Assembly (NCBI GenBank): GCA_023247255.1
Contig: JAHFGV010000020.1
Span: 1-48,519 of the forward strand
Source: Candidatus Omnitrophota bacterium
GTDB lineage: Bacteria > Omnitrophota > Gorgyraeia > Aquiviventales > Aquiviventaceae
Direction: 5' to 3'
DNA: 48,519 nucleotides
The notes beneath the pieces are model-generated. The model made no database searches. It had not been told where the DNA came from and was given only the letters and a program-made list of their open reading frames with translations. Made by a program: the position numbers and the translations under genes. This document shows positions 1 to 48,519 of the stretch, piece after piece; the stretch's first letter is position 1; the number at the start of each line of letters is the position of its first letter.

Positions 1-368
1 CCGCCGCGAACGCATCCCTGGAAGGATCGCTCCTGTGACGCGATGCGCCGACGCCAGGCTCGCAACGGGGATACTCCGATGAGTCCCTCAGTGATGAGCG
101 TCGATCCTGGGGCAAGCCAGGGGCCAAAAACTCGACCACGAATCTCGCTTGCGGCGTCCAACGGTTGTTTTACACAACTTCACAACTTTTCCACCCTTCC
201 CCCAGACCTCCATCCAACAACGACGACTACACACCCATGACATTTCTATTAACTTGCAACAAGGCTTGCGACAATCCTTGACGCTGCCTGTTGTTGCCGA
301 TACAATCATTAAGGACAATGGCATAGCCTCTGGCTGTATTGACATAATTTATCAACAGGGAGATTCCG

Positions 369-920
369 ATGGCGACAGCAACCTCTTGGACATCGACTAA
401 AGAACGTCGGGGGATAGTGACATTCAAAGGCAACCCGCTCACTTTGATAGGTCCGGCAATCAGTGTGGGCCAGCAAGCCCCTGAGTTTCAGGTGCTCACT
501 CAAGATTTGGCACCCGTTACGTTGGGAAGTTCTAAAGGTAGCGTGCGATTAATCAGCGTCGTTCCTTCCTTGGATACGCCCATCTGCGATGCCCAGACCA
601 GGCGCTTCAACGAAGAAGCGGCACGCTTTCCCGAGGCTGTTGCGGTTATGACCATTAGCATGGATCTACCCTTTGCTCAGAAGCGGTGGTGTGGCTCAGC
701 GGGTGTTAACCGCATCCAGGTATTGTCCGATCATCGAGACGCGTCTTTTGGAACTGCCTATGGGACGTTGATCAAGGAATTACGTCTTTTGGCCCGGTCG
801 GTCTTTGTCATCGACGAGCGCGACAGCGTGCAGTATGTGGAGTATGTTTCTGAGGTGACTACCCCTCCTCATTATGACGCTGCTTTGGCGGCCGTTCGTT
901 CTCTAATACAAACGCAATAA
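369..920 (+). CDS. tpx: Thiol peroxidase (Tpx family, atypical 2-Cys peroxiredoxin)
   Basis: VTFKGNPLTLIG..VGQQAPEF, SVVPSLDTPICDAQTRRFNEEA, ..DLPFAQKRWC..GV, typical of Tpx. Confidence 0.93.
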   Translation: MATATSWTSTKERRGIVTFKGNPLTLIGPAISVGQQAPEFQVLTQDLAPVTLGSSKGSVRLISVVPSLDTPICDAQTRRFNEEAARFPEAVAVMTISMDLPFAQKRWCGSAGVNRIQVLSDHRDASFGTAYGTLIKELRLLARSVFVIDERDSVQYVEYVSEVTTPPHYDAALAAVRSLIQTQ

Positions 921-928
921 GTTTCCTG

Positions 929-1168
929 ATGATCGGATGGCGGATGGCGAAACTGGCGCTGTGTTGGGTGGGACCCTATTTATTCAAGCCATGGTGCTCG
1001 CCGCTGTTACGTTGGAGGATGGAGACCTATGGCGTGGTGAGCAATGAGGGAATCGTGCTTCACGCGGATGCGTTGACGAGCGCACAATTTTACGCCTTCC
1101 TTCGACAACACGCCAAAGCTATACTCCAATTCTTACGATGGGCCGCTACCCTGCAGTGGAACCCATAA
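929..1168 (+). CDS. Hypothetical small protein
   Basis: ORF directly downstream of tpx; no recognised domain. Confidence 0.3.
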   Translation: MIGWRMAKLALCWVGPYLFKPWCSPLLRWRMETYGVVSNEGIVLHADALTSAQFYAFLRQHAKAILQFLRWAATLQWNP

Positions 1169-1190
1169 ATTCCTCTTCGCGGAATTTATC

Positions 1191-1318
1191 AACCCCACAT
1201 CGGGCCACGGCCGAAAGCCATGGGCCCAGTTGGTTTGCTTAAGCGAACGGGTGGGAACGATGTTGCCCCACGCGGGGCGTGCTCTTGGATGTCACAGGTT
1301 TGTCCCGTGGGGCTCCAC
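1191..1318 (+). repeat. Intergenic copy of a dispersed peptide-coding palindromic element (same family as 24105-24225 and 32735-32839)
   Basis: CCCAGTTGGTTTGCTTAAGCGAACGGG..GATGTTGCCCCAC...GTCACAGGTTTGTCCCGTGGGGCTCCAC aligns with the otsB copy. Confidence 0.8.
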
Positions 1319-1548
1319 GAATGGTCGATTGCCCATTGTCGTCGTCGATTCTGATTAATGCGATGGACGTGCCCTTCAATCGAAAATCCAAAATCGACAA
1401 TCGAAAATTCCAAGGCAGTTTTATAATTCTTTAACAGAGGTTAAGTTATTGGTGTCACAGGCTCAGCTTGTGGGGCTCCACAATGGCATGCATTGCCGAG
1501 CAAAAGCAAAGTTGAAGAGTGGGGCAACACTCTAAGGAGATCCGAGGG

Positions 1549-1935
1549 ATGTCAGAGTCTAAAAAGATTCTCATCGTTGATGATGAACAGCAATTAGTCT
1601 TGGCCATGAAGATCCGCCTTCAGTCAAAAGGTTATGAGGTCATTACCGCCAGCGATGGCCAGGAAGCCTTGGATTGTGCCAATAAGGACAGACCCGATCT
1701 CATTATCCTAGACGTCATGATGCCGGGAATGGATGGGTACTCATGCCTGCGGGAATTAAACAATCGTTTTGGACGAGGCAAGATACCGGTTATCATTCTG
1801 ACTGCCCGCGAGCGAATGAAAGACTTGTTTGAATTGGAGGGCATTGAGGACTACATGGTCAAGCCATTCGATTATGAGGATCTTTTGATTCGGATTCAGC
1901 GCGTTTTACAAAGGCGTGAGGCGATCTCGCTATGA
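1549..1935 (+). CDS. Response regulator receiver protein (CheY-like)
   Basis: KKILIVDDEQQLVLAMKIRL...DLIILDVMMPGMDGY...PVIILTAR...DYMVKPFDYEDLL; ATG at 1549 preferred over the 1519 GTG-type start. Confidence 0.9.
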   Translation: MSESKKILIVDDEQQLVLAMKIRLQSKGYEVITASDGQEALDCANKDRPDLIILDVMMPGMDGYSCLRELNNRFGRGKIPVIILTARERMKDLFELEGIEDYMVKPFDYEDLLIRIQRVLQRREAISL

Positions 1936-2127
1936 GCGCTGTCTGTTAGCAAGTGTGGAAGATATGGTATACTGCATAGTAAAGTTAAGGAACGGATAGA
2001 GACTGACAATAAAGTACAAGCGATTAGAGTAAGCCTCGTTATAGGTTCGAACAGGCTAACCTTCGTTGCTGCTTAGTTCGAGGGAAAGCAGCGTGAGCCC
2101 GCAGGAGTTGGGCGGGTGCTGAAAAGC

Positions 2128-2245
2128 AGGGGCGTTTCGATTCAGACGAGTGTCTGGATTGAAACCTTGATCCCTTTAAACGGATCAAGGCAAAGCCACA
2201 ACCTAAACCCGTAAGGGCATGGTGGTTGGGTTGCCGAAAACCGTG
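2128..2245 (+). ncRNA. Candidate variant cyclic-dinucleotide (GEMM-I-like) riboswitch in the leader of the FIST gene
   Basis: P2-like CCTTGATCC/GGATCAAGG stem, then CAAAGCC, CAACC/GGTTG stem enclosing CCC-GTAA-GGG, then GGGTTGCCGA; matches the GEMM 3' core (GCAAAGCC...GGGUUGCCGA), but the 5' core is poorly conserved. Confidence 0.42.
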
Positions 2246-2260
2246 AGCGAGAAAAGCATG

Positions 2261-2305
2261 AGCCCTAGGCTGTTTTCCTACAAGCATAGGGCTATTTTAT
2301 TTATA
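2261..2305 (+). terminator. Intrinsic terminator-like hairpin after the candidate riboswitch
   Basis: AGCCCTA-g-GCT...AGC-a-TAGGGCT followed by ATTTTATTTATA. Confidence 0.55.
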
Positions 2306-2338
2306 GGTTTGGAGGATGGGTAAAGAGGAGGAAGATAG

Positions 2339-3484
2339 ATGCGATTGGAACAGCGACGATGGACTCGCCAATCGGGTTGGGAACCACAGGGCTTAGCAAC
2401 TGCGGTACCGGCTTCCGTTCATTGGGTGCTCGTTTTTGGAGATACCGCGCTTCTACGGACCCAAACAGGGTTGGCTGACATCCGACGCGCATACCCCAAT
2501 GCCCAGATCGTGGGTTGCAGTACGGCTGGGGAGATTTATGGCACGCAGATTTCAGATGAATCACTCGTCGTTACCGCCGTCCATTTCGATCACACGCGGA
2601 TTATGACCCAAAAAGTGAGTGTCCAACAGGCAAGCCAGAGCGCGCAAGCCGGCGAACAGTTGGCGAAGGCCCTTTCGGCAAAAGATCTAATCCATGTGCT
2701 GATTATTTCCGACGGGCAGCGTGTCAATGGCAGCGAGCTAGTCCGTGGTATGACTCGACATCTGCCCGAGGGTGTTGCCGTGACCGGGGGGCTTTCCGGG
2801 GACGGGGCTCGTTTTCAACAAACGCTGGTTTTTCTAAATGACGCTCCACAGGAAGGGAACATCGTCGCGGTGGGATTTTACGGAGACCGCTTGAAAGTAG
2901 GCTATGGCTCGCTGGGAGGTTGGGATTCTTTTGGCCCGGAGCGGCTCGTTACGCGCTCATCGGGAAACGTGCTCTACGAGTTGGACGGGAAACCGGCGCT
3001 GGAATTGTATAAGCAGTACCTGGGAGACCATGCCTGCGGGTTGCCTGCGACGGGGCTTTTGTTTCCTTTGAGCATTCGATCGGAGGATGGCAAAAGGGAA
3101 ATCGTCCGGACGATTCTCGCGGTGGATGAGAAATTCCAAAGTATGACCTTTGCCGGTGACGTTCCCGAAGGCACCTACGCCCGTTTGATGAAAGCCAATT
3201 TTGACCGGTTAGTCGATGGCGCACAGGGAGCCGCCAAGACCAGCCACGAAGCGATGGGTTCTGTTTCTCCCGATCTGGCGATTCTGATTAGCTGTGTGGG
3301 CCGAAGGCTTGTGTTAAAACAACGGACCGAAGACGAGATCGAAGCCGTTCGCTCGGTCCTGGGTGAGCGAACCGTTTTGACGGGTTTCTATTCTTATGGA
3401 GAGATCTGTCCGGCTGCACCGAATGCCAGCTGTGAGTTGCACAACCAGACTATGACCGTCACCACTTTTTCAGAGGTCAACTGA
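2339..3484 (+). CDS. FIST N/C-domain signal transduction protein
   Basis: FIST_N-like (PNAQIVGCSTAGEIYG...VTAVHFDHT) and FIST_C-like C-terminus (TVLTGFYSYGEICP). Confidence 0.88.
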   Translation: MRLEQRRWTRQSGWEPQGLATAVPASVHWVLVFGDTALLRTQTGLADIRRAYPNAQIVGCSTAGEIYGTQISDESLVVTAVHFDHTRIMTQKVSVQQASQSAQAGEQLAKALSAKDLIHVLIISDGQRVNGSELVRGMTRHLPEGVAVTGGLSGDGARFQQTLVFLNDAPQEGNIVAVGFYGDRLKVGYGSLGGWDSFGPERLVTRSSGNVLYELDGKPALELYKQYLGDHACGLPATGLLFPLSIRSEDGKREIVRTILAVDEKFQSMTFAGDVPEGTYARLMKANFDRLVDGAQGAAKTSHEAMGSVSPDLAILISCVGRRLVLKQRTEDEIEAVRSVLGERTVLTGFYSYGEICPAAPNASCELHNQTMTVTTFSEVN

Positions 3485-3491
3485 CATCGGG

Positions 3492-4961
3492 ATGCACAAG
3501 TTACTTCAGCGACAATTGCAGCGGTATCTGTCTTCTGAATCCCTGTCCCATTTGACGGATGGATGGCGCGATCTGCTGAGCGCCGTCGATCAAGCCTATG
3601 AACAGGCCGATGTCGATCGGCAGTTGCTGGAACGTTCCCTGGATTTGACTTCCCAAGACCTGATCCTGCGCAACAAGGAACTCTGGTCGGATATTTCTCG
3701 CCGAAAGCACGCGGAAGCCCTATTGGCGGGACAGAAACGGGTTTTGGAGCTGGTGGCGCGCGGTGTGCCCCTGTCTGAAACCTTAGAAATGATCTGTCGG
3801 GTGGTGGAAGATGATTCTCCGGGAATTTTATGTGGGATCTGTGTGGTGGATTCCGATGGCCAACACCTTCGGCTCGGGGCGGCTCCTAGCCTGCCTGAAA
3901 CCTACAGCCGACTCGTGGATGGACTGCCCATCGGTCCCCATGCGGGTTCCTGTGGCACCGCGGCGTACGAAGCTAAACCCGTTATGGTTTCCGATATTGC
4001 GAGCGACCCACGCTGGGAAGCTTACCGCCAGGCGGCCCTCAGTCATGGACTTCGAGCCTGCTGGTCCACACCCATTCTCTCGATGAAAGGCAAAGTCTTA
4101 GGCACCTTCGCAATCTATTATCAGCAACCTCAAGTGGCCACGGTCGAATCCTTACCATTAATCGAGGTGGCAACCCACCTGGCAGGGATCGCAATCGAAC
4201 GCCAGCAGGCAGAATGGTCCGTGAAACAGCAGGCGGCGGAACTGGTCCGCTCCAACGCAGATTTGGAGCAATTTGCCTATGTGGCCTCCCACGATCTCCA
4301 AGAGCCTCTGCGCATGATCGCTAGCTATACCCAACTGCTGGCCCGTCGCTACCAGGATAGATTGGATGCCGACGCTAAGGAGTTTATTCAATACGCCGTC
4401 GATGGAGTGACTCGCATGCAGACGTTGATTAACGATCTGTTGTCCTATTCCCGGGTCGGTACGAAAGGCAAAGCCTTCGAGCCTACGGATTGTAACGGGG
4501 TATTGCAACGGGCGCTGGAGAATCTGCGGTTGACCATTCAGGAAACAAAAGCGGAAATTATGAACGATCCCCTACCGACTGTGAACGGGGATATGATTCA
4601 ATTGACTCAGGTTTTCCAAAACCTTATCAGCAACGCCATCAAGTTTCACGGCTCAAATTCCCCGCACGTCCATATCGGTGTAACGCAAAAGTCAAGAGAC
4701 TGGGAGTTTGCCGTATCCGATAATGGAATTGGAATTCCCGAGGAACACAGGGGACGCATTTTTGTCATCTTTCAACGATTGCATCATCGGCACGAGTATC
4801 CGGGTACGGGTATTGGTCTTGCAATCTGCAAGAAGATTGTGGAGAGACACGGAGGTCGAATCTGGGTGGAGTCAGAGCCGGGGAAGGGATCGAGTTTTTT
4901 CTTCACTCTGCCCTTTTTGCCTCTATCTGAAGGGGGACAGCCGAATGGGAATGCCAGTTGA
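3492..4961 (+). CDS. GAF-domain sensor histidine kinase
   Basis: GAF region ([23 protein letters not shown]), His[16 protein letters not shown], HATPase [45 protein letters not shown]. Confidence 0.92.
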
Positions 4962-5379
4962 AATTCTCTTGGTGGAAGATAACGAAGGCGATATCCGGCT
5001 GACTACCGAGGCCTTCAAAGAAGGCAAGATATCCAATCGTTTGTATGTGGTCCGAGACGGTGTGGAAGCCTTGGAATTTTTGAATCGGAAAGGTTCCTAC
5101 GCCCAGGCTATCAGACCCGATATCATTCTGTTGGATCTCAATCTGCCACGGAAGGACGGTCGAGAGGTTTTGACCGATATCAAAAACCACGCGCAACTGA
5201 AGCGGATTCCCGTGGTCATTCTGACGACCTCCAAGGCAGAACAGGATATCCTGCGAGCCTATGATCTACATGCCAATTGCTATATCACCAAGCCTGTGGA
5301 TCTGGAAGAATTTCTGACTGTCGTTCGGACGATTGAGGAATTCTGGCTGACGATCGTTAAGTTACCCGGCGATGAATAA
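4945..5379 (+). CDS. Rcp1-type response regulator
   Basis: [23 protein letters not shown]...[18 protein letters not shown]...[28 protein letters not shown] at 4945, overlaps upstream kinase end. Confidence 0.9.
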
Positions 5380-7726
5380 ACCCCAAGAGTCTTCTCTCTA
5401 TGTGCTTCTGGTTGAGGATAATCCCGGTGACGTACGCCTGATTCGAGAGGCGTTAGCCGAAAGGGCCGACTCTTCGTTGACCCTGGAATGTGTGGATCGA
5501 CTCTCTATCGCCCTCCAACGTTTAGACACCGCGGGTGTGGATGTGATTCTTTTGGATCTTTCTTTGCCGGATAGCCAGGGACTGGACACGTTTATAAAGA
5601 TGCATCGGCGAGCTTTTCGGGTGCCGATTATTGTGCTGAGCGGATTGGATAACGAAGACGTTGCCATTGAAGCGGTTCAGAAAGGCGCCCAGGACTATCT
5701 AGTGAAAGGTCAGGTAGAGGGCTATGTTCTTGTGAGGGCCATGCGCTATGCGGTGGAGCGTAAACGGGCCGAAGAAAATCTGCGGGTAGCCAATGAGCGA
5801 TTTCGATTAGCGGCGGCAGCGGTCAACAGTGTGATCTATGAACGGGATCTGGTGAGGGATCAGGTGATCTGGAGCATCGGACTCTCGGAGCTTTTCGGCT
5901 ACAACCCACAGACCCTGGAGCCCATGGGAAAGTGGTGGCTGATGCATCTGCATCCCGATGACCAAGAGCGTGTGCGTGAGCAGTTGACGAATGATATCGC
6001 CCAGGGAAAGGATTTCATCGCTGAGTATCGATTCCTGCATGCAAACGGCCACTATGTGGACGTTTGGGACCGGGGGCGGGTTCAGCGCTCAGAGACCGGT
6101 GAAGTCATCCGCATGGTCGGCACTATGGTGGATATTACCGCACGCAAAGAGACGGAGCGTCTCAAAGACGAATTTGTGAGCACCGTGTCGCACGAGTTGC
6201 GGACCCCACTGGCTACCATGAGGGAATTCACCGAGATATTGATGGATCAGTTATCGGGTCCGCTGAATTCGGTTCAGCAAGAGCACTTGGGTATAATCAA
6301 AGCGAACGTCGAACGCCTTGCCCGAATCGTCGACGACATGTTGGACATTGCTAAGATCGAGGCCGGTCACATCATCTTGCGCCGAGAGATTATTGGCCTG
6401 AATCCGTTTCTGGAGCAGGTGGTTCACTCCCTGCATCCTTTGGCCGAATCGAAACAGGTGGACTTGCGGTTGGATTTGCCAGCCACAGCCATGCCTGCTG
6501 TGTTCGCGGACCCCGATAAACTTACCCAGGTTCTCATCAACCTGATTGGTAATGCCATCAAGTACATTCCGTTAAAAGGACAAGTCACGGTAAAAGTCGA
6601 GGAGCGATCCAACGAGGTGATGTTTGAGGTTCAAGATACCGGCGTGGGGATCGCAGAGGCCGATTTACCGAGACTCTTTGAGAAGTTTCAGCAGTTCCGT
6701 AGGGTTCGCGGGGTTCGTGGGGCCGAGGGAACCGGATTGGGATTGGCGATCAGCAAACGACTGGTGGAGCTGCATGGTGGGCAGATATGGGCGACCAGCA
6801 TGATAGGACACGGCAGTTCCTTTTTCTTCACATTCCCCAAGTACAGCGCGGAGGAGGTATTCCATGAGCATCTGCGCAGTGGCATTGAGGATGCCAGACG
6901 TCGACAGAGCCGCTTTTCGGTCATCGTATGCGGTTTGGCAAATTTTGAAGAACTCAAGACGCTTTATGAATTCGGAGCGGTGGGACAGCTTCTGAAAGAG
7001 CTCGAATCGCTGTTGCGAGGGGTGGTGCGTGGGAAAGACGGGGATGTGATCATCCGATGGCAACGGGGAGAGATGTTGGTCATCCTGGCAGAAGTCGATC
7101 AACAGGGAGCTCAATCCATCGCGAATCGCCTGCAGCATTCAGTAGAAGGCAAAACATTTTCCATTGGTTCCCATTGTGTATCCGTCCAGATAGGGACTGC
7201 GACTGCCACCTATCCCGATGAGGCGCTGACCGAATCCGAACTGCTTGCGTTGACCGAAGATCGCCTGCCCCACAGCATGGCTCCCAAAAAACGAGTTCTG
7301 GTGGTGGACGATGAAACCAAGATCCGCCAGTTGATCAAGGAAATGTTAGAGCTGCGCGGCTTCAGTGTATCGACTGCTGCCAGTGGCCCGGAAGCCCTGG
7401 AACAGCTAAAGAGGACTCCGGTGGATATCATTCTGCTGGATCTAACCATGCCTGTGATGGATGGCTATGAATTCTATCATATATTAAAGGAAACCCCGCA
7501 ATTCCAACACATTCCCGTCCTGATTATCACCGGCCGCGGACAGCGCAAAGATCGAGAGCTCGGCTTGGGCAACGCCCGATACAATTATCTGGACAAGCCG
7601 TTTGAGGTCGAGGACTTATTGGCTAAGATACGTAACATCCTTCAGGAAACACACATCAACAAAATCGCTCCGGAATCTCTACCTGTAAAAGCGCTCAGGA
7701 GGGCGAGCGATTTTGGCAGCCCTTGA
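5372..7726 (+). CDS. Hybrid histidine kinase: REC-PAS-HisKA-HATPase-degenerate GGDEF-like-REC
   Basis: [65 protein letters not shown]...[14 protein letters not shown]; start overlaps previous stop. Confidence 0.9.
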
Positions 7727-7741
7727 CCGTGCGGTCAAGGG
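7720..7741 (+). terminator. Perfect 10-bp hairpin overlapping the hybrid-kinase stop codon
   Basis: CCCTTGACCG-tg-CGGTCAAGGG followed by AT-rich tract. Confidence 0.5.
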
Positions 7742-7806
7742 TGAAATAAAGATTTATTTTTTCCACCCCGATCCCTATCGAGGTGGAACATCCATGAGGT
7801 TGGATA

Positions 7807-8187
7807 ATGCCACAACACATTCTCTTGGTAGATGACGAGCCCGACCTCCTTAAAGCCCTGGTGGTGCGTTTGGAAGTCTGTGGGTATAGCTGTGATACAG
7901 CAAGCCACGGTGCGGCAGCCCTCCAAAAGATTCAGACGCATCAGCCGGATCTTGTTTTGGTAGATCTGCTGATGCCTGTGATGGATGGCTATGAATTCTG
8001 TCGGAAGTTCAAAGCAGAACCCCGGACTGCTTCGATTCCTGTTGTGATCGTCACCGCTGTTCCTGAAAGGGCGATGAAATTTTCGGCGAAAGAATTAGGG
8101 GCATGTTTCGTGTTGCATAAGCCGTTTGATTTTCATAACCTCCTTGCCATCGTGCAGAGCCTCTTAGCGAGTCCCCAGAGCCCTTAG
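7807..8187 (+). CDS. CheY-like response regulator
   Basis: HILLVDDEPDLLKAL...[20 protein letters not shown]...VVIVTAVP...FVLHKPFDFHNLL. Confidence 0.9.
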   Translation: MPQHILLVDDEPDLLKALVVRLEVCGYSCDTASHGAAALQKIQTHQPDLVLVDLLMPVMDGYEFCRKFKAEPRTASIPVVIVTAVPERAMKFSAKELGACFVLHKPFDFHNLLAIVQSLLASPQSP

Positions 8188-8332
8188 CAGGTTGCTGAAA
8201 AACCCACGCAGCGCTCAAGGCTCTAGGCTGGAGGCTCCAGGGAACGATTCGGTCATCGTCGAGAAGCCTGTTCTTCCCTCGAGCCTTGAGCCAGAGCCTA
8301 GAGCCAATTGAGAGTTTTCAGCAACCTGTTAG
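8186..8332. repeat. Dispersed inverted-repeat element, arms AGCAGGTTGCTGAAAAAC / GTTTTCAGCAACCTGTTA
   Basis: Inverted arms; related arms at 23023-23169, 41682-41762 and 42559-42595. Confidence 0.8.
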
Positions 8333-8418
8333 AGTGTTTCCTAACCTGCATGGCCGCCGTCTGACGGTCGATGAGCCCCGTTGACGAGTGATTGCCTGCC
8401 CCCTACAATAGCACCATC

Positions 8419-9186
8419 ATGGACGGAGGCATTCCTCTTCAAGACAGCGTGGTCTATGGGCCGATTCATTCCAGGCGGTTAGGCCATTCCCTGGGGATTA
8501 ATATCCTTCCCGTCAGTCATAAGGTCTGTTCATCCAATTGTGTGTATTGCCAGTATGGCTGGACAGTTTCCGGCCGATTCCCCGAGCGCTTGAAAAAAGC
8601 CCCGGAGCTGTTGAAGGAAATTGAAGAGTCGTTCAGCCGACTGGTTCACTCAGGCACGCGGGTGGATTGTGTGACGCTGGCTGGCAATGGGGAGCCAACC
8701 TTGCATCCTGAGCTTGAGGCGGTCATCATTGGTTTGAAGGCGTTGCGGGATGTCTATTTTCCGAAAGCCCCTGTTGGCATTCTTTCCGACTCCACCCAGA
8801 TTACCCGCCACAAGGTTCGCCAAGCCATTGGGTGGCTCGATGTATGCTATATGAAGTTTGATGCGGCCGAGGAATCAACCTGGCGGAGAATCAACGATCC
8901 ATTGGGACACACCGATTTCCAAGCGATGATTCGTGTGCTTCATGAGTTGCCTGATGTGATTCTGCAAAGTATGTTCGTGCAAGGCACCTATGACAACACG
9001 GATGACGGGCATCTGGCGACTTGGATCGATCGGGTGGCATGGATACACCCGCAATCAGTCCAGGTTTATACAATCGACCGGCCTACGGCAGCTGCTGGAA
9101 TTACAAAGGTTCCCCGTCCGATTTTGGAAGGTATCGCCGCCCGGCTCACAGAGGCTACAGGCGTTCCCGCAGAAGTTTTTGATTGA
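8419..9186 (+). CDS. Radical SAM protein (COG0731-like)
   Basis: YGPIHSRRLGHSLGINILP...CSSNCVYCQYGWT; VTLAGNGEPTLHPEL; CxxxCxxC cluster motif. Confidence 0.85.
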   Translation: MDGGIPLQDSVVYGPIHSRRLGHSLGINILPVSHKVCSSNCVYCQYGWTVSGRFPERLKKAPELLKEIEESFSRLVHSGTRVDCVTLAGNGEPTLHPELEAVIIGLKALRDVYFPKAPVGILSDSTQITRHKVRQAIGWLDVCYMKFDAAEESTWRRINDPLGHTDFQAMIRVLHELPDVILQSMFVQGTYDNTDDGHLATWIDRVAWIHPQSVQVYTIDRPTAAAGITKVPRPILEGIAARLTEATGVPAEVFD

Positions 9187-9210
9187 CCGAAAGCACCCAG
9201 CGACAAACAC

Positions 9211-10866
9211 ATGGCAGCCAGTTCTGAGCTCATTAAAGCCCGTTATGGCAATCCCTTTAATGTGCTTCAAGCCGTTGAGCGAGCCGCTCAGCAGGGTTAT
9301 GAGAGCCTTTCCGAAGATGATCTGTTTATGTGCAAGTGGATGGGGATATATACCCATCGCAGTGAGAAGGGCTTTTTTATGCTGCGCACCAAGCAGCCAA
9401 ACGGCTTTGTGACGTCGCAGCAGCTTGAGACGATTGCGGAGATTGCTGAAAAACAGAACAAAGCCTTTGCGGATATCACCACGCGGCAGGACTTTCAGCT
9501 TCATTGGGTGCATTACACGCAAGCGCTCGACGTCATCAAGCGGCTGCAAGCCGTTGGGATCTCCACCCTTGGGGCCTGTGGGGATGTTACTCGAAATATC
9601 GTTGGCTGTCCGGTGGCTGGGGTCGACAAGGAAGAACTTCTGGACGCCAGTCCGATCGTCAAGCAACTGAGCGATTTTTTCCTGGGCAACCTTGAATACG
9701 CTAATCTGCCCCGCAAGTATAAGATCAGCATCTCCGGTTGTAAGACGCAGTGTATCCATCCCGAGATCCAATGTGTGGGCCTAGTCGGAGCCACCTTGAC
9801 GCACGACGGCAAAGCCGAGGTGGGCTTTGACCTGCGGGTCGGTGGAGGGCTCTCCACGCAACCTTTTATCAGCCAGCGGCTGGCTGTGTTTGTCAGGCCC
9901 GAGGAAGTGGTGGAGGTTGTTCGCGCCATCACCGAAATCTGGCGCGATACTCCGGAGTATCGGCAGAAACGCCACCACGCACGCATCAAGTTTTTGATTC
10001 ATGACTGGGGTGTGGAGCGCTTTCGGGCCGTGCTCGAAGAGCGTTTGGGCCGTAAGCTGACCGATGCAGCCGCTGACTACACAGACCTTGCCGATGCGTA
10101 CCGCGATCATGTTGGAGTCCATGCCCAGAAGCAGGCCGGTTTTTTTTACATCGGAGCCCCGGTGCTTGTGGGACGCATCACAAGCGCTCAGATGTTCCGA
10201 GTCGCTGAGCTGTCTCGTCGCTATGGGGATGGCCAGGCCATTCGGCTGACGAATCGGCAGAACATCTTGCTATTGAACATCGCCGAAGCCCATGTTGAAA
10301 AAGTCCTTGCCGGTTTGGCACAGGTGGGACTTTCCATTAACGTCCATCCCATCCGACGCAGCGTCGTGACCTGCACCGGAACCGAGTTCTGCAAACTCGC
10401 CATCACCGAAACCAAGGCTAGGTCCCATCAGATCGTCGAGTATCTCGAAAGCCGCGTGGTGCTCGATGAGCCCCTGCGCATTCACATCACCGGATGTCCA
10501 AACGCCTGTGCCCAGCACCAGATTGGCCACATCGGGATGATGGGCTCAAAGACTAAGGTTGATGGCCAGATTGTGGATGCCTACGACATCTTTGTGGGCG
10601 GGCAAATGGGAGGCGAGGCTCGTTTCAATCATCCGGTGCTACGCAAGGTCCCTGCGAGTGAATGCGCCAAGCGTCTGGAGCAGCTTCTGCTGGGCTACAA
10701 AGCCCAGCGTAAAGCAGGAGAGTCTTTCAATCACTGGTGCAAGCGCGTAGGGGATGAAGCGCTCGTCAAACTGCTCACCGGCGGCGACGGCCATCGGCTC
10801 GGCGATCCGGATGCTGACGCCGTTCCAACGCCCAAGGTGCCTGAGGTGGAAGGGCCTGTATATTAA
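9211..10866 (+). CDS. Ferredoxin-type nitrite/sulfite reductase (siroheme/4Fe-4S)
   Basis: Two NiR/SiR half-repeats; KISISGCKTQCIHPEIQ, HITGCPNACAQHQIGHIGMMG, TCTGTEFCKLAITETK. Confidence 0.88.
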   Translation: MAASSELIKARYGNPFNVLQAVERAAQQGYESLSEDDLFMCKWMGIYTHRSEKGFFMLRTKQPNGFVTSQQLETIAEIAEKQNKAFADITTRQDFQLHWVHYTQALDVIKRLQAVGISTLGACGDVTRNIVGCPVAGVDKEELLDASPIVKQLSDFFLGNLEYANLPRKYKISISGCKTQCIHPEIQCVGLVGATLTHDGKAEVGFDLRVGGGLSTQPFISQRLAVFVRPEEVVEVVRAITEIWRDTPEYRQKRHHARIKFLIHDWGVERFRAVLEERLGRKLTDAAADYTDLADAYRDHVGVHAQKQAGFFYIGAPVLVGRITSAQMFRVAELSRRYGDGQAIRLTNRQNILLLNIAEAHVEKVLAGLAQVGLSINVHPIRRSVVTCTGTEFCKLAITETKARSHQIVEYLESRVVLDEPLRIHITGCPNACAQHQIGHIGMMGSKTKVDGQIVDAYDIFVGGQMGGEARFNHPVLRKVPASECAKRLEQLLLGYKAQRKAGESFNHWCKRVGDEALVKLLTGGDGHRLGDPDADAVPTPKVPEVEGPVY

Positions 10867-10934
10867 AAACGGGATCGGAGACGTGGGACAAAAGATCAGA
10901 AGCGCAAAGGACTGGAAAGACCCCCAACAGAGTC

Positions 10935-11927
10935 TTGCGAGTTACGGGTTACGATGGGACTGAAGTTAGGGTGAGTCTCTTTTCCATGAGACGTTGGCAA
11001 CGGGCTGTTCTGTTAATAGGTCTGGTTTTAATTGCAGGATTTTTATCCTCCCCAAAAGCTAATTCTAAACAACAGGGAGGGATGAGAGGAATTCGTTATT
11101 CCAATGGTGGGGCCTACATTGGAAGCAGTCCGTCCATGTCCCCCGATGGTTCAAAAATTGTCTTTGGATCACCCCGGGACGGGCTCGGCGATATTTACAT
11201 CGTAGAGGCGGATGGGACAAATTGGAGACGGCTAACCTTTACTCCTGAACATGAAGGGGAGCCTAAATTTTCTCCAGATGGTTCCCAAATCGTTTTTGTC
11301 TCAGAGCGCGATGGCCCAGCGCACATCTATATTATGGACGCGGATGGATCAAATCAAATAGCACTGACCGACACAAAAGAGGCTGATGCAGCTCCTTCTT
11401 TTTCCCCGGATGGATCGAGAATTGTCTTCGGGCGCAGGCGGAAGATTTTTGTGATGAATTCTGACGGTTCCCATCAACGACAATTAACCACGGGTATATG
11501 GGATGGCGGGCCCTCATTTTCCCCAGATGGTAAGAAGATCGTCTTTCAAACTACTATCTATGATTCTGTTAACAGCACTGCTAAGGTGCAGATGTGCATC
11601 GTAGGTGCCGATGGCAGTGAGCCGGATTGTGTACAACCAGTGAACAAAAAAGAGATTTGGAATCCCTCTTTTTCACCCGACGGGCAGAAGGTTACATTCA
11701 TCTCTTACAGCGACCGTCCATACGAAGGTGAGATATATACGATGGATGTGGATGGGTCCAACGTCAAGCTATTAACCCGCACGGGAGGTTTTAAGCAAAA
11801 CCCCCAGTTTACCCCAGACGGCTCCCACATCATGTTCTTAGAAGTGGGCCCTGGAGGAAGACAGGGTGAAATCAAGATCATAAATGCGGACGGGTCCCAG
11901 TTGCAGACTGTTGTAAAGGTATATTAG
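10935..11927 (+). CDS. TolB-like / PD40 beta-propeller repeat protein, probably exported
   Basis: Repeated FSPDGSxIVF and IxxxDADGSNxxxLT motifs; hydrophobic N-terminus MRRWQRAVLLIGLVLIAG (ATG ~10986 likely). Confidence 0.85.
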   Translation: MRVTGYDGTEVRVSLFSMRRWQRAVLLIGLVLIAGFLSSPKANSKQQGGMRGIRYSNGGAYIGSSPSMSPDGSKIVFGSPRDGLGDIYIVEADGTNWRRLTFTPEHEGEPKFSPDGSQIVFVSERDGPAHIYIMDADGSNQIALTDTKEADAAPSFSPDGSRIVFGRRRKIFVMNSDGSHQRQLTTGIWDGGPSFSPDGKKIVFQTTIYDSVNSTAKVQMCIVGADGSEPDCVQPVNKKEIWNPSFSPDGQKVTFISYSDRPYEGEIYTMDVDGSNVKLLTRTGGFKQNPQFTPDGSHIMFLEVGPGGRQGEIKIINADGSQLQTVVKVY

Positions 11928-11957
11928 GATCTCTTGCCATTACGCGAAGCACAATTC

Positions 11958-12371
11958 ATGAAATCGCTAGCGGTCATTGTCTCGATAGGGACTACCAATC
12001 ATTTCATCCAAGTGCTGACGCTGTTGATGGCGGCGGTGCATTCCGAAATCAAGACGAGGGTTTTATTTCGGGACGAATCTGTGTATCGACTCACTCCGGA
12101 TCGCATCAACAAGCTCGATCTTTCAGAGGCCTATGCCCACGATGTCTTAGGAGTCGAGCGTCGGCTCAAGCAACATGACCTTTTAGATTTGCACAAGCTC
12201 TCGCGGGACATCAAGGCATCGGGGGACGTACGCTACTACGTGTGCAGCTCGTCGCTGGCTATCTGTGGGCTGACGCGCGAGCAGTTGATTCCTGAAATCG
12301 ACGACGTTCGCGGCCTGCCGTCGTTTCTTTTAGAGGACGTGGCCACCGCAGATAAGCTTTTCACATTTTAA
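11958..12371 (+). CDS. DsrE/DsrF-like protein
   Basis: Small protein resembling the DsrE fold, with VRYYVCSSSLAICGLTREQLIPEIDDVRGLPSFL; located between a siroheme reductase and MoeB-rhodanese. Confidence 0.55.
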   Translation: MKSLAVIVSIGTTNHFIQVLTLLMAAVHSEIKTRVLFRDESVYRLTPDRINKLDLSEAYAHDVLGVERRLKQHDLLDLHKLSRDIKASGDVRYYVCSSSLAICGLTREQLIPEIDDVRGLPSFLLEDVATADKLFTF

Positions 12372-12518
12372 TGCTCTTAATCGAAAAGTTCTCAATCGAA
12401 AGTCGTAAATCGACAATTGTAAATTCACTTGAGATCCTGGGCACAGGATACGTCCATACCAATGCCGTATCCTGTCCCTGGGGTTCCCTAAATTTCAAAA
12501 CCTCAGTAACAGGCAGGT

Positions 12519-13673
12519 GTGCCGATGGCGAATCTGACGCGGGATGAAATCTTGCGGTACAGCCGGCACTTGATCATGCCCGAGGTGGGCATCGAGGGCC
12601 AGCAAAAACTCAAGCAGGCCGGCGTTCTGTTGATCGGAGCCGGTGGGCTTGGCTCGCCCTTGGGGTTGTACCTTGCAGCGGCCGGTGTCGGCCGTCTGGG
12701 AATCGTTGACTTTGACAAGGTTGACTTCACTAACCTCCAGCGCCAGATTATTCATGGCACCGAGGACGTTGGCCGTCTGAAAGTGGAGTCAGCCAGGGAG
12801 CGCATTCAATCGGTCAATCCTGAAGTTGAGGTTAAGACAGTCAACGTTAGACTCTCTAAAGAAAACGTTCTGGATCTTGTCGCTGGCTACGACATCGTGA
12901 TCGATGGCACCGATAACTTCCCTACCCGATATCTGGTCAACGACGCCTGTGTCTTCCAGAAGAAACCCAACATCTACGGCTCGATCTTCCGATTCGATGG
13001 CCAGGCGACAGTCTTCTATCCTTTCAAAGGGCCCTGCTATCGCTGCCTCTACCCAGAACCGCCTCCACCCGGCATGGTGCCCAGTTGCGCGGAAGGAGGG
13101 GTGTTGGGCGTGCTTCCTGGAATCATCGGCGTGATTCAGGCAACGGAGGCTGTTAAGCTCATCATTGGCAAAGGCGAGCCGCTCGTTGGGAGGTTGCTGC
13201 TGTATAACGCGCTCAAGATGGAGTTTCGCGAGGTAAAACTCAAGCGGGATCCACAATGTATTGTTTGTGGGGATCGTCCGACGGTCAAAGATCTCATAGA
13301 CTACGAAGCCTTCTGTGGGTTGACGCGAGGCGAAGAGGCCCAAGGAGCGGCGAGTGAGCACGATCTTTCCCCCCAAGAAGTTAAAGATCTGCTGGAGAAA
13401 AAGAGAACGGTTGTCCTTTTGGATGTCCGTGAGCCTCACGAGTATGAGATCGTTCGCATTGAGGGTTCTCGGCTCATTTCTCTTTCCGAGTTACACCTGC
13501 GCACCAACGAGCTCGACACAGCGGATACTATCATCACCTACTGCCACCACGGCCAACGCAGCCTCCAGGCGATCAAGACCCTAGAGCATTTTGGCTTTAA
13601 GAAACTCAAGCATCTGCGCGGCGGCATCGACGCCTGGGCCAGTGAGATCGATCCCGATATGCCAAGGTATTAA
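12519..13673 (+). CDS. moeB: MoeB/ThiF-type adenylyltransferase with C-terminal rhodanese domain
   Basis: RYSRHLIMPEVGIEGQQKLKQAGVLLIGAGGLGSPLGLYLAAAGVG; CXXC pairs; rhodanese VVLLDVREPHEYEI..TYCHHGQRS. Confidence 0.92.
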   Translation: MPMANLTRDEILRYSRHLIMPEVGIEGQQKLKQAGVLLIGAGGLGSPLGLYLAAAGVGRLGIVDFDKVDFTNLQRQIIHGTEDVGRLKVESARERIQSVNPEVEVKTVNVRLSKENVLDLVAGYDIVIDGTDNFPTRYLVNDACVFQKKPNIYGSIFRFDGQATVFYPFKGPCYRCLYPEPPPPGMVPSCAEGGVLGVLPGIIGVIQATEAVKLIIGKGEPLVGRLLLYNALKMEFREVKLKRDPQCIVCGDRPTVKDLIDYEAFCGLTRGEEAQGAASEHDLSPQEVKDLLEKKRTVVLLDVREPHEYEIVRIEGSRLISLSELHLRTNELDTADTIITYCHHGQRSLQAIKTLEHFGFKKLKHLRGGIDAWASEIDPDMPRY

Positions 13674-13772
13674 GGACGGCTCATTGTCAGATTGATAGGA
13701 TGACATGGACGACATAGCGCATGGTATGATACAAACAAAAGTCAAGGAATAGGGAAGACAGAGATTGTTTAC

Positions 13773-14024
13773 TTGGGGGTGGCATGGATGAACCTCTTGC
13801 CCGGTCGTATTACGATTGATCCACACACCTGTGGTGGTAAGCCCATCTTTGAGGGGACCCGTATTCCTGTTTACATTATTTTAGAGATGCTTGCCAACCG
13901 AGAGGTTCATGAAGAAATCCTGCGTGATTATCCTAATCTGACGGCAGCCGATTTGCAAGATGCCATCACGTTTGCCAGAAATCTCGCTGAGATTCCAGGC
14001 AATCCCGCATCGACGAGTGCATGA
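13773..14024 (+). CDS. DUF433-family antitoxin-like protein
   Basis: GRITIDPHTCGGKPIFEGTRIPVYIILEMLANREVHEEILRDYPNLTAADLQDAI is the DUF433 signature. Confidence 0.88.
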   Translation: MGVAWMNLLPGRITIDPHTCGGKPIFEGTRIPVYIILEMLANREVHEEILRDYPNLTAADLQDAITFARNLAEIPGNPASTSA

Positions 14025-14278
14025 AGGTTGTTGTAGACAATAATCTGCCTCGCAGCCTAGCCGATTTGCTCACTCAGAATGGAATTGAAGCCACCCATGT
14101 TCTTGATTTGGGCTTGGCGGATGCCTCCGATGAGATCTTGCGCAAACGATTAGTCAATCAGGATATTATCCTTCTCTCACGCGATGATGATTTTTGGAAG
14201 CATTCCCCACCCAACTGGACGGTGGTGTGGATTGCTTTGCACAACCCAACCTTGGCTCAACTGAAAGGTTCGGTGTAG
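14021..14278 (+). CDS. DUF5615-family PIN-like toxin
   Basis: MKVVVDNNLPRSLADLLTQNGIEATHVLDLGL...IILLSRDDDFWK; overlaps DUF433 stop. Confidence 0.88.
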   Translation: MKVVVDNNLPRSLADLLTQNGIEATHVLDLGLADASDEILRKRLVNQDIILLSRDDDFWKHSPPNWTVVWIALHNPTLAQLKGSV

Positions 14279-14768
14279 CACACATTGACGCAGATCATTC
14301 CGACTTTGAGAACAAGTCAGTGGGTTTTAGTAGCCGCTGACTACGTTCGGGTCTTTGGCGGTTCTTCCTAAGAAAAGGGATAACAGACGTTTTGCGCAAC
14401 TTCACTTGCGATTTGTACTCACGAGCCGTCTCATCAACACAGATGGTGACGTCGCACAACACAAGGCTGTCCGTTGAGTTCTTGGGTTAAGTCTGCATAA
14501 TCTTCCTTAATCCCACGGAACTGTTTGCTCTTGCGCTTGCCCAAGAGGATCAGGTGTATTCGTCGCCACAACCATTTTCTGTAGGTGGTTCACGAAAAGG
14601 CGACTCCCTTAACAATGGGGGACGCAAAGCTACGGATTTAAGAGGCTACGGATTTAAGAGCCGTGGTTCGTCATTCGTAGATCGTGATTCGTGAAAGCAA
14701 GACGGAAAGAAAGTTGTCTTTTTGGCTTTTGACGAGTTACGAACCACGAACGACGGTTCTTAGGAACG

Positions 14769-14807
14769 CCGAGCTGCCGAATGAATCGACAGCTCGGTTT
14801 TTGTTTT
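14769..14807 (+). terminator. Intrinsic terminator-like hairpin
   Basis: CCGAGCTG...CAGCTCGG followed by TTTTTGTTTT. Confidence 0.65.
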
Positions 14808-15006
14808 AGACAAACCCATCCCACAACGGTTAAGACTTTGATGAAACATAACACCATCTGGAGGAAGAATTGGATGAGACTGAGGTGCTCCCCGAAAACT
14901 GGAGAGTAACATAAGGTAGGCGTATCGTTCCGTCGACATCCCGAGGAGGGAAATGACGACATGAAGACACTGGGACACGGAACACCGGCGACAACACACC
15001 GCAGAG

Positions 15007-15264
15007 TTGAAAGCCCGCGTGGCGCTGGCGGTGATCAGAGGGGAGCGGACGGTCAACGAGATTGCCACGATGTACGGGGTACACCCGACGATGATTGCGA
15101 AATGGAAACGGCAGGCGCTCCAAGAGCTGCCACAGGTCTTTGCCACCCGGCGCAGCGCTGCCGGGCGGGCCCAGGAGAATCTCACCGCTACGCTCTACCG
15201 GCAGATCGGGCAACTAAAGGTCGAGCTGGGCTGGCTTAAAAAAAAGGCGGAGTTGTGGGGTTGA
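15007..15264 (+). CDS. IS3-family transposase OrfA (true start uncertain)
   Basis: HTH_21-type sequence; frame stays open upstream to ~14965 (RHWDTEHRRQHTAELKARVALAVI). Confidence 0.8.
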   Translation: MKARVALAVIRGERTVNEIATMYGVHPTMIAKWKRQALQELPQVFATRRSAAGRAQENLTATLYRQIGQLKVELGWLKKKAELWG

Positions 15265-15265
15265 G

Positions 15266-16084
15266 ATGCTGCGACGATTCATCGAGTCGGACCATGCACA
15301 GCTCAGCATCCGACGACAGTGCGAGCTGCTGGGGCTGGCCCGGTCGACGTGGTACTACAAGCCGGTGCCTGAGGACCCCGAGGACTGGCGGTTGATGCGA
15401 CTGATCGATGAGCAGTACACCCGGACGCCGTTCTATGGGGTGCGCCGGATGACGGTCTGGCTCCACACCATCGGAGCACCCGTCAATCGGAAACGAGTGA
15501 GGCGGCTCATGAGGCGGATGGGGTTGGAAGCCATCTACCCAAAGCCGAGGCTGAGCGTGGCTGCGCCTGAGCATCGGAGGTACCCCTACTTGCTCCGAGG
15601 GCTGGCCATCACGCGACCCAATCAGGTCTGGGGGACGGATATCACGTACATCCGACTCTCGGAGGGGTTCGTGTATCTGGTGGCGATTATGGACTGGTTC
15701 AGTCGGTACGTGGTATCGTGGGCGGTGTCGGTCACGTTGGATACAGCCTTCTGCCTGGAGGCGCTCGACGCTGCCCTGCGACGAGCAACGCCCGAGATCG
15801 TCAACAGCGATTAGGGTGTCCAGTTCACGTGCCCGGATTTCACCGGCCGGCTGGAGGCGACGCAGGTCCGCATCAGCATGGATGGACGGGGACGGGCCAT
15901 GGACAACGTATTTACCGAGCGCCTCTGGCGCACCGTGAAGTACGAGGAGGTCTACCTGAAGAACTACGACACCGTCCCAATGGCCCGCGAGAATCTGAGC
16001 CGGTACTTCGGGTTCTATAACGACGAACGGCCCCATCAAACCTTGGGCTACCAGACCCCAGCGAGGGTCTACGCGACGGCATGA
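15266..16084 (+). pseudogene. IS3-family transposase OrfB with internal TAG
   Basis: rve domain; ...ATPEIVNSD-TAG-GVQFTCPDFTGRLEA...; expected NSDQG; the two halves are in the same frame. Confidence 0.85.
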
Positions 16085-16111
16085 CCACTATCAGGACCAA
16101 GGGAACGGGGT

Positions 16112-16795
16112 ATGCTGACTACTGAATACCGGTCGATGACCTCCGAAGAGCGTGCGGAGTTGAGCCGGGGGCTAAAGATAAAAGCTGCTCCGACTCCTCT
16201 CCGGATATGGATCGGTGTGTGGGTGCTGTTCGTGGTGTTTCCGTGGCTCGGCTGCCTCATTTTCAAACGGGAGAACAATACCGCAGTGCTGTTCTTTTGC
16301 ACCATCGGGATACTCGCCTACGCCGTGATCGAACGAGGGTGGAAACGGTGGGTTAAAAAGCCCCCAGTTGCATCCCAACGTGATCTCGCAGAGGGAAACG
16401 TCGAAGTCGTCCATGTGGAGGCCACCGCGGCGGCGGAGGTGGAAGAGATCGAAGACCTCGGGCTGAACTTCTTCCTTGAGATCGGCGAGTCGAAGCTGCT
16501 GTTCCTCTCCGGCCAGTACCTGTATGACGTCGCCTATGAGATGGACAAGAATGAAGTGGAGCGACCAGGAAGGTTCCCGAACACCAAGTTTGACCTCGTG
16601 CGCGCTCCGCACAGTCGGCAACTCTTGAGGTTCGAGTGTTTGGGAGAACCGTTGAGACTAGCGAAGAAGTACCGAGTCCCAAGACAAGAGAAACACTTTT
16701 TTGAACTGCAGGATGGGCAAATCTTTCCAGGAACACTGAGCACGTTGGAGCAAGACTTACGGAAATTAGGTGTTCGGCTTGAATCGTGCAGTTGA
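16112..16795 (+). CDS. Hypothetical membrane protein
   Basis: 227-aa ORF with two hydrophobic segments (RIWIGVWVLFVVFPWLGCLIF; AVLFFCTIGILAYAVI). Confidence 0.55.
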   Translation: MLTTEYRSMTSEERAELSRGLKIKAAPTPLRIWIGVWVLFVVFPWLGCLIFKRENNTAVLFFCTIGILAYAVIERGWKRWVKKPPVASQRDLAEGNVEVVHVEATAAAEVEEIEDLGLNFFLEIGESKLLFLSGQYLYDVAYEMDKNEVERPGRFPNTKFDLVRAPHSRQLLRFECLGEPLRLAKKYRVPRQEKHFFELQDGQIFPGTLSTLEQDLRKLGVRLESCS

Positions 16796-16874
16796 GGATG
16801 CGGAGAATCGCGGGGATGACAGAACGGCAACGGCTACCTTAACCACATGCAACAACTGTCTAAATAACGGGGTA

Positions 16875-18355
16875 CGCCTCAAGTGGGTTAGATGCTTCCT
16901 ACATCTTGAAATATGTTGTGGAGCTGATTACCCACTTCCCTGTAGAGACTGGAGAAATTCCTGTAGAAGAACAGAGTGCCCAAGCTACCCTTGCCAGTTC
17001 TACAGTCGGCGGACTTGAGGAAGTCACCGTTCCGTTGACGCTGTCTCAATTGGTCAACACCCAGGGAATCAACTTTAGTCTCAAATACGATCCTGCAAAA
17101 TTAAAGCTCAAGGAAATCACCAAAGGCTCTGCCACTGCCCAGATGACTCTGGTTTCCAATCTCGCAGAAGCCGGCAATATCCCAGTGGTTCTCGCCGGAA
17201 GCCAAGGGATCAGCGGAGACAACAAAGAAGTAGTGGTGTTGAAATTCTTAGCCAAGGAAACCAGTGGCAATACTAGCGCTGAGGTGCAACTGGAAAAGCT
17301 TTTCTTGGATGAGACCTCAAAACCAGATGTGCTGAGTGCTGTGGAGATCGTCGAAGGCAACCACGTTCCTTCTTTAGGGGAAATGGTTCCTTCGAGTGGA
17401 ACATCGCGAGTCGGGAAGTCTCTCTCTATCGCGACCAGTTATGAGGATTTAGATGGCGCGAGCACCATACATGAAGCGTATTTTGTCATGATGGGCGAAA
17501 CGGGATTTCTGATGGCGCTTTTTGGCTATAAACCGCACAGCAATCAGCTTTCTCTATCGACTGGGGAAACCGCCGCTCCAGGACCGCCCGTCGTCTTGGA
17601 AGCAGAGTATGTTCAATTAGACTGTAGCCATACAAAGGTGACTCTTTCTGATACCAGTTTAGTCATTGAGTGGGCTATTATTTTTAAAACAAGTTTTATT
17701 GGACCGAAACTCTGCGATCTGGCTGTCGTTGATGATGCGGGGGATTCTGCTTTCGGGCAGAAAGGAAATTGGAATATTACGGCTAATCATGCGCCAATTT
17801 TATCTTCCATCGAAGACAAAGAAATCAAGGAAGGGGATCGGATTGAGTTTGCGGTTACGGCTCAGGATGAAGACAATGATGGATTGAAGCTCGATATGGA
17901 AAGTCTGCCGGCGAACGCTCAGTGGCAACTCACAGTTTCTGAACCCGGTAAGCTAGAAGGGATCTTCACTTGGACACCCGATCATACCCAAGCTGGAGAA
18001 TATTCTGTTACTTTCAGCGTCAGCGATGGGGAATTAAGCGACAGCGAAACGGCGGTTATCACGGTGCTCAACGGGAATCAACCACCCGTGGTGACAGAGG
18101 TCAAGGTTTTTCCATTGATCGCAAACTCAGGAGAACGGGTGTTCTTGGGTGGCAAAGGCAGCGCTGGATGGGGAGGTGGTTGGCTATGAATGGCGATCCA
18201 GCAAGGATGGGTTTCTGAGTAGCCAGGCGTCATTCCGCACTACGCAATTATCGGTTGGGGTTCACACGATTTTCTTCAGGGTGCAGGATAATGAGGGTGG
18301 CTTCTCCCAAGAGGCGACGAAGCAGATGATTGTTCGTGTCCGCAGCCACGAATAA
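16875..18355 (+). pseudogene. Degraded dockerin/cohesin/PKD-type surface protein, N-terminally truncated and frameshifted
   Basis: LDASYILKYVVELI (dockerin F-helix-like), cohesin-like VPLTLSQLVNTQGINFSLKYDPAKLKLKEI, Ig/cadherin-like repeats; frame change near 18155-18175 (ORFs 16906-18189 and 18149-18355 join as one product). Confidence 0.7.
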
Positions 18356-18611
18356 TAGTGAACGGCGAGCATCGAGTGTGGTCTTTCCCGGCAGATCTAG
18401 TACTGTGTCATGGTCGATGTGTCGCACTCACAGGCAAACCACAACGCCTGTTTCATGTTTCATGAGTTATGTGTCATGTGTTGTGAGAGAGCGAAAAGCT
18501 GTTTTTGCTGTCCATGACACATGACTCATAAAACATGACACAAACCTAATTCTTTTCATTGGAATATGACTCATGAAACTTGACACAACACTCGTGGAGG
18601 GGAGTGGCTTT

Positions 18612-18878
18612 TTAAGAAGCGGCGGCACTCACTACCCGTCGCTTTTTCTTTTCGGGAAGGCCACCGAGGAATTGGCCAAGCACAGCCGAGGCGATGTTGA
18701 TGGGGATGGCAAGGGGATGCAGCTTGAGGCCGATGCGCAGCGCGATGATGAGAGGGATCGAGGCGTGAACCCAGAGAAACCAGGCGAGGGAAAATTTCTT
18801 CGAGCGCTCGCGCATAAGCCCCATCGGGATATTGATGATGAAGCAGAGAAAGCTGACCAGAAAGATCTTGAGTCCCAT
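18612..18878 (-). CDS. Small hydrophobic membrane protein
   Basis: MGLKIFLVSFLCFIINIPMGLMRERSKKFSLAWFLWVHASIPLIIALRI: hydrophobic segments, unlike shadow ORFs. Confidence 0.6.
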   Translation of the reverse strand: MGLKIFLVSFLCFIINIPMGLMRERSKKFSLAWFLWVHASIPLIIALRIGLKLHPLAIPINIASAVLGQFLGGLPEKKKRRVVSAAAS

Positions 18879-18946
18879 GGTATGAGTATCTTAGGAAATC
18901 TGCGGGTGGATGTCAAAACCTCTATTATTGATTACCGAAGAATCGG

Positions 18947-20815
18947 TCATGGCGCGCTGGCGTTGAGCGAATTGCCTGGGATGCCAAAGAGACGAGCCGT
19001 CAGTTGCTGCTGGGCATATCGGCGGTAGAGCCCGTCTTTGTGTTTAAGCAGATCGGCGTGACGGCCCTGCTCGACAATCGTTCCATTCGCCAGGACCACA
19101 ACCCGCTCAACGTGCTCGATGGTGGAGAGCCGATGCGCGATGATGAGTGCGGTGCGTCCATCGAGCAGTCGGTTCAAGGCCTTTTTGATCAACTCCTCGG
19201 ATTCCGCGTCCAGCGCCGACGTCGGCTCATCCAGAACGATGATCGGGGCGTCCTTCAAGAAGGCTCGCGCCAGGGCCAAGCGCTGTTTTTGTCCTCCGGA
19301 GAGCCGCAATCCCCGTTCGCCGATTTGCGTCTGGTAGCCTTCCGGAAGCTGTTCAATGAAAGTATCGGCAAAAGCCGCACGAGATGCCTGGCGCAACTGC
19401 TCGTGTGTGGCATCTGCCTTGCCGTAACGCAGGTTCTCCTCAATCGTTCCACTGAACAGGATAGGTTCCTGCTCCACCAGGGCGATCTGGGAGCGTAGGG
19501 ATTTGAGATCGAGTTCTCGAATGTCTCGGCCGTCGATGGTGATTTGGCCTGCCGTGACATCGTAGTAACGCAGCAGAAGCTTCACTGTCGTCGATTTTCC
19601 AGAGCCGCTCGGCCCTACCAAGGCGATGGTCGTCCCTGCTGGGAGAGTGAGCCTCAGATGGTCAAACACCGGCTCGCGCCCGTCGTAGTGGAAGCTGACA
19701 TCTTCAAACGCTACGGCTCCGTGAGCCCGTGACAGGGATTGTGCCCGAGGAATCTCTAGCACCTCCGGGAAGGTGTCGAAGACTTCAAAGATCCGGTCCA
19801 TAGCCGCGAGGCTGTTGGCCAGGATCAGGTTCAATTCCGTGAGCCGTTGAATCGGTTGATAGAGCATTCCTAGGTAGCTGTAAAAGGCCATCAGCGTGCC
19901 CACCGTCAAACGCCCTGACCAAACCTCCAAGGTGCCTACCCAAAGAACCAAGATAGGACCCAGGGCAGTGAGAAATCCTGTTACGCCCAGGGCGATGGAT
20001 TGCAATTTCACATTGCTCATTACCGTTTGAAAATACGTTTCGGTCTGTTGGCGGAACTGTTTTGCTTCAGCTTCCTCTTGGTTGAAAGCCTGGATAGTGG
20101 ATATCCCCGCCAGTTGTTCATGCAGATCCGCCGAAAGTTCTTGGAGTTGGTGATGGATGGCCCGACTTTTTTCTCGGATGCGCTTTTGAAGGTGATAGTT
20201 CATCCAGGCATATCCTGGGAGCACCGATAGAGAAACCATCGCCAGCTTCGGATGCACCAGCACCAGCAAGACGATGATGATGGCCACACAGGACAGATCC
20301 ATGGCCGTATTGACGAAGGCGGCGCCGACAAAGTTCTGCGCGGATGCAATATCCGTCGTCATGCGAGAGACCACGGCACCGATACGTTGCCGGTCAAAGA
20401 AACTCAGGCTCATGCGCTGGACGTGGAGGTAAAGCGCTTGGCGCAGATCGAGGATGATCCGATGCCCGGTGAGTCCGCCTAGATAAGAACGCCAATAGCT
20501 TGCTAAGGCATAGATGGCATACAGCCCGCAGAGTCCGGCCATTAACCGATGCAGGGAAAGAACCTGGCTCAGGTGTCCATCCAGCAAGAAGTCATCAACG
20601 AGGATCTTGACTGTCCAAGGCAGCGCCAGAGGCACCAGATAGCGCAGGATCCCACAGCCAACAGCCAACGCCAGAAGTCCGCGATAGGGATGGACAAACC
20701 GCAGAAATCGTTGCAGGCTGGATGGTGGCGGTCCGTTAGCCGGGCCATTCGCAAGAACGACGGATGGGTCTTGGGAATCGGATGCGAAGAAGGCTGCGAT
20801 TTTGTTGAATGCCAT
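18947..20815 (-). CDS. ABC exporter, fused permease/ATPase (MsbA-like)
   Basis: TM domain; Walker A GPSGSGKSTTVKLLL; LSGGQKQRLALARAFLKDAPIIVLDEPTSALD; ATG at 20815 (MAFNKIAAFF) preferred. Confidence 0.93.
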   Translation of the reverse strand: MAFNKIAAFFASDSQDPSVVLANGPANGPPPSSLQRFLRFVHPYRGLLALAVGCGILRYLVPLALPWTVKILVDDFLLDGHLSQVLSLHRLMAGLCGLYAIYALASYWRSYLGGLTGHRIILDLRQALYLHVQRMSLSFFDRQRIGAVVSRMTTDIASAQNFVGAAFVNTAMDLSCVAIIIVLLVLVHPKLAMVSLSVLPGYAWMNYHLQKRIREKSRAIHHQLQELSADLHEQLAGISTIQAFNQEEAEAKQFRQQTETYFQTVMSNVKLQSIALGVTGFLTALGPILVLWVGTLEVWSGRLTVGTLMAFYSYLGMLYQPIQRLTELNLILANSLAAMDRIFEVFDTFPEVLEIPRAQSLSRAHGAVAFEDVSFHYDGREPVFDHLRLTLPAGTTIALVGPSGSGKSTTVKLLLRYYDVTAGQITIDGRDIRELDLKSLRSQIALVEQEPILFSGTIEENLRYGKADATHEQLRQASRAAFADTFIEQLPEGYQTQIGERGLRLSGGQKQRLALARAFLKDAPIIVLDEPTSALDAESEELIKKALNRLLDGRTALIIAHRLSTIEHVERVVVLANGTIVEQGRHADLLKHKDGLYRRYAQQQLTARLFGIPGNSLNASAP

Positions 20816-21019
20816 TGTCGTCTTATTGCGTCTCGCTGCAGGATTCCATTCTTTATGCTTTATGCGAAACAGTATAACACACGGATGCCATTCCAAGGGT
20901 CCTGCCGTATTCCGCCCCGTTCCCCTCGCCCCCCATCCAAGAACAACGACTATGACATTTCTATTGGCTTGCAACACACTCAATTGACACCTTCACCGAG
21001 GCTTTGTTAAAATCTACAG

Positions 21020-21955
21020 GTGCCTTCCTTAGATTTCACCAAGCTCAAGACCTATCCTGCTGGTTCTCGCAAAAGCAAGGTGAATTTCCAGGCCTTTGCG
21101 CGAGTGTGCCGGCGTGGCGGTTCTTTCCGCCAATTCTACGAGTCACTCCCGGGCTTCTTGGCTGCTAAAGAGTTTCAAACCGTTGTGGACGCCATTGTGT
21201 CTGCCCGCAAAGCGGATAAACCCTTTCTGTTGATGTGCGGCGCCCATGTGATCAAAGTGGGGTTGAGTCCTCTGCTCATTGAATTGCTCAAGCGCCGGGT
21301 CATTGGTGCCATCGCGCTCAATGGAGCCGGCGTGATTCACGATTTCGAGCTGGCTTTCATGGGATCGACTTCTGAAGACGTCGCATCCGCTTTGGCGGAT
21401 GGTTCCTTTGGAATGGCACAGGAAACCCAGCAGATGTTAAACCAGGCGATTCGTGAAGGGGCCAGGCGCGGGTGGGGGTTGGGATATTCCGTGGGGGCGA
21501 TGATCGTCAAACGGCACCTGCCTTACGTGCGATTGAGTGTGTTAGCAACCTGCTATCGGCTCGGTGTTCCGGTGACGGTGCATGTGGCCTTGGGGACTGA
21601 TATCATCCACCCGCATTCCAGCGCCGACGGTGCTGCAATTGGAAAGGCTTCGTTGACTGATTTCCGACGCTTGGTTGAGGTAGTCTGCGGATTAGACAGT
21701 GGGGGCGTCGTGGGTAACATGGGATCGGCCGTGATCCTTCCGGAGGTCTTTTTGAAAGCGGTCTCGACTGCGCGCAACCTCGGTTTTTCTGTGCGTGACT
21801 TCACGGCTTTTGACTTCGACATGATCCGTCACTACCGCCCCATGGAAAACGTGCTCAAACGTCCGACGCTGCTCGGCGGACGTGCCGTGCATATCACAGG
21901 GCATCACGAGCTGATGATTCCTCTTTTGGCCCGAGCCGTCATCGAGCGGTTGTAA
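21020..21955 (+). CDS. Deoxyhypusine synthase-like protein (COG1899 family)
   Basis: ALNGAGVIHDFELAFMGSTSEDVASALADGSFGMAQET; GLGYSVGAMIVKRHLP; THIHPHSSADGAAIG-type motif. Confidence 0.82.
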   Translation: MPSLDFTKLKTYPAGSRKSKVNFQAFARVCRRGGSFRQFYESLPGFLAAKEFQTVVDAIVSARKADKPFLLMCGAHVIKVGLSPLLIELLKRRVIGAIALNGAGVIHDFELAFMGSTSEDVASALADGSFGMAQETQQMLNQAIREGARRGWGLGYSVGAMIVKRHLPYVRLSVLATCYRLGVPVTVHVALGTDIIHPHSSADGAAIGKASLTDFRRLVEVVCGLDSGGVVGNMGSAVILPEVFLKAVSTARNLGFSVRDFTAFDFDMIRHYRPMENVLKRPTLLGGRAVHITGHHELMIPLLARAVIERL

Positions 21956-21965
21956 CGAGGAGGCT

Positions 21966-23012
21966 GTGGTGAGACGGACAGCATCCTTGAGCCGGTTCGT
22001 CAGCCGCTTTCAAGGGGCGAAGATTCTGGTCGTCGGGGATCTGATGTTGGACGAATTTGTTTGGGGACAGGTGTCCCGCATCAGCCCAGAAGCGCCGGTT
22101 CCTGTCGTGTGGGTCCAGTCAGAATCAGTCATGCCCGGAGGGGCGGCGAATGTGGCGAATAACATCCGTTCCCTCGGGGCAGTCGTTACCATCGCAGGGA
22201 TTGTGGGGCAGGACCGGTTGGGAGAGGTGCTGTTGGAGGAGTTGGTTTCCAGAAAGATTGATACCCGCGCGGTACTCAGGGTGAATCGTCCGACGACGGT
22301 CAAGACACGGGTGATCGCCCACCACCAACAGGTCGTTCGTGTGGATCGGGAGCTGCAGGAACCCCTGTCCGATTCCATCGTCCGAAGACTCATCCAGAAA
22401 ATCGATTCTCTGCTTGGGCGCGTGGATGCGGTGGTTATCGAGGATTACGGAAAGGGGCTGGTGACTCGCGAGCTTCTATCTGCGATCATTCCTCGTGCCA
22501 GGCGTCTGGGGAAGATTGTGACGGTGGATCCCAAAGAGGACCACTTCGATCTCTACCGCGGGGTGAGCGCTTTGACTCCGAACCGCACAGAGGCCGGGGG
22601 AGCGCTGGGGCGTTCGCTGATGAGCCATAATGAAGTGCTGCGTGGCGGCGAAGAACTCATGCAGCGTCTGCAATGCGAAGGCCTTTTAATTACGCTCGGG
22701 GAGGACGGGATGTGTCTGTTTGAGCGTAACGGACAAAAGACCTACATTCCCACCGTTGCCCAAGAGGTGTTTGATGTCGCCGGAGCAGGAGACACGGTGA
22801 TTGCTGCTTTTACTCTGGCACTGGCCAGCGGGGCTCCGATGGCGGAAGCGGCGCGAATCGCTAATCAGGCAGCGGGAATTGTCGTGGGTAAGCTGGGTGT
22901 AGCAGTAGTCAGCCCGCAAGAGCTGATATCTCGGTTACACCCAGAGAAGCGATCGGCCAGACACCGAAGACAAAAGCCTGCACTCCAGATACCGCCGAAG
23001 GTGGGAAGATGA
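21966..23012 (+). CDS. rfaE1: D-glycero-beta-D-manno-heptose-7-phosphate kinase (PfkB family)
   Basis: ILVVGDLMLDEFVWGQVSRISPEAPVPVV..PGGAANVANNIRSLG; DVAGAGDTVIAAFTLAL. Confidence 0.92.
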   Translation: MVRRTASLSRFVSRFQGAKILVVGDLMLDEFVWGQVSRISPEAPVPVVWVQSESVMPGGAANVANNIRSLGAVVTIAGIVGQDRLGEVLLEELVSRKIDTRAVLRVNRPTTVKTRVIAHHQQVVRVDRELQEPLSDSIVRRLIQKIDSLLGRVDAVVIEDYGKGLVTRELLSAIIPRARRLGKIVTVDPKEDHFDLYRGVSALTPNRTEAGGALGRSLMSHNEVLRGGEELMQRLQCEGLLITLGEDGMCLFERNGQKTYIPTVAQEVFDVAGAGDTVIAAFTLALASGAPMAEAARIANQAAGIVVGKLGVAVVSPQELISRLHPEKRSARHRRQKPALQIPPKVGR

Positions 23013-23022
23013 TCAAAGATCC

Positions 23023-23169
23023 TAGCAGGCTGCTGAAAAACGCCAGTCGGTTCCGGGTTCGGAGTTCTGAGTTGGGGGCCAGGATCCGACTCACCGATGA
23101 GCGGTGGTGTATTTGCCGAACCCTGAACCCTCAACCCAGAACCACGAAGGTTTTTTCCGCCGCCTGCTA
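23023..23169. repeat. Dispersed inverted-repeat element (arms TAGCAGGCTGCTGAAAAA / TTTTTTCCGCCGCCTGCTA)
   Basis: Inverted arms enclosing GGTTCCGGGTTCGGAGTTCTGAGTTGG / CCGAACCCTGAACCCTCAACCCAGAACC words. Confidence 0.8.
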
Positions 23170-23291
23170 ATACAAACGAATTATCTAACGCGACAATGCC
23201 AGAGGATAATTCGTTTGTATCATACGATAAGACATCCTGTCGCGTGCAATACAAACGCACTCAATGTATGAACAATAAGTGCGTTTGTATT
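23170..23291. repeat. Paired-hairpin palindromic element with shared TACAAACG ends
   Basis: ATACAAACGAATTAT/ATAATTCGTTTGTAT (15 bp) and AATACAAACGCACT/AGTGCGTTTGTATT (14 bp), both perfect. Confidence 0.9.
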
Positions 23292-23292
23292 A

Positions 23293-23560
23293 GAGCCCAT
23301 CCCTAAACCCTAGCGTGAGAAGCAAAACGGCCAAAGGCCGCCAGATGCAAGGAGCGACGACGAGACGTAAAGCGTGTGCGATACGGCGAGCAGCAGAGAC
23401 GCCGCAGATGGCGGCCTTTCGCCGCAACCCGAAGGGCTGCGCCGTGCGGCGTTGCTCGTCGTTGCCATACTTCCGTTTCCAAAAGTCAGTCTCCTCCTCG
23501 CGCCTTGCACGGCTTGCCCCTCAGCCCAGCGCGACCACGCTAGGGTTTAGGGATGGGCTG
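23293..23560. mobile_element. MITE-like element with perfect 24-bp terminal inverted repeats, flanked by TA
   Basis: AGCCCATCCCTAAACCCTAGCGTG (23294-23317) and exact reverse complement (23536-23559); TA on both sides; related copy at 34595. Confidence 0.88.
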
Positions 23561-23575
23561 TAGTCATCGGATTGC

Positions 23576-24481
23576 ATGGCTATCCTTGCTGTGATTCCTG
23601 CTCGGTACGGCTCGACGCGTTTTCCGGGAAAGCCCCTGGCTTTGCTGGGTGGCAAGCCGATGATCCAACGGGTGTATGAACGGGTCGCTCAGGCAAAAAA
23701 AGTGGATCGCGTCGTCGTGGCGACCGATGATGAAAAAATCCGTGAGCTCGCCCAGCGCGTGGGGGCTGCGGTGACAATGACTAGCCCTTTGTGTCGCAGT
23801 GGAACCGAGCGCTGCGCCCAGGCGGCTCGAGAGCAAGATGCCGCCATCATTATCAACGTTCAAGGGGATGAGCCCTTCATTCGATCCGAAATGGTGGATC
23901 AGGTGGCGGTGTTTCTTGAGAACCATCCGGCGGTTCCGATGGCTTCTTTGAGGACGCCTTTACATCGTGTAGAGGATCGGAATAACCCGCATGTAGTGAA
24001 GGTGGTTGTGGATAGAGATGGCTTTGCCCTGTATTTTTCCCGTGCACCGATTCCCTTCGTCCCAGAAGGGGCGTGGGGCTTGGGGCTTGGGGCGGGGGAA
24101 TCCTACCCCGTCATTGGGCCACGGCCTTCGACCGTGAGCCACACGGTGGAGCAAGACTCGGGGGGACGGGATGTCACCCCCATCGGGGTGGGAATGCAGG
24201 TGCCACAGGCTTATCCCGTGGGGCCAAGTGCATCGATCTTTGTGCCCCAGCTCTTCAAGCACATTGGACTCTACGGCTACCAGAGGGATTTCTTGTTGCG
24301 TTTGCCTCACCTTGTGCCGACGCCGCTGGAGCAGTTGGAGCAATTGGAGCAGTTGCGCGCCCTGGAGCATGGCTATCGGATTAAACTTTTGGAGACGGCA
24401 TACGATACGATCGGCATTGACACCCCTGAGGATCTGGCGCGGGCAGAAGCCTTGCTGGCTGCCGCTGAGCCTCAAGGATAG
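23576..24481 (+). CDS. kdsB: 3-deoxy-manno-octulosonate cytidylyltransferase with internal in-frame insertion
   Basis: VIPARYGSTRFPGKPLALLGGKPMIQRVYERV...RSGTERCAQAA..INVQGDEPFI...LYFSRAPIPF...FKHIGLYGYQRDFLLR. Confidence 0.94.
   Translation: MAILAVIPARYGSTRFPGKPLALLGGKPMIQRVYERVAQAKKVDRVVVATDDEKIRELAQRVGAAVTMTSPLCRSGTERCAQAAREQDAAIIINVQGDEPFIRSEMVDQVAVFLENHPAVPMASLRTPLHRVEDRNNPHVVKVVVDRDGFALYFSRAPIPFVPEGAWGLGLGAGESYPVIGPRPSTVSHTVEQDSGGRDVTPIGVGMQVPQAYPVGPSASIFVPQLFKHIGLYGYQRDFLLRLPHLVPTPLEQLEQLEQLRALEHGYRIKLLETAYDTIGIDTPEDLARAEALLAAAEPQG
24105..24225 (+). repeat. Peptide-coding palindromic element inserted in-frame in kdsB
   Basis: CCCGTCATTGGGCCACGGCC...GGACGGGATGTCACCCC...GGTGCCACAGGCTTATCCCGTGGGGC; matches 1191-1318 and 32735-32839. 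Confidence 0.85.
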
Positions 24482-27026
<2,545 letters not shown>

Positions 27027-27030
<4 letters not shown>

Positions 27031-27983
27031 GGAACAGAGCCAAACAAGTCCTTCGGATGGAGGCAGATGCCATCCGGCAGCTTATCCCACGCGTCGGACG
27101 ATCTTTTGAGCAGGCCGTGAATGGTCTCATCGGCTGCAAGGGTCGTGTGATTGTTACCGGCATGGGCAAGGCTGGCATCATCGCTCAGAAACTCTCCGCT
27201 ACTCTGGCTTCCACCGGTACGCCCAGCTATTGGGTGCATCCGGCCGAAGCGATTCACGGGGACATGGGACGCGTGGTTCGCGAGGATCTGGTGATTGCCC
27301 TTTCCAACAGCGGGGAGACGGAGGAGCTGACGCGTCTTTTGCCTGTGATCAAACGCATCGGCTCGCGGTTGGTGGTGCTCACCGGCAATCCCCGCTCCAC
27401 CCTCGCCAAGCATAGTGATGTCGTGCTGGATGTGAGCGTCAAGCGTGAAGCCTGCTCTTTGAATCTGGCGCCGACTACCTCCACGACGGCAATGCTAGCG
27501 ATGGCGGATGCCTTGGCGGTGGTGGTGGCGGAGCGAAAAGATTTTCAGGAGAAAGATTTTGCCCTGCTGCATCCCGGAGGCCAGTTGGGCCGCCGGCTTT
27601 TATGGCGTGTTCGCGATCTCATGCGCACAGGCGCGGCCAATCCCGTGGTACGTCAAAGCGCACGCATCAAAGATGTCTTGTTGGCCATCACCCACGCGCG
27701 CGCCGGTTGTGCCAGTGTCGTCGATGCCCACGGGAGGCTGGTTGGCATTTTCACCGATGGAGATCTGCGCCGCCATCTGAATGCTTCCAACGATTTGTCC
27801 CAGCAGCGTATTGGCGCTGTCATGAATGACCATCCGAAAACGATTGACGCCGATCGCCTGGCCGCTGAGGCCTCTCGGCTGTTGCGCGAGTACAGGATCG
27901 ATGAACTGGTCGTTATCGATACTCGGCATCGGCCGGTGGGATTGTTGGATGTTCAGGATTTGCTCAAAGCGGGCATCATGTGA
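27027..27983 (+). CDS. kdsD: D-arabinose-5-phosphate isomerase (KpsF/GutQ), SIS + CBS domains
   Basis: GRVIVTGMGKAGIIAQKLSATLASTGTPSYWVHPAEAIHGDMG; TSTTAMLAMADALAV; CBS repeats. Confidence 0.96.
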
Positions 27984-28116
27984 TGGATGGTAAAGGGATA
28001 TTTTCGATTGTCGATTTTGGATTGTCGATTGAAGGCATCCCTCCTCCATCCAATCGATAATTAGCAATCAAGGACCGGCGATTCAATGAGTCCAGACCAG
28101 AAAGAAGCGAGTTGCC

Positions 28117-28659
28117 ATGGCATTGCATACTTTCACCCCTGAGTTAATAGAACGGGCCAAGCTTGTCACGACCCTTGTGTTGGATGTGGACGGGGTCCTG
28201 AGCGATGGCAGGATCATCTACGCGGAATATGGTGATGAGCTGAAATGCTTTGATGTCCAGGATGGGGCGGGTTTGGTTTTTTGGAACCGTGTGGGATTGA
28301 AGACAGCGATCATCACCGCTCGTAAGTCCCGGCTTTTGAAGCGGCGCGCCAAAGAGATGCGCGTTGATTTTTTGTCGCAGGGCTCCCTTTTGAAGTTGCC
28401 TGTTTACGAACATCTTCTGAAGCGCTGGCGGCTCAAACCCCAACAGGTATGCGCGATCGGGGACGATCTCATGGAGCTTCCCATTCTGCAGCGCGCGGGA
28501 CTAGCGGTGGCTGTTCCCAACGCGGTCGATGAAGTGAGACGGGTGAGTCATTACATCACTCGTCGAGCCGCAGGTCGAGGGGCGGTTCGGGAAATAGTCG
28601 ATTTGATTCTGCACGCCAAGGGGCTCTGGAACCAGGTTCTGCAACGCTATCAATCGTAA
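28117..28659 (+). CDS. kdsC: Kdo-8-phosphate phosphatase (HAD, KdsC)
   Basis: TLVLDVDGVLSDGRIIYAEYGDELKCFDVQDGAGLVFWNRVGLKTAIITARKS. Confidence 0.95.
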   Translation: MALHTFTPELIERAKLVTTLVLDVDGVLSDGRIIYAEYGDELKCFDVQDGAGLVFWNRVGLKTAIITARKSRLLKRRAKEMRVDFLSQGSLLKLPVYEHLLKRWRLKPQQVCAIGDDLMELPILQRAGLAVAVPNAVDEVRRVSHYITRRAAGRGAVREIVDLILHAKGLWNQVLQRYQS

Positions 28660-28756
28660 CTCCGGTGATTCTTCCAGCAGGCACTGTTAGATCTCACTCT
28701 TTTCTTGCAAGACATTTCCATCCCGTGGCATACTCTTACCAATAGGAGACTGCCTC

Positions 28757-30049
28757 GTGACTCAACCCTCCTCCCTGCTTGAGCGATATACGGATCTCCA
28801 ACTATCTCTGACAGACCGTCGGGGGGGTGCGTCTGTGTCAACGGGAGATCCGTTCGTCGTACAACTCATACAACTGCTTTTCACCTACGGCCTACAGATC
28901 CAGGCCAGCGATATTCACATCGAGCCCATCTCTACGGGGGCACGCATCCGGTATCGAATCGACGGAGTCCTGCATGAGATGTTGCAGATTTCCGACCAGG
29001 TGCGTGATCCGCTGATTCGTGCGATCAAAACGAAGGCGGGATTGTTGTCGGATCCTGTCGGCCGCAGCAAGCCTCAGGATGGGCATATGGATTTCCAAAT
29101 AGATGGCAAGATTCTAGATCTGAGGCTATCATCGTTTCCCACCCTTTTCGGTGATGTGTTGGCCCTGCGGATTTTTGACCACGATACCCCTCGGCTGAAA
29201 TTGGAACAGCTTGGGATCTCCCCAGGACTCTGGAAACCGTTGGACCAGGCCATCCACCATCGCAACGGATTACTTCTGGTAACCGGTCCCACAAATAGCG
29301 GCAAAACGACCACCCTGTACGCGATTCTGGAGCAACTACGCTCTCCCCATGTAAAGATGGTCACCCTGGAGGATCCTGTAGAATATCAAATGGAGGGTGT
29401 CAACCAAGGTCAGATTAATCCCCAGGTGGGTTTGACTTTCGCTTCCGGGCTGCGTGCCATTCTACGGCAAGACGCCAATATCATTTTGGTAGGCGAGATT
29501 CGAGACAAAGAGACAACCGAGATTGCTATCCGTGCGGCGCTCACAGGCCATCTGGTACTTTCCAGCCTGCATACCAATCATGCTTGCGGTACGATCAGTC
29601 GCTTGTTGGACATGGAGGTTGAGCCTCCTTTGATTATCAGCGCGGTCATTGGAATATTGGCTATGCGCTTGGTTCGCCTGGTGTGTCGGGAATGTGCCAT
29701 CCCTGACTCGGTGGGATCTGAGATCGCTGTACGCCTCATGGCTCAAGCAGTTGCCCATCCTGCTTCTGCCTCGGTGAGGGCATCGAGTGGGGGAACCTAT
29801 CAAAGAGGTAAAGGATGCCATGCGTGTGGAGGTACTGGCTACCGGGGACGGACAGCTGTATTTGAGTTTCTGCGACTCTCCGATGAGCTGAAACAGATCA
29901 TCTTGGAACGATCTTCAGGGCGGCTTTATCAGACTGCTGTAAGTTCTGGAATGACTACTATGTTGTTGGATGGGTTAGAGAAATGTTCTCAGGGGTTGAC
30001 TACCGTAGAAGAAGTGCTACGCGTGGTTGGAGACACGTCAGAGAGCTGA
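28757..30049 (+). CDS. GspE/PilB-type secretion/pilus ATPase
   Basis: ASDIHIEPISTGARIRYRIDGVL; Walker A GPTNSGKTTTLYAIL; LRAILRQDANIILVGEIRDKETTEIAIRAALTGHLVLSSLHTN. Confidence 0.93.
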   Translation: MTQPSSLLERYTDLQLSLTDRRGGASVSTGDPFVVQLIQLLFTYGLQIQASDIHIEPISTGARIRYRIDGVLHEMLQISDQVRDPLIRAIKTKAGLLSDPVGRSKPQDGHMDFQIDGKILDLRLSSFPTLFGDVLALRIFDHDTPRLKLEQLGISPGLWKPLDQAIHHRNGLLLVTGPTNSGKTTTLYAILEQLRSPHVKMVTLEDPVEYQMEGVNQGQINPQVGLTFASGLRAILRQDANIILVGEIRDKETTEIAIRAALTGHLVLSSLHTNHACGTISRLLDMEVEPPLIISAVIGILAMRLVRLVCRECAIPDSVGSEIAVRLMAQAVAHPASASVRASSGGTYQRGKGCHACGGTGYRGRTAVFEFLRLSDELKQIILERSSGRLYQTAVSSGMTTMLLDGLEKCSQGLTTVEEVLRVVGDTSES

Positions 30050-30089
30050 TATGTCTTTTTTTATTAAATATTAAAATTAATTAAAAGTA

Positions 30090-30119
30090 TTGAATTAACC
30101 ACTTTTGATTGGGTATACT
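30090..30119 (+). promoter_or_regulatory. Sigma70-like promoter upstream of the HTH gene
   Basis: TTGAAT-N18-TATACT in an AT-rich intergenic segment. Confidence 0.5.
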
Positions 30120-30158
30120 TTCATAACAGGTATCAATACGAACAAATAAGTGAAGTCG

Positions 30159-30383
30159 ATGCTCATGAAACGAGCGCGTGTCTATGTGCAAAATGACGTG
30201 ATGACTTTAAAAGAGGTCGCCAAGTACCTCGGCCTCCATGTGATGACCGTCTATAAATTAACGCGAGAAAGACGGGTGCCGGCCGTCAAGATTGGAGGTC
30301 AGTGGCGCTTCAAGCGCGGGGTCCTTGATGATTGGCTTGAGAATCAGATGCATCGTCATTCCACCGCTTCCTATTCCCCATAA
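30159..30383 (+). CDS. Excisionase/MerR-type helix-turn-helix DNA-binding protein
   Basis: MTLKEVAKYLGLHVMTVYKLTRERRVPAVKIGGQWRFKRGVLDDWL. Confidence 0.88.
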   Translation: MLMKRARVYVQNDVMTLKEVAKYLGLHVMTVYKLTRERRVPAVKIGGQWRFKRGVLDDWLENQMHRHSTASYSP

Positions 30384-30592
30384 CCCCGATTCTTTAAACG
30401 TTTGACAGACAGTGACCTCGTTTTTATAATAATCCTATCGCTCACTCTCTTGAAGCAATCAGTGTTATTGGTATCCTTAACAACGGTTATGGAATCCTTA
30501 GGATGGATAAAGGCTCCGATGAACGGGGCTTTTATTGTTTAGAGCGCCGTTACCGATAGCTGCAGGTAATTCTTTAAGATCACGCAAACCCA

Positions 30593-32068
30593 ATGGCTTG
30601 GAACAGACAAAGACTCCGAGAACTGCTCCGCCATCAACTGGGGGATGGTCTGTTTATCATTGTGTCGAATCGAGAGCCCTACATCCATCGTCTTCAGGAT
30701 GAGGCAGTCGTGTGTCAAATTCCATCGGGTGGGCTGACGGCGGCGTTGGATCCTGTGATGCGATGCTGTGGCGGTTTGTGGGTGGCTCACGGAGCGGGGG
30801 ATGCCGACCGTCAGGTAGTGGATGCCCATGCCCGCATTCAAGTTCCACCGGAGGAGCCATCCTATACCCTGCGTCGGGTGTGGCTTTCCAAACAAGAGGA
30901 GGCGGGCTATTACTATGGATTTTCCAACGAGGCCCTCTGGCCACTTTGCCATCTTGCCTATACCCGGCCGATCTTTGAAACCAGCGATTGGGAAATCTAT
31001 AAAGCGGTGAATCGGAAGTTCGCCGACGTCATTCTGGAGGAGATTGGCAACCGCAACGCCTTTGTCTTCATTCAGGATTATCATTTCGCCTTACTCTCAC
31101 GGATGCTCAAACGTCCGAATATCCGCACGGCCCAATTTTGGCATATTCCTTGGCCGAATCCAGAAGCTTTTCGAATCTGTCCGCAGGCGGAAGAGATTCT
31201 GGACGGCCTTTTGGGCAACGATCTGTTAGGGTTTCACATTCCCTACCACTGTCAGAATTTCCTGGATACGGTGGACCGGCTTCTCGAATCACGCGTGGAT
31301 CGGGAGCGATTGCAGGTGACCCGTGGGAGAGTGACTACTTGCGTCCGTTCCTTTCCCATCAGTGTGGATTCCGAGGCGATTGCCGAGCAGGTAGCCGATC
31401 CGGCGGTGGAAGCGGAGATGACGCGCTTAACCCGCCATTACAGCCTGCGCCAGCGGATTATCGGTTTGGGCGTGGATCGGGTGGATTACACAAAGGGTAT
31501 TGCCGAGCGCTTGCGCGCAATCGATCGATTCTTGGAGCGCCATCCCGAGTTTCATAAGCGATTTGTGTTTGTGGAAATTGGCGTGCCCAGTCGGATTCAT
31601 ATTCCAGTCTATCAGCGTTTGAACGAAGAAATTGAACAGCTCGTCAATGAAGTGAACTGGAAGTATCAAACCGACGGCTGGTCTCCCATCTTGCACGTGA
31701 ATACCGATGTGCCGCTTACGACCCTGCAGGCTTGGTACCGCTTGGCCCATGTTTGTGTGGTGAGTTCTCTGCATGACGGAATGAACCTGGTGGCCAAGGA
31801 GTATGTTTCCTCGCGCATCCAGGATGACGGGGTTCTGGTGTTGAGTCATTTCACGGGGGCGGCGCGAGAACTGACCGAAGCCCTATTGGTGAATCCCTAC
31901 AATCTGGATGAATTAGCGGAAGCGGTCCATCAATCGGTCATTATGATTCCAGAGGAACAACAGCGAAGGATGCGCAAACTCAGGGCGCACCTCAAAGAAC
32001 ACAATATCTTTCATTGGGCCGCAGGCATTCTCTCCTGTTTGCTGCAGGTGGAGCTTCAACAAGTGTAG
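30593..32068 (+). CDS. otsA: Trehalose-6-phosphate synthase
   Basis: FIIVSNREPYIH; IPSGGLTAALDPVM; FVFIQDYHFALL; LGFHIPYHCQNFLDTV; DGMNLVAKEYVSSR. Confidence 0.94.
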   Translation: MAWNRQRLRELLRHQLGDGLFIIVSNREPYIHRLQDEAVVCQIPSGGLTAALDPVMRCCGGLWVAHGAGDADRQVVDAHARIQVPPEEPSYTLRRVWLSKQEEAGYYYGFSNEALWPLCHLAYTRPIFETSDWEIYKAVNRKFADVILEEIGNRNAFVFIQDYHFALLSRMLKRPNIRTAQFWHIPWPNPEAFRICPQAEEILDGLLGNDLLGFHIPYHCQNFLDTVDRLLESRVDRERLQVTRGRVTTCVRSFPISVDSEAIAEQVADPAVEAEMTRLTRHYSLRQRIIGLGVDRVDYTKGIAERLRAIDRFLERHPEFHKRFVFVEIGVPSRIHIPVYQRLNEEIEQLVNEVNWKYQTDGWSPILHVNTDVPLTTLQAWYRLAHVCVVSSLHDGMNLVAKEYVSSRIQDDGVLVLSHFTGAARELTEALLVNPYNLDELAEAVHQSVIMIPEEQQRRMRKLRAHLKEHNIFHWAAGILSCLLQVELQQV

Positions 32069-32116
32069 ACTGGGCTTCTGCAAAACGTCAGCACAGAAAA
32101 ACACAATGGATTGTCC

Positions 32117-33028
32117 ATGCCCTGTCAACATGTTTTGCGTCACTGGAAAGTTTTCCAGACCAAGCTTGACACCGGTAAGTTGTTGCTTCTGACCGATTAC
32201 GACGGTACGTTGGTTCCAATCGCCCGTTCCCCCGATAGCACGAGGCTTTCTCGAAAGACCGAGTCTGTGCTTCAAAAACTGTGCCGGCATCCACGGATAC
32301 GAGTAGGGATCGTGAGTGGGCGTTCCTTGAGTGATCTTCGTAGTCTCATCCGGTTGCCAAAAGCCATCTATGTGGGAAACCATGGCTGCGAGATTCGAGG
32401 GGGTGGACTGATATTTATTCATCCATCGGTCAGGCGATGGCGCCCCCTGTTTCGGATCATCGCTCGTCAGTTGCGTCCGGTGATACGCGATATTCCAGGC
32501 AGTCTTCTGGAGCCTAAAGGACTATCGCTAAGCGTTCATTGGCGCCAGGTGACTGCGCGCCATCTTCCCAAGTTCCAACGCCGCATGCGACATGTCCTGC
32601 GACCCTGGCTGAGCCGAAAGGCCATCCGGGTGACTCATGGCAAACGGGTCATTGAGATACGCGCTCCGGTTGCTTGGGATAAAGGAAGAAGCGTGGCATG
32701 GATCGTTCGGCATTTACCGAGCATGGCCACAGACAACCCCGCCATCGGCCCAGTCGGTTTGCTTAAGCGAGCGGGGCGGGATGTCGCCCCACTTTGGGCT
32801 AAGTCGCCGGTGCCACAGGCTCATCCCGTGGGGCTCCACATGGGGATGATCTATTTGGGAGATGACCGTACGGATGAAGATGCTTTTCGTGCCGTCAATC
32901 GACTGAAGGGTTTGTCGATTTTTGTGGGACGCGACCCCCGATCGACATCGGCGAAAGGGTATCTGGCAAGCTCAGGTGAGGTTTACCAATTCCTGGAACG
33001 ACTGTGGCGGTTGACTCGAAATCCTTAA
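32117..33028 (+). CDS. otsB: Trehalose-6-phosphate phosphatase with in-frame repeat insertion
   Basis: LLLTDYDGTLVPIARSPDSTRLS; YVGNHGCEI; YLGDDRTDEDAFRAVN. Confidence 0.93.
   Translation: MPCQHVLRHWKVFQTKLDTGKLLLLTDYDGTLVPIARSPDSTRLSRKTESVLQKLCRHPRIRVGIVSGRSLSDLRSLIRLPKAIYVGNHGCEIRGGGLIFIHPSVRRWRPLFRIIARQLRPVIRDIPGSLLEPKGLSLSVHWRQVTARHLPKFQRRMRHVLRPWLSRKAIRVTHGKRVIEIRAPVAWDKGRSVAWIVRHLPSMATDNPAIGPVGLLKRAGRDVAPLWAKSPVPQAHPVGLHMGMIYLGDDRTDEDAFRAVNRLKGLSIFVGRDPRSTSAKGYLASSGEVYQFLERLWRLTRNP
32735..32839 (+). repeat. Peptide-coding palindromic element inserted in-frame in otsB
   Basis: AACCCCGCCATCGGCCCAGTCGGTTTGCTTAAGCGAGCGGGGCGGGATGTCGCCCCAC...GCCACAGGCTCATCCCGTGGGGCTCCAC. Confidence 0.88.
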
Positions 33029-33175
33029 CACCATCTGTCAATAGGAATCTCCTAACAGGAAGCTATCCCAAAACTTCAGTTGGCTGTGGGCTGGAGGTTG
33101 TGGGGGGACACTTGCCCAGAGCCCTCAGCCCTGAACCCTGAGCCGCATCGGATTGGGGCATGACTTGTTAAGCCA

Positions 33176-33781
33176 ATGTCGTATACGTGGGTAATCTTTG
33201 ATCTGGGTGGTGTCGTTGTGGATTGTGAGGCCGATGAGTTGCTCCACTGGATGTCTCGGCTGCTGAATCGGTCCTGGGATGAGGTGCAAGCGATTGTCTA
33301 CCAACCGCAACTGTTAGGAGCGTTTGAACGCGGTCGCATCAGTCCCCAGGCCTATTACCGACAATTGCATCAGCAACTGGAGCTTCCCTGGACGTACGAG
33401 CAGTTTGTCCAGGCGTGGAACAGTATCTTGAGAGAAAACCGACCCGTGAGTCAGCTCGTGCGGCAGTTGCATTCTCGATATCGGTTGATGGCCCTTTCAA
33501 ACACCAACGTCCTTCATCTGGAGCATATGACCGCCACCATGCCCGTCTTCTCGTTGTTTGAAGGGTGGGTGGCATCGTGTGAAGTGGGTGTGTGCAAACC
33601 GGATCCCCGAATCTACCACTTAGCCTTGCAGCGCTCGGGAGTTGAACCCGAGCAGGCCGTATACATCGATGATCGTCCGGAATTCGTCAAGGCAGGATGC
33701 GAAATGGGACTGACCACGATTCGGTGCGAACAACCCCATACCTTGGAGATGGCTTTGCGAAATGCGGGCCTTGTGTTCTAA
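33176..33781 (+). CDS. HAD-IA family hydrolase
   Basis: VIFDLGGVVVDCEADELL...LMALSNTNVLH...EVGVCKPDPRIYHLAL...AVYIDDRPEFVKAG. Confidence 0.9.
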   Translation: MSYTWVIFDLGGVVVDCEADELLHWMSRLLNRSWDEVQAIVYQPQLLGAFERGRISPQAYYRQLHQQLELPWTYEQFVQAWNSILRENRPVSQLVRQLHSRYRLMALSNTNVLHLEHMTATMPVFSLFEGWVASCEVGVCKPDPRIYHLALQRSGVEPEQAVYIDDRPEFVKAGCEMGLTTIRCEQPHTLEMALRNAGLVF

Positions 33782-34101
33782 TGGAACAGAATAAGATTCC
33801 CTTTCAAAAGATTGTTTTCGTCTGTGTGAATCAACGCCAGCCGCATGAGATCTGTTGTGCGGCACGGGGAAGCGATGCCATTGCCACGGCTCTCAAAGCC
33901 CGTATCAAGGCCTTGGGGCTGTCTCGGATCGTTCGGGTCAGCCGATCGGGCTGTCAGGATTTGTGCGCGCGCGGACCCAACGTGATGGTGTTTCCTGACC
34001 AGGTTTGGTATGAAGCGGTGACTATCGACGATGTGGGACGAATCGCACGGGACATTCTTAGAAACATCCCGCAGGAATCGGCAAGCCATCCCGGTTTGTG
34101 A
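33781..34101 (+). CDS. Thioredoxin-like (2Fe-2S) ferredoxin
   Basis: IVFVCVNQRQPHEICCAARGSD...RVSRSGCQDLCARGPNVMVFPDQVWYEAVTIDDV. Confidence 0.88.
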   Translation: MEQNKIPFQKIVFVCVNQRQPHEICCAARGSDAIATALKARIKALGLSRIVRVSRSGCQDLCARGPNVMVFPDQVWYEAVTIDDVGRIARDILRNIPQESASHPGL

Positions 34102-34126
34102 TCGGATATTAGCCAGCGGCAGGGAT

Positions 34127-34507
34127 TTATTCCGGGTCATCTCCGTAAAAGGCGTCTTCCGAAAATACGTATTCCGGCTGGATCACTGTTTTATATCCGG
34201 GAGGGGCTGGGAAGGGAAACGTCACCAGTTCATAAGCACCCGCAGCTGTTCGTATAAAGCCGTAACCGATGCCTCGCAGGAGGCCCCATGTCAAGCCGGC
34301 AGCCGATCCGGATTCCAACGAAGTTTCGTGAATTCGTTTGAAGACTTCGACCCATCCGGTAGCCAGGTTGATCGCACCTCGGGTGAGTTTGGTTAAAGCT
34401 CCGCTTGCTTCCATTTCTGATGATTCGGCAAACGCAGGCGAAGCAGCGACGATCACTCCCCCGATCAGAAGTATCGTTACGATCCGCCATTGGGCTGGCT
34501 TAAGCAT
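34127..34507 (-). CDS. Exosortase-system-associated protein (TIGR04073-like)
   Basis: KLTRGAINLATGWVEVFKRIHE...GLLRGIGYGFIRTAAGAYELVTFPFPAPPGYKTVIQPEYVF; signal peptide-like N-terminus. Confidence 0.75.
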   Translation of the reverse strand: MLKPAQWRIVTILLIGGVIVAASPAFAESSEMEASGALTKLTRGAINLATGWVEVFKRIHETSLESGSAAGLTWGLLRGIGYGFIRTAAGAYELVTFPFPAPPGYKTVIQPEYVFSEDAFYGDDPE

Positions 34508-34594
34508 GGTAGCCTCCTTTTTCTATCACTTTAATACAAAGTGCCGGCAGATTGCAACTGGGATTACCAACCGGTTGCTGCACATCTTTGCTTA

Positions 34595-34903
34595 GAGCCC
34601 ATCCCTAAACCCTAGCGTGAGAAGCACAGCGGCCAAAGGCCGCCAGATGCAGGGAGCGACGACTCGTCCTTGACATTCGAATGTCAAGGACGATGACGAT
34701 AAAGCTGCGTGCGATACGGCGAGCAGGACAGACGCCGCAGATGGCGGCCGTTCGCCGCAACCCGAAGGGCTGGGCCGATGGGCTGCGCCGTGCGGCGTTG
34801 CTCGTCGCTTGCGTACCGCAGACTGTGGTACGCGGCGCACCTTTCACCTTGCGGGTCTCGCAGCTAGGCCCAGCGCAGGGCACGGGAGATTCTGGGACGC
34901 ACT
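34595..34903. mobile_element. Second, degenerate copy of the 23293-23560 MITE family
   Basis: AGAGCCCATCCCTAAACCCTAGCGTGAGAAGC and GCCGCAGATGGCGGCC-TTCGCCGCAACCCGAAGGGCTG shared; right terminal repeat not intact. Confidence 0.8.
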
Positions 34904-34908
34904 CTTAG

Positions 34909-35066
34909 GGTTCGTTAAGAAATGACTGCGCTATTTGGCCGTGGGGATTTTGACTCAGGGCAAGGCGCGAAGAGTGAGCATCCGCGACGAGGATGTAAGC
35001 GATGAGCAACGCAGCCATGGGTCAAAAGCCCCCGGTCAAATGGATGGAGTTATTTCTTAACGAGCC
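34909..35066. mobile_element. 158-bp MITE with ~52-bp imperfect terminal inverted repeats and CTTAG target duplication
   Basis: GGTTCGTTAAGAAATGACT... / ...AGTTATTTCTTAACGAGCC; CTTAG at 34904-34908 and 35067-35071. Confidence 0.88.
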
Positions 35067-35092
35067 CTTAGCCTTGTAGAATAGAGACGACG

Positions 35093-36688
35093 ATGAACCG
35101 GCACGAACAGCGACTGGTGCGATTCCTTTCCAAACCTCAGAGCTATCCTCATTTCGCCTCCCCTGTTTTGCATCGGGAAACCCATGTTTCACACGTGTTC
35201 CTGGCCGGGCGTTTTGCCTACAAGCTCAAGAAACCTGTTCGTTTTCCTTTCCTCGATGCCTCGCGGCTGAGTTTACGTCGTAAGTTCTGTGAGTGGGAAC
35301 TCACGCTCAACCGGCGGCTTGCCCCGGACGTTTATCTCGGCCTGATTCCGGTGATCGAAGCAGACAAGGGCTTACGCCTAGATGGACACGAGCGGGGACG
35401 TGTGGTTGAGTGGCTGGTCCACATGCGTCGTCTACCCGAAGATCGGATGTTGGACCAATTAGTGGCTAAGCGTGCGGTGAGCCGTTGCGATATGGAGCAG
35501 GTGGCGGATCGGCTCATTGCGTTCTTCAAACGAGCGGAGCGAAGCCCGCGCATCAGTCGGTATGGCCGCCCCCAATCAGTCGGCCAGTTGCTTTTGGGTA
35601 ATCTCCGAGAGTGTGAGCCGTTTGTGGGCCACTTGTTATCGTCCGCAGACAGCCAAAGGCTGCAATCGGCCTACCGACAGGCCTTGACCCTTTATGAGGC
35701 TGTGTTGTGTCGTCGGGTAGACGAGGGGCGGATCGTCGATGGTCACGGTGATCTGCGCTGTGAGAACATTTGTCTGAATCGAGCGGGCAACCCCGCCATT
35801 TTTGACTGCGTTGAATTTCAACCCGCTTTTCGTTGTGGGGACATCGCCAATGACCTCGGTTTCCTCATCATGGATCTTGAGTTCCGCAATCGCAAGGACC
35901 TGGCGGATATACTCCTTGAGCGATACCGCCAAAAGGTTCACGATCCAACGTTTGAGAGGGTCCTGCCCATCTACGAATGTCACCGCAGTTTGGTACGTGC
36001 GAAGGTGCGCGGCCTGGCTTGGTTGCAACATCCTAGAACCTTGAAGGGGCGAAGGATGCGTGAGTTAGCCTACCGGCACTTTCAGCTTGCCGTGGAATAT
36101 GCCAAACGGTTTTCACCTCCACGGTTGATTGTGGTGGGAGGTCTGATTGGAACCGGCAAAAGCACCCTGGCTAAGCAATTGTCCGCGGATCTGGCAGCGA
36201 TAGGGTTGCGGACCGATGAGATTCGCCTTCGAGAATTTGCCAAAGAGCGACGAGCTGACCAAGGATTCGCCGACGGGCTTTACGCCCCGCACGTTTCAGA
36301 GCTCGTGTACCACCGACTCATTCAACGGGCTGAGGCTTGGGTGCGCAAAGGACATTCCGTCGTCTGCGACGGGACTTTTTCAAAGGCCTCGGCTCGAGAA
36401 GTTCTCAGACAGATTGCCCAGCGGTATGGAGCATCCTTTCACTTTTTCGAATGTGTGGTACCGCGCGCGTTAGCCATCCATCGAGTCGCCAGACGCTACG
36501 CGCAAAAGGCCGATCTTTCGGAAGCCCGCCCGACGCATTATGACCGGTTGCAGGCTGGATTCGAGCCTGTACGTCAATTGTCCTCTAAAGACTGGACAAG
36601 GCTGATGACCGATCGATCTGCCTCAGCCGTCCATCAGACAGCCATTGAGGCCTTGCGTCGTTCCTGGATTGCCCGGGACGATGGATGA
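35093..36688 (+). CDS. APH-like kinase domain + P-loop kinase fusion (COG2187/COG0645-like)
   Basis: THVSHVFLAGRFAYKLKKPVRFPFLD...HGDLRCENICL..FDCVEFQPAFRCGDIANDLGFL; Walker A VVGGLIGTGKSTLAKQL. Confidence 0.88.
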   Translation: MNRHEQRLVRFLSKPQSYPHFASPVLHRETHVSHVFLAGRFAYKLKKPVRFPFLDASRLSLRRKFCEWELTLNRRLAPDVYLGLIPVIEADKGLRLDGHERGRVVEWLVHMRRLPEDRMLDQLVAKRAVSRCDMEQVADRLIAFFKRAERSPRISRYGRPQSVGQLLLGNLRECEPFVGHLLSSADSQRLQSAYRQALTLYEAVLCRRVDEGRIVDGHGDLRCENICLNRAGNPAIFDCVEFQPAFRCGDIANDLGFLIMDLEFRNRKDLADILLERYRQKVHDPTFERVLPIYECHRSLVRAKVRGLAWLQHPRTLKGRRMRELAYRHFQLAVEYAKRFSPPRLIVVGGLIGTGKSTLAKQLSADLAAIGLRTDEIRLREFAKERRADQGFADGLYAPHVSELVYHRLIQRAEAWVRKGHSVVCDGTFSKASAREVLRQIAQRYGASFHFFECVVPRALAIHRVARRYAQKADLSEARPTHYDRLQAGFEPVRQLSSKDWTRLMTDRSASAVHQTAIEALRRSWIARDDG

Positions 36689-36787
36689 GACGATGAATGA
36701 GAACTGCCTCCCCTTCGATCCGGTTGCTATAATGGAGTGTTCGTGGGAATGTGTAGCCTGTTAGTGGAAAATAGAAGGAGATATGCC

Positions 36788-37255
36788 ATGCGAAAGCGGA
36801 CCATCTTCACGACGATGATCGATCGGGTTTTAAGGGTTCAACCGCTCTGGGCGCACTGCGACGTTCCGTGTGGGATCTACGATCCTCATTTGGCGGCAAT
36901 CGCCGCAAAGACCGTCCACACCATGAACAAAAAGATCACCGAGCTTCCCACCCCTGGCGCCACCGCGAGTCCTCAAGAAGTTCTGGAACACCGCAATACC
37001 ATCGTTCGCATGGTGCAAACCAAAGAGACACACACCCAGCTGTGCAAGCAGGAGTTGTTGATCCTTTGGACCGACTACTTCAAACCGGAGGCGCTTGCGA
37101 TGTTTCCAGATCTGCATGAGGTTTTCTGGAAAGCGGCCAAGTTATGTTCCTACAACAAGCAACATGTCGATCTGGCTAGGTCCCAGGAATTGATGGATAC
37201 CGTCGAGAAGATCAACCAGATGTTTCAGAAAGCTGAGGCGGCAAAGAAGAAATAG
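36788..37255 (+). CDS. sodN: Nickel-containing superoxide dismutase
   Basis: HCDVPCGIYDP Ni-hook after a short cleavable leader; helical-bundle sequence with YFKPEALAMFPDLHEVFWKAAKLCS. Confidence 0.93.
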   Translation: MRKRTIFTTMIDRVLRVQPLWAHCDVPCGIYDPHLAAIAAKTVHTMNKKITELPTPGATASPQEVLEHRNTIVRMVQTKETHTQLCKQELLILWTDYFKPEALAMFPDLHEVFWKAAKLCSYNKQHVDLARSQELMDTVEKINQMFQKAEAAKKK

Positions 37256-37281
37256 TTAGCTGAGAGGTTAGAGAAAAAACG

Positions 37282-37680
37282 GTGAAGGGTGTGAAAAGAT
37301 TTTTTGGAAGTCTATTATTCGGGGAAATATCTGTGATGCGTGTTTACGGTCACAGCATGCGCCCGGTGCTTGAGGATGGCGAGCTGGTCATTGTGCGCGC
37401 CATGAGTCATTCCCTTGCATTGTTGCAAAAAGGCGATTTGGTTGCGGTATGTCCTTTCAAGATGTCAAACAAGATCCTTGTGAAGCGGCTAGCCGGATTG
37501 CCACGGGATGGAGTACAAGTGCAGGAACAATGCTGGAAGCTGGGTATGGATCAATGGTTTCTATTGGGCGATTGCCTCGACGATAGCCTGGATTCCCGTG
37601 CCTTCGGGCCTGTGAGCCATCGTGAGATCATCGGTCGCGTGGAAGCCAGACTGTGGCCCTGGAAGCGATTCCATGGATGA
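37282..37680 (+). CDS. sodX: S26-type peptidase, likely NiSOD maturation protease
   Basis: VYGHSMRPVLEDGELVIV (Ser), KILVKRLAGLPRDGV (Lys), WFLLGDCLDDSLDSRAFGPVSHREIIGRV; adjacent to sodN. Confidence 0.9.
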   Translation: MKGVKRFFGSLLFGEISVMRVYGHSMRPVLEDGELVIVRAMSHSLALLQKGDLVAVCPFKMSNKILVKRLAGLPRDGVQVQEQCWKLGMDQWFLLGDCLDDSLDSRAFGPVSHREIIGRVEARLWPWKRFHG

Positions 37681-39323
37681 AACGATTCGGGATTATTTTT
37701 GCTAGCGTGATCGGTCTTGGCCTAGTGGCGGTCATTCTATTCATCGCCACCTTTGACGCCAATCGGTACCGTCCCCTGTTGGTCAGCGAACTCCAGAAGG
37801 TCCTCGGCAAGCCCGTGCATATCGATCGCGTTTCACTGGGCTTGGAACGAGACGGACAAGGCCCGTTGGCCATCGCTGTCGCCTTGCGTCTGCAGAAAGT
37901 GGCAATCGCTCAGCGCCCGGCAACTCAGGCCCAGGCATCTTTAGAAATCGACTCTATCAGTGTCATTCTGCGTCTCCTGCCATTGCTTAAGAAGCAGTTC
38001 GTCATCCCCGCTGTTGTGTTGAACGGTCCACGGGTCCATCTCAAGCGCGATGCCACTGGGACACTGGGTCTCGAAGGGCTGGGGGTTTTGGCATTGCCTG
38101 CGGCATCCACCGGATCCTTAGACACTTCCAGCAGTCTGCCGATTGCTTTGAGTATCACCTCCGGCCAGGTCCACAACGGCAAGGTCCAATGGACCGATGA
38201 AACGACGCAGCCCCCCAGTACTTTTCAAGCGGATCATTTAGAGTTGGAGTTCCAGCGTCGTTTGCCGGCTTCTGCGATGAGTGTGAACCTGCACTCAGAT
38301 GTGCGCGGTGAGCTTCCGACTTTGTTATTTGATGGTAAGCTCTCGCTGGATGCTCAAGGCGAATGGAATCCATCCTCGAGTGCCTCCGAGCCTTTTGGTC
38401 TGCACGCACGAGTAGCCTCGCGTTCGCTGCAGTTTAATATCCGCTCCTTCCATTTCCACGAAGGTAAGCTGCAATGGGCTAAGCAAAGGCCGTCCTCTCA
38501 GCCGGCGGGGAATTTTGTGATCGAGGCACTCGATATTCAGGGACGGTATATGGCGTCAGGTTCTTTCGGTGAGCTTGAGGCAAGCGGTGCCTGGATGGAT
38601 CCGATTCCCAATGTGAAATTCCAATCCCGGTTTCGATTGCCGGATGCCTCTGGGCCTGTTTCTATCGAGTCCTTTGCCTTAACCTTGGATGGAATCCGTC
38701 TGGAGCGTCTGTTTCTCAGTCGCCAGCCGTCCGATCCCCAGTTACGCGGCCGATTGCATGGGCACATCGAGGGAAGTCTGCCCCGATGGGATCCGGCACG
38801 CTTGAGCCAGTTGTTGACAGCTCACGGGTCGCTCAAATGCGAAGAACCCGTGATCGCTAATCTGAATATTCTACGGGCTGTTTTTGAGCAGTTGTCTTTA
38901 ATCCCTGGGCTGATGGAAAGGCTTCTGGGCAGTTTGCCACCCGAAGCCTTGGCTCAATTCGAACGTCCGGACACGCCCCTTGAGCCTGTGGATATATCGA
39001 TGACCCTGAAGGATGGCAGCGTGTGGTTGGAGACGTTTGAGCTAACCAGTGATGCTTTGAGTCTTACCGGCGAGGGACGAGTCGGACTCGATGGTTCTTT
39101 ACATCTGACGGCCACTCTTCGGATCGATTCTGTGTTTTCGCAGACGCTGACTCGCAGCGTTGGCGAACTACGCTACCTAAGCGACTCGCAGGGACGGATT
39201 GAAATTCCCCTCATCATTTACAGGCAGGGAGGAAGAATCGGATTTCTTCCTCAACTGGATGCCATCGGTCGAAAGTTGCTAGTACCCCTAACCCAGGACC
39301 TGATCGGCAATCTTCTGCACTAG
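37677..39323 (+). CDS. AsmA-family protein
   Basis: N-terminal TM (FGIIFASVIGLGLVAVILFIATFDANRYRPLLVSELQKVLGKPVHIDRVSLGL); AsmA-like C-terminal domain. Confidence 0.85.
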   Translation: MKRFGIIFASVIGLGLVAVILFIATFDANRYRPLLVSELQKVLGKPVHIDRVSLGLERDGQGPLAIAVALRLQKVAIAQRPATQAQASLEIDSISVILRLLPLLKKQFVIPAVVLNGPRVHLKRDATGTLGLEGLGVLALPAASTGSLDTSSSLPIALSITSGQVHNGKVQWTDETTQPPSTFQADHLELEFQRRLPASAMSVNLHSDVRGELPTLLFDGKLSLDAQGEWNPSSSASEPFGLHARVASRSLQFNIRSFHFHEGKLQWAKQRPSSQPAGNFVIEALDIQGRYMASGSFGELEASGAWMDPIPNVKFQSRFRLPDASGPVSIESFALTLDGIRLERLFLSRQPSDPQLRGRLHGHIEGSLPRWDPARLSQLLTAHGSLKCEEPVIANLNILRAVFEQLSLIPGLMERLLGSLPPEALAQFERPDTPLEPVDISMTLKDGSVWLETFELTSDALSLTGEGRVGLDGSLHLTATLRIDSVFSQTLTRSVGELRYLSDSQGRIEIPLIIYRQGGRIGFLPQLDAIGRKLLVPLTQDLIGNLLH

Positions 39324-39350
39324 CAACCTGCGAGTGACCGGTCCCCTGCC

Positions 39351-39380
39351 TTGACGTTGGTACAAAGCGTTGGGTATACT
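39351..39380 (+). promoter_or_regulatory. Sigma70-like promoter upstream of the GEMM-I riboswitch
   Basis: TTGACG-N18-TATACT ~50 bp before the aptamer. Confidence 0.6.
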
Positions 39381-39430
39381 TAGAATCACTTAGTCTTACA
39401 GAAATAATTGTGTATTTGACATTCTCGATA

Positions 39431-39634
39431 AGGGCAAACCTCAGCCACAAAACGTGGCTGATCCTTGACGCACACTCCCGTGCGTGTCGAGGACAGAGAA
39501 ATCTGGGGACGCAAAGCCTCTGGCCCTGCGGGTTAATTCGAAGTGCGAAGTGAAAAGTTTGAAGTTATCCGCGGTTGTCTTCGAACTTTGAACTTCGATC
39601 TTCAAACTCCCAAGGGGTGGCAGGGCTACCGAAA
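39431..39634 (+). ncRNA. Cyclic di-GMP-I (GEMM-I) riboswitch aptamer with expanded P2 and P3
   Basis: AGGGCAAACC...CAGA-GAAA-TCTGGGGACGCAAAGCCTC...CCCTGC/GCAGGG...GGCTACCGA core, including the GAAA tetraloop on P2. Confidence 0.85.
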
Positions 39635-39665
39635 GATGTCATGTCGATGTATCGGGTAAGCGATA

Positions 39666-39708
39666 GGCGGTGTCACCGTGCGAAACGGTGGTGCCGCTTT
39701 TGCTTTTT
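39666..39708 (+). terminator. Terminator hairpin of the riboswitch expression platform
   Basis: GCGGTGTCACCGT-gcgaa-ACGGTGGTGCCGC followed by TTTTGCTTTTT. Confidence 0.8.
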
Positions 39709-39899
39709 AAGTCGTTTTTCTTCCCATAAATTCCGCTTCGCGGAATTTATCACCAGACGAAGTCAAGTGATGGGAAAGGAAGAACCAGAAAACCGCGCTC
39801 ATAGACGTGGAGGAATGGCCCAGGGTTCTTCAAGCGAAGCTCGTCAGTGTTTTTCAAGTGCCGCGGGCATGCCCGTGGGTATTTACTGAGGTATTTTCT

Positions 39900-40292
39900 A
39901 TGTCTGAGTCTGCGTTCTTGGTAGTCGGGGTAGGATTGAGCCTAGCGTGTCTGCTTGTCCTCACAGTATCTTTCATTTGGGCGATGAGAGATTTCCGGCA
40001 ATTCTTCCGGCATGCCAAGACGATTCTACCGGAGTTTGAAGAGACCTTGCGGCAAACACACCAGACGTTGAACCACGCCCACCAGTTGTTGATTCGCAGT
40101 GGCACAGTCGTCTGCCATCTGGAAAATACCAGCCGTCACATTCAAGATGCGGTTTCCGATTTTCTGCAGCCACTGGCAGTATGGACGACTCGAGCGAAAA
40201 CGTGGTTTGAAGGCCATGGGAAAAACGGTACGAGGGGGGAACCTCGTCGACGTGGTCGAGGGGTGTCGAAGAATAGAAGGAGGGTACGATGA
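39900..40292 (+). CDS. DUF948-like membrane protein
   Basis: VVGVGLSLACLLVLTVSFIWAMRDFRQFFRHAKTILPEFEETLRQTHQTLNHAHQLL; ATG at 39900. Confidence 0.65.
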   Translation: MSESAFLVVGVGLSLACLLVLTVSFIWAMRDFRQFFRHAKTILPEFEETLRQTHQTLNHAHQLLIRSGTVVCHLENTSRHIQDAVSDFLQPLAVWTTRAKTWFEGHGKNGTRGEPRRRGRGVSKNRRRVR

Positions 40293-40630
40293 AGAAGGCA
40301 GGTCGATTGGGGAATCGGCTAGGGGTTGCAAGTGCTTTTGCTTTGGGAGCGACAGCGGGAAGCTTGGCCACACTGGTTTGCGCGCCGCAGTCTGGGCAGG
40401 TCGTCCGCAGGCGGTTGTTGCAGAAGGCCCGTGGTTTCCAGAAAACGGCAGAACGGCAGTTGGGAAAAACCAAGCGGTTGATTGTGAATCAGGCGGACCA
40501 ATTCCGTGACACGGCTATCGACACGATCGATCAGGCGCGGGATTGGGTTACGCAGCGGGTGGCGAATGGGAAACATAAAGTGTCGGGACACCGACGCATT
40601 GTTCGCCGCCGTGCCATTCGCACCGCGTAA
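40289..40630 (+). CDS. YtxH-domain (gas-vesicle/general stress-like) protein
   Basis: FALGATAGSLATLVCAPQSGQVVRRRLLQKARGF, typical YtxH GAxxGxxxGLLxAPxSGxxxR pattern. Confidence 0.8.
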   Translation: MKKAGRLGNRLGVASAFALGATAGSLATLVCAPQSGQVVRRRLLQKARGFQKTAERQLGKTKRLIVNQADQFRDTAIDTIDQARDWVTQRVANGKHKVSGHRRIVRRRAIRTA

Positions 40631-40680
40631 CGGATCGTCCAACGTGTGAGTTTTGTTCAGACAGTCGGGCTTTCATTCCT

Positions 40681-40719
40681 ACGGCCCTTGACAGATCTGC
40701 GTCAAGGGCCGTGGTTTTT
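40681..40719 (+). terminator. Intrinsic terminator
   Basis: ACGGCCCTTGAC-agatctgc-GTCAAGGGCCGT followed by GGTTTTTC. Confidence 0.85.
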
Positions 40720-40878
40720 CAATTCTCCACCGGACACATCCCTCGACGATCTTCTGCGGGGCTGTTATACTACGCTATCGAGCCGATCCGTTTTGTCCGA
40801 TTGGCGGCGTGGTTGCAGGTTTGGCTCCACGTTAGAACGATAAGGTCTTGTGTCGTCTGTACCGTAGTGGAGGGCTGA

Positions 40879-41043
40879 ATGCGCAACGATGACGCTCGTC
40901 AAATTGGTGAAGAGCTCAAAGGGATCCTTGAGCGTCTTAAGGTACTGGCAAAAGAAGAACGCAACCAACGGGGCTCTGACGTAGAGGCTCTTGAGATTGC
41001 TGTCGTCAACGTGGATTCAGCGATTGAGATATTGACAGAGTAG
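40879..41043 (+). CDS. Small hypothetical protein (54 aa)
   Basis: ATG GTGGAGGGCTGA-upstream; MRNDDARQIGEELKGILERLKVLAKEERNQRGSDVEALEIAVVNVDSAIEILTE, amphipathic helical; not in the supplied ORF track. Confidence 0.45.
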   Translation: MRNDDARQIGEELKGILERLKVLAKEERNQRGSDVEALEIAVVNVDSAIEILTE

Positions 41044-41066
41044 GACAGAGGCGAAGAGCAACGGCC

Positions 41067-41684
41067 TTGATGCTTATGAGACAGCCTGCGCTGGTCTGCT
41101 TGGACATGGAAGGGGTGCTGACTCCAGAGATTTGGGTAACTGTCGCAGCCAAGACGGGTATCGAGGCGTTGCGTCGCACCACGCGCGATGAGCCTGACTA
41201 CGACAAGCTCATGCGCAACCGACTGGCTATCCTGAAAGAACACGGACTGCGATTGTCGGACATCCAGGCGGTGATCGCGACCCTTGATCCGTTGGAAGGG
41301 TCGGTGGAGTTTCTCACGACGCTCCGGGCGAAGGTCCCGGTCATCGTGCTTTCGGATACTTTTTATCCTTTTGCGGGTCCGTTGATGGAGAAACTGGGTT
41401 TCCCAGTTCTTTTCTGCAACACCCTGAAAGTATCTGCGCAAGGGATCATTCAAAGCTACCACCTACGTTTGGCCGATCAGAAACGCGCTTCCGTCATAGC
41501 GCTCAAGCAGCTTGGATTTCGCATACTGGCTGCAGGGGATTCGTATAACGATACGACTATGCTTAAGGAAGCGGATATCGGAATTTTGTTCCGGCCACCG
41601 CAGACGGTTGCTAAGGCCTTTCCCCAGTTTCCCGTCACCACCACGTATGCAGAGCTGGCGCAGCAACTAGCCAGGCATCTCTAA
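41067..41684 (+). CDS. thrH: Phosphoserine phosphatase/homoserine phosphotransferase (ThrH-like HAD)
   Basis: VCLDMEGVLTPEIWVTVAAKTGIEALRRTTRDEPDYDKLM...VIVLSDTFYPFAGPLMEKLGFPVLFCN...AAGDSYNDTTML. Confidence 0.93.
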   Translation: MMLMRQPALVCLDMEGVLTPEIWVTVAAKTGIEALRRTTRDEPDYDKLMRNRLAILKEHGLRLSDIQAVIATLDPLEGSVEFLTTLRAKVPVIVLSDTFYPFAGPLMEKLGFPVLFCNTLKVSAQGIIQSYHLRLADQKRASVIALKQLGFRILAAGDSYNDTTMLKEADIGILFRPPQTVAKAFPQFPVTTTYAELAQQLARHL

Positions 41685-41762
41685 CAGGCTGCTAAAAAGC
41701 CGATCTTCGCTGAAAGCATCATGAGCTTTAAGCAAAGGGGCGTTTTTCCGCAACCGGCTAAG
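41682..41762. repeat. Short dispersed inverted-repeat element (AACAGGCTGCTAAAAAGCC...GGCGTTTTTCCGCAACCGGCTAAG)
   Basis: Inverted arms related to those at 8186, 23023 and 42559. Confidence 0.65.
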
Positions 41763-41785
41763 TCATCCAAGGCATACCCAAACCG

Positions 41786-42562
41786 ATGTGGACCATCGCG
41801 ACTTTTAATGTAAACTCCATCCGCAAGCGTATCAGCCTGGTGTCGGAATGGCTGGCGATTCACCAGCCGGATGTGTTGTGCCTTCAGGAAACGAAGGTGC
41901 AGGATAGCGAGTTTCCAACGCAGGCGTTGGCCCCCAGTGGCTATCAGTGGGTGTTTCGAGGTATGAAGGCTTACAACGGCGTTGCCATTCTGAGCCGAGA
42001 GTTGCCCGGTGACGTATCCTTTGGACTTCAGGATGGCAAAGAGCCGGATGAGTTTCGTCTGATTCAAGCTACGGTAAATGGATTGACCATCGTCAACACT
42101 TATGTCCCTCAGGGTTCTGCCATCAACTCGCCCAAATACGCCTATAAGTTGGATTGGTTCAAACGTCTGCGTGTTTACTTCCAGAATCTTGGGGTACCCG
42201 ACAAACCGGTCGTCTGGTTGGGCGATATGAATGTCGCCCCGACACCGATCGACGTTCATCATCCGGAGAGTCACGAGGATCACGTTTGCTATCATGTCGA
42301 TGCCCGCACCGCGTATCATACCGTGATGGAGCTTGGATTTGAAGATGTGTATCGCCGCTTGCATCCTGCCACACGGCAGTACACGTTTTGGGATTTCCGT
42401 ATGCCACGGGCATTGGAACGCAATCTGGGTTGGAGGATCGACCATATCCTGGCGACTCCTTCAGTAGCCTCATACTGTGAACAGGCTGGGGTCGATCTGA
42501 ACGCCAGAAAGCATCCGGAGCCTTCCGATCATACCATCGTGTGGGCACGCTTCAGGGATTAG
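41786..42562 (+). CDS. xthA: Exodeoxyribonuclease III
   Basis: WTIATFNVNSIRKRISLVSEWLAIHQPDVLCLQETKVQDSEFP...GDMNVAPTPIDVH...WRIDHILAT..PSDHTIVWARF. Confidence 0.95.
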   Translation: MWTIATFNVNSIRKRISLVSEWLAIHQPDVLCLQETKVQDSEFPTQALAPSGYQWVFRGMKAYNGVAILSRELPGDVSFGLQDGKEPDEFRLIQATVNGLTIVNTYVPQGSAINSPKYAYKLDWFKRLRVYFQNLGVPDKPVVWLGDMNVAPTPIDVHHPESHEDHVCYHVDARTAYHTVMELGFEDVYRRLHPATRQYTFWDFRMPRALERNLGWRIDHILATPSVASYCEQAGVDLNARKHPEPSDHTIVWARFRD

Positions 42563-42595
42563 CAGGCTTCGGGGTTTTTTCCGCAGCCGGCTAGC
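42559..42595. repeat. Minimal copy of the AGCAGGCT-TTTTTCCGCAGCC hairpin family (possible terminator)
   Basis: TTAGCAGGCTTCGGGGTTTTTTCCGCAGCCGGCTAGC. Confidence 0.6.
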
Positions 42596-42610
42596 AAATG
42601 GAGGGATGAA

Positions 42611-43165
42611 ATGGTTATTGGATGGATTCTCATTGGAGCAATCGTTCTGGGGGTTCTCTGGGGGGTGGCTGCCTACAATGGATTGGTACGCAGCCGTCAG
42701 GAGCTCAAGAGTGCCTGGTCGCAGATTGATGTTCAGCTCAAACGGCGACATGATTTAATCCCCAACCTCGTCGAGGCAGTGAGGGGTTACCTGACGCATG
42801 AACGCGAGACGTTAGAAAAAGTGACTCAAGCGCGGAATCAAGCGGTCCGTGCGGATAACTTGAAGGATAAAGCCCAAGCCGAGAACTTCTTAACCCAAAC
42901 GCTTCGGTCTCTTTTTGCGGTGGCTGAGCGCTATCCCGATCTGAAGGCTAACCAGAACATCCTGGTCCTTCAGGAAGAGCTGACTTCGACGGAGAACCGC
43001 ATTTCCTTCGCCCGACAGTTCTACAACGACCAGACCATGCGGTTCAATACCGCTATCGAGACGGTACCGACCAACCTCATTGCGAACCTGACAGGGTTTA
43101 ATAAGGTAGAGTTCTTTGAGATCGAGGACCCCGCACAGCGTGAGGTTCCCAGCGTCAAATTCTGA
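42611..43165 (+). CDS. lemA: LemA family protein
   Basis: YNGLVRSRQELKSAWSQIDVQLKRRHDLIPNLVEAVRGYLTHERETLEKVTQAR...SFARQFYNDQTMRFNTAIE. Confidence 0.95.
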   Translation: MVIGWILIGAIVLGVLWGVAAYNGLVRSRQELKSAWSQIDVQLKRRHDLIPNLVEAVRGYLTHERETLEKVTQARNQAVRADNLKDKAQAENFLTQTLRSLFAVAERYPDLKANQNILVLQEELTSTENRISFARQFYNDQTMRFNTAIETVPTNLIANLTGFNKVEFFEIEDPAQREVPSVKF

Positions 43166-43287
43166 TCGGATCTGTCTCAGCATACTTCTCGCCCCGCAAG
43201 AGGCCACAGGCTTGCCCGTCCGATACCGCTCGGGTACAGGGAGTAGGGTTCTACTTACTTGCGAATCGTGGACCCCGGGCAGAGACG

Positions 43288-44955
43288 ATGTCATTTACCT
43301 TTGTTGAAATCGAAAAGAGCAAAACCCATACCATTACTGGGTTGTTCTGGACTTTGGTGGTTCTGTATCTGATTTCGACCTATGCATTGGTGTGGAGTTT
43401 TCGCCTATTCCTAGGGGCTTCTCTTCAAGGGTCCTTCCTTCAAATACTGACCATTGTGGCCATCGCCCTTCTGGCTGCGACGATCCATTGGTTTTTTTCC
43501 ACCTACCAGCTAGTGTCCCGGATGTTGGTAGCTGTGCGCGCGCGTTCTTTGGATCCCGGGGATACTTATCACGCACGTCTCAAGAACGTTATTGAAGAAG
43601 TGTCGGTGGCCGTTGGAGGCTCTATCGTCCTTGAGCCTTATGTCATTTCGACGCCAGCGATGAATGCTTGTGCAGTATCGGACTTCAGCGGACGCTCGGC
43701 GATTGCAGTGACTGAAGGGGTATTGGCCCGTATGAATCGGGCCCAGTTGGAATCGGTTGTGGCCCACGAAGCCACTCATATCGCAAGCGGGGACAGCCTC
43801 ACCAAAAGCGTTTTCTGTGGCTTGTTTGCCCTTCATGAAGAAGCGCTGAAGCGTTTTTCAGGGCTGTTTAGCAGCCGCAGTGGATTGGATCTTCTGCTGG
43901 GACGCACCGGTGTATGGATCGCTTTTAGCCTGATGATCCTGTGGATAGTCCATGCGGCCAGACGGTTGTGCGAGCCGCTGATTTCCCGGCAGCAGGAGTA
44001 TCGCGCCGATGCTCTAGCGGTTCGTCTGACTCGAGATCCCTTGAGTCTGGCCGAGGCCCTCCGGTTGATAGCCGGTCATTGGCGTGGCGTCGGTACCTAC
44101 GGGGAATCCCTGTCCGCCATTTTCATTCTCGATCCAGGAATCGAACGCTTGAGTGAGAAGGAAGGTTGGCAGGCGGATCTTTTTTCCACGCATCCTCCGA
44201 CGGAACACCGCATCGAGATTTTGCTCGGCATGGCCCATGTCGGGCAAGATGAGTTTGATAGTAGGCGGATGCAGCCTCCCCAGTACCATCAGGACCCGGT
44301 CCCTTCGCGAGTTCCTCAACCGTCTGGTTCCGATACGCGATGGTTTGTCTGGTTGGATGGCGACTGGCAGGGGCCTTGGCCGTTGGAACGTCTGTCTGAA
44401 CTGGGTACGTTGAAGCCCGACACTTGGATACGACAGCAAGCTCAGGCGAAGGCTTCACCGGCGTATCAAGATCCATTCATCCTCCAGATGTTGCAGACCC
44501 GCTACGGTTATTCGGGGCCAGTGGCTGGGATCACGCCACGCATCTGTCCCCGCTGCCGAGTGGCTTTGACATCTGTGCTCTATGAAGGAGTTACGCTCGA
44601 TGAGTGTCCTGCCTGCCGAGGCTGTCTCGTCAACAGGGATCAGGTCAGCCGCGTGCTGATTCGCGAAGAATACTCCTTTTCCGATTCTATCACACGGCTG
44701 GCTCAAACGATCGAGGCCATTGCCAATCCGCAGCGGGTCGCCAAACGCTACGGGGATTTTCCGTTCAGCGCGATGAAAGATCAGCAGTGCCCTGTTTGTG
44801 GAGCATCGATGGTGCGTAAGTTTTACACCCTTGCGTACTTGGTGGAAGTGGAGCAATGCTGGATGTGCGGGCTTACGTGGTTTGATCGCGACGAGTTGGA
44901 ATTGCTACAGTGTCTGTACGAACGTCAGGTTCCAGAGGATCGCCGCGCCGTGTAG
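43288..44955 (+). CDS. M48 metalloprotease with GYF_2-like and two zf-TFIIB-like modules
   Basis: VVAHEATHIASGD (HExxH); RQQEYRADALAVRLTRDP; WFVWLDGDWQGPWPLERLSELG; CPRCRVALTSVLYEGVTLDECPACRGCLVNRDQV and CPVCGASMV...VEQCWMCGLTWFDRDEL. Confidence 0.9.
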   Translation: MSFTFVEIEKSKTHTITGLFWTLVVLYLISTYALVWSFRLFLGASLQGSFLQILTIVAIALLAATIHWFFSTYQLVSRMLVAVRARSLDPGDTYHARLKNVIEEVSVAVGGSIVLEPYVISTPAMNACAVSDFSGRSAIAVTEGVLARMNRAQLESVVAHEATHIASGDSLTKSVFCGLFALHEEALKRFSGLFSSRSGLDLLLGRTGVWIAFSLMILWIVHAARRLCEPLISRQQEYRADALAVRLTRDPLSLAEALRLIAGHWRGVGTYGESLSAIFILDPGIERLSEKEGWQADLFSTHPPTEHRIEILLGMAHVGQDEFDSRRMQPPQYHQDPVPSRVPQPSGSDTRWFVWLDGDWQGPWPLERLSELGTLKPDTWIRQQAQAKASPAYQDPFILQMLQTRYGYSGPVAGITPRICPRCRVALTSVLYEGVTLDECPACRGCLVNRDQVSRVLIREEYSFSDSITRLAQTIEAIANPQRVAKRYGDFPFSAMKDQQCPVCGASMVRKFYTLAYLVEVEQCWMCGLTWFDRDELELLQCLYERQVPEDRRAV

Positions 44956-44963
44956 GTAAGCCA

Positions 44964-45386
44964 ATGGATTTGAGTATGGGACCTTCCCCTAAGAAGGCAT
45001 TGATATTGCAGGCGCTGATGCGGCGTTTAAAGGTCCAAGAAAGCGACCTGGAAGAATCTTTCATGCGCTCCAGCGGCCCTGGCGGGCAGAATGTTAACAA
45101 AGTAGCCACCTGTGTGCTGATCCGGCACCGGCCGAGTGGTATCGAGGTTCGGTGTCAACAGCAACGTTCTCAATGGCTCAACCGCTATCTGGCACGCTGG
45201 CTGTTGCTGAAACGTTTGGAACACCACCGTCTCCAGCAGCAGAAGTTGCAGGCTCAACGCTTGGCGAAGATCAGGCGCCAGAACTGTCCGCGTCCGCAGC
45301 GAGTCAAGGAGCGGATGCGAATCGAGAAACGGCGTCGATCCGATAAAAAACATCTGCGGCGCTTGCCGCGATCGATGGAGGATTGA
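44964..45386 (+). CDS. RF-1-domain, peptide chain release factor-like protein
   Basis: SGPGGQNVNKVATCVLIRHRPSGIEVRCQQQRSQWLNRYLARWLL; GGQ motif; basic C-terminus. Confidence 0.88.
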   Translation: MDLSMGPSPKKALILQALMRRLKVQESDLEESFMRSSGPGGQNVNKVATCVLIRHRPSGIEVRCQQQRSQWLNRYLARWLLLKRLEHHRLQQQKLQAQRLAKIRRQNCPRPQRVKERMRIEKRRRSDKKHLRRLPRSMED

Positions 45387-45597
45387 GTTCATCTCCCTTT
45401 CCATCGCAGGAAGCCCCGCTCTTGGGCGGCCCTGCTTCGCTTTCGCTTCGCAGCGCGCAGTGTGAAGAAGGGGTTTCATCCCACGGGCGTCCAGGAAGGT
45501 GTCACGGGACAAGAAGGTGTCGCGGGCTTGCCCGTGGGGCTCCACTGAGGTTACAATACTACTGCATTGCGTTGAAGATATAAAACAGGAGGAGAGG

Positions 45598-46155
45598 ATG
45601 TTAAAGAAGAGAGGATGGGAGGTGGCCCTGATGGGTGCTCTGATCGGTACGGCAACGGCTACTTGCGCGGCGAGTGAGAGGCAGAATAGACCACGGGCGA
45701 TGATTGAAACCGCCAAGGGGAAAATAGTGATTGAGCTCTACGCGGACCGGGTTCCAAAGACCGTCGCGAATTTCGTCAAATTGGCCAAGCAGGGATTCTA
45801 CAACGGCGTGATCTTTCACCGTGTCATCCCCGGATTTATGATTCAAACGGGCGATCCGACCGGAACCGGCCGTGGTGGACCCGGATATACCTTCCAGGAT
45901 GAGATTGTGCCGGATCTGCGACATGACGCAGCTGGAGTGGTGTCTATGGCGAATGCGGGTCCCAATACCAACGGAAGCCAGTTTTTTATCACTCTGGCCG
46001 CCACGCCTTGGTTGGACGGCAAACACTCGGTTTTTGGAAAGGTGATCGAGGGGCAGGCAGTGGTTGAACAGATCGCGGCTGTCCCCCGGAATTCCAATGA
46101 TCGCCCATTGGACAACGTTGCCATGAGCCGGCTGACCATTGAAGGGGACGAGTGA
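45598..46155 (+). CDS. Peptidyl-prolyl cis-trans isomerase (cyclophilin), exported
   Basis: [62 protein letters not shown]...[14 protein letters not shown]. Confidence 0.95.
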
Positions 46156-46296
46156 CGCTATCGGTCTATTGTTCCAAAAGCCGAGTTCGCTTTGACAGAA
46201 GAATTTTCAATTGTGGATTATACCGTCTTTCAATCCGCAGTTCGCAATCCCCAAGCCGCAATGCAACTGGGTTTCTGAAATGGTTTCAGCATCCTG

Positions 46297-47181
46297 ATGG
46301 CTAAGCCGAGGGTCCTTGTGGTCTACAAAAAAGATGCCTATCGGCGTTACCTGTTGGAGAAACGCGATCGGCACCTGCTGAGGCTGTTGCATAAGAAACA
46401 TCCGGACGTCCGGGAGATGCAGCGGGCACATGCGATCCATACACGGGCCATTGAGGCGGTGGTTGAAGCTTTGCGACGATTGAAGGTGGATTTCGATTTG
46501 ATGTCTCGGTCCCATTTGAAAGTGACGAGACGTTATGATCTAGTCGTTTCAGTGGGAGGGGATGGGACATTTCTCCATGCGGCACGCAGTGGTCCAAGCA
46601 GCCCGATTCTGGGAGTGAACTCGGACCCTGAACGAAGCGAAGCCGTTTTCTGCGCAGCGAATGTTTCCAATTTTTTCGCCCTCTGTCAATCTGGGCTCAA
46701 GGGTAGACTGCCGATATTTTCCCTTTGTTGGCTGCGGATCCGACTCAACAGCCGGTGGCTGCCGCAACGGGGATTGAATGATGTCCTGATCGCCCATGAC
46801 GATCCGGCGACGTTAAGCCGCTACCGCTTACGGATTGGCAAGCGGCAGGAAGTTCAGAAAAGTTCTGGTTTGTGGATTGCAACCGCTGCAGGATCCAGCA
46901 GTGCCGTATTGGCTGCTGGGGGAGTTCGTTTGCCGTGGAAGGCCCATCGTTTCCAGTACCGTCCGCGAGAATTGTATCGTGGCCGGTTGTCCCAGGCTCA
47001 TTTGCAGGGAGGTGTCTTGCCCTTAGGTAGTCGTCTGCGGATCACGTGGTTGATGCAACGGGGAAGCGCCTTTGTGGATGGGGCGCATGTCAGGATCCCG
47101 CTGCATTTTGCCGACCTAATTGAGGTTACGTTCTCCCGACAGAATCCGTTATCCGTCTTAGGATTAATCCCCTCCAGTTAG
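46297..47181 (+). CDS. NAD kinase-like protein
   Basis: YDLVVSVGGDGTFLHAARSGPSSPILGVNSDP; SGLWIATAAGSSS. Confidence 0.85.
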   Translation: MAKPRVLVVYKKDAYRRYLLEKRDRHLLRLLHKKHPDVREMQRAHAIHTRAIEAVVEALRRLKVDFDLMSRSHLKVTRRYDLVVSVGGDGTFLHAARSGPSSPILGVNSDPERSEAVFCAANVSNFFALCQSGLKGRLPIFSLCWLRIRLNSRWLPQRGLNDVLIAHDDPATLSRYRLRIGKRQEVQKSSGLWIATAAGSSSAVLAAGGVRLPWKAHRFQYRPRELYRGRLSQAHLQGGVLPLGSRLRITWLMQRGSAFVDGAHVRIPLHFADLIEVTFSRQNPLSVLGLIPSS

Positions 47182-47233
47182 ATGGGAGCCCAATCGCCCT
47201 CGCGTCCTCGTGGGTTTGGTTTTATCCCCTGAG

Positions 47234-48312
47234 TTCAAGTTTCTAGCGCAACACCTGGTATCCTGTCCACTCAGGAGAAAGGAGTTGCGCACGATGCGAT
47301 GCTACACACGATTGAGCTGTACCGAGCGGGAGGAGATCAGTCGGCAGTTGGCCGTCGGGGCCAGTGGTCACGCCATTGCCCGGCAGCTGGGCCGAGCGCC
47401 GAGCACCATCGCACGGGGTTGCACCGTACCGGGCGCCTGCGATTGTGCTATCGGCGGAACCAGTATCGGGCGCTGCCAGCCCATCGCTGGGCGGTGCGTA
47501 TAGGACGTCGACGTGGACGACCGCGGAAGCTCATCGTCCATGCCCGGCTGCGCGCCTACGTGCAGGCGGGGCTGGCCCAGCGCTGATCGGCGGAGCAGAT
47601 TGCCACCTGACTGAAGCGGAGTATCCTGATGATCCGACGATGCGCATCTCGCACGAAGCCATCTACACGTACTTGTACGTGCTGCCCCGAGGGGAGCTCC
47701 GGCGGGAGCTGCTCGCGACCCTGCGCCATCGGCACAAGTGGCGTCGAGCGCGTCGAGCCAGCCGGGCCCACGACCGGCGGGGGCAGCTGCCCGACATGAT
47801 CAGCATCGAAGAGCGACCCGCCGAAGTCGCGGATCGGACGATTCCCGGCCACTGGGAATGCGACCTGCTCATGGGCCGAGGGTCGACTTCGGCCCTGGGT
47901 ACATTGGTGGAGCGCACGACCCGGACCACGCTCTTGGTGCCCCTGCGCGCGAAGGACGCGACCAGCGTTCGGCGCGCGTTCGCCCGCGAGATGCGCACCC
48001 TGCCGCAGCAGATGCGCCGCTCGCTCACCTACGACCGAGGGAAGGAGATGGCCGAGCACCGGCTCTTCACCGAAACGACCGGAATCAAGGTCTACTTCGC
48101 GCATCCGCAGAATCCTTGGGAGCGCGGCACCAACGAGAACACCAATGGGCTGCTCCGACAGTTCTTCCCGAAGCGCACGGACTTCACACGGCTCTCGCGT
48201 CGTCAGATTAAGCATGTCCAAGACCTCATGAATGGCCGCCCGCGCAAGGTGCTGAACTGGCGCACCCCCAGCGAGGCGTTTTATCACTTGCCTGTTGCGT
48301 TAGGAACTTGAA
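47234..48312 (+). mobile_element. IS30-family insertion sequence, decayed
   Basis: Terminal repeats TTCAAGTTTCTAGCGCAAC (47234-47252) and TTCAAGTTCCTAACGCAAC reverse complement (48294-48312), 17/19 match; IS30 transposase between. Confidence 0.88.
47294..48311 (+). pseudogene. IS30-family transposase pseudogene
   Basis: MRCYTRLSCTEREEISRQLAVGASGHAIARQLGRAPSTIAR, then frameshift; QR-TGA-SAEQIAT-TGA-LKR; frameshift; then YPDDPTMRISHEAIYTYLYV...IPGHWECDLLMGRG...NPWERGTNENTNGLLRQFFPKRTDF. Confidence 0.9.
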
Positions 48313-48329
48313 ACCGCCCCCTAAAACGC

Positions 48330-48360
48330 ACAGGCGACCCCCTTTTCGGAGATCGCCTGT
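48330..48360 (-). terminator. Hairpin downstream of the cold-shock gene
   Basis: ACAGGCGA...TCGCCTGT; T-rich on the minus-strand exit side. Confidence 0.5.
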
Positions 48361-48406
48361 GGTGTCGATAGCCAAGATGTGCCACAATGCGTGGCTGGGC
48401 TTGGCG

Positions 48407-48519
48407 CTAGACCTTGACTACGTTTGAGGCTTGCGGCCCCTTTGGACCTTGGGTGATTTCAAACTCCACCGTTTGGCCTTCTTTCAGGGATTTGAAGCCA
48501 TCACCGGTGATCGCGGAGT
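48407..48519 (-). CDS. Cold-shock protein (CspA family), C-terminal part; truncated by window end
   Basis: Reverse complement reads [36 protein letters not shown]-stop. Confidence 0.9.

Follow-up and report, generated by a model that had tools for sequence, protein, structure and literature searches.

The window analysed here, a 48,519-nt stretch of contig JAHFGV010000020.1 from a Candidatus Omnitrophota bacterium (assembly GCA_023247255.1), contains two genes, otsB and kdsB, that carry a copy of the same repeat in frame (Table 1). The insert in OtsB comprises 34 residues just N-terminal of the YLGDDRTDEDAF motif, NPAIGPVGLLKRAGRDVAPLWAKSPVPQAHPVGLHMG being encoded immediately ahead of MIYLGDDRTDEDAF. 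The Pfam family Trehalose_PPase matched both the N- and the C-terminal side of the insert. OtsB orthologues of the same family align as far as residue ∼202 and again from residue 246, with nothing comparable in between, and solved TPP structures split at the same place; the insert occupies a length-variable spot ahead of the catalytic motif. The original prediction of an insert directly before this motif was thus borne out as to its location in otsB, while its limits, first placed at 32735-32839, were corrected to a 102-bp shortened copy, its ends being placed as at the empty site of PyrR described below. Relative to the full unit this copy lacks 24 nt, a loss that maintains the frame. The AlphaFold model of OtsB, made from a single sequence, had a pLDDT of 37 and gave no information on the insert.

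The kdsB insert was said to share its core, orientation and frame with that of otsB, and sequence comparison confirmed this. A G-rich tract (24067-24105) precedes the kdsB copy and is likewise extra with respect to most orthologues. In the AlphaFold model of KdsB, based on 33 homologues, the core had a pLDDT of ∼97 and residues 161-222, all coil, one of ∼50; the insert is therefore modelled as an unstructured loop within a confident fold. Other Omnitrophota genera carry different repeat-derived in-frame segments in this loop (window 24060-24240), such as NPKSKIQNP, GTPSPAKIVPARS and TSDKRQATSDKR (loci L061, L062, L076 and L128). The segment from one relative, G014, had six further matches in the genome of that organism, so that this loop would seem to be a hotspot at which repeats of several families insert. 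The otsB and kdsB ORFs are both intact, with their motifs present. As searches of this genome found otsB and a full kdsB only once each, the genes with inserts appear to be its working copies.

Table 1. Genes and copies of the element located in the window
Feature	Position	Strand	Evidence or detail
otsB (trehalose-6-phosphate phosphatase), with in-frame insert	32111..33028	+	Trehalose_PPase match, orthologue alignment
Element copy in otsB, type 1	32737..32838	+	102 bp = 34 codons; frame +2
kdsB (CMP-KDO synthetase), with in-frame insert	23576..24481	+	CTP_transf_3 match, orthologue alignment
Element copy in kdsB, divergent	24106..24224	+	frame +2
Intergenic type-1 copy	1193..1319	+	BLASTN
Intergenic partial copy (3′ hairpin), adjoining the AT-rich repeat at 1373-1408	1437..1490	+	

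The element is a 126-bp unit present at about 60 loci

A BLASTN search with the OtsB copy yielded 55 matches in the genome, the best besides itself with E = 1.9e-25, which upholds the earlier view that the resemblance is not due to chance. The second of two subtypes, which have both ends in common and differ in the middle, yielded 54 matches as query. BLASTN and profile searches together identified about 60 loci in the 2.18-Mb MAG, most of them intergenic or at gene ends; copies were found on either strand, within and between genes. The aligned unit starts with CCCCGCCATYG and ends with GGGGCTCCACA, and tandem units lie at a spacing of 126 nt.

The pyrR gene provided a clean empty site, GCAA/CAAAGGC (the slash marks the insertion point): orthologues read GAGCGCAACAAAGGC, while this genome has GAGCGCAA followed by the unit and CAAAGGC, which corresponds to an insertion of exactly 126 bp, or 42 codons. 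No target-site duplication longer than 2 bp was present at this site, the one examined at the DNA level. The three bases to the left of the unit were CAA or CGA in 30 of the 37 copies that come first in a row in this genome, and in 23 of 29 in relatives. Judging from these flanks, the element would usually insert just 3′ of a CRA trinucleotide, although in some copies CRA might belong to the element itself. The longest exact inverted match near the termini had only 6 nt. Searches of the window against Rfam, of IMG/VR for the exact core and of phage collections gave no match, nor did a pattern scan of genome contigs, which possibly did not include this genome.

The unit can be drawn with three hairpins, in which 82.5% of cells are paired. 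Two-sided changes occurred in 10 of the 23 pairs, exceeding shuffled and slid controls; for example, one pair is G-C in subtype 1 and C-G in the other subtype. RNAalifold returned a weak common fold only. An exceptional RNA fold was considered and rejected, the folding energy being ordinary (z of -1.6 and -1.3 against shuffles).

Other repeats were noted as well. An AT-rich repeat, CAATCGAAAATCCAAAATCGACAATCGAAAAT, found at window positions 1373-1408 and 28000-28035 and at loci L106 and L089, is often joined to the element; it is read in frame within the ceramidase and NAD-binding proteins mentioned below, giving a peptide like SNRKSKIDNRKFQ. A short hairpin repeat, CCCATAAATTCC(T/G)CTTCGCGGAATTTATCA, lies at 1162-1191 and 39723-39752, and similar text, CGCGGAATTTATCAA, precedes another copy of the element (L101). 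A longer, GC-rich intergenic repeat (23290-23470 and 34592-34816, ∼88–96% identity) bears no evident relation to the element.

At least 15 unrelated genes carry the element in frame

The genome-wide search for further in-gene copies, suggested together with the original prediction, identified in-frame internal copies in at least 15 unrelated genes, as judged from open frames, Pfam matches and orthologues. Eleven hosts read the element in the OtsB frame (frame +2). They comprise otsB, kdsB, pyrR (Pribosyltran), an MFS transporter (MFS_1), a Memo-AMMECR1 protein (Memo/AMMECR1), a DUF7948/SBBP protein (matched by these families), a secretin (Secretin), a ceramidase (Ceramidase_alk), a BNR protein, a 902-aa coiled-coil protein and an NAD-binding protein. 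The count rests in part on ORF evidence where Pfam had no model, as for the last two. In the GTPase Der (MMR_HSR1/KH) and a Trm112-type methyltransferase (Trm112/Methyltransf_11) the element is read in frame +1; antisense copies lie in a mandelate-racemase-like enzyme (MR_MLE_C) and a GT2 glycosyltransferase (Glycos_transf_2). Tandem pairs are read in frame in the MFS transporter and the DUF7948/SBBP protein. Orthologues of OtsB, KdsB, PyrR and Der align on both sides of the insert. Several ORFs counted at first were excluded (CDP-OH transferase, phosphorylase, GspH and a NadD-like C-terminus), as their copy is located either ahead of the probable native start or at the gene end. The in-gene copies add Pro/Gly-rich segments of 34–43 residues to the predicted proteins.

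In a search of relatives, the element was detected in this genome and in nine others of the same family, and a single borderline match came from elsewhere. A broader sample of 285 genomes of the phylum gave matches in this Omnitrophota family only. In relatives of other genera it lies inside UvrA, FolP and CofH (frame +2), and probably, in the same frame, inside NuoC and a BatA-like protein; antisense copies were found inside TrpE and an HD dGTPase. The named relatives of KdsB were all Candidatus Omnitrophota, and the protein of one relative, G021, appeared identical to one encoded by JAUYPJ010000113.1. G021 also contains a 645-aa frame (L211:1823-3757) in which the element lies between GNAT acetyltransferase and DegT aminotransferase domains, which may be a fusion of two genes brought about by the element.

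The open frame is kept, the peptide probably only tolerated

All 18 genic units measured had lengths that are multiples of three, as against 15 of the 22 others (Fisher p = 0.011). Host frames were all free of stops, whereas both length and openness are lost among non-genic copies. In the latter, frame +2 is open more often than any other (16 of 22), and it encodes few Cys and Trp. This frame was used in 11 of the 15 internal insertions, about 32% being expected once frame openness and the phase of CRA in genes are allowed for (p = 0.0013), and in 14 of 20 when relatives were included (p = 0.0006); these p-values rest on a hand-picked set of confirmed genes. With sense insertions only, the excess was weaker (p = 0.03 here, 0.007 with relatives). 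The frame shared by otsB and kdsB is thus preferred among the in-gene copies of this genome but not exclusive, given two hosts in frame +1 and two with antisense copies. The target motif was rejected as the source of this bias, the phases of CRACA and CRA in genes being insufficiently skewed.

In our view the repeat is very probably a short, RPE-like (Rickettsia palindromic element-like), non-autonomous and structured mobile (selfish) DNA element that is tolerated in frame in genes. From the reading frames, the cell appears to translate it as extra loops in otherwise normal proteins. The element would insert as a block of exactly 126 bp, usually right after a CRA trinucleotide, on either strand and in genic or intergenic DNA, with a duplication of at most ∼2 bp. 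Genes struck out of frame or in their core would be lost through selection, the surviving sample would lean towards the frame that is open most frequently and has few Cys and Trp, and the inserted peptide would be tolerated without being of use to the host. The hairpins, the fixed 5′ target and the absence of duplication prompt the guess that a Y1-type transposase (IS200/IS605- or RAYT-like) might move the element in trans. Nine Y1_Tnp (PF01797) matches in this genome (contigs C3, C13, C19, C25 and C43) are a candidate source. Unlike in REP/RAYT systems, none is flanked by the element in the surrounding regions retrieved, which contained only one copy, ∼1 kb from one of the weaker matches; mobilisation through flanking copies was rejected.

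It is possible, though we hold it only tentatively, that the element has gone further and evolved harmlessness in genes, its exact 42 codons, single preferred open frame and loop-like peptide poor in Cys and Trp allowing it to spread into coding sequence throughout the family, within a genome-wide tolerance of translated repeats in Omnitrophota. The latter part of this reading draws on the other repeat families found in the same KdsB loop.

That the peptide is a functional module, such as a binding or localisation tag recruited repeatedly, would agree with the dominance of one frame and with the core GGRDVAP...VPQAHPVGLH, recognisable in frame +2 copies. We consider it improbable, since substitutions favoured none of the codon positions, whether the copies were genic (46/56/65 for those in frame +2) or not. 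Moreover, der, the methyltransferase, the enolase-like (mandelate-racemase-like) enzyme and GT2 use other frames or antisense copies, the hosts have nothing in common in function or location, and the inserts are absent from close relatives. Selection at the peptide level was rejected for want of a codon-position bias, which indicates a peptide that is tolerated rather than conserved. The earlier suggestion of selection for a tolerated peptide frame therefore holds in part: selection acts on the open, in-frame state and not on the peptide sequence. Insertions that survive because they are tolerated explain the data better than a peptide with a conserved function does.

Still less probable is removal of the insert by post-transcriptional splicing or its skipping in translation (as a mini-intron, intein-like segment or bypass), so that proteins are made without it. 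Precise cassettes in genes that are conserved and in many cases essential (der, pyrR, uvrA) might be expected of such a process, but removal needs no frame, yet all measured genic units keep theirs and the host frames lack stops; antisense copies are open too, and 34–42 residues are far below intein size. That the repeat is an ordinary intergenic REP or MITE, placed in genes through errors of annotation or assembly, is scarcely credible: many copies do lie between genes or at their ends, and some ORFs (CDP-OH transferase, phosphorylase, GspH) simply run into a copy before their start, but the orthologues of four hosts align on both sides of the insert, Pfam or sequence context flanks it in others, and independent MAGs of other genera behave alike.

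Relation to known repeats

Protein-internal palindromic repeats are best documented in Rickettsia, where they are often ascribed to relaxed selection in an intracellular parasite. Our search of the literature on Omnitrophota found nothing of the kind. For RPEs (Ogata et al. 2000/2002, as summarised in PMC2229807 and PMC10969869), in-frame insertion into 19 genes is reported, as is the activity of a guanylate kinase (Gmk) with an insert. The traits that those sources give for RPEs recur in the present element: a palindromic dispersed repeat of ∼100–150 bp with hairpins, located between genes as well as in frame in unrelated conserved genes, and encoding a recognisable peptide (PMC2229807, PMC10969869). 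Unlike RPEs, the element belongs to a different phylum, is a strict 42-codon unit with in-frame tandem copies and a CRA left flank, and has no evident terminal inverted repeat longer than 6 bp. We call it RPE-like and not RPE, the comparison made here being one of features.

GTAG/CGTC-tagged REPs are likewise palindromic and dispersed, sometimes within ORFs including uvrA, with intragenic examples in Opitutus, Thauera and Rickettsia (PMC3733652). However, neither consensus here contains GTAG, CTAC, CGTC or GACG, and the element is a 126-bp block of several hairpins as against 20–40 bp. MITEs that have open frames, among them ERIC/RU-1 and Correia, are also non-autonomous, ∼100–170 bp long and capable of in-frame gene fusion, but they carry terminal inverted repeats and in most cases target duplications (PMC2229807, PMC2759123). 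Neither feature was found here.

The element thus provides a second large-scale case of this kind, from a phylum far removed from that of Rickettsia; its empty site is clean, its unit has a fixed length and one frame is preferred. Models of OtsB, KdsB, PyrR, Der and UvrA from these genomes should be used with caution, as they include selfish segments. The Omnitrophota case makes testable both the adaptation of an element to coding sequence and the origin of new protein loops.
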